From contig NZ_JAAFKD010000006.1 of the NCBI RefSeq assembly GCF_013299165.1, positions 124,001-188,000 of the forward strand: a stretch of 64,000 bases of DNA. The letters are read 5' to 3'. The notes under the pieces were generated by a model. That model saw nothing but the letters and a program-made list of their open reading frames with translations. It had not been told where the DNA came from and ran no database searches. Below, one piece after another: positions 1 to 64,000 of the stretch. The stretch is from Microcoleus sp. bin38.metabat.b11b12b14.051 (GTDB lineage Bacteria > Cyanobacteriota > Cyanobacteriia > Cyanobacteriales > Microcoleaceae). Both the position numbers and the translations under genes were made by a program. Within the stretch, counting starts at the first letter, position 1. The number at the start of each line of letters is the position of its first letter.

Positions 1-511
1 CTTCCAGCACATTGGGACTCATCAAAATTTGAGTTTCCCTCGGCAGCAAAGATGCGATACTAAAGTCAATCAGTTTGACTTCTTTAGTTTGGGGATTAAT
101 CAGAATATTGGCGGGTTTAATGTCTTTGTGAATGATGCGGTGGCGGTAAAGTACGTTTAATGTGTTGCAGAGAGCGATCGCAATTTGGAAAAACTCGATT
201 AAAGTGGGTACAGTTTGCCCTTGTCCCGTCCATTGTTTTAAAGAAATTCCCCCGAAGTCTTCCACAATCAACGCATAGCCGTTGCGGCATGACTCCAAAC
301 TGTAAGTTTGGATGATTCCGGGAAAACTTAAGTTTTTGGCGATCGCGTATTGATTGCGAAAATGCAAGAGTTCGCTAAAGCTGGGATACTCGTTCCGCAA
401 GACTTTGATGGTGACTGGTGTGCGATCGCACAGGCGAGTTCCGCGATAAACTATGGTGCGAGTTCCTGAATAAATGCGATCGAGAATTTGATAGCCAGTT
501 AGTTCTATCAC
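1..511 (-). CDS. Ser/Thr protein kinase, N-terminal part (cut by window start)
   Basis: Reading leftwards from a GTG at 511 gives an open frame to the window edge, about 170 residues of a Hanks-type protein kinase. Visible motifs are the ATP-lysine strand (TIKVLRNEY), the catalytic loop IIHKDIKPANIL and a DFS variant of the DFG metal motif (KLIDFSIASLL). HKD instead of HRD resembles the kinase domain of the 2030-aa protein at 40.8 kb, which belongs to the cyanobacterial class with an N-terminal Ser/Thr kinase followed by an ATPase and a histidine kinase. The rest lies outside the window, so membership of that class is inferred. The GTG start has no clear Shine-Dalgarno sequence, and no in-frame ATG lies nearby. 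Confidence 0.8.
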   Translation of the reverse strand, partial: MIELTGYQILDRIYSGTRTIVYRGTRLCDRTPVTIKVLRNEYPSFSELLHFRNQYAIAKNLSFPGIIQTYSLESCRNGYALIVEDFGGISLKQWTGQGQTVPTLIEFFQIAIALCNTLNVLYRHRIIHKDIKPANILINPQTKEVKLIDFSIASLLPRETQILMSPNVLE

Positions 512-617
512 AGCATTTTTTTTAAGTATTTTTTATTACAATTGTAATCTACTCATCAGTAAATTTTACATCGTATAAATACTGAGACATAAAACTAATT
601 TTATACCCAAGAAATAG

Positions 618-665
618 CTAACTGTTAACAGTTAACCGCATTCAGTTAACCGTTAACAGTTAAGC
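618..665. repeat. GTTAAC-type short tandem/inverted repeat
   Basis: A cluster of variants of a 7-9 bp unit around GTTAAC and AACTGTTA lies between the kinase start and the murE stop. It belongs with the other heptamer repeats in the window, and no gene is visible in it. Confidence 0.5.
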
Positions 666-670
666 CATTA

Positions 671-2197
671 TTAGTTAACGGAATTGAATCTGGCCGTCAA
701 GGCATCTCGCGCTTGTTCTCGATCGTCAAAATGGACTTTTTCGGTGCCCAAAATCTGATAATCTTCGTGTCCCTTACCTGCAATCAGCACGCCATCGCCG
801 GGTTTAGCGTCGATAATCGCGCTGCGAATGGCGGCGGCGCGATCGCACATAACGACGGGTTTTACAGTAGCGGGAATGCCTGCGAGCACATCTTCCAAAA
901 TGCGATCGGGATTTTCGGTACGCGGATTGTCGGAAGTAACAACGGCTACATCGGCTAACTCTGCAACGATTTTACCCATGAGGGGGCGTTTCGTGCGATC
1001 GCGATCGCCACCACAACCAAATACGCAAATCATTTTGCCTGGAATAAACGGCCGCGAAGCCTTCAGCAAGTTCTCCAAACTGTCAGGAGTGTGCGCGTAA
1101 TCGACAATCACGCTAATATCTTGGTCGGGACTAATTTGCACCCGTTCCATACGTCCCGGCACTCCGGAAAATTGAGATAATTTCTCCACAATTGCGGACA
1201 AATCTAAACCCAATTCTAAAACCGCACCGACAGCAGCCAGCATATTGGACAAATTGAACTGACCGACTAAAGGCAAAACAAAAGCAGTTTCACCCTTGGG
1301 AGTGTGGAGCATTCCCTTAACTCCATTCGGCTGATACTGCAAATCATCAGCATACAAATCAGCAGTTTTGTCGCTAGTGCTGTAACTCCAAACTTTATCT
1401 GATTTTAAGCTTTCAACAATCCGCCGCCCGTAGGAGTCGTCAATATTAATTACTGCGCGATTCTTGAGATATTTTTGACTAAATAACAGCGCTTTGGCAT
1501 CAAAATAATCCTCCATATCGCGGTGATAATCGAGATGGTCTTGAGTCAAGTTGGTAAACACAGCAACTTCAAAAGAACAGCCCAAAACTCGCTGCTGCGA
1601 TAAAGCGTGGGAACTGACTTCCATCACGCCGTGTTTGCATCCAGCCGCTACAGCTTCTGCTAGTTGTTTTTGCAAGTCGATCGCAAAAGGTGTAGTGTAA
1701 AGTGCAGTTTGTTGGAAACCCGGCCAGCGAGTGTAAAGCGTGCCGAAAATTGCCGCCGGTAACTGCATTTGATTGAGCAAAAATTCGATTAAATGAGTTG
1801 TGGTAGTTTTGCCGTTAGTCCCGGTAACACCGACAAGTTTTAATTTGCTAGCTGGATTGTCGTAAAATGCGGTGGCTATTTGACCGCAAATTTGAGCCAT
1901 ATCGGCTGCGACAATGACGCAGGGAAGCTCTTCTAGCCCCTCCTTGCTAAGGGGGGGTTGGGGGGGTGTTTTCTCGGCTGCTTGGGTGGAAATTATGGCG
2001 GAAATGGCACCGCTGGCGATCGCCCCCGGCCAAAAATCTCCCCCGTCTACCCGCGTCCCCGGCATTCCCAAAAACAAATCCCCCGCCCCACAAGCGTGGG
2101 AATTAGTCGATAAACCCTTGACTTCGGCATCGAGGGCTTGATGTTGGGCGTCAAAGGAAATACCGGAAAGTGTTGCTAATAATTCTCTCAATTTCAT
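671..2197 (-). CDS. murE: UDP-N-acetylmuramoyl-tripeptide synthetase (MurE)
   Basis: Cytoplasmic peptidoglycan-synthesis ligase that adds the third stem amino acid to UDP-MurNAc-L-Ala-D-Glu using ATP. The 508-aa product has the Mur-ligase P-loop GTNGKTT at residues 126-132, the EVSSHAL and NLTQDHLDYH motifs of the central domain, and DNPR at 423-426, which in this family indicates meso-diaminopimelate as substrate. The ATG at 2197 follows a good GAGGAG Shine-Dalgarno sequence. Oddity: residues 77-87 (TPPQPPLSKEG), in the linker between the N-terminal and ATP domains, are encoded by a G/C-run repeat that also occurs in intergenic DNA near 13.55 kb. It appears to be an in-frame repeat insertion. 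A glutaredoxin-like gene lies upstream on the same strand, about 300 bp away. Confidence 0.96.
   Translation of the reverse strand: MKLRELLATLSGISFDAQHQALDAEVKGLSTNSHACGAGDLFLGMPGTRVDGGDFWPGAIASGAISAIISTQAAEKTPPQPPLSKEGLEELPCVIVAADMAQICGQIATAFYDNPASKLKLVGVTGTNGKTTTTHLIEFLLNQMQLPAAIFGTLYTRWPGFQQTALYTTPFAIDLQKQLAEAVAAGCKHGVMEVSSHALSQQRVLGCSFEVAVFTNLTQDHLDYHRDMEDYFDAKALLFSQKYLKNRAVINIDDSYGRRIVESLKSDKVWSYSTSDKTADLYADDLQYQPNGVKGMLHTPKGETAFVLPLVGQFNLSNMLAAVGAVLELGLDLSAIVEKLSQFSGVPGRMERVQISPDQDISVIVDYAHTPDSLENLLKASRPFIPGKMICVFGCGGDRDRTKRPLMGKIVAELADVAVVTSDNPRTENPDRILEDVLAGIPATVKPVVMCDRAAAIRSAIIDAKPGDGVLIAGKGHEDYQILGTEKVHFDDREQARDALTARFNSVN
1934..1968. repeat. G/C-run repeat inside murE
   Basis: A C-run, TTGCTAAG, then G7-TT-G7 pattern matches the intergenic copy at 13542-13578 in the same orientation. 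In murE it is read in frame as proline-rich residues. Confidence 0.75.
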
Positions 2198-2293
2198 TTG
2201 AAAAACTCCTCACTTGGATGTTTTGAATAGGACTCGCGCAATTGTTTTAACCGTCATCACAGGGGATTTAAGCCCCCACCTTTAGGTGGATTG

Positions 2294-2328
2294 TTTTTAG
2301 GCAGGGGCTTAAATCCCCTGCCTAAAAA
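2294..2328. repeat. Perfect 14-bp palindrome with 7-nt loop
   Basis: TTTTTAGGCAGGGG pairs exactly with CCCCTGCCTAAAAA around CTTAAAT. A related half (GGGATTTAAGCCCCC) lies just before it at about 2262. It sits in the roughly 300-bp gap between the glutaredoxin-like gene and murE, both on the minus strand. It could end transcription from the first gene or be a dispersed palindromic repeat. No other gene is visible between 2198 and 2501. Confidence 0.6.
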
Positions 2329-2501
2329 CTTCGCACTCCTTGCGTCAACCCCTCGACTTCGCGGGCGGGATCTTCTGTCAACTGTTAACCCAGCCAGAGG
2401 TGCTTTGCAGCGCTTGGCGATGCAGGCCCCATACAGCTATTCTGTGCGCGGTGCGTGCCCCGAGGCCAGGATTAAAAGCTGAGTTTTTGCGTAAATCGTA
2501 T

Positions 2502-2810
2502 TTATTGTGACGGATCGACTGGCAAATATTTCTGTAACATTTGCTCCAATTGGGCAACTGTGCAACGAGGAGAAGGGCGGGGTAAAAGTTCTTCAGGGGA
2601 GAAAGCAGGTTCGCCAGCAGAATTTGTTGCCTGAGGTTGCACCTTAAACAAAACAGGAACTTCGTACTGATAAGCTTCAAACCAATCATCACGTTGAGTA
2701 ATATCTCGAACTTCCAGTTGAAACTTGAGGCTTTCAATCAGTTCGAGTTTTTCTTGCAACCCTTCGCACAAATGGCATCCGGGTTTGCTGTACAAAATCA
2801 ATCGCATCAT
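2502..2810 (-). CDS. Glutaredoxin family (thioredoxin-fold) protein
   Basis: A 102-aa protein that starts with a beta strand followed by SKPGCHLCEGL, a CxxC dithiol motif at the start of helix 1 as in glutaredoxin-like proteins. Residues 30-55 carry a VRDITQRDDWFEAYQYEVPVLF pattern containing the cis-proline (VPVLF) that completes the thiol site. Length and layout fit small cyanobacterial glutaredoxin-like/DUF836 proteins, whose reductant and substrate are mostly unknown. A cytoplasmic thiol-disulfide role is inferred from the fold. The C-terminal part is Pro/Ser-rich and degenerate. Confidence 0.85.
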   Translation of the reverse strand: MMRLILYSKPGCHLCEGLQEKLELIESLKFQLEVRDITQRDDWFEAYQYEVPVLFKVQPQATNSAGEPAFSPEELLPRPSPRCTVAQLEQMLQKYLPVDPSQ

Positions 2811-3280
2811 TACAGTAAGATTAAACTCGATCTTAAATTATCGAACGCGCGATCCTCGAAGAGGGCTTCGCTAACGCGATTTGGCAAAGCCAATGCGAGC
2901 AAAACACAACTCACGGCATTATTGCTACAATTCGCGATCGAGGCTATCTTAACATTTGAGCATAAACAATTACCAGAAATAATGGGTTTAAAGCGAATCC
3001 CTGCAAGCGAGAAATTAAAATCAGACTATTGATTACAGCAATCCTCTTCCTTGCGGGTAGAGCTCGCCCGTCAACTGTCAACTGTCAACTGTCAACTGTC
3101 AACTGTTTCTTATCTTCCTCTGCGTACTCTGCGCCTCTGCGGTCAAAAAATAAATCTAGTTCATCAATAATGCAATACTCAGGTGTATGCACAGCTACTT
3201 GTAAACTTAGTTTTAATCTGCTTGACTAATGAATCAAGCTAAAGTATATTCTCAAAATAGCCCTACAAACAGGAGGCCGT
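2811..3280. other. Intergenic region with dispersed repeats
   Basis: About 470 bp without a convincing gene. It contains a GATCCTCGAAGAGGGCTTCG-type dispersed repeat at about 2850-2880 (related copy inside the CBS-kinase gene at 47.5 kb) and a run of the heptamer TCAACTG at about 3068-3105. Its right end carries the AGGAGG Shine-Dalgarno sequence of the ligase gene. Confidence 0.6.
3068..3105. repeat. Short tandem repeat (TCAACTG)n
   Basis: About five perfect head-to-tail copies of the 7-bp unit TCAACTG. Such heptamer repeats are typical of filamentous cyanobacterial genomes. The complementary unit recurs at 30271-30324. Confidence 0.85.
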
Positions 3281-4555
3281 ATGGACTGCACCGAATACGC
3301 CGCAGCCAAGCGCAAAGCAGCCAAAAAAATTAGCGCCGATATTCGAGAACGTTGGAACAATCGCATCGTCACGCGGGAATTGCACTTGATGGGTGAAGCG
3401 GGGGCGGTGCAGTATCTGGCTGATTACGGACGCGGAATTGGTACGGCAAAAATTATTAGTTTTGCACTGTGTGCGGAGTCGGAAGGATACCCGGAAATGG
3501 CGATCGGCTTTTGGAAAAGAGCGTTTGAATTGGAAACCGGAGAACAGCCGACTAAAAACACTTCAAATAAGTCTACCACCAATCCTGCTCCTGCTGCAAA
3601 ATCAAAGGCTGCGGCGAAAGTTGAATTTGTCAACAATTTGATTGTCCCCGAATTACCACCGCACTTACAGCCGGGAAGGATTGTCACAATGCAGCCAGTT
3701 GACGCGCCCAGTGAACGTTCGTATTACATCGAAAATCCCGATTATTGGGGACAGCCAAAACGGGACGGCAATCGAGTGGTGGTTGTGGCGACGCCAGACA
3801 AAGTATACTACCAATCGCGATCGACAAACCTGCGCCAACAAGCATCAGTTGCGATCGATCGCACTTTAAGCGACACAGCAGCTAAAATTGGCATCTTTGT
3901 CTTAGACGGCGAACTGTATTACAAAAGCTGTACGGGTAGCGAACACCGCACGGGCGCGCAAGCTGCTACAGTTAATATTGAAAGCGGCTTTCCCACAACC
4001 CAGCCCACCGCAGTTTATGCTATTTTTAAAGCTTTGTTTTCCCACGGCAAAGATTTGACTGGGTTGGCGGAATCCGAACGAATTGCTGCCGGAGTTGCAG
4101 TTGGCGAAATGCTGCTGAGTTTATCTACCGAATTTGAAATTGTACCGACATCTCGCACTGCGGAAGAAAAACTTTTACTAGCCCAACAGCAGGAAGCTGA
4201 AAATAGAGAAGGCGAAGTTTGGGTTTTGCATGAATGCCGCTATGTCGGCGGCAAAGATGTTAAGAAGTTTCCGATGGTAAGAACTAAATACTGTCAGGAA
4301 TACGACTTATTTATTGTCGGGTTGACTGCGACAAAAGTTGCGGGGAGGCCGTTTAGTGCGATCGAGGTCGCACAAGAAATCGACGGCAAGTTAGTACCGA
4401 TCGGAACAGTGGGAACTGGCTTTAGCAGCGGGGAAATGCAGGAGATTGCCCGACTGTACGAGGCAAACCCTCGGGGAATCAAAATCAAAGTGCGATCGCA
4501 AGGATTGACAGAAAGTGGCAAACTGTGGCACGCCAGATTCCTGGAAATTTGTTGA
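3281..4555 (+). CDS. ATP-dependent DNA ligase
   Basis: A 424-aa nucleotidyltransferase-fold ligase that would seal nicks using ATP. Motif I is K160-R-D-G-N-R (KxDG, with the lysine that becomes adenylated). Motif III is FVLDGEL around 207-212, motif IV is EGEVW at 310-314, and motif V lies near TKYCQEYDLFIVG. An OB-fold follows, ending in LTESGKLWHARF, close to the C-terminus of LigD-type ligases. Residues 1-115 form an unfamiliar helical N-terminal extension and an Ala/Lys/Ser/Thr-rich linker. The ATG has a strong AGGAGG site. No Ku, polymerase or phosphoesterase partner is adjacent. A Uma2 nuclease and an SbcD-like nuclease follow on the same strand, which suggests but does not prove a DNA-repair role. 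Confidence 0.85.
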   Translation: MDCTEYAAAKRKAAKKISADIRERWNNRIVTRELHLMGEAGAVQYLADYGRGIGTAKIISFALCAESEGYPEMAIGFWKRAFELETGEQPTKNTSNKSTTNPAPAAKSKAAAKVEFVNNLIVPELPPHLQPGRIVTMQPVDAPSERSYYIENPDYWGQPKRDGNRVVVVATPDKVYYQSRSTNLRQQASVAIDRTLSDTAAKIGIFVLDGELYYKSCTGSEHRTGAQAATVNIESGFPTTQPTAVYAIFKALFSHGKDLTGLAESERIAAGVAVGEMLLSLSTEFEIVPTSRTAEEKLLLAQQQEAENREGEVWVLHECRYVGGKDVKKFPMVRTKYCQEYDLFIVGLTATKVAGRPFSAIEVAQEIDGKLVPIGTVGTGFSSGEMQEIARLYEANPRGIKIKVRSQGLTESGKLWHARFLEIC

Positions 4556-4643
4556 AATTGTAGGGAAACGGCAGTGTCGTTTCCTATCCTGGTATGCGAT
4601 TATTAAGCAATAGTGTCAAATAAAAATCTCGGAGGAAACATCA

Positions 4644-5219
4644 ATGTTTGTCAGCAAAAACAATTTTTACATCTCACCAGAAGAGTATCTAGAAGGCGAA
4701 CGAGTAAGCCCCATCAAACACGAATACAGACGCGGACACGTTTATGCAATGACTGGGGCAAAAAAGCCTCATATCGTTATTTCTAGTAACTTAGTAAGGC
4801 GGCTAGGAAATCATCTTGATGGCACCAACTGCATCGTTTTACCATTAGACATAAAAGTCAGACTGGAAGAAGCTAATTGCTATTACTACCCAGATATAGC
4901 GGTAACTTGCGACGAAAGAGAGATAAATTCCACCGACGATTTCATTTTTCATCCGTCTTTGATTATTGAAGTCTTGTCGCCGTCAACGGCTAGTTTTGAC
5001 AGAGGTGATAAATTTGCAGACTACCAAACTGCATCAAGTTTGCAGGAATATGTACTTGTCACTCAATCGGAAATCAAAATTGAATGTTTTCGACTCAATG
5101 CTGAGGGGCATTGGGTTTCTCAGATTTACCGACAAGGAGATGAGTTAGAGTTGACGAGTATAAATTTTCGCTGCCCGATCGAACAAGTTTATCAAAAAGT
5201 ACCAGGTATTACATTGTGA
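4644..5219 (+). CDS. Uma2 family (DUF820) PD-(D/E)XK nuclease-like protein
   Basis: A 191-aa member of a family strongly expanded in cyanobacteria. It shows the N-terminal SPEEYLEGE, the EYRRGHVYAMTG strand, the core YYYPDIAVTC and the FHPSLIIEVLSPSTASFDRGDK segment. The D of PDI and E of IEVLSPS are the presumed metal ligands of the restriction-endonuclease fold. Most members have no known substrate. A GGAGG Shine-Dalgarno site precedes the ATG. The gene lies between the DNA ligase and the SbcD-like nuclease on the same strand, with gaps of about 90 and 140 bp. Confidence 0.9.
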   Translation: MFVSKNNFYISPEEYLEGERVSPIKHEYRRGHVYAMTGAKKPHIVISSNLVRRLGNHLDGTNCIVLPLDIKVRLEEANCYYYPDIAVTCDEREINSTDDFIFHPSLIIEVLSPSTASFDRGDKFADYQTASSLQEYVLVTQSEIKIECFRLNAEGHWVSQIYRQGDELELTSINFRCPIEQVYQKVPGITL

Positions 5220-5264
5220 TGTATGAAAGCACATCGTCCGTACCTTCACAAAAATCTTAAACCA

Positions 5265-5331
5265 GGTTCGTAGTGAGGACTTTAGTCCTTCTTCAGAATC
5301 CAAAGAAGGACTGAAGTCCTCACTACAAACC
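5265..5331. repeat. Long imperfect palindrome (about 29-bp arms)
   Basis: GGTTCGTAGTGAGGACT... pairs with the reverse complement ending ...CCTCACTACAAACC around a short loop. A half copy (GGTTCGTAGTAAGGAATTTA) occurs near 20.6 kb. It is probably a dispersed MITE-like or REP-like element between the Uma2 and nuclease genes. Confidence 0.75.
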
Positions 5332-5359
5332 TAAATTACAATTCATAAATCAAAAAACA

Positions 5360-6601
5360 ATGATTAAAATCCTTCACCTTTCAGATATTCATATGGGAAG
5401 CGGCTTTTCCCACGGCCGCGTCAATCCAGAAACCGGGTTAAATACAAGACTAGAAGACTTCGCCGCCACGCTAAGTAAATGTATGGACAGAGCAATTTCT
5501 GAACCAGTAGACTTAGTTATATTCGGCGGCGACGCTTTCCCAGATTCAACGCCGCCACCGTTTGTAAAAGAGGCTTTTGCGCGCCAGTTTAGCCGCTTGG
5601 TAGAGGCGCAAATTCCGACGGTTTTGCTAGTAGGAAATCACGACCAACATTCCCAGGGACAGGGCGGCGCGAGTTTGGGAATTTATCGGACTTTGGGAAT
5701 ACCTAAGTTTATTGTAGGCGATCGCCTGGAAACGCACCTCATACACACCCGCAGCGGGCCCGTACAGGTGGTGACGCTACCTTGGTTGACGCGATCGACC
5801 TTAATGACCAAATCCGAGACTGAAAGCCTGTCTGTGGGCGACGTTAACCAATTATTAACCGAAAAACTGACGATCGCAATGGAAGGCGAAATCCGCCGCC
5901 TCGATCCAAACATCCCCACCGTACTATTAGCGCACTTAATGGCAGATAAAGCAAGCCTGGGGGCGGAACGTTTTTTAGCAGTGGGAAAAGGTTTTAATAT
6001 ACCCGTAGCCATGCTAAAACGCCCTTGTTTCGACTACGTTGCGCTCGGCCACGTCCACAAACACCAGAATCTCAACGCTAGCAATGATCCGCCCGTAATT
6101 TATCCCGGAAGCATCGAACGAGTTGACTTTAGCGAAGAGAAAGAAGACAAAGGCTTTGTGTTGATTAATTTGGAACGCGGCAAAGCCGAATGGGAATTTT
6201 GCGCGTTACCCGTGCGAGTGTTTCTGACGATTAAGGTAAAGGTGTCCGAATCCGAAACCCCGCAAGCTGACTTGGTGAAGGCCATTGGGAAGAAGGAAAT
6301 TCAAGATGCAGTCGTCAGATTGATCTACCAATTGCGATCGGAACAATTAGACTTAATTGATAACGCAGAATTGCACGCACTTCTCGGCGCAGCCCACAGT
6401 TACACAATTCAGCCGGAATTAGTCAGCCAGCTAGCAAGGCCGAGGCTGCCAGAATTGAATGCTAATAATAGTATAGAACCGTTAGACGCTTTGAAAACTT
6501 ATTTAGGAAGTCGCGAAGATTTGAAAGATATTACTGAAAGTATGTTAGAGGCGGCGCGAGATTTGTTGGGAATTGAAGAGGAAGTTTTGGTCGAATTTTA
6601 G
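5360..6601 (+). CDS. sbcD: SbcD-like DNA exonuclease (metallophosphoesterase)
   Basis: A 413-aa calcineurin-like phosphoesterase of the Mre11/SbcD type. Metal-binding motifs in order are D9-x-H11 (LSDIHMG), GGD at 56-58, GNHD at 92-95, H192 (LLAHLMAD) and GHVH at 230-233, so the catalytic set is complete. Family members process DNA ends and hairpins with the SMC-like ATPase SbcC. No sbcC is visible here, so the partner is either encoded elsewhere or absent. The C-terminal 150 residues would form the capping and partner-binding region. The ATG has no clear Shine-Dalgarno site. It converges with fmt across a short palindrome. Confidence 0.88.
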   Translation: MIKILHLSDIHMGSGFSHGRVNPETGLNTRLEDFAATLSKCMDRAISEPVDLVIFGGDAFPDSTPPPFVKEAFARQFSRLVEAQIPTVLLVGNHDQHSQGQGGASLGIYRTLGIPKFIVGDRLETHLIHTRSGPVQVVTLPWLTRSTLMTKSETESLSVGDVNQLLTEKLTIAMEGEIRRLDPNIPTVLLAHLMADKASLGAERFLAVGKGFNIPVAMLKRPCFDYVALGHVHKHQNLNASNDPPVIYPGSIERVDFSEEKEDKGFVLINLERGKAEWEFCALPVRVFLTIKVKVSESETPQADLVKAIGKKEIQDAVVRLIYQLRSEQLDLIDNAELHALLGAAHSYTIQPELVSQLARPRLPELNANNSIEPLDALKTYLGSREDLKDITESMLEAARDLLGIEEEVLVEF

Positions 6602-6637
6602 ATAAGACAGCGGTTTCAACCGCCTAGTCTTATAATG
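6602..6637. terminator. Palindrome between convergent genes
   Basis: ATAAGAC..GCGGTTT pairs with AACCGC..GTCTTAT. It lies between the convergent sbcD-like gene and fmt and belongs to the same repeat family as the copies at 32.07-32.31 kb. A bidirectional terminator role is inferred from position only. Confidence 0.45.
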
Positions 6638-6673
6638 AATGTTGTGGGGTGGGCCGGAGAGCCCGCCCTAAAC

Positions 6674-7678
6674 CTACAATTTAACCCCCAAAACCTCACC
6701 CGCAGCTAACCGAGTACCATTGGCAAAATCCACTCCAGACTGAACTTTTTTACCCGCCAACTGTACCTCTCGCAATAATAGCAAACCGTCGCCAGTTTGG
6801 ACGATCGCCCCAAAGCCCTTCACAACCCTGACAACCTCCCCATTTGCGCCCGACAACTCGGCCAAAACCGGCCATTCCCGTTCCAAAACCCTCAACTCCG
6901 CAGGTAATTGCAGCCAATATTCCGGCCCCACGGGCACAGTCGCAATCACCTTCAGAGAATTACCGCGAAAAGTCGTAGTGCAATCCGGGAAAAAACCCCT
7001 AACTTGATTATGAAGGGCGATCGCGCTTTTCGACCAATCCAGCACCAAATCCGCAGCCTTAATCATCGGCGCATAAGTCGCCTCATCATCATGTTGAACA
7101 ACAGGCTTAACATCCCCATCCCTCAACTTCACCAAAGTTTCCACCAACAAATCCGCCCCAACATCTGACAGTCTATCACCCAAAGAATCAGCATTATCCA
7201 ACAGCGAAATACCAGCAAAAGCCTTCAATAACATCGCCCCAGTATCCATACCAGCATCCATCAGCATCGTGGTAATTCCAGTAGCTTTTTCCCCATTAAC
7301 CAGACAGCGCTGAATCGGCGCCGCCCCGCGATACTTCGGCAAAATTGAACCGTGAACATTCACACAACCCAAACTCGGAATATCCAGAATTTCCTGAGAA
7401 AGAATCTGGCCATAAGCCACCACCACAAACACATCCGCCTCAGATTCCTGCAACTTAGCAATAGTTTCCGCATCCTTCTTAATTCGGCGCGGCTGTAAAA
7501 CCGGGAGACTGTGATTTAACGCCACATCTTTTATCGGTGAAGGCATCAATTTATTACCCCTTCCCCGGCGCTTATCCGGCTGAGTCACCACACCCACCAC
7601 CTCAAAATCAGGGTGACTCAGCAAACTCGACAAAGTAGGAACCGCAAAATCAGGAGTGCCAAAAAAAACAATTTTCAT
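6674..7678 (-). CDS. fmt: Methionyl-tRNA formyltransferase
   Basis: Formylates Met on initiator tRNA using 10-formyl-tetrahydrofolate. The 334-aa protein has the N-terminal [12 protein letters not shown] signature, the active-site strand [17 protein letters not shown] (N107, H109) and D145 in MDAGMDTG, followed by the C-terminal OB-like tRNA-binding domain. Length and motif order are normal. The ATG at 7678 lacks a strong Shine-Dalgarno sequence. The Uma2 gene upstream on the same strand is about 30 bp from it and could be cotranscribed. Confidence 0.97.
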
Positions 7679-7712
7679 AAATATTTAGTTCGTTTTTATA
7701 ATCATAACAAAA

Positions 7713-8291
7713 TTACGCCATTAACTCATCCACCGCCACACTAAAACCTGGCAAAACAAGCTGAGTCTTCGCCACCTCACCAGACTTAAATAAAACCACA
7801 TCACCTTGAGTAATTACTAACACCCAACTACTCTTCGGAAATAGCAACCAAACTTCGCGACAACCAGAGTCTAAATACTCCTGCGCTTTTGCAAAAACAT
7901 CATCAGCAAAATCGCTAGGCGAAACAATCTCAGCTACCAGCGGAAAACTCTGCCGCAAAACTGAAAACTCTCCAACTTCCGCCAACAGTTCAGGAGTAAT
8001 ATAAGATACATCCGGTATTCGCCCTTTTTTGAGAGTTTGACAAGTAACTTCCACATAAACCTCACCGCCTTGGGCGCTTGAGTCCATGTAAATGCCCCAA
8101 TAGCGTACTAATCTAGCTTGAATTCGACGAGTCTTTGCAGTCATTCCCGGTTTCCCTACTACTTCTCCATTGACAAATTCTACAGGATGTTTGACTATCA
8201 CTTTACCATCCGCCCACTCTGTCCCGTCAGGAGGATTTTGCATCCATTCTTCCAAAGTTAAATCTAATTGTTCTACACTAAAAGTTGTCAT
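7713..8291 (-). CDS. Uma2 family (DUF820) PD-(D/E)XK nuclease-like protein
   Basis: The second Uma2 protein in the window. It shows LTLEEWMQNPPDGTEW, VEFVNGEVV, RIPDVSYITPE and PLVAEIVSPSDFADDV, with the D of PDV and E of AEIVSPS as presumed metal ligands. The start at 8291 (MTTFSVEQLD) is preferred because GGTGA lies just upstream and homologues begin with this segment. An alternative ATG lies at 8330. It is upstream of fmt on the same strand. Function is unknown, as for most of the family. Confidence 0.85.
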   Translation of the reverse strand: MTTFSVEQLDLTLEEWMQNPPDGTEWADGKVIVKHPVEFVNGEVVGKPGMTAKTRRIQARLVRYWGIYMDSSAQGGEVYVEVTCQTLKKGRIPDVSYITPELLAEVGEFSVLRQSFPLVAEIVSPSDFADDVFAKAQEYLDSGCREVWLLFPKSSWVLVITQGDVVLFKSGEVAKTQLVLPGFSVAVDELMA

Positions 8292-8448
8292 CTGATTCAC
8301 CAATTTTACTGCTAATGTCGATTTTATCATATCTCCCGAAACAGGGGAAACTCCTTGAATATGCCGCAGCCAGCCAGTCGCAGCTTGTTTGCAGATACCG
8401 CACTACCAGAAAAATGTATTCATAACGAACAAGTCAGCCGATCGCTAT

Positions 8449-8571
8449 TAGACCTCTTGCAAAAATCTTTTTTATCAACTTTTGGAACGGGCAAGATGCC
8501 CGTTCCACATAAAAAATATCTTTGTGGAACGGGCATCTTGCCCGTTCCTAACTATTTTTGCAAGAGGTCTA
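8449..8571. mobile_element. 123-bp MITE-like element
   Basis: Perfect 18-bp terminal inverted repeats (TAGACCTCTTGCAAAAAT and its reverse complement) enclose two internal copies of the palindrome GGAACGGGCAAGATGCCCG..., and no coding sequence. The ends begin and finish with TA, compatible with the TA target duplication of IS630/mariner-type elements. It lies in the roughly 530-bp gap between the Uma2 gene and the sugar-binding protein gene. The rest of that gap shows nothing else. Confidence 0.75.
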
Positions 8572-8823
8572 TTAAGCAAATTCCCGCATTCGAGCCTGTC
8601 GAAATGCCTCATTTAGCAAACAGGGCGATCGCACTTGACGGCAATTCCTTGCGATCGGATCTGGCAACAGGATAGACTAGGGCTTGAGTTTTCAGGGTTT
8701 TGTTTCCAAACACCTCCCCCCAGACTGCTGAGATTCCAGCAGTTTCACCAACCTCTAACCATCCGCGTCCATCCGCGTCCATCTGCGGTAAAAAAAATCT
8801 TCTTCCCTAAATACAACTAAAAA

Positions 8824-10155
8824 ATGATTTTATCCCAATTATTCCCAGCCTTTAAAACTCAAATCAAACGGATTGCCTGCATTTTACTTACCTTAAATTT
8901 TCTAATATTAAGCGGCTGTAAAAACGCCAGAACCAACACCGAACAAATTAAACTCACACTGTGGCACGGCATCAATCCGCCACCCAATCGCGATGTATTT
9001 AAAACCCTCACGGACAAATTCAACAAAACACATCCCAACATCCAAATTGAACCGATTTACATCGGGCAACCAGACCAACAACTGCCAAAAATACTGACAG
9101 CAATAGTAGGAAGTGCACCGCCGGATTTGCTGTGGAACGTTCCCACAATTGCCGGAAAGCTGGCAGAACTAAACGCAATTCAACCCTTAGAAAACTGGCT
9201 CGACAAATCGCCCCGCAAAGCCGAAATCTACCAGTCACTCTTCGAGTCAATGGAACTCGGAGGACACACTTGGTCAATTCCCCTCGCCACCAACAACGCC
9301 GCCGTATTTTACCGTCCCAGTTTATTTAAAGCCGCAGGCATCAAACAAGTACCGCAAAATTGGGAAGAATTCAAGCAAGCAGCCCGATCGCTCACACGAG
9401 ACACCAACGGAGACTGCCACCCCGACCGACACGGCCTAGTGCTCTCCCTAGGCAAAGGAGAATGGACAGTATTCACTTGGTTGCCATTCATGTTTAGTGC
9501 AGGCGGCGAACTGTTGGCCGGGACACCTCAAACTGCCGTACCTCAAATCGACAATCCCGGTTCTCTCGCCGCCTTAGAATTGTGGAGCGATTTGTTAAAA
9601 GAATGTTCAGCAATACTGTCAGCACCAGAGCGCGGTTACGAGCTCGACAACTTCATCGTCGGCAAAGTTGCCATGCAAATCACCGGGCCTTGGACGCTAG
9701 CACAATTGCAGCAAAGCGCGATCGACTACGCAGTGATGCCTGTACCCGCCCTCAAGCGTCCCGCAGCCGTCGTAGGGGGTGAAAACATATTTTTAATGAA
9801 AACTTCGCCTGAACGCGAGAAAGCTGCCCTAGAATTCTTAGAATACGCGATCGGCGAAGAATTCCAAACAGCCTGGGCAATAGGAACAGGTTACTTGCCA
9901 ATCAACTTAAAATCGAGACAGAGCCAAAATTATCGAAACTTTGTGGAAAAAAACCCTGTTTTGCGAGTGTTTTTAGAACAAATGAACTCAGCGCGATCGC
10001 GCCCAATTATCTCAGGCTACTCCCGGGTGTCAGAAAACCTCGGTCGCGCCATAGAAGCAACCCTTCTGGGCCGCGACCCCCAAGACGCCCTCAAAGAAGC
10101 TCAACAGCGTTTGACACTAACCTTAGATATTGGAAAAAAGGTAATTGATAATTAA
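8824..10155 (+). CDS. ABC transporter sugar-binding lipoprotein
   Basis: A 443-aa family-1 extracellular solute-binding protein. The N-terminus has a basic region, a hydrophobic stretch and the lipobox ILSGC, with C32 as the lipidated residue, so it is predicted to be membrane-anchored. The mature part begins KLTLWHGINPPP and continues with the FNKTHPNIQIE strand and the PLENWLDKSP, GKVAMQITGPW and FLEYAIGEEFQ segments typical of maltose/oligosaccharide-binding proteins. The substrate cannot be read from sequence. No permease or ATPase gene lies next to it, so the partners must be elsewhere. There is no obvious Shine-Dalgarno site before the ATG. Confidence 0.9.
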   Translation: MILSQLFPAFKTQIKRIACILLTLNFLILSGCKNARTNTEQIKLTLWHGINPPPNRDVFKTLTDKFNKTHPNIQIEPIYIGQPDQQLPKILTAIVGSAPPDLLWNVPTIAGKLAELNAIQPLENWLDKSPRKAEIYQSLFESMELGGHTWSIPLATNNAAVFYRPSLFKAAGIKQVPQNWEEFKQAARSLTRDTNGDCHPDRHGLVLSLGKGEWTVFTWLPFMFSAGGELLAGTPQTAVPQIDNPGSLAALELWSDLLKECSAILSAPERGYELDNFIVGKVAMQITGPWTLAQLQQSAIDYAVMPVPALKRPAAVVGGENIFLMKTSPEREKAALEFLEYAIGEEFQTAWAIGTGYLPINLKSRQSQNYRNFVEKNPVLRVFLEQMNSARSRPIISGYSRVSENLGRAIEATLLGRDPQDALKEAQQRLTLTLDIGKKVIDN

Positions 10156-10726
10156 GAAAAAGGTCATCGGGAAAAAGGGAAAAAGGTAATCGACCAGGAT
10201 TTTTTGATCTCTACCCCTTCCCCTTCCGCAGATTTGAATCCTCGATATAATTGGTGAAAATTCAGTTAAAATCATTGCCGCCGGTACTTCTAGTCAGAAA
10301 CCGGGTTTCTTGACCCGGGTTGACCTGAAAGCTGAGATTTTGTGTCGCTCTTATCTGTTTTTTAGTATTGAGAATGTCACAAGATGTTAGGTAAAATCGA
10401 GCGCCGATCGCCCGATACGAAAAGACACCCGCAGTCGCTCGGTAATAAATCTTTAACCAAAATCCCAAATCCGGCGAGCGAGTGCTTCGCCATTGCAGAT
10501 ATATTGGCAAAAAAGGGATGCTCCCCAAATTTATGTGCAGATTCGATCGCACAGCCCAAACAAACCGTGCGGTTGAGGGCGTTAAAAAAAGTGAGATCGA
10601 CAGGTTCTCCCCCTACCTACCACCCATGACCTACCATCACTTAATAGAAAGATTTTCCCTACCGTGTGCCCGTCCCGTGCCACCTACTGAGACCCTAACA
10701 ACCGTCCACCTTTTCCCCAAACGACA
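10156..10726. other. Intergenic region
   Basis: About 570 bp. It contains a palindromic AGAAACCGGGTTTCTT motif near 10295, which recurs in variant form near 14215 and 31900, and some pyrimidine-rich stretches. The open frames here have no family resemblance and are not called. Confidence 0.5.
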
Positions 10727-13249
10727 ATGCAGACAAAGTTCCTTAACGCAATCAAAGGACATTCTTGGCGGTACTTCCTCGCAGTAGGCGCGATCGCCCT
10801 CATCTACTATGCGGCTTCCGAATTCGCCATTGGCACCCTCACCCTCAGCACAGAAATCTACCCCATGTGGCCTGCTGCTGGAATTGCCCAAGTCGCCCTG
10901 CTGCTGTTCGGGCGCCAACTGTGGCCGGGAATCGCGATCGGAGGCTTCCTGTTCAGCATGAACGTACCGTCGGCCAACATCGCCACGGCATTGATCTCGG
11001 CGGGCGCCAGAACCCTGCAAGCGTGGACGGGAACTTACCTGTTGCAGAAAATTAACTTTAGCGCCGGGCTCGATCGGCTCAAAGACGTTTTAGGAATAGT
11101 CGGACTAGCAGCCCTAGGCTCTACCCTGATCAACTCCACCATCGGCAGCATCCTCGTGTGCGTCACCGGTTTATCTAGCTGGAGCAATTTTGGCACGATT
11201 TGGGGAAGTTGGTGGGTAGGAGACGCTCTCGGAATTTTGCTCGTCGCCCCGCTGCTGCTGACATGGCAAAAATTGCCCAAAATCGGCACCCACCGCCACC
11301 AACAGCTCCTCGAACGCGCGATATGGCTGTTGCTGCTGCTAGCAGTCGGCTGGCTCGTCTTCTGTTCCCGCACCCGCGCCGCCTACGCCCGCTATCCCCT
11401 AGAATACTTACCATTTCCCCTAGTAGTTTGGGCAGCCTTTCGGTTCGGCCAGCGCTACACGGCCCTCTCCAACTTCATCCTCTGCGGCTTCGCCATCTGG
11501 GGCATAGCCCGAGGCAGCGGCCCCTTTCTCAAACACGCCAGCAGCATCCCCCAAGCACTCTTATCGCTGCAAGCCTTCATCGCCGTCATCGCCGTCACCG
11601 GCTTAGTATTAGCAGCCACCGTCGCCGAACGCCACCAAGCTGAAACCTCCTTGCGCGCCAGCGAAGCCAGCCTCGCCAACGCGCAACGCATCGCCCAGCT
11701 AGGCAACTGGGACTTAGACCTCAACACTCAGCAATTGCGCTGGTCAGAAGAAATTTATCGCATCCTGGGACAGCGGCCGGGAACTTTTCCACCCAGCCTC
11801 GAAGCCTTCTTGCAATACGTCCACTCCGAAGACAGAGAATTAGTCAAAACCTCGATCGACGCCGCTTTATTTGAGCAACAGCCCTACAGCATCGACTACA
11901 GGCTGGCACTCCCCGACGGCAGCCAGCGCACAGTCTGCGAACAAGCCGCCGTCAACTCGCTCTACATCAGCAGCACAGTCCAAGACATCACAGACAGAAA
12001 GCGCGCCGAAGCAGCCCTGCGCGCTTCAGAAGAAAGATTTTCTAAAGCCTTTCACGCCTCCCCAGTCGGGATCGGCATCTGCACGCTCACAGACGCACGC
12101 TTCCTCGATGCCAACGACAGCTTTTTACGCTCCTTAGGCTGGCTGCGACACGAATTTATTGGCCGCACCCCCAGCGATTTAGGAATGTGGGTCAACTCCG
12201 AAGACGGGCGGCGGCTCGCCCAGATGTTGGAAGCCCAAAATTCGATCGGCAACCAAGAAATCAAAATTCGCACCAAACTCGGCGACATACGCGACTGGCT
12301 GCTGTCAGGAGAACTGATCGACCTCGGCAGCACTCAGTGCGTGTTAATCATGACCAGCGACATCACCGAGCGCTTGCGTTCCGAAGAATTCCGCCGCGCC
12401 GCCTTAGCCGCCGAATCTGCAAATCGATCGAAAAGCATCTTTCTCGCCAACATGAGTCACGAACTCAGAACCCCTCTCAACGCCATCATCGGCTACAGCG
12501 AGATCCTGCAAGAAGACGCCCGAGACCTCGGCGCCGATGAATTCATCAACGACCTCCAGAAAATTAACACCGCCGGACAGCACTTGCTAGCCCTGATTAA
12601 AGACATTCTCGACTTCTCTAAAATAGAAGCCGGCCGCATCGACTTGCACGTCGAAACCTTTACCATTTTAAATGTGGTTGACCAAGTAGTAGCCACGATC
12701 GCGCCGACGGCAGATAAAAATAACAATCTATTAGAAATACAATGCCCCGAAGATATTGGCTCGATGCAAACCGACTTGACTAAACTCCGCCAGTCGCTGC
12801 TCAACCTCCTCAGCAACGCCTCCAAGTTTACTTGCTCCGGCACCATAACTTTCACCGTTACCCGCTCCCCCGAAACCCCCGCCGAGGCTGCCAAAAGAAA
12901 CAAACAACTTGGAGTCTATAGAGGTGGCGCCCCCACCGACAATAGCTCGCCTTCCGGCTCTTCCCCTCGGGATTGGATCGTTTTTACAGTCAAAGATACC
13001 GGCATTGGGATGAGTTCGGAACAGTTAGCCAAAATCTTCGATCCTTTCACCCAAGCCGATTCCTCAACTACTAAAAAGTACGGCGGCACTGGTTTGGGTC
13101 TGACAATTACTAAGAAATTCTGCGAAATGATGGGCGGAGAAATTTCCGCCTTCAGCGAATTAGATAAAGGTTCTACTTTTACACTTCTGCTCCCAGCTTT
13201 TTTGGGCGACCATTCAACATTATTATTCACCGACAACTCTGAAAAATAA
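10727..13249 (+). CDS. MASE1-PAS-PAS sensor histidine kinase
   Basis: An 840-aa membrane-bound kinase. Residues 1-300 form a multi-pass MASE1 sensor (about eight hydrophobic segments; YPMWPAAGIAQ is typical). Two PAS domains follow at about 305-435 and 437-560. The dimerisation/phosphoacceptor helix is [19 protein letters not shown] with H578. The ATPase domain at about 690-835 shows DTGIGM and GGTGLGL. There is no receiver, so it is a classical kinase whose regulator is not adjacent. A roughly 30-residue Pro/Ser/Gly-rich insertion lies in the ATPase domain before DTGIGM, at the same place as an insertion in the kinase at 14.6 kb. The stimulus is unknown. Confidence 0.92.
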   Translation: MQTKFLNAIKGHSWRYFLAVGAIALIYYAASEFAIGTLTLSTEIYPMWPAAGIAQVALLLFGRQLWPGIAIGGFLFSMNVPSANIATALISAGARTLQAWTGTYLLQKINFSAGLDRLKDVLGIVGLAALGSTLINSTIGSILVCVTGLSSWSNFGTIWGSWWVGDALGILLVAPLLLTWQKLPKIGTHRHQQLLERAIWLLLLLAVGWLVFCSRTRAAYARYPLEYLPFPLVVWAAFRFGQRYTALSNFILCGFAIWGIARGSGPFLKHASSIPQALLSLQAFIAVIAVTGLVLAATVAERHQAETSLRASEASLANAQRIAQLGNWDLDLNTQQLRWSEEIYRILGQRPGTFPPSLEAFLQYVHSEDRELVKTSIDAALFEQQPYSIDYRLALPDGSQRTVCEQAAVNSLYISSTVQDITDRKRAEAALRASEERFSKAFHASPVGIGICTLTDARFLDANDSFLRSLGWLRHEFIGRTPSDLGMWVNSEDGRRLAQMLEAQNSIGNQEIKIRTKLGDIRDWLLSGELIDLGSTQCVLIMTSDITERLRSEEFRRAALAAESANRSKSIFLANMSHELRTPLNAIIGYSEILQEDARDLGADEFINDLQKINTAGQHLLALIKDILDFSKIEAGRIDLHVETFTILNVVDQVVATIAPTADKNNNLLEIQCPEDIGSMQTDLTKLRQSLLNLLSNASKFTCSGTITFTVTRSPETPAEAAKRNKQLGVYRGGAPTDNSSPSGSSPRDWIVFTVKDTGIGMSSEQLAKIFDPFTQADSSTTKKYGGTGLGLTITKKFCEMMGGEISAFSELDKGSTFTLLLPAFLGDHSTLLFTDNSEK

Positions 13250-14561
13250 ACATTTTTGACGCTTATTGTCAATCGCTATTTCTTGCTCTCACCCGGCCTA
13301 CCAGCCTCCAGAATTTTCTTCTGGTGCGTTAAGGAACGGTTTCCTCGAATGGCATCAAAGATTGATGAATCTTACCTGCCATGTATAGCAGTGGACAGTT
13401 GACAGTGGACAGCTTGCCCCGAGCGAAGTCGAGGGGTGGACAGTTGCTTCGTCAAGGAAATCAAACCGTTTCTGCTATGGACGAGGGGATCTATTCATGA
13501 GGTTATACCAATTTTATAAAGATTTGCTAGAGATGAACTCTTAGCCCCCCCTTAGTAAGGGGGGGGTTGGGGGGGTGATTGTATAACACTACTTTAGAAA
13601 AATGGTATTATTTATGTCCTCACCGCTGTGGCGATTGCTATAAAACTAAACTCTTCGCTGCCAACTCATAAATGATATTGTATTTGCCCGAATGGCGCTG
13701 ATCAAATAGGTGAACCCTCAAAACACAGATTCCTCTGTCGTCGGCGCGCGAACAAATATCGTAAAATACTTTATTTTACCAGACACGACTTGATTCAGAT
13801 GCTCAGAAAGTACGATCGCGCGATCGCACTTTCTGATCACCACCTCCCTCACCATCAAACAGCCCGTTCGATCCTGAGGGTCGATCCAATACCTCTGGGT
13901 TAAGCACAAAAATGTAGAAGTTAATCTCCTGAAACACCAGCTTTCCGGGCGAGCCCAATCGCCCGGGCAAATTTCCTTAACTCAGATGTGTTCAGGTGCG
14001 TCGCTTTTGGAAAAGTTGATTTTTACTCAGAGATCGATCGCACTATCCACACCCTACTGCTAAGATCGTGCGGGCCAATTTTATTAAACGAGACGCCTGA
14101 CGGGTCGATCGCCCCGCTGAGCATCGATTATCAAGCCCCGGAAAGGGCAACCGACAGTCAAAACCAACTAAAACATTCCTGTAATTAGGTTAAACCCATC
14201 CGCTAGCAGATCCAGAAACCCGGTTGATTCCCATCTCTGGAGCCGTCAACAAAGCCACTTTTCCCTGAAACCGATTTCTTGAGCGTTAGTTTACCTGATA
14301 AGATGATACCATTTGTGAAGGGGCGGCCGACTTTGACAGCCGGAGTTTATTGACTCGGTTTATTGACAAAGAAAAAAGTTTTGAGGGTAAATATAATCAG
14401 CCCTGTTTGAAAGATAGAGAGAGATCGCATACGATCGATTTCTAAGTAGAACCCGCGAGATACTTCGATTCCCTACCTTTCCAGTAACTGTATAGCTGCG
14501 TATATATACTATTAATTAAAAAGATATACTTTATAAAGTTGCCTAAAAAGCGCCCTAAAAT
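13250..14561. other. Long intergenic region with repeats
   Basis: About 1.3 kb with no credible gene. It holds a GACAGTGGACAGTTGACAGTGG short repeat, a CCCGAGCGAAGTCGAGGGG dispersed motif near 13415, the G/C-run repeat at 13542-13578 and a GGGCGA/TCGCCCG palindrome near 13950. The last 60 bp before the hybrid kinase are very AT-rich and likely hold its promoter. Confidence 0.5.
13542..13578. repeat. G/C-run repeat, intergenic copy
   Basis: C-run, TTAGTAAG, then a G-run, TT and a second G-run. It is the same family and orientation as the segment embedded in murE at 1934-1968. Confidence 0.8.
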
Positions 14562-17500
14562 ATGCATCCCCACCTCCAGCGCCAACTCGAACAACTCGGT
14601 TTAGCCAGCGACTCCCCCCCTCCTACTGCCGAGCAGTGGCAGCTATTCTTAGAGCAGGTAAGCTGTAGCTACGACGGCGCTCGGAGACAGCAGGAACCTC
14701 AGCAGCAGGCGGGTGTGAACTCCCAACCCGTGGGGTGCTTGGAGGATTTGACTTCTTCGCCCCAGTTTCCTCAAGACTCTCCAACAGCTTCAGAAGTCGA
14801 TCGGCTGCGGGCGACTGTCAACAGTTTGGGGGTGGGATTGTGCATCCTTGACTCCAAGGGGTTGGCGATCTCGGTGAATCCAGAGGCCCAACGGTTGCTG
14901 GGCTGGGCGGAATCGGAACTTGCAGGCTTGGGGCTGCTAGAGCGCATCAATAGCCCCCAAAACAAAGGCAACAAATTGCCAATTCTCACGGCGTTGAAAC
15001 AGCCGTCAAGCATTGGCTCTTCTGAGGATCTAACACCTGCACTCTGTTGTTTGCAAGAGGCGATCGACTCCCGTCAACCTTACAACTGTTGGGAAGGTGA
15101 GTTTCTCTGCCGCGACGGCAAGATTTTACCAGTATCCTATTTTTTCAATCCCGCAGTTGAGGGTGGTGAAATATCAGTTTTGGTATTTTTTGAGATGAGG
15201 GAACACCAACAAGCCGCCAGAGAACAAGAGCGATCGCTCTCGATGCTCCAAGAAGTTTTAGAAGCTACAGATGCTGCAATTATTGCAGTTGACAAAGGCG
15301 GCGATGTATGCTATTTTAATCAAAAAATTGTGGAAATGTGGGGTGTGGGCGCGAATCTGATAAAATTGAGCAGCTCTGCTGAAGGTCACGTCAAAAAAAC
15401 GAGAGAAGCAGCAATGGGTCTGGACGCAGGGAAATTAAAAGACCCGAAAAAGTTTATTGAAAACGCGATCGCATTGGAGGCTGACTCAGCTCCTCAAACC
15501 AGCGAATTGTTAGAATTTAAAGACGGAAAAATTAGAGAATTAAATTCGTTGCCATCAAAACTAGGAGCGAAAACAGTCGGCAGAGTTTGGATATTTCGAG
15601 ACGTTACCGAACAAAAAGTGGAAGAATCTTGGCACAGCCTAGAATTAGATCAGTTGATTGCTACTTTGTCAACCAATTTGCTCTGCCTGCGGGGCTCGGA
15701 AATAGACAAAGGTATCGATCGCACCCTGGAAGCAATCGGCACATTCAGCGGCTGTGAGCGCAGTTACATCTACTTGTTATCCGAAGACAAAACCCGCGCC
15801 GACAAAACCCACGAGTGGTGCGCTGACGGCAGTGCAGAAATAACAGACAGCACAGACACCGCCAACATCCCAATGCTAGCAGAAAAGCTCGCTCGCGCCC
15901 CAAATCTCCACATCAAAGAAATCGCCGAACTCCTACCTTCAGAATTTGCAGAAATTGCCAGTTATGATGGCAACATTTCGGGCGAATTATTGATAAATTA
16001 TCCATCCGAAATAGCCGATAAAATAGCAACGGCAGATTCCCAAACAACCGAATTAAACCAAATTCAAAAAAATCAGCGATCGCTGATAATTATTCCCCTA
16101 ATTGGCAGCAGCAAAAACTTCATAGGATTTCTCGGATTCGACAGTTGCAGCCCGGGAAACAGTCGATCGACCGAAATATCCACACCTCTAAAAAAGCTAG
16201 GAGAAACCATCGCCAATACTATAGAACGCCAGCGAGCAGAAGTCACCACACCATCCGCCGCCACCAAATACCGCAACATCTTTGAAAACGCAGCCGAAGG
16301 CATATTCCAGACAACGCCGACCGGGCGCTACCTCACCGCAAACCCCGCGCTAGCCAACATTTACGGCTACGAAACAGTCGCCCAAATGATCGCAGAGATC
16401 CCGAATCTCAAGCGCCAACTATACGTAGACCCCAAGCGACGAGCCGAGTTTGTCGCCCAATTGGACGCGAGCCGCCAAGTGTCAAAATTTGAATCGCAAG
16501 TATACCGCGCTGACGGCACCATAATTTGGATTTCCGAAAACGCGCGCAGCATCTGCGACGCCAGCGGCAGGGTTTTATACTATGAAGGCACTGTCACCGA
16601 CATCACCGATCGCAAACAAGCAGAATCCACCATGCAGTCGGCCCTAGAAGCAGCAGAATCAGCCAACCGGGCAAAAAGCACGTTTCTCGCCAACATGAGC
16701 CACGAACTACGCACGCCGCTCAACGCCATCATCGGCTACAGCGAAATGCTCAAAGAAGAAGCCCAAGAATTGGGCAGCGCCGAATCCATCTCGGATCTCG
16801 AAAAAATCCGCACCGCAGGAAAACACCTGCTGTCCCTGATCGACGACATCCTCGATATCTCTAAAATTGAAGCAGGGCGAATGGATCTCTACTTAGAAAC
16901 CTTCGACATCAGCGCCCTAATTGAAAGCGCTGTGGCTACGGCTAGCCCGCTGGTGGAAAAAAACGGCAATACCCTAGAAATTTACTGTCCAGACAACCTT
17001 GATACTATGCACGCCGACATGACCAAAGTTCGGCAAGTGCTGCTGAACCTGCTCAGCAACGCTGCCAAGTTCACCAAAAACGGGAAAATTGCGATCGGAG
17101 TAGAAAAAATTAAAAATGAACAATTAAGAATGAAAAATCAAGAGGAATCTTCCCAAATTTTAATTTCCAACTCCGAATTTTTAGGTTTTCGCGTCACAGA
17201 CACCGGCATCGGCATGACAAAAGAGCAATTGCAGCGAGTTTTTCAACCTTTTACCCAAGCTGACGCCTCGACAACCAAGCAGTACGGCGGCACCGGTTTG
17301 GGATTAGCTATCAGCCAGCGCTTCTGTCAGATGATGGGCGGCAGCATTGAGGCTAAAAGCGAGTTGGGTGCAGGCACAACTTTCACTGTACTGTTGCCCA
17401 GCGCCATCAAACAGCCGGAAATCCGCAACAATGTTCGCGACACCATTAGGGCCACAGACGCCCCCGCTGTCGGCACGGTTCTGGTAGTTGACGATGACCC

Positions 17501-18266
17501 GATTTCGCGGGATTTGATCCAGCGCACCCTGGCTCGCCAAGGACTGCACATCGAAGTCGCTGGCGGTGGCGAGCAAGCCCTCAGGCTCGCGAAGCAACTG
17601 CGCCCGGATGCGATTACCCTCGACGTGATTATGCCCGGAATGGATGGCTGGGCCGTGCTCTCCGCCCTGAAGGCAGATCCTGACCTTGCCGAAATTCCGG
17701 TAATCCTGCTATCCTTTGTGGGCAACAAAAGCCTCGGCTTTGCATTGGGTGCCTCGGACTACCTCACCAAACCAGTGGACGGCAAACGGCTGGTGGCCTT
17801 GTTGAATAAGTACCGACGCGACCAAGACGGGGCGGCCGCTCAGAGCTTGCCCGGTCAGATATTAGTTGTGGAAGATGATGATGCTACACGCCAAATCCTG
17901 CGGCGCATACTAGAAAAAAAAGGCTGGGCGGTGGCGGAAGCTGACAGCGGACGCACTGCTCTCGAACAGCTAGCAGTTGCTCGCCCGGAACTGATATTGC
18001 TGGATTTGATGCTGCCGGAAATGGATGGTTTTGAGTTAATCGCCGAACTTCGCAAGTCGCATTCTGGAGATCCTATACCAATAGTAGTGATTACTGCTAA
18101 GGACCTGACTCCCGCCGAAAGGCAGCAGCTCAACGGCTATGTCGATCGGGTTTTACACAAGGGAGTCTACAGTTGCGATACTTTGCTGCGCGATGTTCGC
18201 TCTATAGTGAATGACAGGCTCGATCGCAGGTACGACTCGAAAGGCAAGGAGAACACCAATGGCTAA
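14562..18266 (+). CDS. PAS-PAS-GAF-PAS hybrid histidine kinase with two receivers
   Basis: A 1234-aa soluble hybrid kinase. In order: PAS (about 80-220), PAS (228-355), a diverged GAF (365-565), PAS (570-690), phosphoacceptor helix [18 protein letters not shown] with H714, ATPase domain (about 820-945; DTGIGM, GGTGLGL), receiver 1 with D1021 (ITLDVIMP) and receiver 2 with D1148 (ILLDLMLP). It ends 8 bp inside the next gene and heads a three-gene unit with a lone receiver and a receiver-adenylate cyclase, which implies phosphoryl transfer towards cAMP synthesis. An AT-rich insertion (residues about 848-868, [17 protein letters not shown]) in the ATPase domain looks like translated repeat DNA. 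Confidence 0.92.
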
Positions 18267-18633
18267 AATCCTGTTGGTCGAAGATAACGAAATGAACAGG
18301 GATATGCTGTCCCGGCGTCTGGCGCGCAAGGGACACGAGGTTTTTATTGCAGTGGACGGTGCTGAGGGAGTGTCGATGGCGCTCGCAAAAGTACCGGATT
18401 TGATTCTAATGGATATGAGTTTGCCAGTGCTTGACGGGTGGCAAGCAACCCAGCAAATTAAGGCTGCTCCTGAGACTAAAACGATTCCGGTGATTGCGCT
18501 GACAGCTCACGCAATGGCTGGCGATCGCGAAAAGTGTCTGGCGGCAGGCTGCGACGACTATGACACCAAACCGGTCGAGTTTCCCCGACTTTTGGGTAAG
18601 ATCGAAACGCTGCTCAAAGAGGCGATGACATGA
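18259..18633 (+). CDS. Single-domain response regulator
   Basis: A 124-aa CheY-like receiver: acidic pair E8/D9, phosphoacceptor D52 (LILMDMSLP), the LTAH threonine and K104 (DTKPVE). The start ATG at 18259 overlaps the end of the hybrid kinase by 8 bp, so translation is probably coupled. Its own stop overlaps the ATG of the cyclase gene (ATGA). The close Q/ALTAHAMAGDREKC pattern is typical of receivers in cyanobacterial phosphorelays. It is a likely shuttle between the kinase and the cyclase. Confidence 0.93.
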   Translation: MAKILLVEDNEMNRDMLSRRLARKGHEVFIAVDGAEGVSMALAKVPDLILMDMSLPVLDGWQATQQIKAAPETKTIPVIALTAHAMAGDREKCLAAGCDDYDTKPVEFPRLLGKIETLLKEAMT

Positions 18634-19688
18634 AAGCTGACGAGGGCAGCGTGCTGGTTGTTGACGACAATGAGGTGAACCGCGATTTGCTGGCCCGCCG
18701 ACTTCAGCGTCAAGGCCACGCGGTGACTGTTGCAGAAGATGGTGTCCAAGCTCTGGAACTGATGCGCGCAGAGCCTTTTGATTTGGTGCTCCTGGACATT
18801 ATGATGCCGCAAATGAACGGCTATCAGGTTCTGGAACATCTCAAGGCCGATGAGAAGTTGCGCTACATCCCGGTAATTATGATTTCGGCGGTGGACGATA
18901 TTGACAGTATTGTCCGCTGTATTGAGTTGGGGGCGGAGGATTATCTTTCTAAACCTTTCAATCCGGTATTGCTCAAGGCTCGGATTAGCGCTTGTCTGGA
19001 AAAGAAGCGGCTGCGCGATAAGGAACAGACGTATTTGCGCGAGTTGGCCTTGGAAAAGGAAAAGTCCGAGCGTTTGCTGTTAAATATTTTACCGGGCCCG
19101 ATCGCGCAGCGCCTCAAAGAAGGGGAAAGTACGATCGCCGACAGTTTCGCTGAAGTTACTGTGATGTTTGCCGATTTGGTCGGTTTTACCAAGCTTTCGG
19201 CTCATTTGTCGCCAGCGGAGTTGGTAGAATTGCTCAACGAAATTTTTTCGGCTTTTGACGAGTTGGCCGATCGCTACGGACTTGAGAAAATTAAGACGAT
19301 CGGCGATGCTTATATGGTAGTCGGCGGTTTGCCCAGGCCCAGCGACAACCACGCCGAAAGTATTGCCGAAATGGCGATCGAGATTCTAGCAGCAATGACT
19401 CAGATCCGCACCAAGGGAGGTCAGCCGCTCAGCATCCGCATCGGCATCCACACGGGCCCGGTGGAAGCTGGCGTCATCGGGACTAAAAAATTTACTTACG
19501 ATTTGTGGGGAGACACGGTAAATACAGCTTCCCGCATGGAATCTCAAGGCGTCCCCGGTGCCATTCAGGTGACAGTTGCTACCTACGAGCGCCTGCGCGA
19601 CAAGTACATTTTTGAGCAGCGCGGCGTGATTTCGGTCAAAGGCAAAGGCGATATGATGACTTATTTGCTTGTGGCCAGAAAAAGCTAA
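18630..19688 (+). CDS. Receiver-class III adenylate cyclase
   Basis: A 352-aa protein with an N-terminal receiver (D56 in LVLLDIMMP), a coiled-coil linker at about 122-150 and a class III cyclase domain at 165-350. Catalytic residues appear complete: metal aspartates D182 (FADLVGFT) and D226 (KTIGDAY), substrate-specifying K222 and D291 (TYDLWGD), and transition-state N298 and R302 (NTASR). Lys plus Asp at the base-selecting positions predicts ATP rather than GTP as substrate. It overlaps the upstream receiver gene by 4 bp (ATGA). Cyanobacterial CyaC proteins carry kinase, receivers and cyclase in one chain. Here the parts are on three coupled genes. Confidence 0.94.
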   Translation: MKADEGSVLVVDDNEVNRDLLARRLQRQGHAVTVAEDGVQALELMRAEPFDLVLLDIMMPQMNGYQVLEHLKADEKLRYIPVIMISAVDDIDSIVRCIELGAEDYLSKPFNPVLLKARISACLEKKRLRDKEQTYLRELALEKEKSERLLLNILPGPIAQRLKEGESTIADSFAEVTVMFADLVGFTKLSAHLSPAELVELLNEIFSAFDELADRYGLEKIKTIGDAYMVVGGLPRPSDNHAESIAEMAIEILAAMTQIRTKGGQPLSIRIGIHTGPVEAGVIGTKKFTYDLWGDTVNTASRMESQGVPGAIQVTVATYERLRDKYIFEQRGVISVKGKGDMMTYLLVARKS

Positions 19689-19853
19689 TGGGGCATGGGG
19701 CATGGGGCATGGGGCATTGGGCATTGGGCATGGGGCATCTCGCCCTGAGCGAAGTCGAAGGGTGGGGCATGGGGCATTGGGCATGGGGCATTGGGCATTG
19801 GGCATCTCGCCCTGAGCGAAGTCGAAGGGTGGGGCATTGGGCATTGGGCTATC
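19688..19853. repeat. Short tandem repeats (GGGCATG/T) with CCTGAGCGAAGTCGAAGG units
   Basis: Dozens of 7-8 bp GGGGCAT/GGGCATT units, interrupted twice by the dispersed motif CCCTGAGCGAAGTCGAAGGG. The array begins directly at the cyclase stop codon. Frames through it are repeat translations, not genes. Confidence 0.9.
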
Positions 19854-19976
19854 CTCACTTTTTTGAGAACCGCGATAGTTAAATTTAAATAATAATTTAG
19901 TACGATTATTCTGCTGAGTTCCGTATCTTTTGCGATTCGGAAGTATAGTATAATTTCTTAGTCACAGCCTTAGATA

Positions 19977-20057
19977 TTACCAATGACCAATGACCAATTA
20001 CCAATGACCAATGACCAATTACCAATGACCAATTACCAATGACCAATTACCAATTAC
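19977..20057. repeat. Short tandem repeats (CCAATGA/CCAATTA)n
   Basis: Alternating CCAATGA and CCAATTA heptamers run up to about 12 bp before the Ycf51 start codon. Nothing else is visible between 19854 and 20068. Confidence 0.9.
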
Positions 20058-20068
20058 TAAATTGACAA

Positions 20069-20587
20069 ATGAACGTAAATTCTAACCTTTTAATGTACGC
20101 CCAATGGGCGGGAATTCTAACAGCAGCTTTGTTTGTTTTAACAATCATAGCATTTATCTTGAAATGGGGTTTTCGCTTCCGATTAGTAGGAGTGACCAGC
20201 TTTATGGGCGTCATTGCTGCGAGTATATTCGGTCTCGGTTTGGGACTGTTTTCGCGCACAGAAATTCCCGGTGCAGTTCGCTATTCTTTAGTTTACGATA
20301 CCGGCGGCGCCCAAACAGTAGTTACCGTGCCACCTTCGATTACTGAGTCGGAGTTAGAAGCCACGATGCGACAAGTGGCTGCGGATTTGTACTCCCCAGG
20401 GCGTTCTGGAAGCGGAAGAGACTACATGACAATCAGGGTTCGGACGGTGGTACATCCGGAACCGGGTCTATCGCAGCCGCTGTTTTTGGGCGAGGTGAGG
20501 CGATCGCTGGCAACTAGGTATGATGACAAAATGGCGATCGACATCTTCCCCGAAAAAGTCGCAACCCTGAAAAAATACCAAGCCTAA
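20069..20587 (+). CDS. ycf51: Ycf51 family protein
   Basis: A 172-aa protein of a family found in cyanobacteria and some algal plastids, function unknown. Two membrane helices lie at about 10-32 and 40-62. A soluble domain follows with the conserved IPGAVRYSLVYDTGG and VPPSITESELEATMRQVAADLYSPGR segments. Start and length match the family. The heptamer repeats upstream leave almost no room for a conventional leader. Confidence 0.9.
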   Translation: MNVNSNLLMYAQWAGILTAALFVLTIIAFILKWGFRFRLVGVTSFMGVIAASIFGLGLGLFSRTEIPGAVRYSLVYDTGGAQTVVTVPPSITESELEATMRQVAADLYSPGRSGSGRDYMTIRVRTVVHPEPGLSQPLFLGEVRRSLATRYDDKMAIDIFPEKVATLKKYQA

Positions 20588-20637
20588 AAACAAAGGTTCG
20601 TAGTAAGGAATTTATTCCTCTCTACCTAGTTAAGGTA

Positions 20638-20699
20638 GTAGGGTGCGTCGCCATTGACAAGCCATAAACTTGACAGACAATCTCATAGCGACGCACCAG
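20638..20699. repeat. Inverted repeat with GGTGCGTCGC ends
   Basis: GGGTGCGTCGC and GCGACGCACC face each other about 40 bp apart, between Ycf51 and the ATPase gene. It resembles a small MITE-like element. No gene is inside. Confidence 0.5.
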
Positions 20700-20774
20700 A
20701 CTCAATATCGAGTCGAGGCATAATAAAATGATTGCAACTATACTTATTAAAAAAACAAAAACACCGAAAAAATT

Positions 20775-22112
20775 ATGACTCAAAATACAGAACAACTACT
20801 AAAAAAGCTCTACAACGCCTTTAACCCATATTCTCCTTTACCAGCAGGCGACCCCCAATATGTTGACTGTGGGGAAGTGCGGGGAGATGACAATATTACC
20901 AAAGACTTGGGACGCAACATTCAACGTTCCGAACAAAATACTTGTCAGTTGTATGCAGGACATCGCGGCGCCGGAAAATCTACTGAATTGCTGCGGCTGG
21001 AAAAACATTTACAAGACAAAGGTTATTTTGTAGTTTATTTCGCGGCTGACGAACAAGATATCAATCCAGAAGATACTGAATATACAGATATTTTGCTGGC
21101 TTGCACCAGACATTTATTAGAAACTATTAAAGATACTGATTCAAAACCTTTGCGCGATTGGATGAAAGACCGTTGGAACGATTTAAAAGATTTAGCGCTG
21201 ACAAAAGTATCTTTTGAAACATTGAGTTTGGAAATGCAAATTGCTCAGTTTGCCAAGCTGACAGCAAATGTGAGAAACGAACCGAGTTTGCGCCAAAAAA
21301 TCCGAGAAAAAGTTAATCCCTACACGCAAACACTGATTGAGGCGCTGAATGAGTTTATTGGTGCTGCTAAAAAAAAGTTGCCGGCCCAATATTTGCAACT
21401 GGTAGTAATTGCCGATAATTTAGATAAGATTGTACCGTTTTCTAAGGACGGAGGAGAACGCAGCAATCTCGACGAAATTTTTTTAGATCGTAGCGAACAA
21501 CTCAAAGCTTTAGATTGTCACGTCGTTTACACTGTGCCCATCGCGATGGTGCATTCCAATCGAGCGAGCGATTTAAGAAACAATTATAATAATATTCCGC
21601 AAGTGCTGCCAATGATTATGGTATGCAATCCCAGCGGTGAAATTTACCTGCCCGGACTTGCTAAAATGAAAGAGGTGATTGAGAAGCGGGTAAAAAAAGT
21701 AGCTCCGAATTTATGTTTAGAAACAAAGTTATTTGATACCACAGAAGCCCTAGAAAATCTGTGTTTGATGAGCGGGGGTCACGTCAGGAATTTGCTGTCG
21801 ATTTTGCAAGGAGCGATAAATCAGATAGATGAGTTGCCAATTACTGCAAAAGCGGTGCAAAGGTCGATTACAAAAGAACGTAATGTTTATTGCAGTGTTC
21901 CTGGAAAAGATGACTGGTCAATTTTAGCTAAAGTATCTGTCGATCGGGAGATACTTAATGACGAACAGCACCGCAATTTGCTGTTCAGCCGCTGTATTTT
22001 GGAATATCGATACTATAATGATGAAGGAGAAATGCAGGTTTGGTATGACGTTCACCCGCTGATTAAAGGTATTAAGCAATTTAAGGATGCTGTCGCACTA
22101 CTTGAGTCATGA
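20775..22112 (+). CDS. P-loop ATPase, first gene of an ATPase/TPR pair
   Basis: A 445-aa AAA/STAND-like ATPase. The N-terminal helix LLKKLYNAFNPYSPL precedes the Walker A motif GHRGAGKST (62-70). Walker B is LQLVVIADNLDKI (209-218), with a sensor-like segment ALDCHVVYTVP after it. The C-terminal part (about 300-445) is helical and winged-helix-like. No membrane segment is seen. The stop overlaps the start of the next gene (ATGA at 22109), so the two products are probably made and used together. The specific function is unknown. Such ATPase plus repeat-protein pairs occur in bacterial conflict or regulatory modules, but that role is an inference. Confidence 0.8.
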   Translation: MTQNTEQLLKKLYNAFNPYSPLPAGDPQYVDCGEVRGDDNITKDLGRNIQRSEQNTCQLYAGHRGAGKSTELLRLEKHLQDKGYFVVYFAADEQDINPEDTEYTDILLACTRHLLETIKDTDSKPLRDWMKDRWNDLKDLALTKVSFETLSLEMQIAQFAKLTANVRNEPSLRQKIREKVNPYTQTLIEALNEFIGAAKKKLPAQYLQLVVIADNLDKIVPFSKDGGERSNLDEIFLDRSEQLKALDCHVVYTVPIAMVHSNRASDLRNNYNNIPQVLPMIMVCNPSGEIYLPGLAKMKEVIEKRVKKVAPNLCLETKLFDTTEALENLCLMSGGHVRNLLSILQGAINQIDELPITAKAVQRSITKERNVYCSVPGKDDWSILAKVSVDREILNDEQHRNLLFSRCILEYRYYNDEGEMQVWYDVHPLIKGIKQFKDAVALLES

Positions 22113-23587
22113 AACCAAAAGCGATCGATTGGGACGAAGATTTGCCACCAGCAGAACCAGAGGAAGAATATCAAGCTCTGGTGCGCTCTCTCAAGCGGAC
22201 AGATGGTTTTCGGTTGCTGTTTGTTGAGTGTTCGCCGGCGGAGGGGGAACGCTTGATTTCGCGAGTTAAAACTGATATTCCACAGCCAAGAATTGAGGTT
22301 TTGCCGTTGGATAAGGCGGTTTATAATTTTTACGATCTAATTGAAGAGTTGCCAAATCGCGATCGAATCAATATCCTGTTTGTCAAGGGTTTAGAATATT
22401 CGCTTTACGAGTACGAACAAGAAAAAAAGGCACTTGGATGGGAAAGTAAGGATATTTATTCTTACAGTTGGCGGGGAGTGCCGCCTGTTTTAATTAATTT
22501 AAACCAGCAGCGAGAACGATTTCGAGATAATTTTAAGATTTGCTTTGTGTTTGTAGTGCCTAAGTTTGTTGTGAATTATTTTATTCAGCGCGCACCAGAT
22601 TTTTTTGATTGGCGATCGAGTTTGTTTAAGTTTTCGATGGATGGAGACAGCCTGCAAGCAGAATCAATCAAAGCTTGTTCGGAAAGATGGAAGAAAGAAG
22701 ATTATGTGTCTCTGACTCCCGAAGAACGCAAACGGGAATTGGTGAGAATTCAAACTTTAATTGATGAAGACAGGCAAACACCTGAACAAAAAGCTGAATT
22801 GTTTTATGAACAAGCTTTATTGTATGACTTTGCTGAACAATCTGCAAAGGCGATAGCCTCCTACGACAAAGCCTTAGAATTCAAACCAGATTACCACGAA
22901 GCCTGGTACGGCCGGGGCATTGCACTGGGTAATTTAGGCAGATTGGAAGAAGAGATCGCCTCCTTCGACAAAGCCTTAGAATTCAAACCAGATTTACACG
23001 ATGCCTGGAACAATCGGGGCTATGCACTGTATAATTTAGGCAGATTGGAAGAAGCGATCGCCTCCTTCGACAAAGCCTTAGAATTCAAACCAGATTTACA
23101 CGAAGCCTGGAACAATCGGGGCGGTGCACTGGTTAATTTAGGCAGGTTGGAAGAAGCGATCGCCTCCTACGACAAAGCCTTAGAATTCAAACCAAATTTA
23201 CACGAAGTCTGGCTCAATCGGGGCAATGCACTGGGTAATTTAGGCAGATTGGAAGAAGCGATCGCCTCCTACGACAAAGCCTTAGAATTCAAAACAGATG
23301 ACCACGAAGCCTGGATCAATCGGGGCAATGCACTGGGTAAATTAGGCAGATGGGAAGAAGCGATCGCCTCCTACGATAAAGTCTTAGAATTTAAACCAGA
23401 TGACCCGGACGCATTTTATAATAAAGCTTGCTGCTATGCGTTAAGCGGTCAAGTTGACTCATCTATTCAAAACTTGCAGCGGGCGATCGCCCTAAATCCT
23501 CACAAATACCGAGAAGTGGCAAAAACTGACTCGGATTTTGACAAAGTGCGATCGCACCCTGAGTTTCAAGCGTTAATTCAAGGATAG
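22109..23587 (+). CDS. Degenerate NTPase-like domain fused to TPR repeats
   Basis: A 492-aa protein. Residues 1-195 look like a P-loop fold without a P-loop: the first strand is FRLLFVECSPAEGERL with no GKT/S, a Walker B-like strand is INILFVKGLEYSL, and a sensor-like strand is FKICFVFVVPKF followed by APDFFDWRSSLF. Residues about 235-470 are six or more TPRs. Four or five of them are nearly identical 34-residue units (NLGRLEEAIASYDKALEFKP) with almost identical 102-bp DNA repeats, which suggests recent expansion. It overlaps the ATPase gene by 4 bp and probably acts with it as scaffold or effector. The end (DFDKVRSHPEFQALIQ) recurs in a pseudogene fragment at 24.4 kb. Confidence 0.8.
   Translation: MKPKAIDWDEDLPPAEPEEEYQALVRSLKRTDGFRLLFVECSPAEGERLISRVKTDIPQPRIEVLPLDKAVYNFYDLIEELPNRDRINILFVKGLEYSLYEYEQEKKALGWESKDIYSYSWRGVPPVLINLNQQRERFRDNFKICFVFVVPKFVVNYFIQRAPDFFDWRSSLFKFSMDGDSLQAESIKACSERWKKEDYVSLTPEERKRELVRIQTLIDEDRQTPEQKAELFYEQALLYDFAEQSAKAIASYDKALEFKPDYHEAWYGRGIALGNLGRLEEEIASFDKALEFKPDLHDAWNNRGYALYNLGRLEEAIASFDKALEFKPDLHEAWNNRGGALVNLGRLEEAIASYDKALEFKPNLHEVWLNRGNALGNLGRLEEAIASYDKALEFKTDDHEAWINRGNALGKLGRWEEAIASYDKVLEFKPDDPDAFYNKACCYALSGQVDSSIQNLQRAIALNPHKYREVAKTDSDFDKVRSHPEFQALIQG
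22858..23400 (+). repeat. 102-bp tandem repeats encoding TPRs
   Basis: Five consecutive units of about 102 bp, each with GCGATCGCCTCCT(T/A)CGACAAAGC and TTTAGGCAGATTGGAAGAAG. The few differences between units point to recent duplication or gene conversion. Confidence 0.85.
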
Positions 23588-23663
23588 TTCGATCGCACCT
23601 AACGCCGAATTAGGGCGATCGAACTTCTGTTAGTAGATCGATCGGCAATCAGGCTGCACTAGG

Positions 23664-23996
23664 TTAAACTTCTTCATCGATGTTAGATAAAATGTCTTCC
23701 AAATCCCGAGCACCATGCAAAACCCGAAGAATTTCGACCCGATCGTCCTGAATTTGGTAAAAGATTAGATAATCCTGAAAATCTTTAATTCGCCACTGAC
23801 GAATTTCCCCCATGCCAGAAGATACCAATTGCACGATCTTCCCCATTCCCGGTATCGTCGCTAATTGGGCAAAAGTAGCTTCAGCTAACTCTAGAAATCG
23901 CTGGGCAGTACGAGCATTTCCATTTACCAGAATATAATTTGCTTGTTGCCTGATATCTTGAGTAGCACGATTTTTGACAATTAACTGATAACTCAT
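23664..23996 (-). CDS. RelE/ParE family toxin
   Basis: A 110-aa protein with the RelE/ParE fold pattern: N-terminal strand YQLIVKNRATQDI, two helices (ILVNGNARTAQRFLELAEATFAQLATIPGMG), and C-terminal strands RQWRIKDFQDYLIFYQI and VEILRVLHGARDLEDIL. Members act as mRNA endonucleases (RelE) or gyrase poisons (ParE). The FxDYLIFYxI and RVLHGARD features are closer to ParE-like proteins. Its ATG overlaps the antitoxin stop (ATGA). The pair lies between the TPR gene and a duplicated remnant of that gene's 3' end. Confidence 0.88.
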   Translation of the reverse strand: MSYQLIVKNRATQDIRQQANYILVNGNARTAQRFLELAEATFAQLATIPGMGKIVQLVSSGMGEIRQWRIKDFQDYLIFYQIQDDRVEILRVLHGARDLEDILSNIDEEV

Positions 23997-24247
23997 GTCT
24001 GTTGCGGCGAATCGTCACCGAAAACCGATGCGCGCAACTTCTGCCAGTATGCAGCAGTCACGGGTTCTCCCTCTGAGTCTAAACCCTCTTGCAACAAATT
24101 TTCTAACTTGGCTTGTGCCTGTTTTCGCTGGCGATCTTGCTGCACCAAATCTAGGAAATACTCTACCGCATTGGTGTAAGCCCCTGCCTGAATTTGATCT
24201 TCAATATAGGTTTGCAGATCTTCTGGTATGGCAAGAATAACGTTCAT
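23993..24247 (-). CDS. ParD/CopG-like antitoxin
   Basis: An 84-aa product from the ATG at 24247 (MNVILAIPEDLQTYI). It has an N-terminal ribbon-helix-helix-like segment (AIPEDLQTYIEDQIQAGAYTNAVEYFLDLVQQD), in which GAYTNAVEYF resembles the ParD DNA-binding region, and an acidic C-terminal toxin-neutralising tail. It is the first gene of the toxin-antitoxin operon and overlaps the toxin gene. An upstream extension of 30 residues is open but lacks the family pattern, so the shorter start is preferred. Autoregulation by the pair is expected from the family. Confidence 0.82.
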   Translation of the reverse strand: MNVILAIPEDLQTYIEDQIQAGAYTNAVEYFLDLVQQDRQRKQAQAKLENLLQEGLDSEGEPVTAAYWQKLRASVFGDDSPQQT

Positions 24248-24410
24248 CGTCACCACAGATTTAGGATATCTATCATTGTAGCAAATGGCTCTAGGTACGG
24301 ATATCAGCCTAAAATTTATTGCATAAATTGTCACCATCAGGCTTCTGACCTGCTGAGGAACACAACCGCTGCTACCGAATACGGTATAATTTCGTCATAA
24401 CATAACACCA

Positions 24411-24584
24411 TTTTATGATAAATATGCACTGCACGCTCGACTCGATTTATCGATTCAAAACTTGCAGCGCGCGATCGCCCTAAATCCTCACAAATACCGA
24501 GAAATGGCAAAAACAGACTCGGATTTTGACAAAGTGCGATCGCACCCTCAGTTTCAAGCATTGATTCAAGCACAAAAAGACTGA
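24411..24584 (+). pseudogene. Remnant of the TPR gene 3' end
   Basis: A 57-codon open segment beginning FYDKYALHARL and ending in SIQNLQRAIALNP, AKTDSDFDKVRSHP and a stop. From about 24450 it is nearly identical, at DNA level too, to the last 120 bp of the gene at 22109-23587, while the preceding part is diverged and has lost three codons. It has no start signal or upstream domains. It marks an old duplication, or an insertion that split a gene copy. The toxin-antitoxin pair lies between the two tails. Confidence 0.85.
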
Positions 24585-24858
24585 ACATTTACATACTTGT
24601 GCTGCGGAGTTTGACATCCCAGCCCGATCGCCCTTTCCCCTATTGTCTGCGTGAGTCCTAAAAAAAGTATTAATATATACCTAAAATCTCAATACTTACG
24701 TATATAGCACAATCTAGACTTGAAAAAAATCCAAAATTCCTGTAAGATATCAAAAAATAACAATTAACAAGCTATAGCTCGGGGTCAAAAGCCAGCGACA
24801 TCTTAATATAAAAGAAGAAACGACAGACAATTTTACATAATTTAAGAGGTGAAAACCC

Positions 24859-26061
24859 TTGCAAAAATTAGCTAGCAGAGAAAAGCCTCTCGACTCTGGG
24901 GAAAAATCCATTCCAGTCAACGCCCAAAACGCTCAAACGCTGTACGATCGCGGTAACGCCCTAGAAGCAATGGGACGCTTGTCAGCAGCACTCGAATCTT
25001 GGTCAAAGGCGATCGAACTCGAACCGAAATTTCACGAAGCTTGGTACAACAAAGGCGTAGCCCTCAGAAAATTGGGACAGCTACCAGAAGCAATCTCGGC
25101 GTACAACAAATCATTAAAAATTCAACCCAACAATCCAGAAGCGTGGTATAATCGCGCGAACGTTCTGCGAAAGCTCAACAGACTATCAGAAGCGATCGCC
25201 TCCTACGAACAGGCGATCGAACTTAAGCCAAACTATCACGAAGCTTGGACGAACCGCGGTAACACCCTCGTCAAATTAGAAAAATTCTCAGAAGCCCTCG
25301 AATCCTACGACAAAGCGATCGCCATCAAAGCAGACTGCTCAGAAGCTTGGTACAACAAAGCATTCGCCCTGAAAAACTCGGGTCAAAATGCAGCGGCGAT
25401 CGCCTCCTACGACAAAGCGATCGAACTAAAACCAGATTTGCATCAAGCCTGGTACAACCGCGGCTTAGCCCTAGCCGATGAAAAACTCTACCCCGAAGCC
25501 GTTGCTTGCTACGACAAAACCCTGCAACTGCGGCCGAATTCGCCCGAAGTGTGGAACAAACGCGGCACGGCGATCGCCCAAATGGGAAAATTTAAAGACG
25601 CGATCGCCTGCTGGGACAAAGCCATCGCACTCAAGCCAGACGACAGCGAAACCTGGTACAACCGCGGCCTGGCCTTAGCCAACTTAAAACGTTTTGCAGA
25701 AGCAGTCGGCTCTTGGGACAAAACCCTAGAGTTGCAGCCCAACAATATCGAAGCCTGCTACAACCGCGCCGTCGCCCTCAGAAAAATTGAACGATTTACT
25801 GAAGCGATATCTTCCTACGATAAAATCATCGCACTCACACCCGACGATCCAAATATTTACTATCAAAAAGCCTGCATCTACGCCCTAGAAAAATCAGCAG
25901 GCGATCGCAAAAATAGCCCGGAAGCTGTAGCAACGAGCACCCGCAATGCGATCGAAAACTTATCAAAGGCGATCGAACTAAATCCGGAAAAATACCGTAA
26001 ACTGTGCCAGAATGACTCTAAATTGCTTACAATACGGGAAGAAGTGCGGTTTTTAGCTTGA
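24859..26061 (+). CDS. TPR-repeat protein
   Basis: A 400-aa protein made almost entirely of about ten 34-residue TPRs (pattern AWYNKGVALRKLGQLPEAISAYNKSLKIQPNN-like) from residue 27 to the end, with no signal peptide or enzymatic domain. It begins with TTG at 24859, preceded at a good distance by AAGAGGTGA. No ATG competes. TPR arrays bind other proteins, and the partner is unknown. The C-terminus (AIENLSKAIELNPEKYRKLCQNDSKL) resembles the end of the TPR gene at 22.1 kb, so the two are related. Confidence 0.88.
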   Translation: MQKLASREKPLDSGEKSIPVNAQNAQTLYDRGNALEAMGRLSAALESWSKAIELEPKFHEAWYNKGVALRKLGQLPEAISAYNKSLKIQPNNPEAWYNRANVLRKLNRLSEAIASYEQAIELKPNYHEAWTNRGNTLVKLEKFSEALESYDKAIAIKADCSEAWYNKAFALKNSGQNAAAIASYDKAIELKPDLHQAWYNRGLALADEKLYPEAVACYDKTLQLRPNSPEVWNKRGTAIAQMGKFKDAIACWDKAIALKPDDSETWYNRGLALANLKRFAEAVGSWDKTLELQPNNIEACYNRAVALRKIERFTEAISSYDKIIALTPDDPNIYYQKACIYALEKSAGDRKNSPEAVATSTRNAIENLSKAIELNPEKYRKLCQNDSKLLTIREEVRFLA

Positions 26062-26140
26062 TTTCAGGGTAGCAATGATTGATGGATACAGATGCCGCAC
26101 CGCAACCTTTGTAGGCAAAACAGCACCACAAACCCCAATC

Positions 26141-27664
26141 ATGCAAACCCTAGACAAAACTCAAGCAAAATTCGCTCAACTCGCAGCATATCTCAGCGAA
26201 GTTACGGACATTGAATCAGCCTCCTCACTGCTACATTGGGATCAGGCGACTTATATGCCTGCCAAAGGTGCAACTGCTAGAGGCCGCCAGTTGGCCACTC
26301 TCAAACAAATATCCCACGAAAAATTTACTGACCCCAAAATTGGCGAACTCCTAGAAGACTTGCGTTTCTACGAACAAACCCTCCCCTACGATTCCACCGC
26401 AGCCAGCCTGATCCGCATCGCCCGCAGAGATTACGATCGCGCCGCCAGAGTCCCCGCCACCTTCATGTCAGCACTCTGCCGCCACCAAGCCGACTGCTAC
26501 GAAGTTTGGGCCACCGCCAAAGCAGCCAACAACTTCGCAGCAGTCGAACCGTATCTCGAAAAAACCTTAGAATTAAGCAGGCAGTACGCCGACTTTTTCC
26601 CCGGATACGAACACATTGCCGATCCTTTGATCGATCGCAGCGACTACGGCATGAAAGTATCCCTGCTGCGCCCGCTGTTCGCCCAACTGCGTCAAGAATT
26701 AGTGCCCATAGTCGAAGCCATCACCTCACAACCTCCCGCCGACGACTCCAGTTTGCACCAAAAATTCTCAGAATCCCAACAACTAGAATTCACCCGCACA
26801 GTCGTAAAACTGATGGGCTATGACTTCCAGCGCGGACGCCAAGACACCACCCTGCACCCGTTCATGACCAACTTCTCCATAGACGACGTGCGAATCACCA
26901 CCCGCGTCTACGAAGATCACCTCGATCAAGCACTCTTCAGCAGCATCCACGAAGCCGGACACGCCCTCTACGAACTCGGCAATTCCCCGGAATTTGAAGG
27001 AACGCTACTCGCAGGTGGCATTTCCTCCGGCGTGCACGAAAGCCAGTCGCGACTTTGGGAAAATTTAGTCGGGCGCAGCCGCGGTTTTTGGCAGTATTTT
27101 TACCCGCAACTGCAAAGCCTGTTTCCGCAGCAGTTGGGTGCAGTATCCCCAGACGCATTTTACCGCGCCATTAACAAAGTCTCGCGCAGTCTCGTCCGCA
27201 CCGACGCCGACGAAGTAACCTACAACCTCCACGTCGCCATCCGCTTTGACCTAGAATTGGCAATGGTAGAAGGCAAACTAGCAGTGCGAGACCTCCCCGA
27301 AGCCTGGAACGATCGCTATAAAACAGACCTCGGTGTTGTCCCCGCCACCGACAGCGACGGCGCCATGCAAGACGTTCACTGGTACGTCGGGACGATCGGC
27401 GGAATGTTCCAAGGTTACACCCTCGGCAACTTGATGAGCGCTCAATTCTACGAAACCGCCGTTAAAACTAATCCCGAAATTCCCACACAAATAGAACAGG
27501 GAAACTTTACCGTACTCCACCATTGGCTCAAAGAAAACATCTACCAGCACGGCCGCAAATACACCGCCGTCGAATTGATCGATCGTGTCACAGGCTCACC
27601 TTTAACTATCGATCCGTTTGTCCGTTACATTCGTCACAAATACGGGGAATTTTATGTCATTTGA
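26141..27664 (+). CDS. Carboxypeptidase M32 (Taq-type metallopeptidase)
   Basis: A zinc carboxypeptidase of family M32, about 507 aa from the ATG at 26141 (MQTLDKTQAKFAQLAAYLSEV). It shows the family signatures LLHWDQATYMPAKGA, HPFMTNFSIDDVRITTRV, the zinc site HEAGHALYELG (HExxH), ESQSRLWENLVGRS and RTDADEVTYNLH. An in-frame ATG at 26075 would add 22 residues unlike homologues, so the downstream start is preferred, although neither has a strong Shine-Dalgarno sequence. Expected to be a cytoplasmic peptidase trimming C-terminal residues. Confidence 0.95.
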   Translation: MQTLDKTQAKFAQLAAYLSEVTDIESASSLLHWDQATYMPAKGATARGRQLATLKQISHEKFTDPKIGELLEDLRFYEQTLPYDSTAASLIRIARRDYDRAARVPATFMSALCRHQADCYEVWATAKAANNFAAVEPYLEKTLELSRQYADFFPGYEHIADPLIDRSDYGMKVSLLRPLFAQLRQELVPIVEAITSQPPADDSSLHQKFSESQQLEFTRTVVKLMGYDFQRGRQDTTLHPFMTNFSIDDVRITTRVYEDHLDQALFSSIHEAGHALYELGNSPEFEGTLLAGGISSGVHESQSRLWENLVGRSRGFWQYFYPQLQSLFPQQLGAVSPDAFYRAINKVSRSLVRTDADEVTYNLHVAIRFDLELAMVEGKLAVRDLPEAWNDRYKTDLGVVPATDSDGAMQDVHWYVGTIGGMFQGYTLGNLMSAQFYETAVKTNPEIPTQIEQGNFTVLHHWLKENIYQHGRKYTAVELIDRVTGSPLTIDPFVRYIRHKYGEFYVI

Positions 27665-27723
27665 GGGATAGCAATTTCACATTGCAGACTTTAAGATGAG
27701 ATAAAAAAAAGTAGGCGCCTAAA

Positions 27724-27758
27724 AAAAAGGGAGATACTAATACTGTATCGCCCTTTTT
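27724..27758. terminator. Hairpin with A/T tails (bidirectional terminator-like)
   Basis: AAAAAGGGAGATAC pairs with GTATCGCCCTTTTT (one mismatch) around a 7-nt loop and ends in a T-run. It is 60 bp after the carboxypeptidase stop and 40 bp before susA. It fits an intrinsic terminator for the former, and readthrough would place it in the susA leader. Confidence 0.7.
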
Positions 27759-27796
27759 CACAGCAAAAATCAAAAATCTCAAATAAGGGAGTATCT

Positions 27797-30217
27797 ATGT
27801 CTGAACTCTTTGAGGCTGTTATTGCCAGCGACGAAAAAACCGACTTGCGGCAGTTTGCCAGCGATTTGCGGGCTTTGGGAAACAAATATTTGCTGCGAAA
27901 CGACATAGTTAGCGCTTTTGCCGCCTACTGCACCAAATACGAAAAGCCCGAACAGTTCCATCAATCTTCTCATTTGAGCAAACTGATTTACTACGTTCAG
28001 GAAATTATTCTCGAACCAGGCAGCCTTTGCGTCCTGCTGCGGCCAAAAATTGCGACAATGGAAATAGTCCGAGTCGGAGACGATTTGACACTAGAGCCGA
28101 TGACAGTCCAAGAATTGCTCGACGTGCGCGATCGCTTCGTCAACCACTTTCACCCCCAAGAAGGTGACATCCTCGAACTAGATTTCGGCCCGTTTTACGA
28201 CTATTCGCCCTCCATACGCGACCCCAAAAACATCGGTAAAGGAGTGCAATTCCTCAACCGATATATGTCCAGCAAACTGTTTCAAGACTCCAAACAGTGG
28301 CAGGAAACTCTATTTAATTTCTTGCGAATTCACCGCTACAACGGCGTACAGTTACTAATTAACGATCGCATAAAATCGCAAGAACAACTTTCAGAACAAG
28401 TCAAAAAAGCCCTCACCTTTGTCAGCGAACTTGCTGAAGAAGAACCCTACGAAAGATTTCGATTTGTCTTGCAAATGATGGGTTTTGACGCAGGTTGGGG
28501 AAATACCGCAGCCCGCGTCCAAGAAACCTTAGGAATTCTAGACGAATTAATTGATTCCCCCGACGCGCAAACCCTGGAAGCATTTATTTCTCGCATCCCG
28601 ATGATTTTCAAAATCGTCCTAGTTTCTCCTCACGGCTGGTTCGGCCAAGAAGGAGTTTTGGGGCGGCCGGATACGGGCGGTCAAGTAGTTTACGTACTCG
28701 ATCAAGCCAAGAATTTAGAGAAACAACTGCAAGAAGAAATTCATCTGGCAGGCCTCGAAAGTTTAGGCGTCAAACCAAAAGTAATTATTCTCACCCGGTT
28801 AATTCCTAACAGCGACGGTACCCGCTGCAACGAACGCTTGGAAAAGGTTCACGGCACCGAAAATGCTTGGATTTTGCGGGTTCCATTCCGCGAGTTCAAT
28901 CCCAAATTGACTCAAAATTGGATTTCGCGCTTCGAGATTTGGCCTTATTTGGAAACCTACGCGATCGATGCAGAAAAAGAACTGCTGGCAGAGTTTCAAG
29001 GCAAGCCAGATTTAATTATCGGCAATTATTCTGACGGCAACTTGGTAGCATTTTTGCTGTCGCGAAAACTCAAAACTATTCAGTGCAATATTGCCCACGC
29101 ACTCGAAAAATCTAAATATTTGTTCAGCAATCTCTACTGGCAAGAATCCGAGGAAAAATACCATTTTGCCATGCAATTTACTGCCGATATCATTGCCATG
29201 AATGCGGCTAATTGTATTGTCAGCAGCACCTATCAAGAGATTGTTGGTAAACCCGATAGTGTCGGTCAGTACGAATCTTACAATTGTTTTACCATGCCGG
29301 ATTTGTACCATGTCGTCAACGGCATTGAACTGTTCAGCCCTAAATTTAACGTCGTGCCGCCGGGAGTCAACGAAAGCGTATACTTTCCCTATACGCGCAG
29401 CGAAGATAGGGTGCAGGGCGATCGCGATCGACTCAACGAACTGCTGTTTACCCTAGAAGACCCGGAACAAGTCTTCGGAACACTCGACGACCCGCAAAAG
29501 CGCCCTTTATTTTCCATGGCCAGGCTCGATCGCATTAAAAACCTCACAGGCCTAGCAGAATTGTTTGGAAAAAGCAAGGAATTGCAAGAAAAATGCAACT
29601 TAATTCTAGTAGCCGGCAAGCTCAGAGTAGAAGAAACCGAAGACTACGAAGAAGCCGAAGAAATTAAAAAGCTCTACGCAATTATCGAGCAATACAACCT
29701 GCACGGTAAAATTCGCTGGCTGGGAGTGCGGCTTTCCAAAAGCCTGTCCGGCGAAATCTACCGGGTAATCGCCGACGGCCAAGGTATATTTGTACAGCCA
29801 GCCTTATTTGAAGCTTTCGGCTTGACAATCCTTGAAGCAATGATTACCGGCATTCCAACATTCGGGACGCAGTTTGGCGGCCCCCTGGAAATCATTCAAG
29901 ACGGGGTAAATGGGTTTTATATCAACCCGACCCAACACCAGGAAACCGCGCAAACAATTCTCGATTTTTTATCGAAATGCGAACACAATCCCAACTATTG
30001 GTATGAAATTTCAACCCGAGGAATAGACCGAGTTTACAGCACGTATACTTGGAAAATTCATACTAGCAGGCTGCTAAACCTTGCCAAGACTTACGGTTTC
30101 TGGAACTACTCGTCTAAGGAAAACCGCGAAGATATGCTCCGCTACATAGAAGCGCTGTTTTATCTGATTTACAAGCCGAGAGCAAAGGCTTTACTCGCAG
30201 AACACGCGAAGCGCTAA
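27797..30217 (+). CDS. susA: Sucrose synthase
   Basis: Reversible UDP/ADP-glucose + fructose to sucrose + NDP. The 806-aa length matches plant and cyanobacterial sucrose synthases. Residues 1-265 form the regulatory N-terminal region. The GT-B catalytic part starts with IVLVSPHGWFGQEGVLGRPDTGGQVVYVLDQ and includes the PDLIIGNYSDGNLVA, CNIAHALEKSKY and FSMARLDRIKNLTGL segments. The E-x7-E pair is E672/E680 (FEAFGLTILE). In filamentous cyanobacteria the enzyme mainly cleaves sucrose and links it to glycogen and nitrogen metabolism. It is transcribed alone and is followed by a strong hairpin. Confidence 0.97.
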   Translation: MSELFEAVIASDEKTDLRQFASDLRALGNKYLLRNDIVSAFAAYCTKYEKPEQFHQSSHLSKLIYYVQEIILEPGSLCVLLRPKIATMEIVRVGDDLTLEPMTVQELLDVRDRFVNHFHPQEGDILELDFGPFYDYSPSIRDPKNIGKGVQFLNRYMSSKLFQDSKQWQETLFNFLRIHRYNGVQLLINDRIKSQEQLSEQVKKALTFVSELAEEEPYERFRFVLQMMGFDAGWGNTAARVQETLGILDELIDSPDAQTLEAFISRIPMIFKIVLVSPHGWFGQEGVLGRPDTGGQVVYVLDQAKNLEKQLQEEIHLAGLESLGVKPKVIILTRLIPNSDGTRCNERLEKVHGTENAWILRVPFREFNPKLTQNWISRFEIWPYLETYAIDAEKELLAEFQGKPDLIIGNYSDGNLVAFLLSRKLKTIQCNIAHALEKSKYLFSNLYWQESEEKYHFAMQFTADIIAMNAANCIVSSTYQEIVGKPDSVGQYESYNCFTMPDLYHVVNGIELFSPKFNVVPPGVNESVYFPYTRSEDRVQGDRDRLNELLFTLEDPEQVFGTLDDPQKRPLFSMARLDRIKNLTGLAELFGKSKELQEKCNLILVAGKLRVEETEDYEEAEEIKKLYAIIEQYNLHGKIRWLGVRLSKSLSGEIYRVIADGQGIFVQPALFEAFGLTILEAMITGIPTFGTQFGGPLEIIQDGVNGFYINPTQHQETAQTILDFLSKCEHNPNYWYEISTRGIDRVYSTYTWKIHTSRLLNLAKTYGFWNYSSKENREDMLRYIEALFYLIYKPRAKALLAEHAKR

Positions 30218-30231
30218 GGGCCGAGTTGAGA

Positions 30232-30271
30232 CATTAGAGGCCGGTTGACCGAAAAAACTTGGCCTCTAATG
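30232..30271. terminator. 11-bp perfect hairpin after susA
   Basis: CATTAGAGGCC and GGCCTCTAATG pair perfectly around an 18-nt loop, 15 bp after the susA stop. There is no U-run, so termination would be factor-dependent or the hairpin stabilises the 3' end. Confidence 0.6.
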
Positions 30272-30324
30272 ACAGTTGACAGTTGACAGTTGACCGTTGA
30301 CAGTTGACAGTTGACAGTTGACAG
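30271..30324. repeat. Short tandem repeat (GACAGTT)n
   Basis: About seven head-to-tail GACAGTT/GACCGTT heptamers. A further partial copy follows at 30351-30366 after a TCGTCGAGGGG motif. Confidence 0.9.
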
Positions 30325-31135
30325 CTAGCAAGAAGATATGTCGTCGAGGGGTTGACAGTTGACAGTGACCTCTAGCTGGAACCCAGAGGATGGGAGCAAT
30401 TAATTGTCTGATTTTAATTTCTCGCTTGCAAGCCAGAGGCTTTCAACCAATTCTTTGTGGTAAACATTTGTAAATGAAAGGAGGTTCTGCACAAGAAAAC
30501 TGAGCCTGATATCAATGGTGAAAAGCATTGCTACAGATAAATTGTATGTAAGAATATGTAGCAACTTAGCATCATCCTTTCCTAGTGAGGGGTTCTGCAA
30601 CTTTTAATAACAAAAGTATAAAATTTATAAGAGTAGCAAAACTTTTTTGAATAAACAGAAAAAACCCGCTTTTTCCCAAAATTTTTGCTTTGGTAGCTAA
30701 ACATCTCGCAATCCACCGGCTTGAACTCGAATCGTGCCAAGCAGCCCCTAATTCCAACTTGCAAATTCCAACTCGCAACTTCTGGCGGAGGCTCTCCCGA
30801 TTACCCAAATTTTAGAGCCCGCGGTCGATATCGCAACCGCCCCTTAGGGTGAAAACGTTGTTAATAGCCCGAGTCCCCATGCGGTTGATTCCCTCTCCAG
30901 CAACCATAACTAAAGCCTTCTGACTTCGGCCTTGTGACAAAAACCTTCTACCCTCTTGCTTCTTCCTGATTCCTGACCTCCCTTACATCACTTCAATCGG
31001 TTAAACAATACGTTGCCAGACTTGCTTATTCCTGATTTTTATTTATTTCTCAGAAAGCTATCCGGGTAATACAATGAGATTGAGAAACATGAAAACAGGG
31101 AAACCTTGTCAAACCTCACCAACAGGATGAAACTT

Positions 31136-31846
31136 ATGCGTGTAACTACTGTTACGATTTTCAGCTTGCTCGCTCTGCTCGCTCCCGGGTTGACCAGAAA
31201 GGCAAATGCAGCCTTCGAGTCCAAACCCTTTGTGCAGGAACAGTACCGCAGAGACTTTGCTGCTCCCGCCGATCCGGGTGCGTCGGCACAGCCTGATGCA
31301 AATTCCCAAGGAGATATGTTTAATAAGCCTTTTTATGCGGGCGAGCAAAAGCCTGTCAGAAAGGAAAAAACTATCTCAGCAGGAGCTGACGGCCCAGAAG
31401 TTGCTGCCATACAGCAGCGGTTGCAAGTTCACGGTTTGTCGATCGGCACGATCGACGGTTCCTATGGTTCTCGCACCACATCCGCTGTCAGGGCATTTCA
31501 GCAGTCTAAGGGATTGAACTCCGACGGCATCGTGGATAAACAAACTTGGACAGCTCTAGCTGCCGATCCGGCCGCTGGTTCTGAAACTTTGCAGAGCAAT
31601 GCTCCAATTCAAAATAGCGCTCCTGCTAGTGTCAATCCTGCTACTGCTCTGACTAAAGGCGCTGCTGGTTCCAAGGTGAAGACGTTACAGGTGCGTTTGG
31701 AAGTCCTGGGTTACGATCCGGGCCCGATCGACGGCATTTTTGGCGCTCGCACTGCTACGGCTGTCAAGAAATTTCAGGAGTATAAGGGTTTGACGGCTGA
31801 CGGTGTGGTAGACGAAATCACCTGGAAGGCGATCGGTCAAAACTAA
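31136..31846 (+). CDS. Secreted protein with two peptidoglycan-binding domains
   Basis: About 236 aa from the ATG at 31136, which has AGGATGA upstream. In-frame TTG (31106) and ATG (31127) starts would add ten or three residues. The N-terminus is a signal peptide (VTTVTIFSLLALLAPGL, cleavage likely after KANA). A Pro/Ala-rich spacer follows, then two PG_binding_1 modules. The first has VAAIQQRLQVHGL and DGSYGSRTTSAVRAFQ; the second has VKTLQVRLEVLGY and DGIFGARTATAVKKFQ. No hydrolase domain is attached, so it probably acts as a wall-binding protein in the periplasm. The adjacent genes give no hint of a partner. Confidence 0.9.
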   Translation: MRVTTVTIFSLLALLAPGLTRKANAAFESKPFVQEQYRRDFAAPADPGASAQPDANSQGDMFNKPFYAGEQKPVRKEKTISAGADGPEVAAIQQRLQVHGLSIGTIDGSYGSRTTSAVRAFQQSKGLNSDGIVDKQTWTALAADPAAGSETLQSNAPIQNSAPASVNPATALTKGAAGSKVKTLQVRLEVLGYDPGPIDGIFGARTATAVKKFQEYKGLTADGVVDEITWKAIGQN

Positions 31847-31930
31847 GTCACCAGTCAGAAATTGGGAAAATTGCTGTGGCGATAACTCATCACTGAACCC
31901 GGCGTCTAAAAATGACCGGGTTTCTCGATG

Positions 31931-31960
31931 TTGACCGATCGCTTTGTTGTGTGTTATAAT
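31931..31960 (+). promoter_or_regulatory. Sigma70-type promoter of tRNA-Leu
   Basis: TTGACC (31931-31936) and TATAAT (31955-31960) with an 18-bp spacer. Transcription would start about 10 bp before the mature tRNA 5' end. Confidence 0.75.
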
Positions 31961-31976
31961 TTTTCAGTGTCAAAAT

Positions 31977-32058
31977 GCGGATATGGCGAAATTGGCAGAC
32001 GCGCCAGATTTAGGTTCTGGTTCCGAAAGGAGTGAAGGTTCAAGTCCTTTTATCCGCA
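31977..32058 (+). tRNA. trnL-UAG: tRNA-Leu (anticodon UAG)
   Basis: Acceptor arms GCGGATA/TATCCGC, a class II D arm, anticodon stem CCAGA/TCTGG around loop TTTAGGT (anticodon TAG), an extra arm (TTCCGAAAGGAG) and a T arm with GGTTCAAGTCC. The discriminator base is A and the 3' CCA is not encoded. It decodes CUN leucine codons. Confidence 0.96.
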
Positions 32059-32067
32059 TATCATAGA

Positions 32068-32312
32068 AGACTGGGCGGTTGAAACCGCTTCTATACAAAC
32101 AAAACCCGCCTCCGCGGGTTGAAGAGCAGGCGCTTAAAATTCAATACGCTTGGGATTATAAGACTGGGCGGTTGAAACCGCTTCTATACGAACAAAACCC
32201 GCCTCCGCGGGTTGAAGAGTGGGTAGTTAAAATCACCGGATTTTATTAATTATCTTCAGTCCGCGGAGGCGGACTTCGTTTGTGTAGACGCGGTTTCAAC
32301 CGCCGTCGTATC
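32068..32312. repeat. Two direct and one inverted copy of a 59-bp palindromic repeat
   Basis: Copies at 32068-32126 and 32161-32219 are nearly identical (AGACTGGGCGGTTGAAACCG..., AACCCGCCTCCGCGGGTT). A third, shorter copy at about 32256-32312 is inverted. Each contains two small palindromes. They fill the gap between the tRNA and the stop of the convergent membrane-protein gene. Confidence 0.85.
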
Positions 32313-34685
32313 TTAAAACCAGCGCTTTTTTAGTTTCTGCAAGTGCGATCGCCTCAAATTTTCCACCAACCGCCGCAACTGATTCAAGTTTCCCGCTTCA
32401 CCGCCATACTTCCACCGCACGTAAGCTTGCGAAACTTCCTCAATTACCTCAGCTTCATCAGTTGCATGATGGCCGCGCATAGCCTGAGCATACTCCAAAG
32501 GCGTTTGAGCTTTCTGCTTGGCAAATCCCCGGCTTGCCAAATCCTTTAGCATTTGCTGGTAAACTCCCTCCACCGGCGGCAATTTCCCCAGCCAGCGACG
32601 GTAGCGCCACTTGCGCCACCCTTGCCAAACTAACCAGCCAAGGAAGCCAAAGCCGATCGCACTAATCAACCCAATAAATAAGCCCACCCAACCGTTAGCA
32701 AACTGTCCCAGAAACCAGCCCAGAATCAAAGTTATCCAGCCAATCACAAAACTGATAACAGAATCGAGCCCGCTTCTCAGAGGCGTCGGTAGCCAACCCG
32801 CAATCCACTTCCAAAACGATTCCAGCGCGCTAAAAGTCTGGTTGTCTTCTATGGAAGCCGGAATCAGCGGATAACCGGGAATCGGATTAAAACCCAACCA
32901 ACCGTAATTGGGAAAATATACTTCTGTCATCAAGAAAGCGTCGGTATTCTTGACAACGTACAAACCAGTAAACGGGTTGAATTCTCCCGTATCGAAACCG
33001 CCAGCCACTCGCGCCGGAATCCCGATCGATCTGAGCATCATTGCTAGTACCGTCGAAAAATGGTCGGGATATCCGCCTCTAACTTTTTTGCCGTCTTGCG
33101 TGTTTTTGTAGCCAAACAGAAAACCCTCGACTAAATCTTCGGTTTCTTCCAAGTAAGGCAAAGCTTTTTCAATTTTGTAATTCGGATTTTGCTTCAAATA
33201 TTGAGCTAAGTACAAAGCTTTTTCGTAGGGAGAATCGATCGCCCGCTCCGACTTCGCTACTCTAGTTCTCGCCTGCAAAATTTCTTCAGTTTTTTCTCGC
33301 ACCTTTAGGGCTATTTTTGGAGGCACATCCAAATAAAATCTGCGAATATTTTTCGGATAATTAGTACCAGTTTGCCCCAACACGGAGCGATCGCGAACAG
33401 GTACATTAGAAATCACCGTATAAGTCAAACCTTCCCGCAATTCCACAGGCGATCGCAAACCGCCCTCCGCATCCACCGCCACATCCTGCGTCGGAAAATA
33501 CAGTTCCTTCGGCTTAGCCAAAGCCGGAATCAAATTCGGCAACTGAGCAATTACAGTATAACTTTGAATCACTTCTTGAATTCGGGGCGCATTGGGAAAC
33601 GGATTCAGATAAAATTGAAAAGACCACCTTGGTCTATTCACCTTTTGAGCTTGTTCGTTACGAGAAATTTCCCAACCTTGACCCGTGTATTTGTCGAAGC
33701 CCAAAACGCGCCAAAAACCCGCCGCCTGCGATCGCACCCGCATCACCACTTGGGGTTTCATTTCCCCCCGCAAATTTTGATTGATGCGCTGGTTGAAACC
33801 GTAATAAAAAGTAGAGTCCACCTCTCCTGGCCCTTTGTCTGGGTTTCTCCCCCTTCCTGAGCCAGTTCCGTTTTCATTTCCCCCTCTGACATACCCCGGA
33901 TTCAGAATGCTGCGCGAGTCAAACTCTCCCTGATATTCAATCGGAGCGCTGACGGGAAAAGTCCGCAACTGATAGCCCGGGAGGCGTGGCAAAAACGCAA
34001 AAATAGTCAGCCCCAACCCGACAGTTATCAGCAGCAGCAAACCAAAATATTTGGGGGATAAAGTGGCAGCAAATAACGATGTGTTGTGTTTTTTTTCTTC
34101 ACCTTCTGCTTTGTGCTTTGTAGCTTCTGGGTTTGACAGGCCCAAGCGCGATCGGTAATCCAGCACCAGAGTCGGCAGCGCTAAAGCCAAAAACACTACC
34201 AGCAAAGGCCCAAAAGTCAGCGTTTGACTGATTGTCGCCGCGACGCTCAACAGAATCAGCCCAATGACGATCGAATAGCCCAAATCCTTGCGGCGGGGCA
34301 AATCGAAGCTGTGCAGGACTTGAATGTGAATTAACAGTTGCGCCAAAACTAACCGCGTATCGTTTAATTCTCCTACCAAGCGGGTAAAAAAAGCGAACAG
34401 CGCCACCAGCATGGCAATAGCTATGCAGAATTTAGCAGCTACATTGCGATCGCGCCGGCGGTACCAACTCCAAGTTGCTCCCACAATACTAACAGGCACA
34501 GCCCACAAGTTCAGGGCTTCTTCAGCAGCAACATCCGTAGCCACAATTCCCACAATTACCAACAACTGAACTAGGATTCGCAGCAGTAAAGAATCCTCAG
34601 TCACCGGCGGAGGCATTGCCTCTATCTGCTCCCACAGCTTACCTAAAATAGGTATATTTCGCAGGCTATCAGTTGTCATGTGCAC
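32313..34685 (-). CDS. TgpA-like membrane protein with degenerate transglutaminase domain
   Basis: A 790-aa (GTG at 34685) or 788-aa (ATG at 34679) protein. The N-terminal half is multi-pass membrane (DUF3488/TgpA type), then a periplasmic transglutaminase-like core, another membrane helix near 660-700 and a cytoplasmic DUF4129-like tail. In active relatives the core has Cys, His and Asp. Here the matching positions are P540 (GGYPDHFST), F584 (NTDAFLMTEV) and N600 (GFNPIPG), although the surrounding fold signatures (IGIPARVAGGF, YFPNYGWLGF) are well kept. It is probably catalytically inactive and structural or binding. Counting uses the GTG start. No operon partner is evident. Confidence 0.88.
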   Translation of the reverse strand: MHMTTDSLRNIPILGKLWEQIEAMPPPVTEDSLLLRILVQLLVIVGIVATDVAAEEALNLWAVPVSIVGATWSWYRRRDRNVAAKFCIAIAMLVALFAFFTRLVGELNDTRLVLAQLLIHIQVLHSFDLPRRKDLGYSIVIGLILLSVAATISQTLTFGPLLVVFLALALPTLVLDYRSRLGLSNPEATKHKAEGEEKKHNTSLFAATLSPKYFGLLLLITVGLGLTIFAFLPRLPGYQLRTFPVSAPIEYQGEFDSRSILNPGYVRGGNENGTGSGRGRNPDKGPGEVDSTFYYGFNQRINQNLRGEMKPQVVMRVRSQAAGFWRVLGFDKYTGQGWEISRNEQAQKVNRPRWSFQFYLNPFPNAPRIQEVIQSYTVIAQLPNLIPALAKPKELYFPTQDVAVDAEGGLRSPVELREGLTYTVISNVPVRDRSVLGQTGTNYPKNIRRFYLDVPPKIALKVREKTEEILQARTRVAKSERAIDSPYEKALYLAQYLKQNPNYKIEKALPYLEETEDLVEGFLFGYKNTQDGKKVRGGYPDHFSTVLAMMLRSIGIPARVAGGFDTGEFNPFTGLYVVKNTDAFLMTEVYFPNYGWLGFNPIPGYPLIPASIEDNQTFSALESFWKWIAGWLPTPLRSGLDSVISFVIGWITLILGWFLGQFANGWVGLFIGLISAIGFGFLGWLVWQGWRKWRYRRWLGKLPPVEGVYQQMLKDLASRGFAKQKAQTPLEYAQAMRGHHATDEAEVIEEVSQAYVRWKYGGEAGNLNQLRRLVENLRRSHLQKLKKRWF

Positions 34686-34696
34686 CCATCCAAGTC

Positions 34697-34730
34697 GATT
34701 TTAGATTTTAGATTTTAGATTTTAGATTTA
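34697..34730. repeat. Short tandem repeat (ATTTTAG)n
   Basis: Four to five ATTTTAG heptamers just upstream of the membrane-protein gene. The complementary form recurs at about 40728-40769 and 47118-47136. Confidence 0.85.
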
Positions 34731-34876
34731 GTCTCGCATTGAATCTGGGAGAACTTTCACTAATCTCTAAAATTTTTGGCTTTCCACCATGACAGAAGTC
34801 TGGGGACGGCATCTATTTTTTGTGTGAGGTAAAACCACAGAGTAAAAATCTACATAATTTACTCTATTTTACCTTT

Positions 34877-35947
34877 TTAGTTGCTATTTTGTGCCGCTGA
34901 ATTTGGACGAATAGCAAACATCAGAGGTCTACTTTCAAAGTTTTGGAAGCTAACTTCTAGGGCATAAATCTTATCAGGTTGCGGGTCAAACAACTCCACA
35001 CTTAAATGCCCTGAATTCGGACGCTGTGCTGTTGCTTCTGCATCTCCTCCCTTGAGTTCCAAACTTCCTGCTCCCGGAAATTGGCAGTCAACTCTTAAAC
35101 ACGGCATTGGTTGTTCTGTGTTGCGGTTAAACACGTATTGAGCTTGCAGGTTCAGCGAGCCCAAACCAGTCAGCCACTCTCTCGAAACCGGGGGCTGATT
35201 CACTGGACAATTTAAAGTTAGAGAGTCTATGATTTCCCGGGCTGCCAACAGCGACAGCACCATTTGTTGATCCGTAGTTGCGGCTTCGTAATTTGGGAAA
35301 TCTTCTACATCTAAAACTCCTCGCAAAGCACCTCTAAGCACTAAACCGGCTAATTCGTTGAGTTCATTGGACTGACCCGGAAATAAACTATCTACAGCGC
35401 GAACTAACTTCGCTCCTTCCCGCAGCGACGACATTACCAGTTCCTGACAAGGTTCTAGCAGTTGAGCAAAAACCCCTTGGGCGATCGGAATTGGCAGCCG
35501 ACCCCATCTAATATTTTGTAGTTGGGGAGTCCAGAGGTGCAGGGGGGGAACCCATTGGGGGACTGCATCGTCTGGATAATCGTGGTCATAGCTTTTGAGT
35601 TCTGTTTCCCAGGGGAACAGCGGCGGGTTGGATTCAATGGAGGCTCTAAGCCTCTCTTTTAATAGGGTCTGAAAGCGGTCTTGCACGGTCGGTATTTCTC
35701 CAATTGTCAGCGGTTGTGCGGGTGCATTGCTGTGCGCCCCGACTTGATAGTCCAGCGGGTCTGGTTCGTCCCATTCCCAGTATTCCACCCCGGAATTCTC
35801 TTCTGTGTCGCCCCACTCTTGGGAGCCAGGGAGTCCATTGAGGTTTTGGTCATCTTCGCTAGAGGCATTCGCTATTGGCGCCTCCAATATCCAGTCTAAA
35901 AAATGGCGCTCGAAAGCCTCTGCATCCCCGTTCGTTTCGTTATTCAT
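34877..35947 (-). CDS. patU: PatU-like protein
   Basis: About 356 aa from the ATG at 35947 (MNNETNGDAEAFERHFLDWIL). The start overlaps the end of hetZ by 8 bp. The N-terminal half is acidic and probably disordered. The C-terminal part (from about 150) contains PIAQGVFAQLLEPCQELV, RAVDSLFPGQSNELNELAGLVLRGALRG and a terminal beta-rich section. A patU gene directly after hetZ is the known arrangement in filamentous cyanobacteria, where both influence heterocyst pattern. The identification rests on this linkage plus the general character of the protein, not on a diagnostic motif. A longer start at 35998 is open but lies deep inside hetZ. Confidence 0.7.
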   Translation of the reverse strand: MNNETNGDAEAFERHFLDWILEAPIANASSEDDQNLNGLPGSQEWGDTEENSGVEYWEWDEPDPLDYQVGAHSNAPAQPLTIGEIPTVQDRFQTLLKERLRASIESNPPLFPWETELKSYDHDYPDDAVPQWVPPLHLWTPQLQNIRWGRLPIPIAQGVFAQLLEPCQELVMSSLREGAKLVRAVDSLFPGQSNELNELAGLVLRGALRGVLDVEDFPNYEAATTDQQMVLSLLAAREIIDSLTLNCPVNQPPVSREWLTGLGSLNLQAQYVFNRNTEQPMPCLRVDCQFPGAGSLELKGGDAEATAQRPNSGHLSVELFDPQPDKIYALEVSFQNFESRPLMFAIRPNSAAQNSN

Positions 35948-37121
35948 CACTAGATGCCCCTTCTCCGGAATCTGAACTATTTCGCAATTCCCAGGCAAGT
36001 TCCAGCAATTTAAACCACCGTTTCTGTACCTGGGCCACCGTGCTGCCGAGGGTTTGCGCGATCGCCGACTCTGACAGACCCTGTTGTTTCAACTTTAACA
36101 AACGCTGCCCCTCTGGGCCGATTTGCTCACCAAAAATTTGCCACTGAGAAGGCAGCAAACCCAAATTTCGATCTAAGTCTGCTTCCAGCCACTGGTGAAC
36201 GAGTTCCCAGCGGTGCGACATGGCGAACCTGAGCAAATGGTACTTGAAGCGCTGCTGCAAATAATCTCTTTGGCGTGGTGTGATGCCCAGCAGCGACTCT
36301 ATTTCATTAGTCGGCAAGTCTTGCAACCGCAGCACGAAGTAATCGGCGCAGTCTTTTTGATCGCGTTCTTTCAAGTAAGCGACTAATTCGTCTATCACGT
36401 TTTGCCGCAGAGATTCTGACTCGTCACCTAGCGAGCGAATTGCTGACGAACCCTGACGGGCCATCGCTTCTCGCACCGAGTGTACCGATGTGTCGTTCCA
36501 AGTTTGGTCGGAATCTGTAGCCCCCCCTTCGGCGGCTTGTTCCATATCTACAGAGGTTTCTTTCGGCTGCTGCTGGGAAAAAGTTTGGGCGCGTAAAATA
36601 ATTAGTTGCTGGCTGCGGTTGCGAGGTAAAGGAATGCGCCGCTTGCCGAAGCGCTCTACAAACGCCATGTACTCTGCTAGTTCTAAGCGAGTGCGGGGAC
36701 TGTAGGTAGGTGAAAGTTGGGTTTCGCGCCGGAATGCTTTTAAGGCTTCCAGATAAAATGCTTGCAAAAAATCTTTGATCAGTTCTACTCGCGCCTGATA
36801 GCTAGACTGCACCTGCGGAGGAGTTATGTAGCGATAGACGATCGCGCTGAGGGTACTGTGTAATTCTACTCGCCCGGGCCCGGAGCCTAAATTGTAATAG
36901 TGGAGGCATTGTTGCAAGCGGTGCTGAGCCAGGCTCTGGGCTGAACCTTCTATGTCTCCGGAGGTTTGAATCCGCTGGCTTTCTGTGCATATCCTAGTGA
37001 CTTCTGCTGCGAGTCGGCCTGCTACATCTTGGCAGTTCTGCTCAGACGCGCGAGTGGACTTTTTAAGTTCGTCTAGCAGCAGTTGAAATATGGTGTCCAC
37101 GCTCTGGCAGATTTCCCGCAT
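35940..37121 (-). CDS. hetZ: HetZ family regulator
   Basis: A 393-aa protein whose beginning (MREICQSVDTIFQLLLDELKK) and internal TFSQQQPKETSVDMEQAAEG segment are as I recall HetZ. The C-terminal half holds two helix-turn-helix-like regions: DLPTNEIESLLGITPRQRDYL and LKQQGLSESAIAQTLGSTVAQVQKRW, the latter like sigma-factor region 4. In Anabaena HetZ is an early regulator of heterocyst differentiation. Homologues also exist in filamentous species without heterocysts, where the role is unclear. It overlaps patU downstream, so the two are probably translated together. Confidence 0.88.
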   Translation of the reverse strand: MREICQSVDTIFQLLLDELKKSTRASEQNCQDVAGRLAAEVTRICTESQRIQTSGDIEGSAQSLAQHRLQQCLHYYNLGSGPGRVELHSTLSAIVYRYITPPQVQSSYQARVELIKDFLQAFYLEALKAFRRETQLSPTYSPRTRLELAEYMAFVERFGKRRIPLPRNRSQQLIILRAQTFSQQQPKETSVDMEQAAEGGATDSDQTWNDTSVHSVREAMARQGSSAIRSLGDESESLRQNVIDELVAYLKERDQKDCADYFVLRLQDLPTNEIESLLGITPRQRDYLQQRFKYHLLRFAMSHRWELVHQWLEADLDRNLGLLPSQWQIFGEQIGPEGQRLLKLKQQGLSESAIAQTLGSTVAQVQKRWFKLLELAWELRNSSDSGEGASSDE

Positions 37122-37659
37122 GATGGTTTACAGCTAACAATGAAACTAGCACAGTTAGTACCAGTATGGATAAATGTTTTTTACAGCTACTTTACCTGGT
37201 TTCCCCGGGACAGGACAAACTGCAATGCCCTCAATCTCTTCCTCCGCAAAAACACGGAGGACTGGTTGTTTCTAATCTGTGGTGCTGGAGGCACCATCCG
37301 CCCAAAAGCCTGTTTGAGCGGTATTTGGTGGCAAGGGCGAGAACGGTTTTAGCAGCCACCAGTTTTTGGGCATCCTGCACCATAAATTTTGTCTCAGCTA
37401 CCGAGATCGGGATTAATTAAATCTGGCTCGCGCGCCTGACGTTTTTAGACTGATCGGCTCAAATGTCAATTTGTCTAAATAATGCGGCTTTTTTTCGGCA
37501 AAACGGTCTATTTGGTTAGATATTTAATATTCATTTATTATATTCATGGGACTTGGGATTTGGGATTTTACATTTTCAGGCGTGCTGCTGGGTAATATAT
37601 ACTTGGACGCGCACCTGTTAACCTGAAATTTAAAATTTTAGATATCCCAGAACTGACTG
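37122..37659. other. Intergenic region between hetZ and a hypothetical gene
   Basis: About 540 bp between divergently transcribed genes. A small perfect hairpin (TCCTCCG/CGGAGGA, 37240-37261) is the only clear structure. The AT-rich part near 37500-37560 could hold promoters. Small frames here are unsupported. Confidence 0.45.
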
Positions 37660-38124
37660 ATGGATTTAGACCAACAGATTCAAGCACTGATCGACCAAGC
37701 TCCGCCAGACGGTTCGACGCCACAAATCCTCAAGGCGATCGCCCCGGCGCTGATTTTAATCGCCCAACAGCTACAGCATCTCGAATACTCGATCCTGCAA
37801 GCGGTAGACCAAAGTTGGGCGATCGTGGTTTTGAGCAATCTCAAGGAACCGGGACGCGAGAAAAAGGTGGTTTATGCTTTTCCCACTTTTCAAGATGCGT
37901 CGTCGGCAGCCGCCGTTGGGGGCGATCGCGTCAGGCCAGTGCCTTTGCCCGTTACTCACATCTTATTTCAGATGATAGCTCTCGAAGGTCTAGACAGCAT
38001 TGTTTTTTTTGAAAAGCCCGGGAATCAGGAAGTCGGGACGGAAATCCCCCGCCAGCAAGTGCAGGAGTTAGTTACCGTTTACTTGCAACAATATCGATCG
38101 GCTCCACCGCCGGATATTGCCTAA
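37660..38124 (+). CDS. Hypothetical protein, 154 aa
   Basis: A soluble protein with a mostly helical N-terminus (DLDQQIQALIDQAPPDG, PALILIAQQLQHLEYSILQ), a central strand pair (SWAIVVLSNL, KKVVYAFPTF) and a hydrophobic THILFQMIALEGLDSIVFFE segment too polar at its ends for a membrane helix. No catalytic motif is visible. Codon use and composition match neighbouring genes, so it is likely real. Function is unknown. It converges with sds, with AATTGGTAA-type repeats between. Confidence 0.7.
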   Translation: MDLDQQIQALIDQAPPDGSTPQILKAIAPALILIAQQLQHLEYSILQAVDQSWAIVVLSNLKEPGREKKVVYAFPTFQDASSAAAVGGDRVRPVPLPVTHILFQMIALEGLDSIVFFEKPGNQEVGTEIPRQQVQELVTVYLQQYRSAPPPDIA

Positions 38125-38154
38125 ATATAGCCTTTGTCAATAAGTCTGAGTATG

Positions 38155-38303
38155 TCCGGTAATTGGTAATGGAGAATTGGTAATTGCTAATTGCTCGCGT
38201 TCTGCATAACGCACTTAAGCAGCGCCATAACTCAATTCCTGATGAATTGGTAATAGGGAATTCTCCATTACCAATTCTCTCTTACCAATTCCCCGCAAAC
38301 TGT
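38155..38303. repeat. AATTGGTAAT-type direct and inverted repeats
   Basis: Several copies of GAATTGGTAAT on both strands between the hypothetical gene and the sds stop. They can fold into long AT-rich hairpins between the convergent genes. Confidence 0.6.
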
Positions 38304-38316
38304 AACTTTTTAACGT

Positions 38317-39288
38317 TTAATAAAGCCGGCTCAAAACGTAATCGGCTAAATCAATCAAAGCTTGACTGGACTCTGAATGGGGCAGGGCAGCTAGGTATTC
38401 GACAGCTTGCTGTGCGTGATGGGTTGCTAGTTCTCGCGATCGCTCTATGCCGCGAGAATCTGCTACCAGTGACAAAGCCTGCTCTATATCTCCTTCTTGG
38501 GCGAACTCCCGTTCTATGAGAACTTCCAAGTAAGGCTTTTCTTCCAGGGCAAATAGGGCTGGTGCTGTCAGATTACCGCTTCTGAGATCCGAGCCTGCGG
38601 GTTTCCCCAAAGTTTCCGTAGAAGCGGTGAAATCTAATATATCATCTACTATTTGAAAGGCCAAACCAATGTTGCGACCGTAGTTGTACAAATCGTCTGC
38701 GATTTCCGCTGAAACTTCGCTCAAACAGCCGGCAGCTTTGGAACTGTTGGCAATTAAAGACGCTGTTTTGTAATAACTTTTTTCGAGGTACGCTTCGATC
38801 GACAAGCTAGTGTCAAATCCATTTAGTCCCTGTTGAATTTCCCCCTCAGCTAAATCCATAATCACTTCTGAAAGCAGTTTGACTACTGGCAGGTTGTCCA
38901 GATTCGCCAAGTGCCATGAAGATTGAGCAAACAGAAAATCTCCCGCCAATACGGCCACTCGGTTGTTAAACCGACTGTGTACTGTGGGTACTCCCCGCCG
39001 CAGATCCGACTCGTCTACTACGTCGTCGTGAACTAGGCTAGCTGTGTGGATCATTTCCGTGATTTCAGCGAGACGGCGGTGTTTTTCCGTAATTAGACGA
39101 TCGGGCATCGTTGTCCGGGCCACCAATAAGACTATTGCGGGTCTCACCCGTTTTCCCTTTGTGCCGAATAAGTATTCTGCAGCCGCGTACAATATGGGAT
39201 GACGGGCACCCACTAACTGTTTTAAGTTTTCTGTCAACAGTCGCAGGTCTTCTTCAACCGAGGAAAATAGGAGAGTGCTAGAGATCAT
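38317..39288 (-). CDS. sds: Solanesyl diphosphate synthase
   Basis: Trans-prenyltransferase making the C45 chain for plastoquinone. The 323-aa protein shows GKRVRP (45-50), the first aspartate motif DDVVD (88-92), KTASLIA (174-180) and the second motif DDILD (215-219). Residues four and five before the first motif are small (S84, A83), which leaves a deep pocket consistent with a long product rather than geranylgeranyl diphosphate. Start and length are normal. A strong hairpin (39421-39448) lies upstream on the leader side. Confidence 0.93.
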   Translation of the reverse strand: MISSTLLFSSVEEDLRLLTENLKQLVGARHPILYAAAEYLFGTKGKRVRPAIVLLVARTTMPDRLITEKHRRLAEITEMIHTASLVHDDVVDESDLRRGVPTVHSRFNNRVAVLAGDFLFAQSSWHLANLDNLPVVKLLSEVIMDLAEGEIQQGLNGFDTSLSIEAYLEKSYYKTASLIANSSKAAGCLSEVSAEIADDLYNYGRNIGLAFQIVDDILDFTASTETLGKPAGSDLRSGNLTAPALFALEEKPYLEVLIEREFAQEGDIEQALSLVADSRGIERSRELATHHAQQAVEYLAALPHSESSQALIDLADYVLSRLY

Positions 39289-40292
39289 GGATACGCCGAC
39301 TCAAGCCGTAAAGTAACAAAATTTTACATATCATATCTTTATTTTAAGCCAATTCTCTGCAATAGGGAAGAAAATATAGGCGCTCGGCAGTTATTCTTCA
39401 TCTGTCGCCGGTTAAAACTGACCCGATTGTCTCCCGAGACAGTCGGGTTGCCCCTATTTTATCGAATCCCCGCGGCTCGAATGTCAAGAAGTGGCCCGGG
39501 CGAGCAGCAAGGCAAGGCGCATACCCGGACAAAATTCAAATCTCAGGAGTGTTTGTCACCAAGTGTTTTCTGACCAAGTGTCGGGAATGTAGCGCCAAAT
39601 TGCCCGGTACGATCTCGGCAGATAATTTTGAGTGCTGCTGCTGGGAAATTCTAGCACAGCGATACTTATACTCGATCGCGCCACAGCAGCGGCACCCAAG
39701 CGAGGTCAGCCGCTACCTGACTGGTAGGAAACCTGCCCAGAGGGTCTTCAGGGAACTCCACCGGGCCCTAAAATCATTAAAGCTGCCACCCACGCAGTTT
39801 GTTAATAATAAATTTCACTAATTGTGCAGAATTGTTAAGGACACAGCGAAAAAATCTCTAAATCCCAGAAACCCTGTGTTATTATAGGAATTAAGGATTT
39901 AAACAATTCTATACATTAAGTACAGCCAGACTGGCAGGTAGCTTTCAGATGCCTGTAAGATTTTCGTAGAGCCAGCCTTGTTAGTCAGATCGCAGCGAAA
40001 ATTTCTGGGACAGATTTTTAGTTTCTTGCAGCTAAAAATTTTCAGGAGTTAAGACTAGCGCATAAGATGTGCGCGGTAGCTCAAAGCAGCTAAAGTGGAC
40101 GGTTTTACGTTTTTTAAGCATCTGTAAAGCAGTAAGTCATTATTGACCGAGAACGCCTAAATGTTCCCGCCGGCTTGATATGGAAAAGCAGCCTTCAGAA
40201 CCAAGGCATAGTCTTGCGTGCTGACTTAATGTAGTAGGTCTTGAACTTGTCCTCCTCCTCCTCCTCCTAGTCCTTGACTTTTGGTTCTAATT
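39289..40292. other. 1-kb intergenic region upstream of sds and a small membrane-peptide gene
   Basis: No convincing gene. It contains the hairpin at 39421-39448, a long AT-rich stretch after 39840, and at 40251-40268 six CCT triplets in a row that resemble the anti-Shine-Dalgarno sequence. The stretch from about 39900 may be a long 5' leader or an unrecognised structured RNA. It does not match rnpB, tmRNA or signal-recognition-particle RNA as far as can be judged by eye. Confidence 0.45.
39421..39448. promoter_or_regulatory. 13-bp hairpin upstream of sds
   Basis: ACCCGATTGTCTC pairs with GAGACAGTCGGGT (one mismatch) around two bases. It lies about 130 bp upstream of the sds start in divergent DNA. 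It could end a transcript from the left or sit in the sds leader. Confidence 0.5.
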
Positions 40293-40412
40293 ATGATTTA
40301 TCGCGATATTCCTCTAATTATTCCTATTCTGGCCGCGGGTTATGTAATGACTATTTATGTACTGCTGATCTTGGCCGAACGTAGTTCTAAAATAACTCGA
40401 CTGGGCGAGTAG
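40293..40412 (+). CDS. Small single-helix membrane protein, 39 aa
   Basis: Product begins MIYRDIPLIIPILAAG and continues with a hydrophobic helix (YVMTIYVLLILAERSS), then a short polar tail and a stop. Size and shape resemble the small subunits of photosynthetic complexes, but it matches none of the Psb, Psa, Pet or Ndh small subunits I know, so no name is given. Support: a clean frame, a strong terminator about 75 bp downstream and a long untranslated leader. There is no standard Shine-Dalgarno sequence. A CCT tract lies just upstream. Confidence 0.5.
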   Translation: MIYRDIPLIIPILAAGYVMTIYVLLILAERSSKITRLGE

Positions 40413-40486
40413 TGTAGTGCTGGGGAGCATCTGGCCGGCTGCCTAGCACTCGCCTCCTGAGAGACTCAAATTCTGAATATTCAAAG

Positions 40487-40531
40487 ATCACCCTGCCTTG
40501 AAAGCTTGCACGCCAAGGCAGGGTGATTTTT
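40487..40531 (+). terminator. Strong intrinsic terminator
   Basis: ATCACCCTGCCTTG and CAAGGCAGGGTGAT form a perfect 14-bp stem around a 13-nt loop, followed by TTTT. It terminates the transcript of the small membrane-peptide gene. Confidence 0.9.
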
Positions 40532-40727
40532 GACAATTGGCCGCACCGTGATGTTGTGCGGGTTGAGAATATGTGTGGCGATAGCTGCGAACACATATCC
40601 GTGGTTAAACTGATATAAATAATGTTGCTCCTTGACAGTAATTAATATCGCAGTTCTCAAAAAGATGACGCAAAAGACCAGCTCGATGTCTCAATTTTTA
40701 CCCGAAGAGCTCTCGTCGATCCGGGCT

Positions 40728-40769
40728 AATCTAAAATCTAAAATCTAAAATCTAAAATTTTAAATCTAA
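40728..40769. repeat. Short tandem repeat (CTAAAAT)n
   Basis: Four to five CTAAAAT heptamers ending in AATTTTAAATCTAAG, upstream of the giant kinase gene. Nothing else is evident between 40532 and 40835. Confidence 0.85.
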
Positions 40770-40835
40770 GCCTGTGCCTCACTTGTTTGAGAAAGGCTAG
40801 AGTTTCCTCCACCTGCTCCCTAAGATTCTGCAGCT

Positions 40836-43800
40836 ATGCTCCACTTTCCAGGCTACAAAATTTTCAGGAAAATTCATGAAAGCGATCGCTCTCTAGTTTA
40901 CCAGGGAGTGCGATCGGCCGACGGCGATCGCGCAATTTTCAAGATACTCAAGCAAGACTACCCGACTCCGGCAGCACTCGCGCGCCACAAGCAAGAATAT
41001 GAAATCATCCGCAGCTTAAATCTCGCAGGAGTCGTCAAAGCTTACAGCTTAGAACAGTACGATCGTTATCTGGTTATCGTCCTAGAAGATTTTGGAGGCG
41101 AATCTCTCAAAAGGCTGATGCAGTCTGAGCCTTTTACCTTATCGGAATCTCTGGGCTTCGCCATTGAAATAGCCGACATTTTAGGCGAGCTCCACGCTGC
41201 GAATATCATACACAAAGATATCAACCCCGCCAACATAGTTTACAATCGCAGCACCAACCAACTCAAAATTATTGACTTTGGAATTGCCAGCGTCTGCGCG
41301 CCGGAAAAATTAAGCGGCGAGACGCCCGCCCTCAAAAATCCCCATGTTTTAGAAGGCACTCTCGCCTATATGTCTCCAGAACAAACTGGCAGAATGAACC
41401 GCACCCTAGATTATCGCACGGACTATTACTCTCTCGGCGCCACGCTCTATGAAATGGTGACTCGCCAACTGCCTTTTGGAACCGCCCGCGCCCTAGAATT
41501 AGTACACTGCCACATTGCCAAACAGCCACAACAGGCCGCCGAAGTCGATCGCACAATTCCCGCAGCAGTTTCCAATATTATCGCCAAATTATTAGCTAAA
41601 AATGCAGACGATCGCTACCAAAGTGCCAGAGGCATCAAAGCAGATTTAGAAGAATGTCTAAACCAATTAAACACGCGCGGTAAGATATCACACATCTCCC
41701 TAGCCAGCCAAGATATTTCCGATAAATTTCAAATTCCTCAAAAGCTGTACGGACGCGAAACACAAATAAAAACTTTAGTAGCAGCCTGGGAGAGAATTAC
41801 CGACAGTCGCCCCCGTTCTCCAGAACAAAAACGGGTAGAAATGATGTTTGTAGTAGGTGATTTCGGTAGCGGAAAGTCATCGCTGGCTAGAGAAATTTAT
41901 CAGCCAGTTATCGAAAAACAGGGCTATTTTATCAGCGGAAAATTTAACAGATTGCAGGAAAAAGTTCCTTACAGTGCTGTCGTAAAAGCTTTTGAAGATT
42001 TGCTCCAACAAATTCTTGGAGAAAGCGAAATAAGATTTAAACAATGGCGCGCTAAAATATTAGATGCTATCGCGCCCAACGCTGGAGTAATAATCGATAT
42101 GATTCCAGATTTAGAATTAATTGTCGGGCAACAACCCGCGGTACCACCGCTAGATAAAGAGCAGGCTTACAATCGTTTTAATCTAGTATTTATGCAATTT
42201 CTGCGGGTATTTTGTTCCCAGGAACATCCCTTAGTTATTTTTCTGGACGATTTGCACTGGGCAGACTCGGCTAGCCTAAAATTAATACAACTAATGGTAG
42301 CTGGTAAAATGGCAACCCCAGCCCACAAAAATATTGAGAATGCCCAACCAATAACCGCTAGCAACTTATCTCTGGCGCCGCCCGAATATTTATTGATTGT
42401 TGGGGCATATAGCTACAACAATGTGAGTCCGCTTCATCCTTTGATGGCGACAGTGGCAGAATTGCCAAAACTGGGAGCAAACATCAATCAAATTACCTTA
42501 GCTCCGTTGGAAATAGCAGACATTACTAATTTGATTGCTGACACGTTACACAGCGACCAAAAATCAGTAGCACCCCTAGCAGGATTGGTGAGGCGGAAAA
42601 CTGGGGGCAATCCTTTCTTTGTGAGTGAATTCCTGAAAATGCTGCACGCCGAAAATTTAATAACTTTTAGTTTTACCAGATATCCCCAGTTAAATTTTGA
42701 TGCTGCTTTATTGCCAGGTGACGCCCGAGAATTGACCAATAATTATGCACAAATTAAAACAGGATGGCAGTGGGATATTGATGAAATTGAGGAAATGGAA
42801 ATTACTAATAATGTAGTCGAGTTGATGATTGCAAAATTGCAAAAATTGCCGGAAGCAACCCAGGAAGTTTTACACTTAGCAGCTTGTGCGGGAACAGATT
42901 TTGACTTGCACCTGCTGTCTGTGATTTGCGAAAACTCTCTGGAGTTAGTATTTGCCGACCTCCTCCCGGCACTGGAGTCTGGTTTGATATTAGCGGTTTC
43001 GGAAGTAAATAGCGATGTGTTAATTATGAATTTTAAGTTTTTGCACTATCGAGTGCAGCAAGCGGCCTATGCTTTGATTGACGAGCAGCAGCAAAAAATA
43101 TTTCACTGGCAAATAGGTTGCTTTTTATGGAAGAATACAGCGGAATCTCGGCTGACAGATGAGATATTTAATATTGTAGATCATATTAATATGGCTCTCA
43201 AAGATCTTTTGAATTTAACAACGATATTTACTGAGGAAAAACGATATCAAATTGCTGAGTTAAATTTGATGGCTGGCAAAAAAGCTAAGGCGGCTGGGGC
43301 TTATGCTGCTGCGGTTATGTATTTAAATCTCAGTCGGAGATTGCTGGCCGATGCAAACTGGGTACAGCAGTATGAATTAACTTTAGATATTTATGTAGAA
43401 TCAGTTGAGGCTGCGTATTTTAGCGGCGAATTTGATCTGATGGAACATTTATGTGAGACTGTCTTGTTGCAAGGGAGAACTCTGCTGGATAAAATCAAAG
43501 TTTATGAGGTAAAAATTCAAGCTTATATCGTGCAGAGGAGACAGCTAGAAGCGATCGCTCTCGCCCGGGAAGTGCTAGCACAATTTGGCGTCAGTTTTCC
43601 AGACACTGCTGACGAGTCAAGCATTCAGCGACAATTAGAGCAAGCACGGGTCAAATTAGCCGGAAAAAATATCGAAGACTTAATTTATCTGCCTTTGATG
43701 ACTTCTCCGGAACAACTCGCAGCAATGCGGCTCGCCGCGAGTATAGTTCCTGCTGCCTTTCACTGCGCTCCTCAACTATTAACTCCGCTAGTTTTGTCAC

Positions 43801-46800
43801 AGATTAATTTATGTATTCAGTATGGAAATTCACCGACTTCTGCATTATTTTATGTGGCTTGGGGCGTAGTTTTAAACAAGGAATTTCAAGATATTGAATC
43901 TGCGAATAAGTTAGGCGAATTGGCTTTAAACTTAGTATCGATGTTCAATGCCAAAAGCCTCAAATGTAGGATTTTATATGTAGTAGCAGCTTGTATCGCT
44001 CACACGAAGTACCATGTCAGGGAAAGCCTGCCCATGTTCCGAGAAAGCTATCAAACTGCGCTCAAAAATGGAGATTTTGAGTTAGTCGGTTATTGTGCCA
44101 AACAAAAATCTCAATATGCTTATTTTGTGGGGCAAGAACTTACAGAACTAAAACGCGAAATTGCCGAGTCTAGCAAGTTGCTAGCTCAACTCAAGCAATC
44201 CATAAACTTGCTGTGCAATCAAATATTTCATCAAGCGGTGCTTAACTTGCTGGGCGAGGCAGATAATCCCTGCAATTTATCCGGGACAGCTTGCACGGAA
44301 GAACACGTGGTGCCGCTGCTGGCACAAGCATACGATCGCACTGGGCTTCATTACTTTTATTTGCACAAACTCGTACTTTGTTATTTGTTTGGCGATTTGT
44401 CCGATGCACTGAAGAATGCCGCAAAGTTTAGAGAAGTTTTACCGGAAGGAACTGTTTTTTTAACTCTGCCACTGTTCTATTTTTACGATTCTTTGGCTGC
44501 ACTAGCAGCGTATTGTGAGGCGGATGTATTGGAACGAGAAGTTTTGCTAAACAGAGTAGGAGAAAACCAAAAAAAATTGCAGAAAGTGGCGAAACACGCC
44601 CCGATGAATCACTTGCAGAAATTGTATCTGATTGAGGCAGAGAAACATCGGGTTTTGGGCGAGAATTTTCAGGCAATGGAAGAGTACGATCGCGCGATTA
44701 GTTTAGCCAAGGAAAACGAATATCTTAACGAAGAGGCTCTCGCTCACGAATTGGCGGCTAAATTTTATATGGGTTGGGGGAAAGATAAGATTGCGCGAGT
44801 TTATTTGGCGGATGCTCATTACTGCTACACCCACTGGGGAGCGAAAGCCAAAGTTGAGGATTTGGAAAAAAAGTATCCCCGATTTTTAATCAGAATTCCG
44901 GCGTCAACCATCATCAGCAGCGATTGCGCTACGATTACGAATATTTCCAACAGCCGCGATTCCAGCCGAAGTTTTGATTTGAATGCAGTGCTGAAAGCCT
45001 CTGGTGCGATCGCTAGCGAGATTGTTCTGGACAAGTTACTGGCGAAGTTAATGAGAATTATGTTGCAAAATGCGGGGGCGGAAAAGGGATTTTTGATTTT
45101 GGAAAACCGAGGTCAGTTGCTGGTAGAAGCTTCGGGAAAAATAGATGGCGATCGCGTCGATATTTTGCAGTCGATTCCTGCCGAGCGATGCCTGCCTGTT
45201 TCCATCATTAACTATGTCGCCCGCAGCAAACAAAGTGTTGTCGAAGATTACGCAGCTCATAAAGGAAACTTTAGTCGCGATCCGTATATTGTCAAACATC
45301 ATTCTCAATCTATATTGTGCGCGCCTTTGCTGAATCAAGGTCAATTAATTGGGATGATTTATTTAGAAAATAATCTGACTACCAGTGCTTTTACTGATGA
45401 CAGGGTAGAGGTTTTGCAACTATTGTCTACCCAGGCTGCTGTTTCGATTGCTAATGCTAAACTTTATGCAGAAGTGCGGGAAAGTCAAAGCAATTTGACG
45501 CAGTTTTTAGAAGCTGTGCCGGTGGGAATAGCCGTGCACAATCCTAAGGGCGAGGTATCCTATATCAATCAAACTGGACAGCGGTTGCTGGGTAAATTTT
45601 TTGCGCCGTCAGCTACAGGTGAAGAGTTGGTGTCAGGTGATCAAATTTATATTTCAGGAAGCGAGAGCCCGTGTTCTGAACAACAATTGCCGGCCAAGCG
45701 AGCGCTCAATGGTGAAAATGCGATCGCTGATAATTTAGAAGTTCGCAGCTCCGGTAAAATCGTGCCTTTTGAAATGCACTCGAAACCAATTTTTGACAAC
45801 AAAAACAAGATTGTCTACGCGATTACGGCTTTCAGCGACATCACCGCTCGCAAACAAGCTGACAAGTTGGTAGGAGAGTACAATAGAACCTTGGAAACGC
45901 AAGTAGCCGATCGCACCCGAGAACTTTCCGAAGCCCTGCAAAACCTGCAAGTCACGCAGCGAGAGCTGATTCAATCAGAAAAAATGGCAGCATTGGGACA
46001 GCTTGTTGCCGGCGTGGCTCACGAAATTAATACTCCCCTGGGTGCGATTCGCTCGTCAGTCGATAATTTAGCCGACTTTTTTAATCAAAATCTTGGCGAA
46101 ATCGCCGATTTTTTCCACAAAATGTCCCCGCAACGTTACTCTGATTTAATGAAGCTGCTGCGATACGAGCCGCAGGCGATCGGCTTTTCCAACAGAGAAA
46201 AACGCCAGTTTAAAAGAGCTTTGATTCAGCAGCTATCAAACAGCTCTGTTGCCAATCCAGAAACAGTAGCCGACACTTTAGTTGACATCGGCATTTACGA
46301 CAATATCGAATCTATTTTGCCTTTGCTGCAAGACCCCACCAGCTCGGATATTTTGCAGCAGGCTTATCAACTTGCTACTTTGCAAAGAAGCACGAATACT
46401 ATTATCACAGCTACAGATAGAGCAGCTAAAGTAGTTTTTGCTTTAAAAACATATTCTCGACATAATTCTACGGGAGAAAAAGTAAAAGCCAATATTATTG
46501 ACGGTATTGAAACTATATTAACTCTTTATTACAACCAACTCAAGCACGGGGTAGAATTGGTCAGAGATTATCAAGATGGACTGCCTGAATTGTTGTGCTA
46601 TCCAGACGAACTCAATCAAGTTTGGACAAATCTGATTCACAATGCCCTGCAAGCGATGGAAAATTGCGGAATTTTAAGAGTAGAGGTGAGAGCCAAAAAT
46701 TTGCTGCTGAGCGTCAGCGTCACGGATAATGGTAAGGGAATTGCGCCGGAGGTTTTGCCGCGAATATTTGAGCCGTTTTTTACCACAAAACCCGCAGGTG

Positions 46801-46928
46801 AAGGCACTGGCTTGGGACTGGATATTGTGAAAAAAATTGTGGAAAAACATTCGGGTAAAATAGAAGTAACATCAGTTATCGGTCAAACGACCTTTACCGT
46901 GTCAATTCCGATCGCCCGATCGCGCTAG
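40836..46928 (+). CDS. Giant Ser/Thr kinase-ATPase-GAF-PAS-histidine kinase
   Basis: A 2030-aa cytoplasmic signalling protein. In order: Hanks-type kinase (1-270; K36, HKDINPAN with D128, DFG at 147, APE-region YMSPEQ); AAA/ORC-like ATPase (Walker A GDFGSGKSS 341-349, Walker B VIFLDDLHWAD); a long helical TPR-like region (about 650-1290); GAF (1390-1540); PAS (1550-1675); coiled coil; histidine kinase with H1729 (GVAHEINTPLGAIRSS) and an ATPase domain (about 1900-2030; GEGTGLGL). This is the cyanobacterial HstK-type layout joining two kinase chemistries. The phosphoacceptor hairpin contains an unusual insertion of about 90 residues shared with the next gene's product. The expected HRDxK lysine is replaced by N. 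Confidence 0.93.
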   Translation: MLHFPGYKIFRKIHESDRSLVYQGVRSADGDRAIFKILKQDYPTPAALARHKQEYEIIRSLNLAGVVKAYSLEQYDRYLVIVLEDFGGESLKRLMQSEPFTLSESLGFAIEIADILGELHAANIIHKDINPANIVYNRSTNQLKIIDFGIASVCAPEKLSGETPALKNPHVLEGTLAYMSPEQTGRMNRTLDYRTDYYSLGATLYEMVTRQLPFGTARALELVHCHIAKQPQQAAEVDRTIPAAVSNIIAKLLAKNADDRYQSARGIKADLEECLNQLNTRGKISHISLASQDISDKFQIPQKLYGRETQIKTLVAAWERITDSRPRSPEQKRVEMMFVVGDFGSGKSSLAREIYQPVIEKQGYFISGKFNRLQEKVPYSAVVKAFEDLLQQILGESEIRFKQWRAKILDAIAPNAGVIIDMIPDLELIVGQQPAVPPLDKEQAYNRFNLVFMQFLRVFCSQEHPLVIFLDDLHWADSASLKLIQLMVAGKMATPAHKNIENAQPITASNLSLAPPEYLLIVGAYSYNNVSPLHPLMATVAELPKLGANINQITLAPLEIADITNLIADTLHSDQKSVAPLAGLVRRKTGGNPFFVSEFLKMLHAENLITFSFTRYPQLNFDAALLPGDARELTNNYAQIKTGWQWDIDEIEEMEITNNVVELMIAKLQKLPEATQEVLHLAACAGTDFDLHLLSVICENSLELVFADLLPALESGLILAVSEVNSDVLIMNFKFLHYRVQQAAYALIDEQQQKIFHWQIGCFLWKNTAESRLTDEIFNIVDHINMALKDLLNLTTIFTEEKRYQIAELNLMAGKKAKAAGAYAAAVMYLNLSRRLLADANWVQQYELTLDIYVESVEAAYFSGEFDLMEHLCETVLLQGRTLLDKIKVYEVKIQAYIVQRRQLEAIALAREVLAQFGVSFPDTADESSIQRQLEQARVKLAGKNIEDLIYLPLMTSPEQLAAMRLAASIVPAAFHCAPQLLTPLVLSQINLCIQYGNSPTSALFYVAWGVVLNKEFQDIESANKLGELALNLVSMFNAKSLKCRILYVVAACIAHTKYHVRESLPMFRESYQTALKNGDFELVGYCAKQKSQYAYFVGQELTELKREIAESSKLLAQLKQSINLLCNQIFHQAVLNLLGEADNPCNLSGTACTEEHVVPLLAQAYDRTGLHYFYLHKLVLCYLFGDLSDALKNAAKFREVLPEGTVFLTLPLFYFYDSLAALAAYCEADVLEREVLLNRVGENQKKLQKVAKHAPMNHLQKLYLIEAEKHRVLGENFQAMEEYDRAISLAKENEYLNEEALAHELAAKFYMGWGKDKIARVYLADAHYCYTHWGAKAKVEDLEKKYPRFLIRIPASTIISSDCATITNISNSRDSSRSFDLNAVLKASGAIASEIVLDKLLAKLMRIMLQNAGAEKGFLILENRGQLLVEASGKIDGDRVDILQSIPAERCLPVSIINYVARSKQSVVEDYAAHKGNFSRDPYIVKHHSQSILCAPLLNQGQLIGMIYLENNLTTSAFTDDRVEVLQLLSTQAAVSIANAKLYAEVRESQSNLTQFLEAVPVGIAVHNPKGEVSYINQTGQRLLGKFFAPSATGEELVSGDQIYISGSESPCSEQQLPAKRALNGENAIADNLEVRSSGKIVPFEMHSKPIFDNKNKIVYAITAFSDITARKQADKLVGEYNRTLETQVADRTRELSEALQNLQVTQRELIQSEKMAALGQLVAGVAHEINTPLGAIRSSVDNLADFFNQNLGEIADFFHKMSPQRYSDLMKLLRYEPQAIGFSNREKRQFKRALIQQLSNSSVANPETVADTLVDIGIYDNIESILPLLQDPTSSDILQQAYQLATLQRSTNTIITATDRAAKVVFALKTYSRHNSTGEKVKANIIDGIETILTLYYNQLKHGVELVRDYQDGLPELLCYPDELNQVWTNLIHNALQAMENCGILRVEVRAKNLLLSVSVTDNGKGIAPEVLPRIFEPFFTTKPAGEGTGLGLDIVKKIVEKHSGKIEVTSVIGQTTFTVSIPIARSR

Positions 46929-47184
46929 AGCACTAGGAATGATACCGATGCACGACAAAAAGTGCAACTTTAGACAAGTGTCAAAAACAATCAAAAAGTC
47001 CGGCAGGGCTCCAAATCCTAATGCAATCGGTCATTCTCATCTAAAATCTCAAGGTGAAAATCTCAAATGGTATGAGACAGATGTCAAGCCTCGATTTGCG
47101 CGATCGCCCTACCACTGTCAAATCTAAAATCTAAAATGGTATTAATTGTAGGTTCCGCCTGCATCTATTTCCCTGAATTTGCCT

Positions 47185-49740
47185 ATGTCAAGAAAAGTTT
47201 CTGATAGCCAAAGCTTGCTACAACAGGCGATCGACCCCAAACTGCCGGTGGTGCCTCCTGACACGCCTTTGAAAGTGGCGATCGCAGCCATGACATCCGC
47301 GAGGGCCAGTTGCATTTTAATCGCGAGCGATCGCCAACTGCTGGGAATTTTGACAGAGCGCGACGTTGTGAAAATAACTGCTCGGGAAATACCGCTAGCG
47401 GGGGTGGCAATTTCTGCGGTAATGACGCAAAATCCGATCGCAATTTCCTTGGAGCGATCGCAGAATATCTTCAAAGTATTGAGCATATTGCGATCCTCTT
47501 CGAGGGCTGCGCTAACGGCAAAAATTCGTCACTTGCCCGTCACAGACGAAGGCGGAAACTTGATCGGCGCCATCACCCCAGAAGGTATCCGTCAAATCCT
47601 GAAACCGGGCGACTTGCTGCAAATGCGGCGCGCCGGAGAAATTATGAATCCAGAAGTAGTAGTTGCCTCAACTAACACCTCTGTTTTAGAAGTCGCAAAA
47701 CTGATGGCAACCCAGCGCAAAAGCTGCACAGTCATTTGCACTGATTGCGACAACAGCCATCAGAAACCGGTGGGCATAATTACAGAAGGCGACATTGTTA
47801 AATTCCAAGCTGCCGAACTCGATTGCGTCGGTAAAGCAACCGCCGCCGCCATGAGTTTTCCCTTAATAGTGCTAGAAGTAAAAGCCACAATGTGGGAGGC
47901 TCACCAGTTCATGCAGCAGCAACGCATTCGGCGCTTGGTGGTGGCGGACGAGGCAGGATATTTAGCCGGGATTGTGACCCAAAGTAGCCTGTTGTATGCC
48001 TTAGAGCCAGTAGAAATGCTCGCCAATGTCGAGGTTTTGCAGGAAACAGTTGCCGAAAAAATGCTGGAGTTTAAAAAAGTGAACGAACAATTGGAAACAC
48101 AAGCACTGCACAGAAGCGATGTAGAGGAACAGTTGCGGATGTTAAATGAAGGTTTAGAAGAACAAATTAAGCTGCGAACTTTAGAATTAATTAAAGCTAA
48201 CAATCAGTTAAAGAACGAAATACAAGAACGCGCCACCGCTGAAGCTGAAATCCGCCGCCTCAACACCGAACTGGAACAGCGAGTGCGAGAGCGCACGCTT
48301 GAACTAGCAGCAACCAATGAAAATTTGCAGCAAGAAGTTAGGGAACGCCAATTGTTAGAAGAAAAGTTGCATTTTTCTGAAAGCAAAGTCCGTGCAGTTT
48401 TTGAAGCGATGCCAGACATCGTTCTCGTGCTTGACAGTCAGGGTAACATAGAAGTTTTACCGACAAATACGGCGGAGTTTTCCGAGCCGGATTGCGACAT
48501 AGTAAGTTTGACAGTCGAACATTTTTTTGACGACGACAACCCAGATGATTGGTGGATGCTAGTTCAGCAAGTGTTAGAAACGCAACAAACGCTCAATTTT
48601 GACTACAGTTTAATAGTTAGCGGTCGCGAAATTTGGTTTTCAGCCTGCATTTCTCTGTTCTCAAAAAATGCAGTAATTTGGGTTGCCCGCAACATCAGCG
48701 CCCGCAAACTAGCAGAGTCAGCGGTGTCTCAAAAAAATAGTGAATTAGCTCATACCCTGGAAGAACTGAAGCGCACTCAAAAAGAACTGATTCAATCAGA
48801 AAAAATGGCAGCTCTCGGACAGTTAATTGCCGGAGTTGCCCACGAAATCAATTCTCCTTTAGGGGCGATTCGCTCCTCGGTGCAGAACATCGCCGACTTC
48901 TGGACTGAACAATTGCACCACTTACCGATGTTTTTCCAACAACTATCCCCGGAACGACAGCAGGATTTCTTTGCCCTGCTGCACAACTCTAGTCAAGAAA
49001 TAGACACCTTATCTAGTAAAGAAAAACGTCACTTGAAAAAAAAATTGCAGCGGGAATTAGAATCAGCAGGGATTGACGGCGCCGACAGCATTGCCTGTAC
49101 GTTATTAGATATTGGCATCTGCAAAAACCTTGAAACTTTGTTACCTTTGTTGCAAGACAGCACAAGTTCAAATATTTTACAAACTGCCTACGAATTTGCT
49201 ACGGTACAAAAAAGCACTAAAAATATTACTACTGCGACCGATCGGGCAGCAAAAATCGTTTTTGCTTTGAAAAGCTACTCTCGTTACGACCAGTCTGGCT
49301 CCAAGGCGATCGCAAATATTACCGACGGCATTGATACTGTTTTAACACTTTATCAATACCAAATTAAACACGGTGTGGAAGTAGTCAGAAACTATGGTAA
49401 TGATTTACCCTCTGTGCTATGCTATCCTGATGAACTTAATCAAGTTTGGACAAATTTGCTTCACAATGCTTTACAAGCAATGGGCAACAAAGGAGTGTTA
49501 AAAATTGATGTCAAATACCAAGATCGTGCAATATCAGTCATTATTACCGACAGCGGAAAAGGAATTCCCCCTGAGATTATGCCGAGAATTTTTGAGCCTT
49601 TTTTCACGACTAAACCTCCAGGAGAAGGCAGCGGTTTGGGATTGGATATAGTTAATAAAATCATTGAAAAACACCAAGGAAAACTACAAGTAGAAAGCGT
49701 GCCAGGGGAAACCAAATTTACCGTATGCCTGCCAGTATAA
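47185..49740 (+). CDS. CBS-domain histidine kinase
   Basis: About 851 aa from the ATG at 47185 (a TTG two codons earlier is possible). Two pairs of CBS domains (about 15-130 and 145-285; GILTERDVVK, VGIITEGDIVKF, LAGIVTQSSLL) probably bind adenine nucleotides. They are followed by a coiled coil (295-405), a PAS-like domain (405-520) and a histidine kinase with H553 (GVAHEINSPLGAIRSS) and an ATPase domain ending GEGSGLGLDIVNKI. The phosphoacceptor helices are separated by the same long insertion as in the 2030-aa protein. Residues about 103-111 (SSSRAALTA) in the second CBS domain come from a dispersed repeat. A receiver and a hybrid kinase follow on the same strand. Confidence 0.92.
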   Translation: MSRKVSDSQSLLQQAIDPKLPVVPPDTPLKVAIAAMTSARASCILIASDRQLLGILTERDVVKITAREIPLAGVAISAVMTQNPIAISLERSQNIFKVLSILRSSSRAALTAKIRHLPVTDEGGNLIGAITPEGIRQILKPGDLLQMRRAGEIMNPEVVVASTNTSVLEVAKLMATQRKSCTVICTDCDNSHQKPVGIITEGDIVKFQAAELDCVGKATAAAMSFPLIVLEVKATMWEAHQFMQQQRIRRLVVADEAGYLAGIVTQSSLLYALEPVEMLANVEVLQETVAEKMLEFKKVNEQLETQALHRSDVEEQLRMLNEGLEEQIKLRTLELIKANNQLKNEIQERATAEAEIRRLNTELEQRVRERTLELAATNENLQQEVRERQLLEEKLHFSESKVRAVFEAMPDIVLVLDSQGNIEVLPTNTAEFSEPDCDIVSLTVEHFFDDDNPDDWWMLVQQVLETQQTLNFDYSLIVSGREIWFSACISLFSKNAVIWVARNISARKLAESAVSQKNSELAHTLEELKRTQKELIQSEKMAALGQLIAGVAHEINSPLGAIRSSVQNIADFWTEQLHHLPMFFQQLSPERQQDFFALLHNSSQEIDTLSSKEKRHLKKKLQRELESAGIDGADSIACTLLDIGICKNLETLLPLLQDSTSSNILQTAYEFATVQKSTKNITTATDRAAKIVFALKSYSRYDQSGSKAIANITDGIDTVLTLYQYQIKHGVEVVRNYGNDLPSVLCYPDELNQVWTNLLHNALQAMGNKGVLKIDVKYQDRAISVIITDSGKGIPPEIMPRIFEPFFTTKPPGEGSGLGLDIVNKIIEKHQGKLQVESVPGETKFTVCLPV
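47490..47519. repeat. Dispersed repeat inside a CBS domain
   Basis: GATCCTCTTCGAGGGCTGCG plus CTAACG. Related to the intergenic copy at about 2850-2880. It lies in frame within the CBS-kinase gene. Confidence 0.7.
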
Positions 49741-49804
49741 CCAGATTTTTTGAGCGTTATTGGCCTCGATCCATTTTTTATCAATTAAATAGGAGTCAAA
49801 TTTT

Positions 49805-50203
49805 ATGCCGAAGCCAGTAATTTTGTGCGTTGATGATGAAATGGTAATTTTAAACAGTTTGAAGATTCAACTCAAAAAGGAATTTGGCGATGATTACCTC
49901 TACGAAGTCGCAGAAAATGCCGAGGAAGCTCTAGAAATTATCGAGGAAATTCAAGCAGAAGAGGAAAGCGATATTTTGGTCATAGTATCTGACTGGTTAA
50001 TGCCTGGTCTTAAAGGAGATGAATTTTTGATTGGGGTTCACAAAAAATATCCTAAGATTGTGAAAGTCATGCTAACGGGGCAAGCCGACGAACTAGCAAT
50101 AGAACGGGTGAAACAGCAAGCCAACTTGCACCGCTGCTTGTACAAGCCGTGGGATGGCCAAGAATTAGTAGAAACGATAAAATCGGGTTTGGCAAAAATA
50201 TGA
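49805..50203 (+). CDS. Single-domain response regulator
   Basis: A 132-aa receiver with the acidic pair at CVDDE, phosphoacceptor D63 (IVSDWLMPG), LTGQADE and K-P-W (LYKPWDG) near the end. The LTGQAD/KPW pattern is that of receivers often coupled to HD-GYP or kinase outputs. A good AGGAGT Shine-Dalgarno site precedes the ATG. The stop overlaps the ATG of the following hybrid kinase, and the CBS-histidine kinase ends 65 bp upstream, so the three are likely one operon. Confidence 0.93.
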   Translation: MPKPVILCVDDEMVILNSLKIQLKKEFGDDYLYEVAENAEEALEIIEEIQAEEESDILVIVSDWLMPGLKGDEFLIGVHKKYPKIVKVMLTGQADELAIERVKQQANLHRCLYKPWDGQELVETIKSGLAKI

Positions 50204-53200
50204 GTAATAAACCTGTAATTATTTGCGTGGATGACGAACCGATCATCCTGGAAAGTTTGAAGATTGAGTTAAAAAAAGCCCTGGGTGAAGAACACTTATT
50301 AGAAACTGCTGAAGGCGGCGAAGATGCTTTAGAGTTAATCGATGAGTTGCTGGCGGAGGGCTGCGAAATCGTGGCGGTGATTTCCGACTATCTGATGCCT
50401 CATATTAGAGGCGACGAATTGCTGAAGGAGATTCACAGAATTTCGCCAAAAACTATCAAAATTATGCTGACTGGGCAAGCAGACCTCGAAGCGGTGGCAA
50501 ATACTATTAAATATGCTAAATTGTACCGCTACATATCGAAGCCTTGGCAGTCAGAAGATTTGAAATTGACTGTGAAAGAAGCTGTCAACAGTTATTTTAT
50601 GGAGAAGCAATTAGCGGAACAAAATGCTCAACTCCAAAACCTGAATCAAGAATTGGAAACTTTAGTTGAGGAACGGACTGCACAACTGCGTTTGTCTGAG
50701 GAAAAATTTGCTAAAGCTTTTCGTTCTTCTCCCAATCCGATTACTATTATCAGGCTTAAAGACGGTCGTTATTTAGAAGTTAATGAGGCTTTCTGCAAGA
50801 CAATCGGTTATTCGGCGCCAGAAATTCTCGATCGCACGGCGCTGGATCTGAATCTGTGGGAAAGCACGCCAGCCCGCACCAACTTGTTTGCAATGTTAGA
50901 CGAAAAAAAATTTGTTCGCAACTACGAATTTGATTGGCGCACTAAAACTGGGGAACTCAGAACCGGACTGCTGTCTGCTGAAATTATTGACATTCACGGC
51001 GAAACCTGCGTGATTTCGGTGATTCAAGATATTAGCGATCGCAAATTAGCTGAAGAAAAACTCCGGGCGGTAGCGGCTTCTTTAGCAGCAGCGCAAAGAA
51101 TCGCCCGCGTCGGTAATTGGGAATACGATTTCTCTGCCGATACAACTACTTGGTCGGAAGAATTATCTCATATTTTCGGTCTCGATGCCGCCCAGGCTGC
51201 GCCCACACTAACTGAGTTTCCGCAATACGTGCATCCCGACGACAGACAAAAATGGCAAACCGCGATCGACGCTGCTATTGCTAGCGGGCAATCCTACAGT
51301 TTAGAATATCGCATCCTGCGCCCGGAATCGACAATTGCCGCCGATAATTGCCCGTCACAGACAAGTGAAGGCGGCTTCATCCGTTACATCGAATCCAGAG
51401 GAGAAGCAGTTGTCAACGAGCAAGGGCAACTGATCAAACTGTTTACAACTTTGATGGATATTACGCCCCGCAAGCTGGCAGAAATAGGCTTAGCAGAGAG
51501 CGAAGAAAAATACCGCCATTTAGTGGAAACTTCTCAAGATATTATCTGGTCTTGCGATGCTGAGGGACACATTACTTTTATCAACCAAGCAGTAAAACAA
51601 ATCTACGGTTACGAACCTGAAGAAATGATCGGCTGTTCTTTTAGCGACTTTTTGGCGCCAGCACAAATAGACCACAACCTGGAACTTCAGCAGCGGTTGC
51701 TGACGGGAGATGCTGTGCTTCAGTACGAAAGTATCGTCTTAGGAAAAGACGGCCGACAGATTGATGTCAACACGAAGGCGATCGCGCGCTTGGACGCATT
51801 CGGAAATATTACCGTCACCACCGGCACAACTAGCGATATTACCGAGCGCAAACAAGCAGAGATCGCCCTGCAAAAAGCTAAAGAAGAAGCCGACAGAGCC
51901 AACAGGGCTAAAAGCGAATTTCTCTCGAACATGAGCCACGAATTGCGAACTCCCCTCAACGCAATTTTGGGTTTCAGTCAACTGTTGTCCCGCGACGCCG
52001 CCCAGGGTAGCGACCAACAGCAATATTTAGGAATCATTAGCCGTAGCGGGGAACATTTGCTCGATTTGATCAATAATATTCTGCAAATGTCAAAAATTGA
52101 AGTCGGGCTGGTGACACTGAATAACAGCACCTTCGACTTGCACAAAATGCTGATGAATACGGAAGATATGCTGAAGCTGCAAGCAGAAAAAAAAGGGTTG
52201 CAGTTAATTTTTGATGCCACTCCCGACGTACCTCAATATGTAGAAACAGACGAAAGCAAGTTACGTCAGGTATTGATTAATGTGGTGGGAAATGCAATTA
52301 AATTTACCGCGGAAGGCGGTGTAAATTTAAGAATAAAACATGAGCTGTTGGCAAACACAAAAAATCTCGACATTTCGCTGAGCGACACTTGCTGCTTGTT
52401 CTTTGAAGTTGAAGACACGGGGGCGGGAATTTTGCCGGAAGAAATGGACAATGTGTTTAAACCTTTTGCTCAGACAGAAATCGGGAGAAAAGCTCAAGAA
52501 GGAACTGGTTTAGGTTTGCCGATCAGCAAACAGTTTGTGCAGTTGATGGGAGGAGAAATGACTGTGACTAGCAGCGTCGGTAGCGGCAGCATTTTTAGAT
52601 TTGATGTGAAAGTTTCGCTCCCTAATGCACTGGAAATTCAGGTAGCTCAAACTGCTCGCCGCGTTGTGGGGATTGAGCCGGGACAGCCGGAATACCGCAT
52701 TTTAGCTGTGGACGATCGCCTGGAAAGCCGTTTGCTGTTGGTGAGAATGCTGTCATCCCTCGGTTTTGTGGTGCGAGAGGCCGAAAATGGCGTTGAAGCT
52801 TTGGAAATTTGGTCGAGTTGGGAACCTAATTTGATTTGGATGGATATGCGGATGCCGGTGATGGACGGCTATGAAGCTACTAAACGGATTAAAGCGCATT
52901 TGAAAGGTCAAGCAACGGTGATTATTGCTCTGACGGCGAGTGCTTTTGATGAGGAGCGATCGGTGATTTTGTCTGCTGGGTGCGATGATTTTGTCGCCAA
53001 GCCTTTTCGGGAACAAGTGATTCTCGAAAAGATCGCTAAGTATCTGGGAGTACGCTATGTTTACGATCGAGAAGCTTCACTGAGTTCTGATGCTGTAACG
53101 GACGGTGATGTTTCTGCGATCGCCCAAACGGCCCCTTTGCCTTTGATGCTGAATGCTTCATTTTTTGCAGCTATGCCGGCGCCATGGGTGGATGAGTTGT

Positions 53201-53358
53201 ACGCTGCGGCGGATGCGGTTGATAATGAGGAGATTTTTCGGCTGCTGTTGTCGATTTCTCCTGTGGATGCTGGTTTCCGCAGGGCGATCGCGGATTTGGT
53301 GAATAACTTTCGGTGCGATCGGATTATTGATTTGATTGAAGAGTTTAGAAATGTTTGA
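50200..53358 (+). CDS. Receiver-PAS3-hybrid histidine kinase-receiver
   Basis: A 1052-aa protein starting at the ATGA overlap with the previous gene. In order: receiver 1 (3-120; AVISDYLMP), coiled coil, three PAS domains (about 165-285, 298-425, 433-560), phosphoacceptor helix [18 protein letters not shown] with H580, ATPase domain (690-806; DTGAGI, GTGLGL), receiver 2 (830-950; IWMDMRMP). A helical C-terminal stretch of about 100 residues (MPAPWVDELYAAADAVDNEEIF) looks like a phosphotransfer domain but has no clear acceptor histidine. Receiver 1 and the lone upstream receiver are similar, so they may share a kinase. Confidence 0.92.
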   Translation: MSNKPVIICVDDEPIILESLKIELKKALGEEHLLETAEGGEDALELIDELLAEGCEIVAVISDYLMPHIRGDELLKEIHRISPKTIKIMLTGQADLEAVANTIKYAKLYRYISKPWQSEDLKLTVKEAVNSYFMEKQLAEQNAQLQNLNQELETLVEERTAQLRLSEEKFAKAFRSSPNPITIIRLKDGRYLEVNEAFCKTIGYSAPEILDRTALDLNLWESTPARTNLFAMLDEKKFVRNYEFDWRTKTGELRTGLLSAEIIDIHGETCVISVIQDISDRKLAEEKLRAVAASLAAAQRIARVGNWEYDFSADTTTWSEELSHIFGLDAAQAAPTLTEFPQYVHPDDRQKWQTAIDAAIASGQSYSLEYRILRPESTIAADNCPSQTSEGGFIRYIESRGEAVVNEQGQLIKLFTTLMDITPRKLAEIGLAESEEKYRHLVETSQDIIWSCDAEGHITFINQAVKQIYGYEPEEMIGCSFSDFLAPAQIDHNLELQQRLLTGDAVLQYESIVLGKDGRQIDVNTKAIARLDAFGNITVTTGTTSDITERKQAEIALQKAKEEADRANRAKSEFLSNMSHELRTPLNAILGFSQLLSRDAAQGSDQQQYLGIISRSGEHLLDLINNILQMSKIEVGLVTLNNSTFDLHKMLMNTEDMLKLQAEKKGLQLIFDATPDVPQYVETDESKLRQVLINVVGNAIKFTAEGGVNLRIKHELLANTKNLDISLSDTCCLFFEVEDTGAGILPEEMDNVFKPFAQTEIGRKAQEGTGLGLPISKQFVQLMGGEMTVTSSVGSGSIFRFDVKVSLPNALEIQVAQTARRVVGIEPGQPEYRILAVDDRLESRLLLVRMLSSLGFVVREAENGVEALEIWSSWEPNLIWMDMRMPVMDGYEATKRIKAHLKGQATVIIALTASAFDEERSVILSAGCDDFVAKPFREQVILEKIAKYLGVRYVYDREASLSSDAVTDGDVSAIAQTAPLPLMLNASFFAAMPAPWVDELYAAADAVDNEEIFRLLLSISPVDAGFRRAIADLVNNFRCDRIIDLIEEFRNV

Positions 53359-53487
53359 GAGAGTAGGGAGACGGGCGGGTAGGGGATGATTGATGCTTCA
53401 GCTCGATCGGCTGTTGGTAAATGCGCCTGCGGGCGATCGATTTATCCTGGATTATGATTGAAATCAGGACTTACCAAAGAACTGGGT

Positions 53488-53515
53488 AAAAGCCCCGTCT
53501 TTCAAGACGGCTTTT
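53488..53515. repeat. Left-end imperfect hairpin of the IS605-type element
   Basis: AAAAGCC-CC-GTCTT, loop TC, AAGAC-GGCTTTT. A subterminal hairpin with a bulge is the form recognised by Y1 transposases. Confidence 0.7.
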
Positions 53516-53913
53516 CTTGATTCTGGATATAGCGCTTGAGCACTTCTAGCGATGCACCTCCAACAGAAGTGGCAAAATAGCTTGGACTCCATAAAGCCTC
53601 TTTCCCGTAGGGCTTCGGGAAACCCCCTTGTCCGTATTTCCTGCTAGAAACGCCCTTAAGCGCATTCACTATGGCAGAAATAGATAGCTTGGGCGGATAT
53701 TCAATTAAAACGTGAATGTGGTCAGACTCCCCGTTAAACTCTCTCGATCTGAAAATTCATCTTCTGAGCCACATCCTTAAACGAAGTCTCAATCACCGCA
53801 AGGCTTTCGCTAGTGAGTACAGACCTACGGTACTTAGTCACGCAGACCAAGTGAATCTTTAAGTCGGTAACACTATGCCTTTCTTTTCGCAAAAATTTGT
53901 CATTTTGAGCCAA
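53502..53913 (-). pseudogene. tnpA: IS200-type Y1 transposase TnpA, frameshifted
   Basis: Reading leftwards from a TTG at 53913 gives RKERHSVTDLKIHLVCVTKYRR and continues to KMNFQIER. There a one-base shift near 53737 causes an early stop. In the next frame the protein continues NGESDHIHVLIEYPPKLS, ALKGVSSRKYG and EVLKRYIQNQEKP to a stop at 53502. HIH is the metal-binding HUH motif, and the Y of KRYIQNQ is the expected nucleophile. All catalytic parts are present but split between frames. A sequencing error cannot be excluded. It starts about 40 bp from the divergent tnpB. Confidence 0.88.
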
Positions 53914-53954
53914 CTAATATATGATCGAGTAACAGACCAATTATATATTAGAAA
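53914..53954. promoter_or_regulatory. Divergent tnpA/tnpB spacer with CTAATATAT palindrome
   Basis: The 41 bp between the two start codons carry CTAATATAT and its inverted copy ATATATTAG about 20 bp apart. AT-rich and symmetric, it is probably the shared promoter/operator. Confidence 0.45.
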
Positions 53955-53975
53955 GTGAAAGCTAGATACCAATTC
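53955..53975 (+). other. tnpB: tnpB exon 1 (seven codons)
   Basis: GTG then codons for K-A-R-Y-Q-F directly before the intron GTGCG boundary. Joined to exon 2 (R-F-Y-P-T...) this restores the usual TnpB N-terminus of the KARYxFRxYPT type. It overlaps no other gene. Confidence 0.75.
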
Positions 53976-56186
53976 GTGCGATTCGTTGATTAGTAAATCC
54001 CGGTAATCAGTCCGCAAATAACTAATCCAGTAAAACTTGACCCCTTGGTTAAGTGCTGAACTCTCAGATTGATGAAGGTGCAAGTCCTTCCCGCAAGATT
54101 CATGCGTGACTCCTGATCTGCCCACACCGACCAAGCTCAATTCTTGGAGAGTGAAGCTGGGAACAGGGCGCAATCAGACGGCTGTTATGGGCTGACACTG
54201 GCGCTAATAGGAAGTTCCTACGGTGAAACCGAGTCTAGAAAAGCAACCTATATCTAAGCAGGGCATAACGTAAAACCCTGACTTCATCAGAGATTAATCC
54301 CGCAGCATATGAATTGAATAGCTGCAAGAATCTAGGGAGTCTGATGGTTGAAGTGACTACACCTAACGGAACAATCAATCATCTGAGGGAACGAATAAAA
54401 ACGACCTGAGAGTCATGGACACGTCGATTTCCATGTAGGTAAGATGAGATACGGAACTCTCTCAAGTCGGGTAGGATGCAAAGTAATTTTTGCAAGGTAT
54501 TCAGAAAATATTCAACGGAGCAGAGCATGATTAGACACGGTGGCAACACCAGTGAATCTTGGAAAAATCTACCTTGGAAGAAATTCCGCAAAGATTTATT
54601 CCGCCTACAAAGAAGAATATTCAAAGCAGTTCGAGCAGGAGACAAGCGGAAAGCGAAGTTTTTGCAGAAGCTTATACTGAAGTCAAAAGCTGCTAGATTC
54701 TTAGCAATTCGACAAGTAACTCAGCTAAACGCGGGGAAAAGAACGGCAGGTATTGATGGTAAAAAATCCCTCGACTTTTTAGAAAGATTTCAATTAGAAA
54801 CCCTACTAAAAGACCACGCAGGAAATTGGAAAGATCAAGGATTAAGAGAAATTCCAATCCCCAAAAAGGACGGAACAACTCGAAAACTCAAAATACCCAC
54901 CATAGCGGATAGAGTTTGGCAGTGCCTAGCAAAATATGCTTTAGAACCCGCACATGAAGCAACTTTCCACAAAAGAAGCTATGGATTCAGAACAGGACGG
55001 TCAGCACACGATGCCCAACAATTCCTGTTCTCAAACCTAAACTCAAATGTAAATGGAATAGATAAAAGAGTCTTAGAACTCGATATCGAAAAATGCTTCG
55101 ATAGGATAAATCACACCGCCATAATGGATAGACTTATAGCTCCTAAGAGCATAAGACAAGGAATATTCCGATGTCTCAAAGCCGGAGTCAATCCAGAGTT
55201 TCCCGAACAAGGAACACCTCAAGGTGGTGTGGTGAGTCCTTTACTAGCAAACATCGCCTTAAACGGAATTGAAAGTATTCACAGATTCCATGTAAATGGA
55301 ACTAGGATTACCAGCAGAACCTCAGAGAGACACATTAATAGCCCTTCCGTTCGGTACGCCGACGATATGGTTATAATGCTACGACCTCAAGACGATGCAA
55401 ACGAGATACTTGAAAGAATTGACAAATTTCTAGCAGAAAGAGGAATGAAGATAAGTGAAAACAAAACCAAGATAACCGCTACGACAGATGGATTCGACTT
55501 TCTCGGCTGGCACTTCAAGGTGCTAAGCGATGGAAGATTTAAAAGTTACCCCTCAGTGGATAACTACAAAAAATTCCGTTTGAAGGTAAAGAACATCGTA
55601 AATTGCTCGAACTATGGTTCTAAGGTAAAAGCCGAAAAGCTAGCACCAATAGTTAGAGGATGGAGAAAGTACCATAGGTTCTGCGATATGTCAGGAGCAA
55701 GGTTTTCACTTTGGTTCCTAAACCACAGGGCGCACACGGTATTTAATAAGGAAACAAAGAACACCCGCGAATCAAGTCTAAAACTTGTCAAACAGGCTTT
55801 CCCAGCAATTCCTTACTCCGAAAACAAACACATCATGGTCAAAGGTGAAAAATCACCCTACGACGGAGATTTAACTTACTGGAGTGAACGCAATAGTAAG
55901 TTATACAATGGTATAACCTCTAAAGCTCTCAAAAAGCAAAACCATTCATGTGGTCATTGTGGAATGAAATTTATAAGTGATGAACCTGTACATCTTCACC
56001 ACATAGACAAAAATCATGATAACTGGAAGCCTAAAAATCTTCTAGCAATCCATGAAAGCTGTCACGACTATTTACACATGGGCAAAAGGGTAACTCCCTA
56101 AGAATATCGGGAGCCGTGTACACAGAAATGCGTACGCACGGTTCTAACAGAGAGGTGCTGGGGATAATACCCCACATCGACTCTAC
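53976..56186 (+). mobile_element. Group II intron inserted in tnpB
   Basis: The 5' end is GTGCG (consensus GUGYG). The 3' part has a canonical domain V at 56111-56145 (GAGCCGTG/CACGGTTC stem with the AGC triad) and a domain VI hairpin (GGTGCTGGGG/CCCCAC) ending in AC at 56186. The intron encodes a reverse transcriptase/maturase. It separates codon 7 of tnpB from the rest. A boundary uncertainty of 1 nt remains: in-frame joining needs exon 2 to start at 56188. The intron lies in the same orientation as tnpB and so can be spliced from its mRNA. Confidence 0.85.
54527..56101 (+). CDS. ltrA: Group II intron reverse transcriptase/maturase with HNH endonuclease
   Basis: About 524 aa from the ATG at 54527 (MIRHGGNTSESWKNL), with CGGAG just upstream. 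An ATG-less extension to 54476 is less likely. It shows RT blocks REIPIPKKDGTTRKLKIP, SYGFRTGRSAHDA, LELDIEKCFDRI, GTPQGGVVSPLLANI and the catalytic RYADDMVIM, then the maturase X region (LAPIVRGWRKYHRF) and a C-terminal HNH zinc nuclease (CGHCGMKF, HLHHIDKNHDNWKPKNL, CHDYLH). All key residues are present, so both splicing aid and retrohoming activity are plausible. Domain V follows 10 nt after the stop. Confidence 0.93.
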   Translation: MIRHGGNTSESWKNLPWKKFRKDLFRLQRRIFKAVRAGDKRKAKFLQKLILKSKAARFLAIRQVTQLNAGKRTAGIDGKKSLDFLERFQLETLLKDHAGNWKDQGLREIPIPKKDGTTRKLKIPTIADRVWQCLAKYALEPAHEATFHKRSYGFRTGRSAHDAQQFLFSNLNSNVNGIDKRVLELDIEKCFDRINHTAIMDRLIAPKSIRQGIFRCLKAGVNPEFPEQGTPQGGVVSPLLANIALNGIESIHRFHVNGTRITSRTSERHINSPSVRYADDMVIMLRPQDDANEILERIDKFLAERGMKISENKTKITATTDGFDFLGWHFKVLSDGRFKSYPSVDNYKKFRLKVKNIVNCSNYGSKVKAEKLAPIVRGWRKYHRFCDMSGARFSLWFLNHRAHTVFNKETKNTRESSLKLVKQAFPAIPYSENKHIMVKGEKSPYDGDLTYWSERNSKLYNGITSKALKKQNHSCGHCGMKFISDEPVHLHHIDKNHDNWKPKNLLAIHESCHDYLHMGKRVTP

Positions 56187-56187
56187 C

Positions 56188-57327
56188 CGCTTCTACCCCA
56201 CAATTCAACAACAACAAAGCCTAGCTCAATTGTTTGGATGCTGTCGGGTAGTTTGGAATGATGCGCTAGCGTTGTGTAAAAACTCGCTAAAGCTGCCTAG
56301 CAGTGGGGACTTGCAAAAACTATTCATCACCCAAGCAAAAAAGACCGAAGAGCGACACTGGTTGTCCGAAGTCTCAGCAATCCCATTGCAGCAGTCAATT
56401 GCTGACCTAGGGATTGCCTACAAAAACTTTTTCAACTCTCTCAAGGGAAAGCGAAAAGGAAAAAAACTAGGTAGCCCTAGGTTCAAGAAAAAGACCAGCC
56501 AGCAATCAGCAAGGCTGACTCGCGGCGGTTTTTCCATCAACAGAGAAACAGTCTACTTAGCTCATATTGGAAACGTAAATCCAATCTGGTCAAGGAGTCT
56601 GCCTTCGGAACCTAGTTCTGTAACTGTAGTTAAAGACTGTGCCAACCGCTATTTCTTGAGTTTTGTAGTTGATGTCGAACCAGTCAGTCTTGAAGCTAAG
56701 AACCAAAGTATTGGGATTGACTTGGGAATCAAGACTTTTGCTTTCATGAGCGATGGCACGAAAGCTGAAAGTCCAAGCTATGTGAAGCTTGACCGTAAAG
56801 TCAGGAAGCTGCAACGGAAACTAGCCCGACAAGAAAAAGATTCTAAACGTCGGCATAGAACCCGAATTAAAATAGCAAAAACGCATAACAAGATTGCGGA
56901 TACGCGCAAAGACTTTCTGCACAAGCTATCAACTAAGGTGGTAAGCGAAAACCAAGCCATCATTTTAGAAGACTTGAATGTGTCAGGAATGATGAAAAAC
57001 CGCAAACTTTCTAGAGCAATTAGCCTTCAAGGTTGGCGACAGTTTAGAGTATTTTGCTCCGTCAAGTCCGTCAAGTACGACAGAGAATTTGTTGTAATTA
57101 GCCGCTGGGAACCTACTAGCCAAGTGTGCTCTGAATGTGGATACAAGTGGGGCAAGCTAGACTTAAAAGTGCGGTCAGTGCAGTGCATAAATTGCGGGGC
57201 CACACACGACCGTGATCAGAATGCCGCAAAAAACATAAATAAAGTCGGGATGGGGAATCGCCACGACTCTAAATGCACGTCGAGACGGAAGAAGACTACT
57301 TCGGTAGCATCTGTCGATGAAGCGTGA
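56188..57327 (+). CDS. tnpB: TnpB RNA-guided nuclease, exon 2
   Basis: About 379 residues from RFYPTIQQQQSLAQLFGC to the stop; with exon 1 the spliced protein has about 386. RuvC residues are complete: GIDLGIKTFAF (D), IILEDLNVSGM (E) and HDRDQNAAKNI (D). A zinc ribbon CSECGYKWGK / CINCGATHDRD lies between the last two. TnpB proteins are RNA-guided DNA nucleases that use a guide RNA from the element's right end to keep copies in the genome. Unspliced, the frame runs back into the intron to about 56116, which would give a protein with a foreign N-terminus. Confidence 0.92.
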   Translation, partial: RFYPTIQQQQSLAQLFGCCRVVWNDALALCKNSLKLPSSGDLQKLFITQAKKTEERHWLSEVSAIPLQQSIADLGIAYKNFFNSLKGKRKGKKLGSPRFKKKTSQQSARLTRGGFSINRETVYLAHIGNVNPIWSRSLPSEPSSVTVVKDCANRYFLSFVVDVEPVSLEAKNQSIGIDLGIKTFAFMSDGTKAESPSYVKLDRKVRKLQRKLARQEKDSKRRHRTRIKIAKTHNKIADTRKDFLHKLSTKVVSENQAIILEDLNVSGMMKNRKLSRAISLQGWRQFRVFCSVKSVKYDREFVVISRWEPTSQVCSECGYKWGKLDLKVRSVQCINCGATHDRDQNAAKNINKVGMGNRHDSKCTSRRKKTTSVASVDEA

Positions 57328-57332
57328 AGAAT

Positions 57333-57353
57333 CCCCGTGCCTTTAGGCCGGGG
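57333..57353 (+). ncRNA. Right-end hairpin, likely part of the TnpB guide (omega) RNA
   Basis: CCCCG-t-GCCT, loop TT, AGGC-CGGGG, ten bases before the TCAA end of the element. In related elements the omega RNA covers the 3' end of tnpB and the right end and takes its guide from flanking DNA. The 5' limit cannot be set here. Confidence 0.5.
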
Positions 57354-57393
57354 AGTATTTCAAGAAGCAATAGTTTTTTATTCACTTATCGCC

Positions 57394-57498
57394 TAAGCTG
57401 TAGCGCATTTAAATTGTATATTCGGGACGGGCTAGAAGCCCATCCCACAAGAGTGTTTAAGCGATTTTTGACATACAATTTAAATGTAGGACAGCTTA
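57394..57498. mobile_element. 105-bp MITE-like element
   Basis: 26-bp inverted ends (TAAGCTGTAGCGCATTTAAA... against its complement with about four mismatches) enclose a small GGGACGGGCTAGAAGCCCATCCC palindrome. The ends start and finish in TA. Non-coding, about 30 bp after the IS element. Confidence 0.7.
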
Positions 57499-57601
57499 GT
57501 CTCAAAAATCTGACCTATTGACTAATTAATTAACAATTCCTCAATCCTTACCCTCGCCCGCGACTTGTCCGAAGATCGTAGCCGAAGGAAGCCATTATAG
57601 C

Positions 57602-57727
57602 TCAATACGGTTTACTTAGGATTGTCATTGCGAGGAACGTTAGCGAAGCGATCTTTTATGAAAGCAATCGCAGAGTTGATTTTTCATAGCGCTCTACCCC
57701 CAAGGCGGTCTTAAGTAAACCGTATTG
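57602..57727. mobile_element. 126-bp MITE-like element with 9-bp direct repeats
   Basis: A perfect 16-bp inverted repeat (CAATACGGTTTACTTA, 57603-57618 and 57712-57727) encloses non-coding DNA. CATTATAGC stands on both sides (57593-57601, 57728-57736), as a target duplication would. One extra base lies at the left end. Confidence 0.8.
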
Positions 57728-57974
57728 CATTATAGCCAATCTCAAATTTAAAAATGGAAAAATAGAAAATCTCAAATTCTTCATAAATCTCAGAAAGGCT
57801 ATAAATACTTAGTTAAGGCTCTCTCTGCGGGTAGATTAACTAGGCTTTTTGGGTTGGTATGCCTAAGTTATGTAAATATAAAAGTAGTTAATTTGGGAGC
57901 GAGTGCTATAATGACGATTTGACAGGTTTTTTCACAATTTCTGCAATTTCCCAGTTAACAAAAAACAGCTAGTG
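57728..57974. other. Intergenic leader of the 58-kb kinase operon
   Basis: Repeated CTCAAATTT/ATCTCAAATT segments, then an AT-rich stretch. TATAAT at 57907-57912 is a possible -10 element about 60 bp before the start codon, with only a weak -35 match. Confidence 0.4.
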
Positions 57975-59912
57975 ATGACCAGCAATCAAACAGAAGAGAA
58001 TAAGGGCAACATATTAATTGTTGACGACACTCCCGAAAATTTGCAAGTTTTATCAGCAACACTGTCGGATCGGGGTTACAAAATCCGGGGCGTAATTAAC
58101 GGCAAAATGGCAATCAGAGCCGCGCGATCGGGTTCTCCAGATTTGATTTTACTAGATATCAAAATGCCAGAAATGGACGGCTACGAAGTTTGCACGCAAC
58201 TCAAGGCAGATCCGAAAACATCAGAAATTCCAGTTATTTTCATCAGCGCTTTAGATGAAGTATTGGACAAAGTAACAGCCTTTCAAGTTGGAGGAGTAGA
58301 TTATGTCACAAAACCGTTTCATGTGGCAGAAGTTTTAGCGAGAATCGAACACCAACTGACTATCCAAAGACTGAAAAAAGAATTGATGGATCGCAATACC
58401 CAATTGCAAAAAGAAATCATTGAACGCAAAAAAGCCGAAGAAGTCGCAGCCGCTGCATCGCTGGCAAAAAGTCAATTTGTTGCCAACATGAGCCACGAAT
58501 TGCGGACTCCCTTGAACGCGATCCTCGGTTTTACCCAAGTCATGAGCCGCGACTCTTTGCTCAACAACGAAAATATCGAAAATCTCCGAATTATCAACCG
58601 CAGCGGTCAACATTTGCTGGAACTAATTAACGATGTTTTAGATTTGTCGAAAATAGAAGCAGGGATAATTGGGTTAGACGAACGCAGCTTTGACCTTTAT
58701 CAACTGCTCGATACTCTCGAAGAGATGTTTCAAATCAAAGCTGAAATTACAAATTTGCAACTGAGATTTTTCGTGCAGGCGAATGTTCCCCAATATATAA
58801 AAAATGACGAAAAAAAGCTGCGCGTCTGCTTGATTAACCTGCTGGCAAATGCCATAAAATTCACTCCTGAAGGCGGCAGCATTTGGTTGCGTGCGAGCCT
58901 TGAAAGCAACCAGCAGCAACATGAATCAGCAATCAATCTTAACTCAAGGTCACCTGAAGAATGTGGAATTATTTTTGAAGTTGAAGACACAGGAGTTGGC
59001 ATAGCAGCAGCAGAAATTGACAATTTATTTGATGCTTTTGTGCAAACAGAAGCTGGAAAAAAAGCGGCTGACGGTACGGGATTGGGTTTGACTATTACTA
59101 GAAAATACGTGCAGATAATGGGCGGAAATATTGGGGTGGAAAGTGTTTTAGATCAGGGGAGCAGTTTTAAATTTAATATTCGGGCATTTCCCGCTATTGA
59201 GTCTGAAATCAAAGTCACGACATTGCAGCGGGTAATTGGATTAGAAGCAGAGCAACCGGTTTATCGAATTTTAGCCGTTGACGACAACCAAGAAAATCGG
59301 CTGCTGCTAGTAAAAATGCTGCAACCAATTGGTTTTGAAGTCCTAGAAGCAGAAAACGGTCTCCAAGCTGTTGAACTGTGGGAAAGTTGGCAGCCTGATT
59401 TAATTTGGCTGGATACGCGAATGCCAGTAATGGACGGTTTGGAAGCTGTCAGACAAATTAGAGTTAAGGAGAAAGCAACTCAGGGCAGAACTGTAATTAT
59501 TGCTCTGACTGCTAGCACTTTTGAGGAAAGAAAAGGCGAAATTATTGCCGCAGGTTGCGACGATTTTGTGCGGAAACCTTTTCAAGAACAAATCCTGTTT
59601 GATAAGATGGCTTGTTATTTGGGAGTGCGCTATATTTGTGAACAATTACCGGGAGTCCCGGTGGGGGCTTTACGGCGTTATTTTGTGGCGGAAAAACCAG
59701 ATTCATTTTTTCTGTCGCTGCTGGCCGAGATGCCTCGATATTGGGTGCAGGAACTCTACGAGGCAGTTAATGATGTTAATGAAGAGCTGGCAATTGAAAT
59801 TGTCGATCGCATTTCTGAAACAAATCCAATTTTAGCTGATGCTTTAAAAGATTTGCTGGCAGATTACCGACTCGATAGGATTCTGGCTTTAACTCAATTA
59901 ATTTTAAAATAA
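57975..59912 (+). CDS. Receiver-histidine kinase-receiver hybrid
   Basis: A 645-aa protein from the ATG at 57975 (a GTG directly before is possible). Receiver 1 (about 10-130; LILLDIKMP), a coiled coil, phosphoacceptor helix [18 protein letters not shown] with H174, ATPase domain (276-409; DTGVGI, GTGLGL), receiver 2 (430-555; IWLDTRMPVMDG). A helical tail of about 85 residues (MPRYWVQELYEAVNDVNEEL) is similar to the tail of the 1052-aa kinase at 50.2 kb and lacks an obvious phospho-histidine. It directly abuts the next kinase gene (TAA followed by ATG), so they form an operon. Confidence 0.93.
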   Translation: MTSNQTEENKGNILIVDDTPENLQVLSATLSDRGYKIRGVINGKMAIRAARSGSPDLILLDIKMPEMDGYEVCTQLKADPKTSEIPVIFISALDEVLDKVTAFQVGGVDYVTKPFHVAEVLARIEHQLTIQRLKKELMDRNTQLQKEIIERKKAEEVAAAASLAKSQFVANMSHELRTPLNAILGFTQVMSRDSLLNNENIENLRIINRSGQHLLELINDVLDLSKIEAGIIGLDERSFDLYQLLDTLEEMFQIKAEITNLQLRFFVQANVPQYIKNDEKKLRVCLINLLANAIKFTPEGGSIWLRASLESNQQQHESAINLNSRSPEECGIIFEVEDTGVGIAAAEIDNLFDAFVQTEAGKKAADGTGLGLTITRKYVQIMGGNIGVESVLDQGSSFKFNIRAFPAIESEIKVTTLQRVIGLEAEQPVYRILAVDDNQENRLLLVKMLQPIGFEVLEAENGLQAVELWESWQPDLIWLDTRMPVMDGLEAVRQIRVKEKATQGRTVIIALTASTFEERKGEIIAAGCDDFVRKPFQEQILFDKMACYLGVRYICEQLPGVPVGALRRYFVAEKPDSFFLSLLAEMPRYWVQELYEAVNDVNEELAIEIVDRISETNPILADALKDLLADYRLDRILALTQLILK

Positions 59913-61820
59913 ATGGATAATAGGGAAATTAAAATATTGGTGGTTGACGACCAACCCAGCAATCTGCGGTTTTTGTCCGAGCTGCTAACAGCCGAGGGAT
60001 ATCAGGTTTACCGAGCTATTTGCGGTCAACTGGCGTTGAATGCTGCAATAGTTCACTGCCCCGATTTAATTTTGCTAGACATTAGAATGCCGCAAATGAA
60101 CGGTTATGAAGTTTGTCAGAGGCTGAAAGCGACGGCCCAAACAGAACAAATTCCGGTGATTTTTTTAAGCGTATTAGATAATATTAATGATAAATTACAA
60201 GCTTTTCGAGTGGGCGGGGTAGACTATATTGCTAAACCTTTTCAAGTAGAAGAAGTTTTGGCGCGCATCGACAAGCAAGTCTGCTTGCAAAAACTGCAAC
60301 AGCAATTAAAGGAGCAGAACGCTCAACTGCAACAGTCGCAATCGCTGCTGGCTAGTATTTTAAATAGTTCTTTAGACGGTGTGGTGGCTTATTCTGCTGT
60401 CCGCAACAGTCAGGGAAATATTGTAGATTTCCAATGGCTGTTAGTCAACCCTGCTGCCGAAAAAATTTCAGGTGACGCATTTAAAGCGCTCGTTGGCAAG
60501 CGTTTGTTGGTAGAAATTCCTCAAGTTCGTAACAATGGGTTATTTGATTTGTACGTTTCTGTAGTAGAGACCGGAGAAACTTTAGACCAAGAATTTTATT
60601 ACCAACACGATCGAGTTACAAGTGCTTGGCTGCATATTGTCGCGGTCAAATTAAATGACGGTCTGGCCGTAACATTTCGCAATATCACCGATCGCAAATT
60701 AGGAGAAATTGCCCTGCGCGAAAGCGAAGAACGGTTCCGGGCGATCTTCGAGCAAACGGCAGTCGGCATCGCTAAAACCGCGCTCTGCGGTCGATTTTTG
60801 CGGGTCAATCCCGGCTTTTGTCAAATTGTCCGCTATGCAGCATCGGAATTGTTGCAGCTTGATTGGCAGGTAATTACTCACCCGGATGATATGGAAGCTG
60901 ACAGAGAATACGTGCGCTTGTTGTTATCGGGAGAGATTGAAACTTTTTCTCGGGAAAAGCGTTTGCTGTGCAAAGATCGGGAAGTGTGCTGGGCGAATGT
61001 TACGGTTTCGGCAATGCGCGATGCTGAGGGGACGGCGCAGTATTTGATTTGTGCGATCGAGGATATTTCCGAGCGCAAGCTGGTACAAGAACTGCTGCAA
61101 GCGAGTTTAGAAACTCAAACCCGCTACTCTCAAGAATTAACTCGCTCTAATGCCGAACTAGAACAGTTTGCCTATGTGGCTTCTCACGATTTGCAGGCGC
61201 CTTTGGGCACGATTGCCGGCTACGCTCAACTATTAGAAAGGCGCTATCACAACCAACTTGATGCCGAAGGAAATAGATTTCTGGGCAATATTGTTAATTC
61301 TTGCGTGCGGATGCAGGGGCTGATTGATGATTTGCTGGAGTATTCGCGGGTAGGTCGCAGTCAGAAACGTTTCGATCTGATAGATTGCAATCAGCTTTTT
61401 GATGATGCTTGCGCTAATTTGCAGTTGGCGATCGCTAAAAATCAAGCTTCTGTTACTAGGGGCGATTTGCCAAGGGTAACAGGTGACAGTTTTCAAATGC
61501 TGCAACTGTTTCAAAATTTAATTGGTAATGCCATTAAGTACCGCAGTAGCCTGCCGCCACTCGTCCGGGCCCACGCCCAGCGTCAGGGGGATAACTGGGT
61601 GTTTTCGGTTCAGGACAACGGTATTGGCATTGCCCAACAGCACCACGGGCAAATTTTTCAGATTTTTCAGCGCTTGCACACTCAAAAAGAGTATTCGGGC
61701 ACTGGTATCGGCTTAGCGATTTGTCAAAGGATTGTCGATCGCCACGGCGGCCGCCTTTGGATAGAATCAGAACCTGGTAGAGGCTCGATTTTTTATTTTT
61801 CTCTTCCGGTTCCCGAGTAA
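59913..61820 (+). CDS. Receiver-PAS-PAS-histidine kinase (phytochrome-like transmitter)
   Basis: A 635-aa protein: receiver (5-125; LILLDIRMPQMNGYEV), coiled coil, PAS 1 (143-255), PAS 2 (270-392; FEQTAVGIAKTALCGRFLRVN) and a transmitter of the type found in bacterial phytochromes (LEQFAYVASHDLQAPLGTIAGY, H425), with an ATPase domain (523-633; DNGIGI, GTGIGLAICQRIV). It starts on the base after the stop of the preceding hybrid kinase. A stand-alone Rcp1-like receiver lies 480 bp downstream and is its likely partner. Confidence 0.93.
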   Translation: MDNREIKILVVDDQPSNLRFLSELLTAEGYQVYRAICGQLALNAAIVHCPDLILLDIRMPQMNGYEVCQRLKATAQTEQIPVIFLSVLDNINDKLQAFRVGGVDYIAKPFQVEEVLARIDKQVCLQKLQQQLKEQNAQLQQSQSLLASILNSSLDGVVAYSAVRNSQGNIVDFQWLLVNPAAEKISGDAFKALVGKRLLVEIPQVRNNGLFDLYVSVVETGETLDQEFYYQHDRVTSAWLHIVAVKLNDGLAVTFRNITDRKLGEIALRESEERFRAIFEQTAVGIAKTALCGRFLRVNPGFCQIVRYAASELLQLDWQVITHPDDMEADREYVRLLLSGEIETFSREKRLLCKDREVCWANVTVSAMRDAEGTAQYLICAIEDISERKLVQELLQASLETQTRYSQELTRSNAELEQFAYVASHDLQAPLGTIAGYAQLLERRYHNQLDAEGNRFLGNIVNSCVRMQGLIDDLLEYSRVGRSQKRFDLIDCNQLFDDACANLQLAIAKNQASVTRGDLPRVTGDSFQMLQLFQNLIGNAIKYRSSLPPLVRAHAQRQGDNWVFSVQDNGIGIAQQHHGQIFQIFQRLHTQKEYSGTGIGLAICQRIVDRHGGRLWIESEPGRGSIFYFSLPVPE

Positions 61821-62301
61821 ACTCAGCAGTTGGTCGGAGCAGTCATCAGTGATTTACTTTAACTATAAATATATTTATCGTTTCTTTACACAAATCCTCA
61901 AAAACTGTAGCATATTCACTGATGACAGTGAGCTAAAAATCCATCACGATCGATATATTAGCTCGCTCCTTTTACAACTTAAGAATCTGTGGTGCGTGCC
62001 AAATTTTTCAGTTTGTTTCAACTGCATCCAGAGCATCTGGCTTTGGTATGCAGCACTTTCTCTAGTAGTTTTCCCACAAGTAGTTGTGATGTGTTTGCAG
62101 CAAGCTGGTTCTCAGATAGACTGTCAAGTGAAACTAGCATGATTAGCAAATACCAGCAAATGATGCACAATCGCAAATTGCTGCAACACAAATTCAGCGC
62201 GGCCAGATGTGCCGCCCTATGGCAACAGATGCTTTGCAGGCGATCGGACACCCCTCCAAGTCCCGCCACCTCACAAAATCCTTTGGTAGTGAGACAAAGC
62301 C
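61821..62301. other. Intergenic region
   Basis: About 480 bp, AT-rich at first. A 107-codon frame (61989-62312) crosses it and overlaps the next start by 11 bp, but it has no recognisable pattern and is not called. No RNA structure was recognised. Confidence 0.4.
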
Positions 62302-62757
62302 GTGAATTATAAACAGAAAAAGTTTACTATTTTAATCGCCAACGATGACGAGGACACGCGCTTTTTGGTGGCGGAATCACTGCGAGAAGTTCGATATTCA
62401 GTTAGAAGCGAATTTGTGGAAAATGGAGAACAGGTGCTAGACTATTTGTACCGTCGCGGTCAATATGCTGCAAGCAGCAACTGGCATCGGCCAGACCTCA
62501 TACTTTTGGATCTGAATATGCCGAGGCTTGACGGGCGAGAAGCACTAAGCGCGATCAGATATGACCCCGATCTGCAACAAATTCCGGTGGTGATTTTAAC
62601 CACGTCGCACAGCAGCGGAGATATCTCGCTGTGCTACAGATTGGGAGCAAATTCTTTTATATCCAAACCAGTCACTTTTGAGGGATTGGTTGAAGTAATG
62701 AAGACTTTATGTCACTATTGGTTTGAAATCGTTTCGCTCCCGTCCCCGGAGCTGTAA
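62302..62757 (+). CDS. Rcp1-like response regulator
   Basis: A 151-aa single receiver with GTG start: ILIANDDEDTRFL acidic pocket, an insertion typical of Rcp-type regulators (YLYRRGQYAASSNWHRPD), phosphoacceptor D70 (LILLDLNMPRLDG), LTTSHS and K in ISKPVTF. Regulators with this insertion usually pair with phytochrome-like kinases, which fits the kinase upstream at 59.9 kb. No DNA-binding domain. Confidence 0.93.
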   Translation: MNYKQKKFTILIANDDEDTRFLVAESLREVRYSVRSEFVENGEQVLDYLYRRGQYAASSNWHRPDLILLDLNMPRLDGREALSAIRYDPDLQQIPVVILTTSHSSGDISLCYRLGANSFISKPVTFEGLVEVMKTLCHYWFEIVSLPSPEL

Positions 62758-63011
62758 GCTTGAATGGAGGGCGAGAGCGAGAGGACAGAGTGTAGGGTGA
62801 ATTTGAGAGAGGACATATCGCTCGGCTCGCAAGTATCGGTTTTTCAACTAAAAAGTTTGATTCAACTCGCTCGGAACGCTATTGTTCAATAGGGTTGGTT
62901 AGAGGCTTTTTTGTGAGGGCGAACCAATGCGAATTAATAATATCTTTATCTTTTGTTGCCTCTCGTTTTGAATTCCAGACTGTCTTATCCCAAGGGTATT
63001 GCGCTATAGTT

Positions 63012-64000
63012 GTGTTAACACGTAACCAATCTCTGAAAATTTTGTTGGTTGAGGATGACCTCGCAGATGCGACGCTGATCGAAGACCTTTTAGGGTCATT
63101 CAGCGACTCTCTGTTTCGCCTCCAAACTGTTAAGTGCCTAGAGATAGGACTCGCGTGTCTGGAAGCAGAAAATTTTGATGCGGTACTGTTAGATTTGTCA
63201 GTTGCAGACAGCTTGGGGGGAAGTGAGGCTCTGGCAATTTTGAAAGCCCGATCGCCCACGGTGCCGGTGGTGGTGCTGACGGATATTAATGATGAAAATA
63301 CGGCGCTGTCGGTATTGCGATCGGGCGCTCAAGATTGTTTGGTAAAAGGCAGATTTCACAGAACTCTGCTGGTGCGCGCTATCCATTACGCGATCGAGCG
63401 CCAGCGCATCGAAGAACAATTGCGGCAGCAGGCTCTGCGAGAGCGGCTGTTGGGACAAATGATCGAACACATTCGATCGTCCATAGATGCCACCAGCATT
63501 CTCCAGAATACCGTCGCCGAAGTGCGCCAATTCCTCAAAACCGATCGCGTTTTAGTTTATCGCTGTCAGGATTGGGCGTCTCCACTGGATGGGGAACAGC
63601 AAAAAGGTGCGATCGTCGCAGGTGACGGTTTGCCAGACGGTTATATTGAAAACCAAAATATTAATGCTGCTTTGGCAGTGTCATGCTTTTTTTTGGTGGA
63701 ATCTCAGTCAGTACAAGCAATAGCAGATATCAGCGCAGCCCCGTTGGCTGACAGTTGCAAAGAGTTGCTGGTAGATTGTGAAATTGCAGCGGTTTTAAGC
63801 GTGCCAATTTGGCAGTCTGGCGACTGGGAAACGGCAAACCAAAGACTAGAAGAAACTGTTTGGGAATCAGAAAAAATAGAAGATACAGCGGAAAATTATA
63901 TCTTGCTGCCGGCTGTTGGTAAACCGCAGGTGCAGAGTTCAAGTGCGCCGGATGCTGCGGGTAAAAATGGCAATATTTTGTGGGGAATGCTGACGGCATA
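63012..64000 (+). CDS. Receiver-GAF signalling protein (cut by window end)
   Basis: An open frame of 329 codons from a GTG at 63012 to the window end. Receiver at about 5-125 (LLVEDDLADATL, VLLDLSVADSLGG with D61, CLVKGRF), a coiled coil (IERQRIEEQLRQQALRERL), then a phytochrome-type GAF domain (SILQNTVAEVRQFLKTDRVLVYR, AAVLSVPIW). The receiver output DLSVADSLGG lacks the usual MP after the aspartate, as in many GAF-linked receivers. The rest, perhaps a kinase or cyclase, is outside the window. The exact start is uncertain because the frame is open further upstream. Confidence 0.85.
   Translation, partial: MLTRNQSLKILLVEDDLADATLIEDLLGSFSDSLFRLQTVKCLEIGLACLEAENFDAVLLDLSVADSLGGSEALAILKARSPTVPVVVLTDINDENTALSVLRSGAQDCLVKGRFHRTLLVRAIHYAIERQRIEEQLRQQALRERLLGQMIEHIRSSIDATSILQNTVAEVRQFLKTDRVLVYRCQDWASPLDGEQQKGAIVAGDGLPDGYIENQNINAALAVSCFFLVESQSVQAIADISAAPLADSCKELLVDCEIAAVLSVPIWQSGDWETANQRLEETVWESEKIEDTAENYILLPAVGKPQVQSSSAPDAAGKNGNILWGMLTA

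What the first reader, a model, noticed from the sequence alone, without database searches (positions are those of the whole stretch)
53475..57363. Group II intron inserted at codon 7/8 of an IS605-type tnpB
Sequence shows GTG plus six codons (KARYQF), then a GTGCG intron start, an RT/maturase with intact YADD and HNH, domain V and VI, and then the rest of tnpB beginning RFYPT. One mobile element has entered another in the sense orientation. An active intron could remove itself from tnpB mRNA, keeping the RNA-guided nuclease functional, and the intron may gain copies through tnpB homing. In-frame joining needs a 1-nt shift from the usual AY 3' end, so splicing fidelity decides whether TnpB is made.
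Basis: partly seen in the sequence, partly recalled or inferred. Interest (0 to 1): 0.72.

Follow-up and report, generated by a model that had tools for sequence, protein, structure and literature searches.

The report
Self-splicing intron inside cyanobacterial tnpB gene
A mobile self-splicing RNA (a group II intron) sits inside the RNA-guided nuclease gene of a jumping gene in a cyanobacterium, at a position where removing it would rejoin the nuclease gene exactly in frame, and relatives of this intron have entered the same kind of gene at least nine other times at other sites.

Summary
An IS200/IS605-type element (53475-57363) carries a 2,212-base group II intron at 53976-56187, between codons 7 and 8 of tnpB. 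The intron has an intact RT/maturase/HNH protein, domain V and a bulged-A domain VI.

In 108 insertion sites of this cyanobacterial intron lineage the intron ends one base beyond the textbook AY (mostly ...ACC). Three lines show this: restored reading frames, covariation of EBS3 with the first base of exon 2, and intron-free tnpB homologues. Predicted splicing gives (M)KARYQF|RFYPT exactly in frame. EBS1, EBS2 and EBS3 pair perfectly with the exons.

Relatives of this intron occupy tnpB genes at about 10 different sites, all in sense, versus about 0.9 expected. They also sit in frame in cellular genes such as NAD kinase, CobO, RNase III and SSB.

Not supported: that the pair multiplies together. 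The composite is a single copy, seen in no other of 391 genomes searched, and its tnpA is frameshifted. Splicing itself is predicted, not shown.

Verdict: a real, well-resolved nested element of a known kind. The tnpB enrichment and the shifted 3' end are the new parts.

The parts
53475..57363 (+). IS200/IS605-type insertion sequence (inserted after TTAC, right end ...TTTCAA), 3,889 bp with the intron, 1,677 bp without
   Evidence: Alignment limits to intron-free L164 (G007) 53470-57363. The orthologous intergenic region lacks it in the same-genus relatives whose loci span both flanks
53505..53905 (-). tnpA (Y1/HUH IS200 transposase), broken by a frameshift; coordinates approximate
   Evidence: The HIH-proximal C-terminal half matches NCBIfam transpos_IS200; the two halves lie in different frames, whereas L164 has one open frame
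53955..53975 (+). tnpB exon 1: GTG AAA GCT AGA TAC CAA TTC (M/V-KARYQF); IBS2 at 53964-53968, IBS1 at 53970-53975
   Evidence: Homologous to the start codon and first codons of >20 intron-free tnpB genes
53976..56187 (+). Group II intron (IIB/CL-like, cyanobacterial lineage), GTGCGATTC...GACTCTACC, 2,212 nt
   Evidence: Rfam match; ends fixed by ORF restoration and EBS/IBS covariation and by BLAST ends
54251..54255 (+). EBS2 (UAUCU), 5/5 pairs with IBS2
   Evidence: Covariation over 65 introns
54311..54316 (+). EBS1 (GAAUUG), 6/6 pairs with IBS1 CAAUUC
   Evidence: Covariation over 65 introns: 355 of 390 pairs, best of 2000 shuffles 197
54353..54353 (+). EBS3 (G), pairs with first exon-2 base C
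   Evidence: 92% Watson-Crick versus 50% expected over 65 introns, only in the register ending at 56187
54476..56101 (+). Intron-encoded reverse transcriptase/maturase with HNH-type end, 541 aa, intact; YADD at 55355-55366, HHID at 55997-56008
   Evidence: Pfam and NCBIfam, motif positions, PDB relatives 6me0 and others
56107..56187 (+). Domains V and VI; unpaired branch-point A at 56180, 8th base from the intron 3' end
   Evidence: Rfam 56109-56186; RNA fold -34 kcal/mol, z -4.5
56188..57327 (+). tnpB exon 2 (RFYPT... to stop); RuvC D/E/D motifs (GIDLG, ILEDLN, DRDQNA) and CSECG zinc finger intact
   Evidence: Pfam OrfB_IS605, TNB, HTH; NCBIfam guided_TnpB; motifs

Best explanation
A mobile group II intron of a cyanobacterial lineage recognised a tnpB target (AGATA-C-CAATTC|C) by EBS2, EBS1 and EBS3 pairing and retrohomed in the sense orientation into codon 7/8 of the tnpB of a resident IS605-type element. 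The element's transcript carries the whole intron. With its own maturase the intron should splice as a lariat from A56180 and join codon 7 (TTC) to codon 8 (CGC) without any shift, giving full-length TnpB, an RNA-guided nuclease. Shown here: anatomy, intactness, exact boundaries, target pairing, an in-frame empty-site equivalent, and selective constraint on the joined tnpB compared with its nearest intron-free relative. Inferred: splicing, TnpB production, mobility. The lineage lands preferentially in sense within reading frames, and tnpB is over-represented, most likely because tnpB is common, dispensable and spread between genomes.
For: Intact IEP and ribozyme 3' domains. EBS1 6/6, EBS2 5/5, EBS3 G-C. 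Register ending at 56187 restores ORFs of >=40 aa on both sides at 29 of 108 sites versus 8-12 in neighbouring registers. Intron-free tnpB homologues with the exact junction; one (L176, G012) carries the same unoccupied GATACCAATTC|C. Joined tnpB versus L164: dN 0.079, dS 1.10. Lineage-wide sense bias: ORFs >=150 aa spanning the junction 42 sense, 5 antisense. tnpB hosts at 10 of 108 unique sites, all sense, versus about 0.9 expected.
Against: No RNA data. The intron may be so recent that intact ORFs say nothing about splicing. Unspliced exon 1 is read VKARYQFVRFVD and stops, so any splicing failure abolishes normal TnpB initiation. tnpA is frameshifted, so the IS itself may be immobile.
Confidence: 0.82

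Rival explanations
1. The intron ends at the canonical AY (56186); splicing there frameshifts tnpB and the gene is dead.
For: The Rfam model ends at 56186 with AC, and the AY rule is general (PMC4424553).
Against: In that register exon base +1 is C at 64 of 65 sites and covaries with nothing in domain I; one base later it varies (A 42, T 11, C 10, G 2) and pairs with EBS3 in 92%. ORFs are restored mainly in the later register. L002, L053, L055, L113 and many others join in frame only in the later register.
Confidence: 0.05
2. The intron is inserted but no longer splices; tnpB is a pseudogene that happens to be intact because the insertion is recent.
For: tnpA is already frameshifted; a single copy in one genome.
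Against: All recognisable parts of ribozyme and IEP are intact, exon pairings are perfect, and tnpB shows dN/dS about 0.07 against its closest intron-free relative, similar to the intron-free pair L164/L165 (0.067/0.71).
Confidence: 0.13
3. The composite is an IStron-like cooperative unit: IS transposition and TnpB cutting spread the intron, and splicing hides the insertion.
For: Same partners as IStrons in outline (ribozyme plus IS605 tnpB); tnpB enrichment of the lineage.
Against: Topology is reversed (intron inside tnpB; excision would not remove the IS from RNA), sites differ in every tnpB, the composite is single-copy and absent from 390 other genomes, and tnpA is broken.
Confidence: 0.05

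Closest known systems
Cyanobacterial group II introns of the IIB / CL2 type, e.g. the outer (host) intron of the Trichodesmium erythraeum twintron (PMC4649490)
   Same: 5' GUGCGAUUC, IIB features with EBS3, RT/maturase-encoding, in a protein-coding gene, spliced in vivo in Trichodesmium
   Different: In the homologous loci found here that intron ends ...TTTAAC; this lineage mostly ends GACTC(A/T)ACC, one base beyond AY. Host here is tnpB. CL2 class assignment of this IEP was not tested by phylogeny.
[quoted passage not shown]
   Same: Group II intron nested in another mobile element
   Different: Those use one conserved site as a route to proliferate; here every tnpB insertion is at a different site
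IStrons (group I intron + IS605/IS607, PMC4227781)
   Same: Ribozyme combined with a tnpB-bearing IS
   Different: Group I intron is fused to the IS and splicing hides the whole IS; here a group II intron lies inside tnpB and removes only itself
Bacillus cereus B.c.I4-type introns with shifted 3' splice site (described in PMC4424553, cited in PMC4227781)
   Same: 3' splice site downstream of the AY predicted at the end of domain VI
   Different: Shift of 50-70 nt through an added domain there, one base here

Membership tests
Mobile group II intron | 5' GUGYG start | tested here: met
   GTGCG at 53976; all 108 sites carry GTGCG(A/G)TTC, but that was the search criterion
Mobile group II intron | Domain V and domain VI with bulged branch-point A | tested here: met
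   Rfam RF00029 53.2 bits; fold
Mobile group II intron | 3' terminal AY | tested here: not met
   Ends ACC; in 84 of 108 lineage sites the last four bases are AACC, TACC or CACC, 20 end in AAC. A minor, lineage-wide departure
Mobile group II intron | EBS1/EBS2/EBS3 pair with exons | tested here: met
Mobile group II intron | Encoded RT with maturase domain and HNH endonuclease | tested here: met
   Pfam RVT_1, RVT_N, GIIM; YADD; HNH by motif only, no Pfam HNH hit
Mobile group II intron | Splices / retrohomes | not testable with these tools
   Needs RNA or mobility assay
IIB2 / CL2 class | IEP phylogeny and RNA class features | not tested
   Inferred from GUGCGAUUC, EBS3 and cyanobacterial distribution only
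IS200/IS605 element with TnpB | TnpB with RuvC D/E/D and zinc finger | tested here: met
IS200/IS605 element with TnpB | Intact Y1 transposase TnpA | tested here: not met
   Frameshifted; intact in L164
IStron | Group I intron fused to the IS so that splicing removes the whole IS from RNA | tested here: not met
   Group II, internal to tnpB

The most novel reading that the evidence does not exclude
A whole cyanobacterial group II intron lineage has a lasting association with tnpB genes, entering many of them in sense and keeping the RNA-guided nuclease functional by splicing. That would be a group II counterpart of IStrons in which TnpB production is gated by intron splicing.
Probability: 0.15. 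Interest if true: 0.65.

Novelty: new member of a known kind. Interest (0 to 1): 0.4.

Why it matters
It is a clean natural case of an RNA-guided nuclease gene whose product should depend on splicing of a self-splicing retroelement. The lineage analysis gives exact splice sites, guide pairings and over 100 natural targets, so intron boundaries in cyanobacterial genomes, which an AY-based model calls one base short, can be annotated correctly and broken-looking genes recognised as intact. The excess in tnpB can be tested as either tolerance or targeting.

Tried and rejected
The first boundary script failed on an alignment setting. Loci from the genome search are not strand-oriented, so several were first misread and redone. 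The Trichodesmium twintron was fetched as an experimental test of the ACC end; its spacing was wrong in the first pattern, and the corrected search showed a related but different end...TTTAAC, so it neither supports nor contradicts the ACC end. Literature searches for group II introns in tnpB found no earlier report in the open-licence library; most subscription papers are not covered. A viral-contig scan for the intron 5' end found nothing. Considered and rejected: translational frameshifting to rescue the AY splice (unnecessary), and a pre-existing frameshift in the target (intron-free homologues have no extra C).

Full report
Observation. The GTG start, KARYQF, GTGCG intron start, YADD/HNH-bearing maturase, domains V and VI and the rest of tnpB are all where stated. 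The genome is a 7.07 Mb filamentous cyanobacterium, probably Microcoleus or close to it (inference). The IS limits of 53475 and 57363 are matched by an intron-free relative of the entire element, L164 (81.6% over 1,685 bases), which aligns from 53470 (including TTAC) to 57363 with the intron left out. The same intergenic place lacks the IS in the same-genus relatives whose loci span both flanks, so the IS is a strain-specific insertion.

Exact intron ends. Group II intron relatives were collected from genome contigs and flanks examined. With the 5' end at GTGCG, neighbouring registers for the 3' end were compared. The register one base past the AY restored long reading frames far more often: 24 best cases versus 6 in the first set of 66, and 29 versus 8-12 sites with at least 40 aa open on both sides among 108 unique sites. 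An independent test used the intron's own targeting RNA. An unbiased scan of domain I found one place that pairs with the last six exon bases in nearly all introns (EBS1, 5.46 of 6 against 2.50 expected) and one that pairs with the preceding segment (EBS2). A single further base (intron position 378) pairs with the first base of exon 2 in 92% of introns against 50% expected, but only in the one-base-later register; in the AY register the base is an almost constant C with no partner. BLAST alignments to about half of the listed plasmid copies stop at exactly 56187. The lineage therefore ends mostly ...AACC or ...TACC, with some ...TAAC. The window intron is 53976-56187.

Consequence for tnpB. 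Joining 53975 to 56188 gives ...TAC CAA TTC | CGC TTC TAC..., KARYQF|RFYPT. More than 20 intron-free homologues in the genus run through this point without gap, and one (L176) carries the identical target GATACCAATTC|C. Joining at the AY would give a stop after 31 residues. Window EBS1 is 6/6, EBS2 5/5 and EBS3 matches. The joined TnpB keeps its RuvC residues and zinc finger, and against L164 shows dN 0.079 and dS 1.10, no looser than two intron-free copies compared with each other. tnpA, on the other strand, is frameshifted here and open in L164.

What the lineage does. Among 108 distinct sites, reading frames of at least 150 aa span the junction in sense at 42 and in antisense at 5. Hosts include NAD kinase, CobO, RNase III, SSB, a conjugative coupling protein and plasmid-type proteins. 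At 10 sites the host is tnpB, always in sense and always at a different position: window, L002, L043/L053, L055, L057, L062, L068, L113, L218, L242, with L127 as a further TnpB-like case judged by eye. Twenty of the genomes hold 895 TnpB matches in about 133 Mb, about 0.8% of sequence at an assumed 1.2 kb each, so about 0.9 tnpB hits would be expected; the binomial chance of 10 is about 2e-8, and about 3e-4 for 9 even at a 2% background. The sample is biased to relatives of this intron and the null ignores that tnpB is dispensable, so this shows enrichment, not targeting. Both copies of this lineage in the window's own genome with recognisable ends (window and L002) are in tnpB.

Mechanism. 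Sense bias plus in-frame junctions in essential-type genes implies that the lineage splices in vivo; that is the best indirect evidence that the window copy can do so too. Splicing, maturase help and TnpB production remain inferred. Spread of the composite as a unit is not supported: the codon 7/8 junction occurs in none of 390 other genomes searched.

Comparison and novelty. Group II introns in protein genes of cyanobacteria, and in other mobile DNA, are known (PMC4424553, PMC4649490, PMC2882425), as are group I-based IStrons with tnpB (PMC4227781). I found no report of group II introns recurrently splitting tnpB, but the library searched is partial. I file this as a new member of a known kind, with two lineage-level points for which I found no earlier report: the one-base-shifted 3' terminus (not searched for specifically in the literature) and the tnpB excess.

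Noticed in passing
L002 (own genome, contig C14:146193-148349): A second intron of the same lineage (69% protein, 75% DNA identity) splits another, unrelated tnpB near codon 257; it joins in frame, and its maturase reading has one internal stop.
   Followed up: yes
L056, L065, L095, L099: Introns of this lineage interrupt NAD kinase, CobO, RNase III and SSB genes in frame in Nostocales; such genes would look broken in automatic annotation.
   Followed up: partly
L072, L075, L076, L078: Four Nostoc loci carry introns at the same site of a DUF2839 gene, but the introns begin differently after the conserved start, suggesting repeated occupation of one site.
   Followed up: no
L051: An intron copy lies next to a tnpB end in sense and a tnpB in antisense on the other side.
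   Followed up: no
G000 contig C26:41689-43213: A third, more distant (51%) and decayed group II RT in the same genome; its ends were not resolved.
   Followed up: no
window 50149-53358 and 57972-59912: The composite lies between two response-regulator/histidine-kinase genes that share about 71-76% DNA identity in short parts and are neighbours across most of the genus.
   Followed up: no
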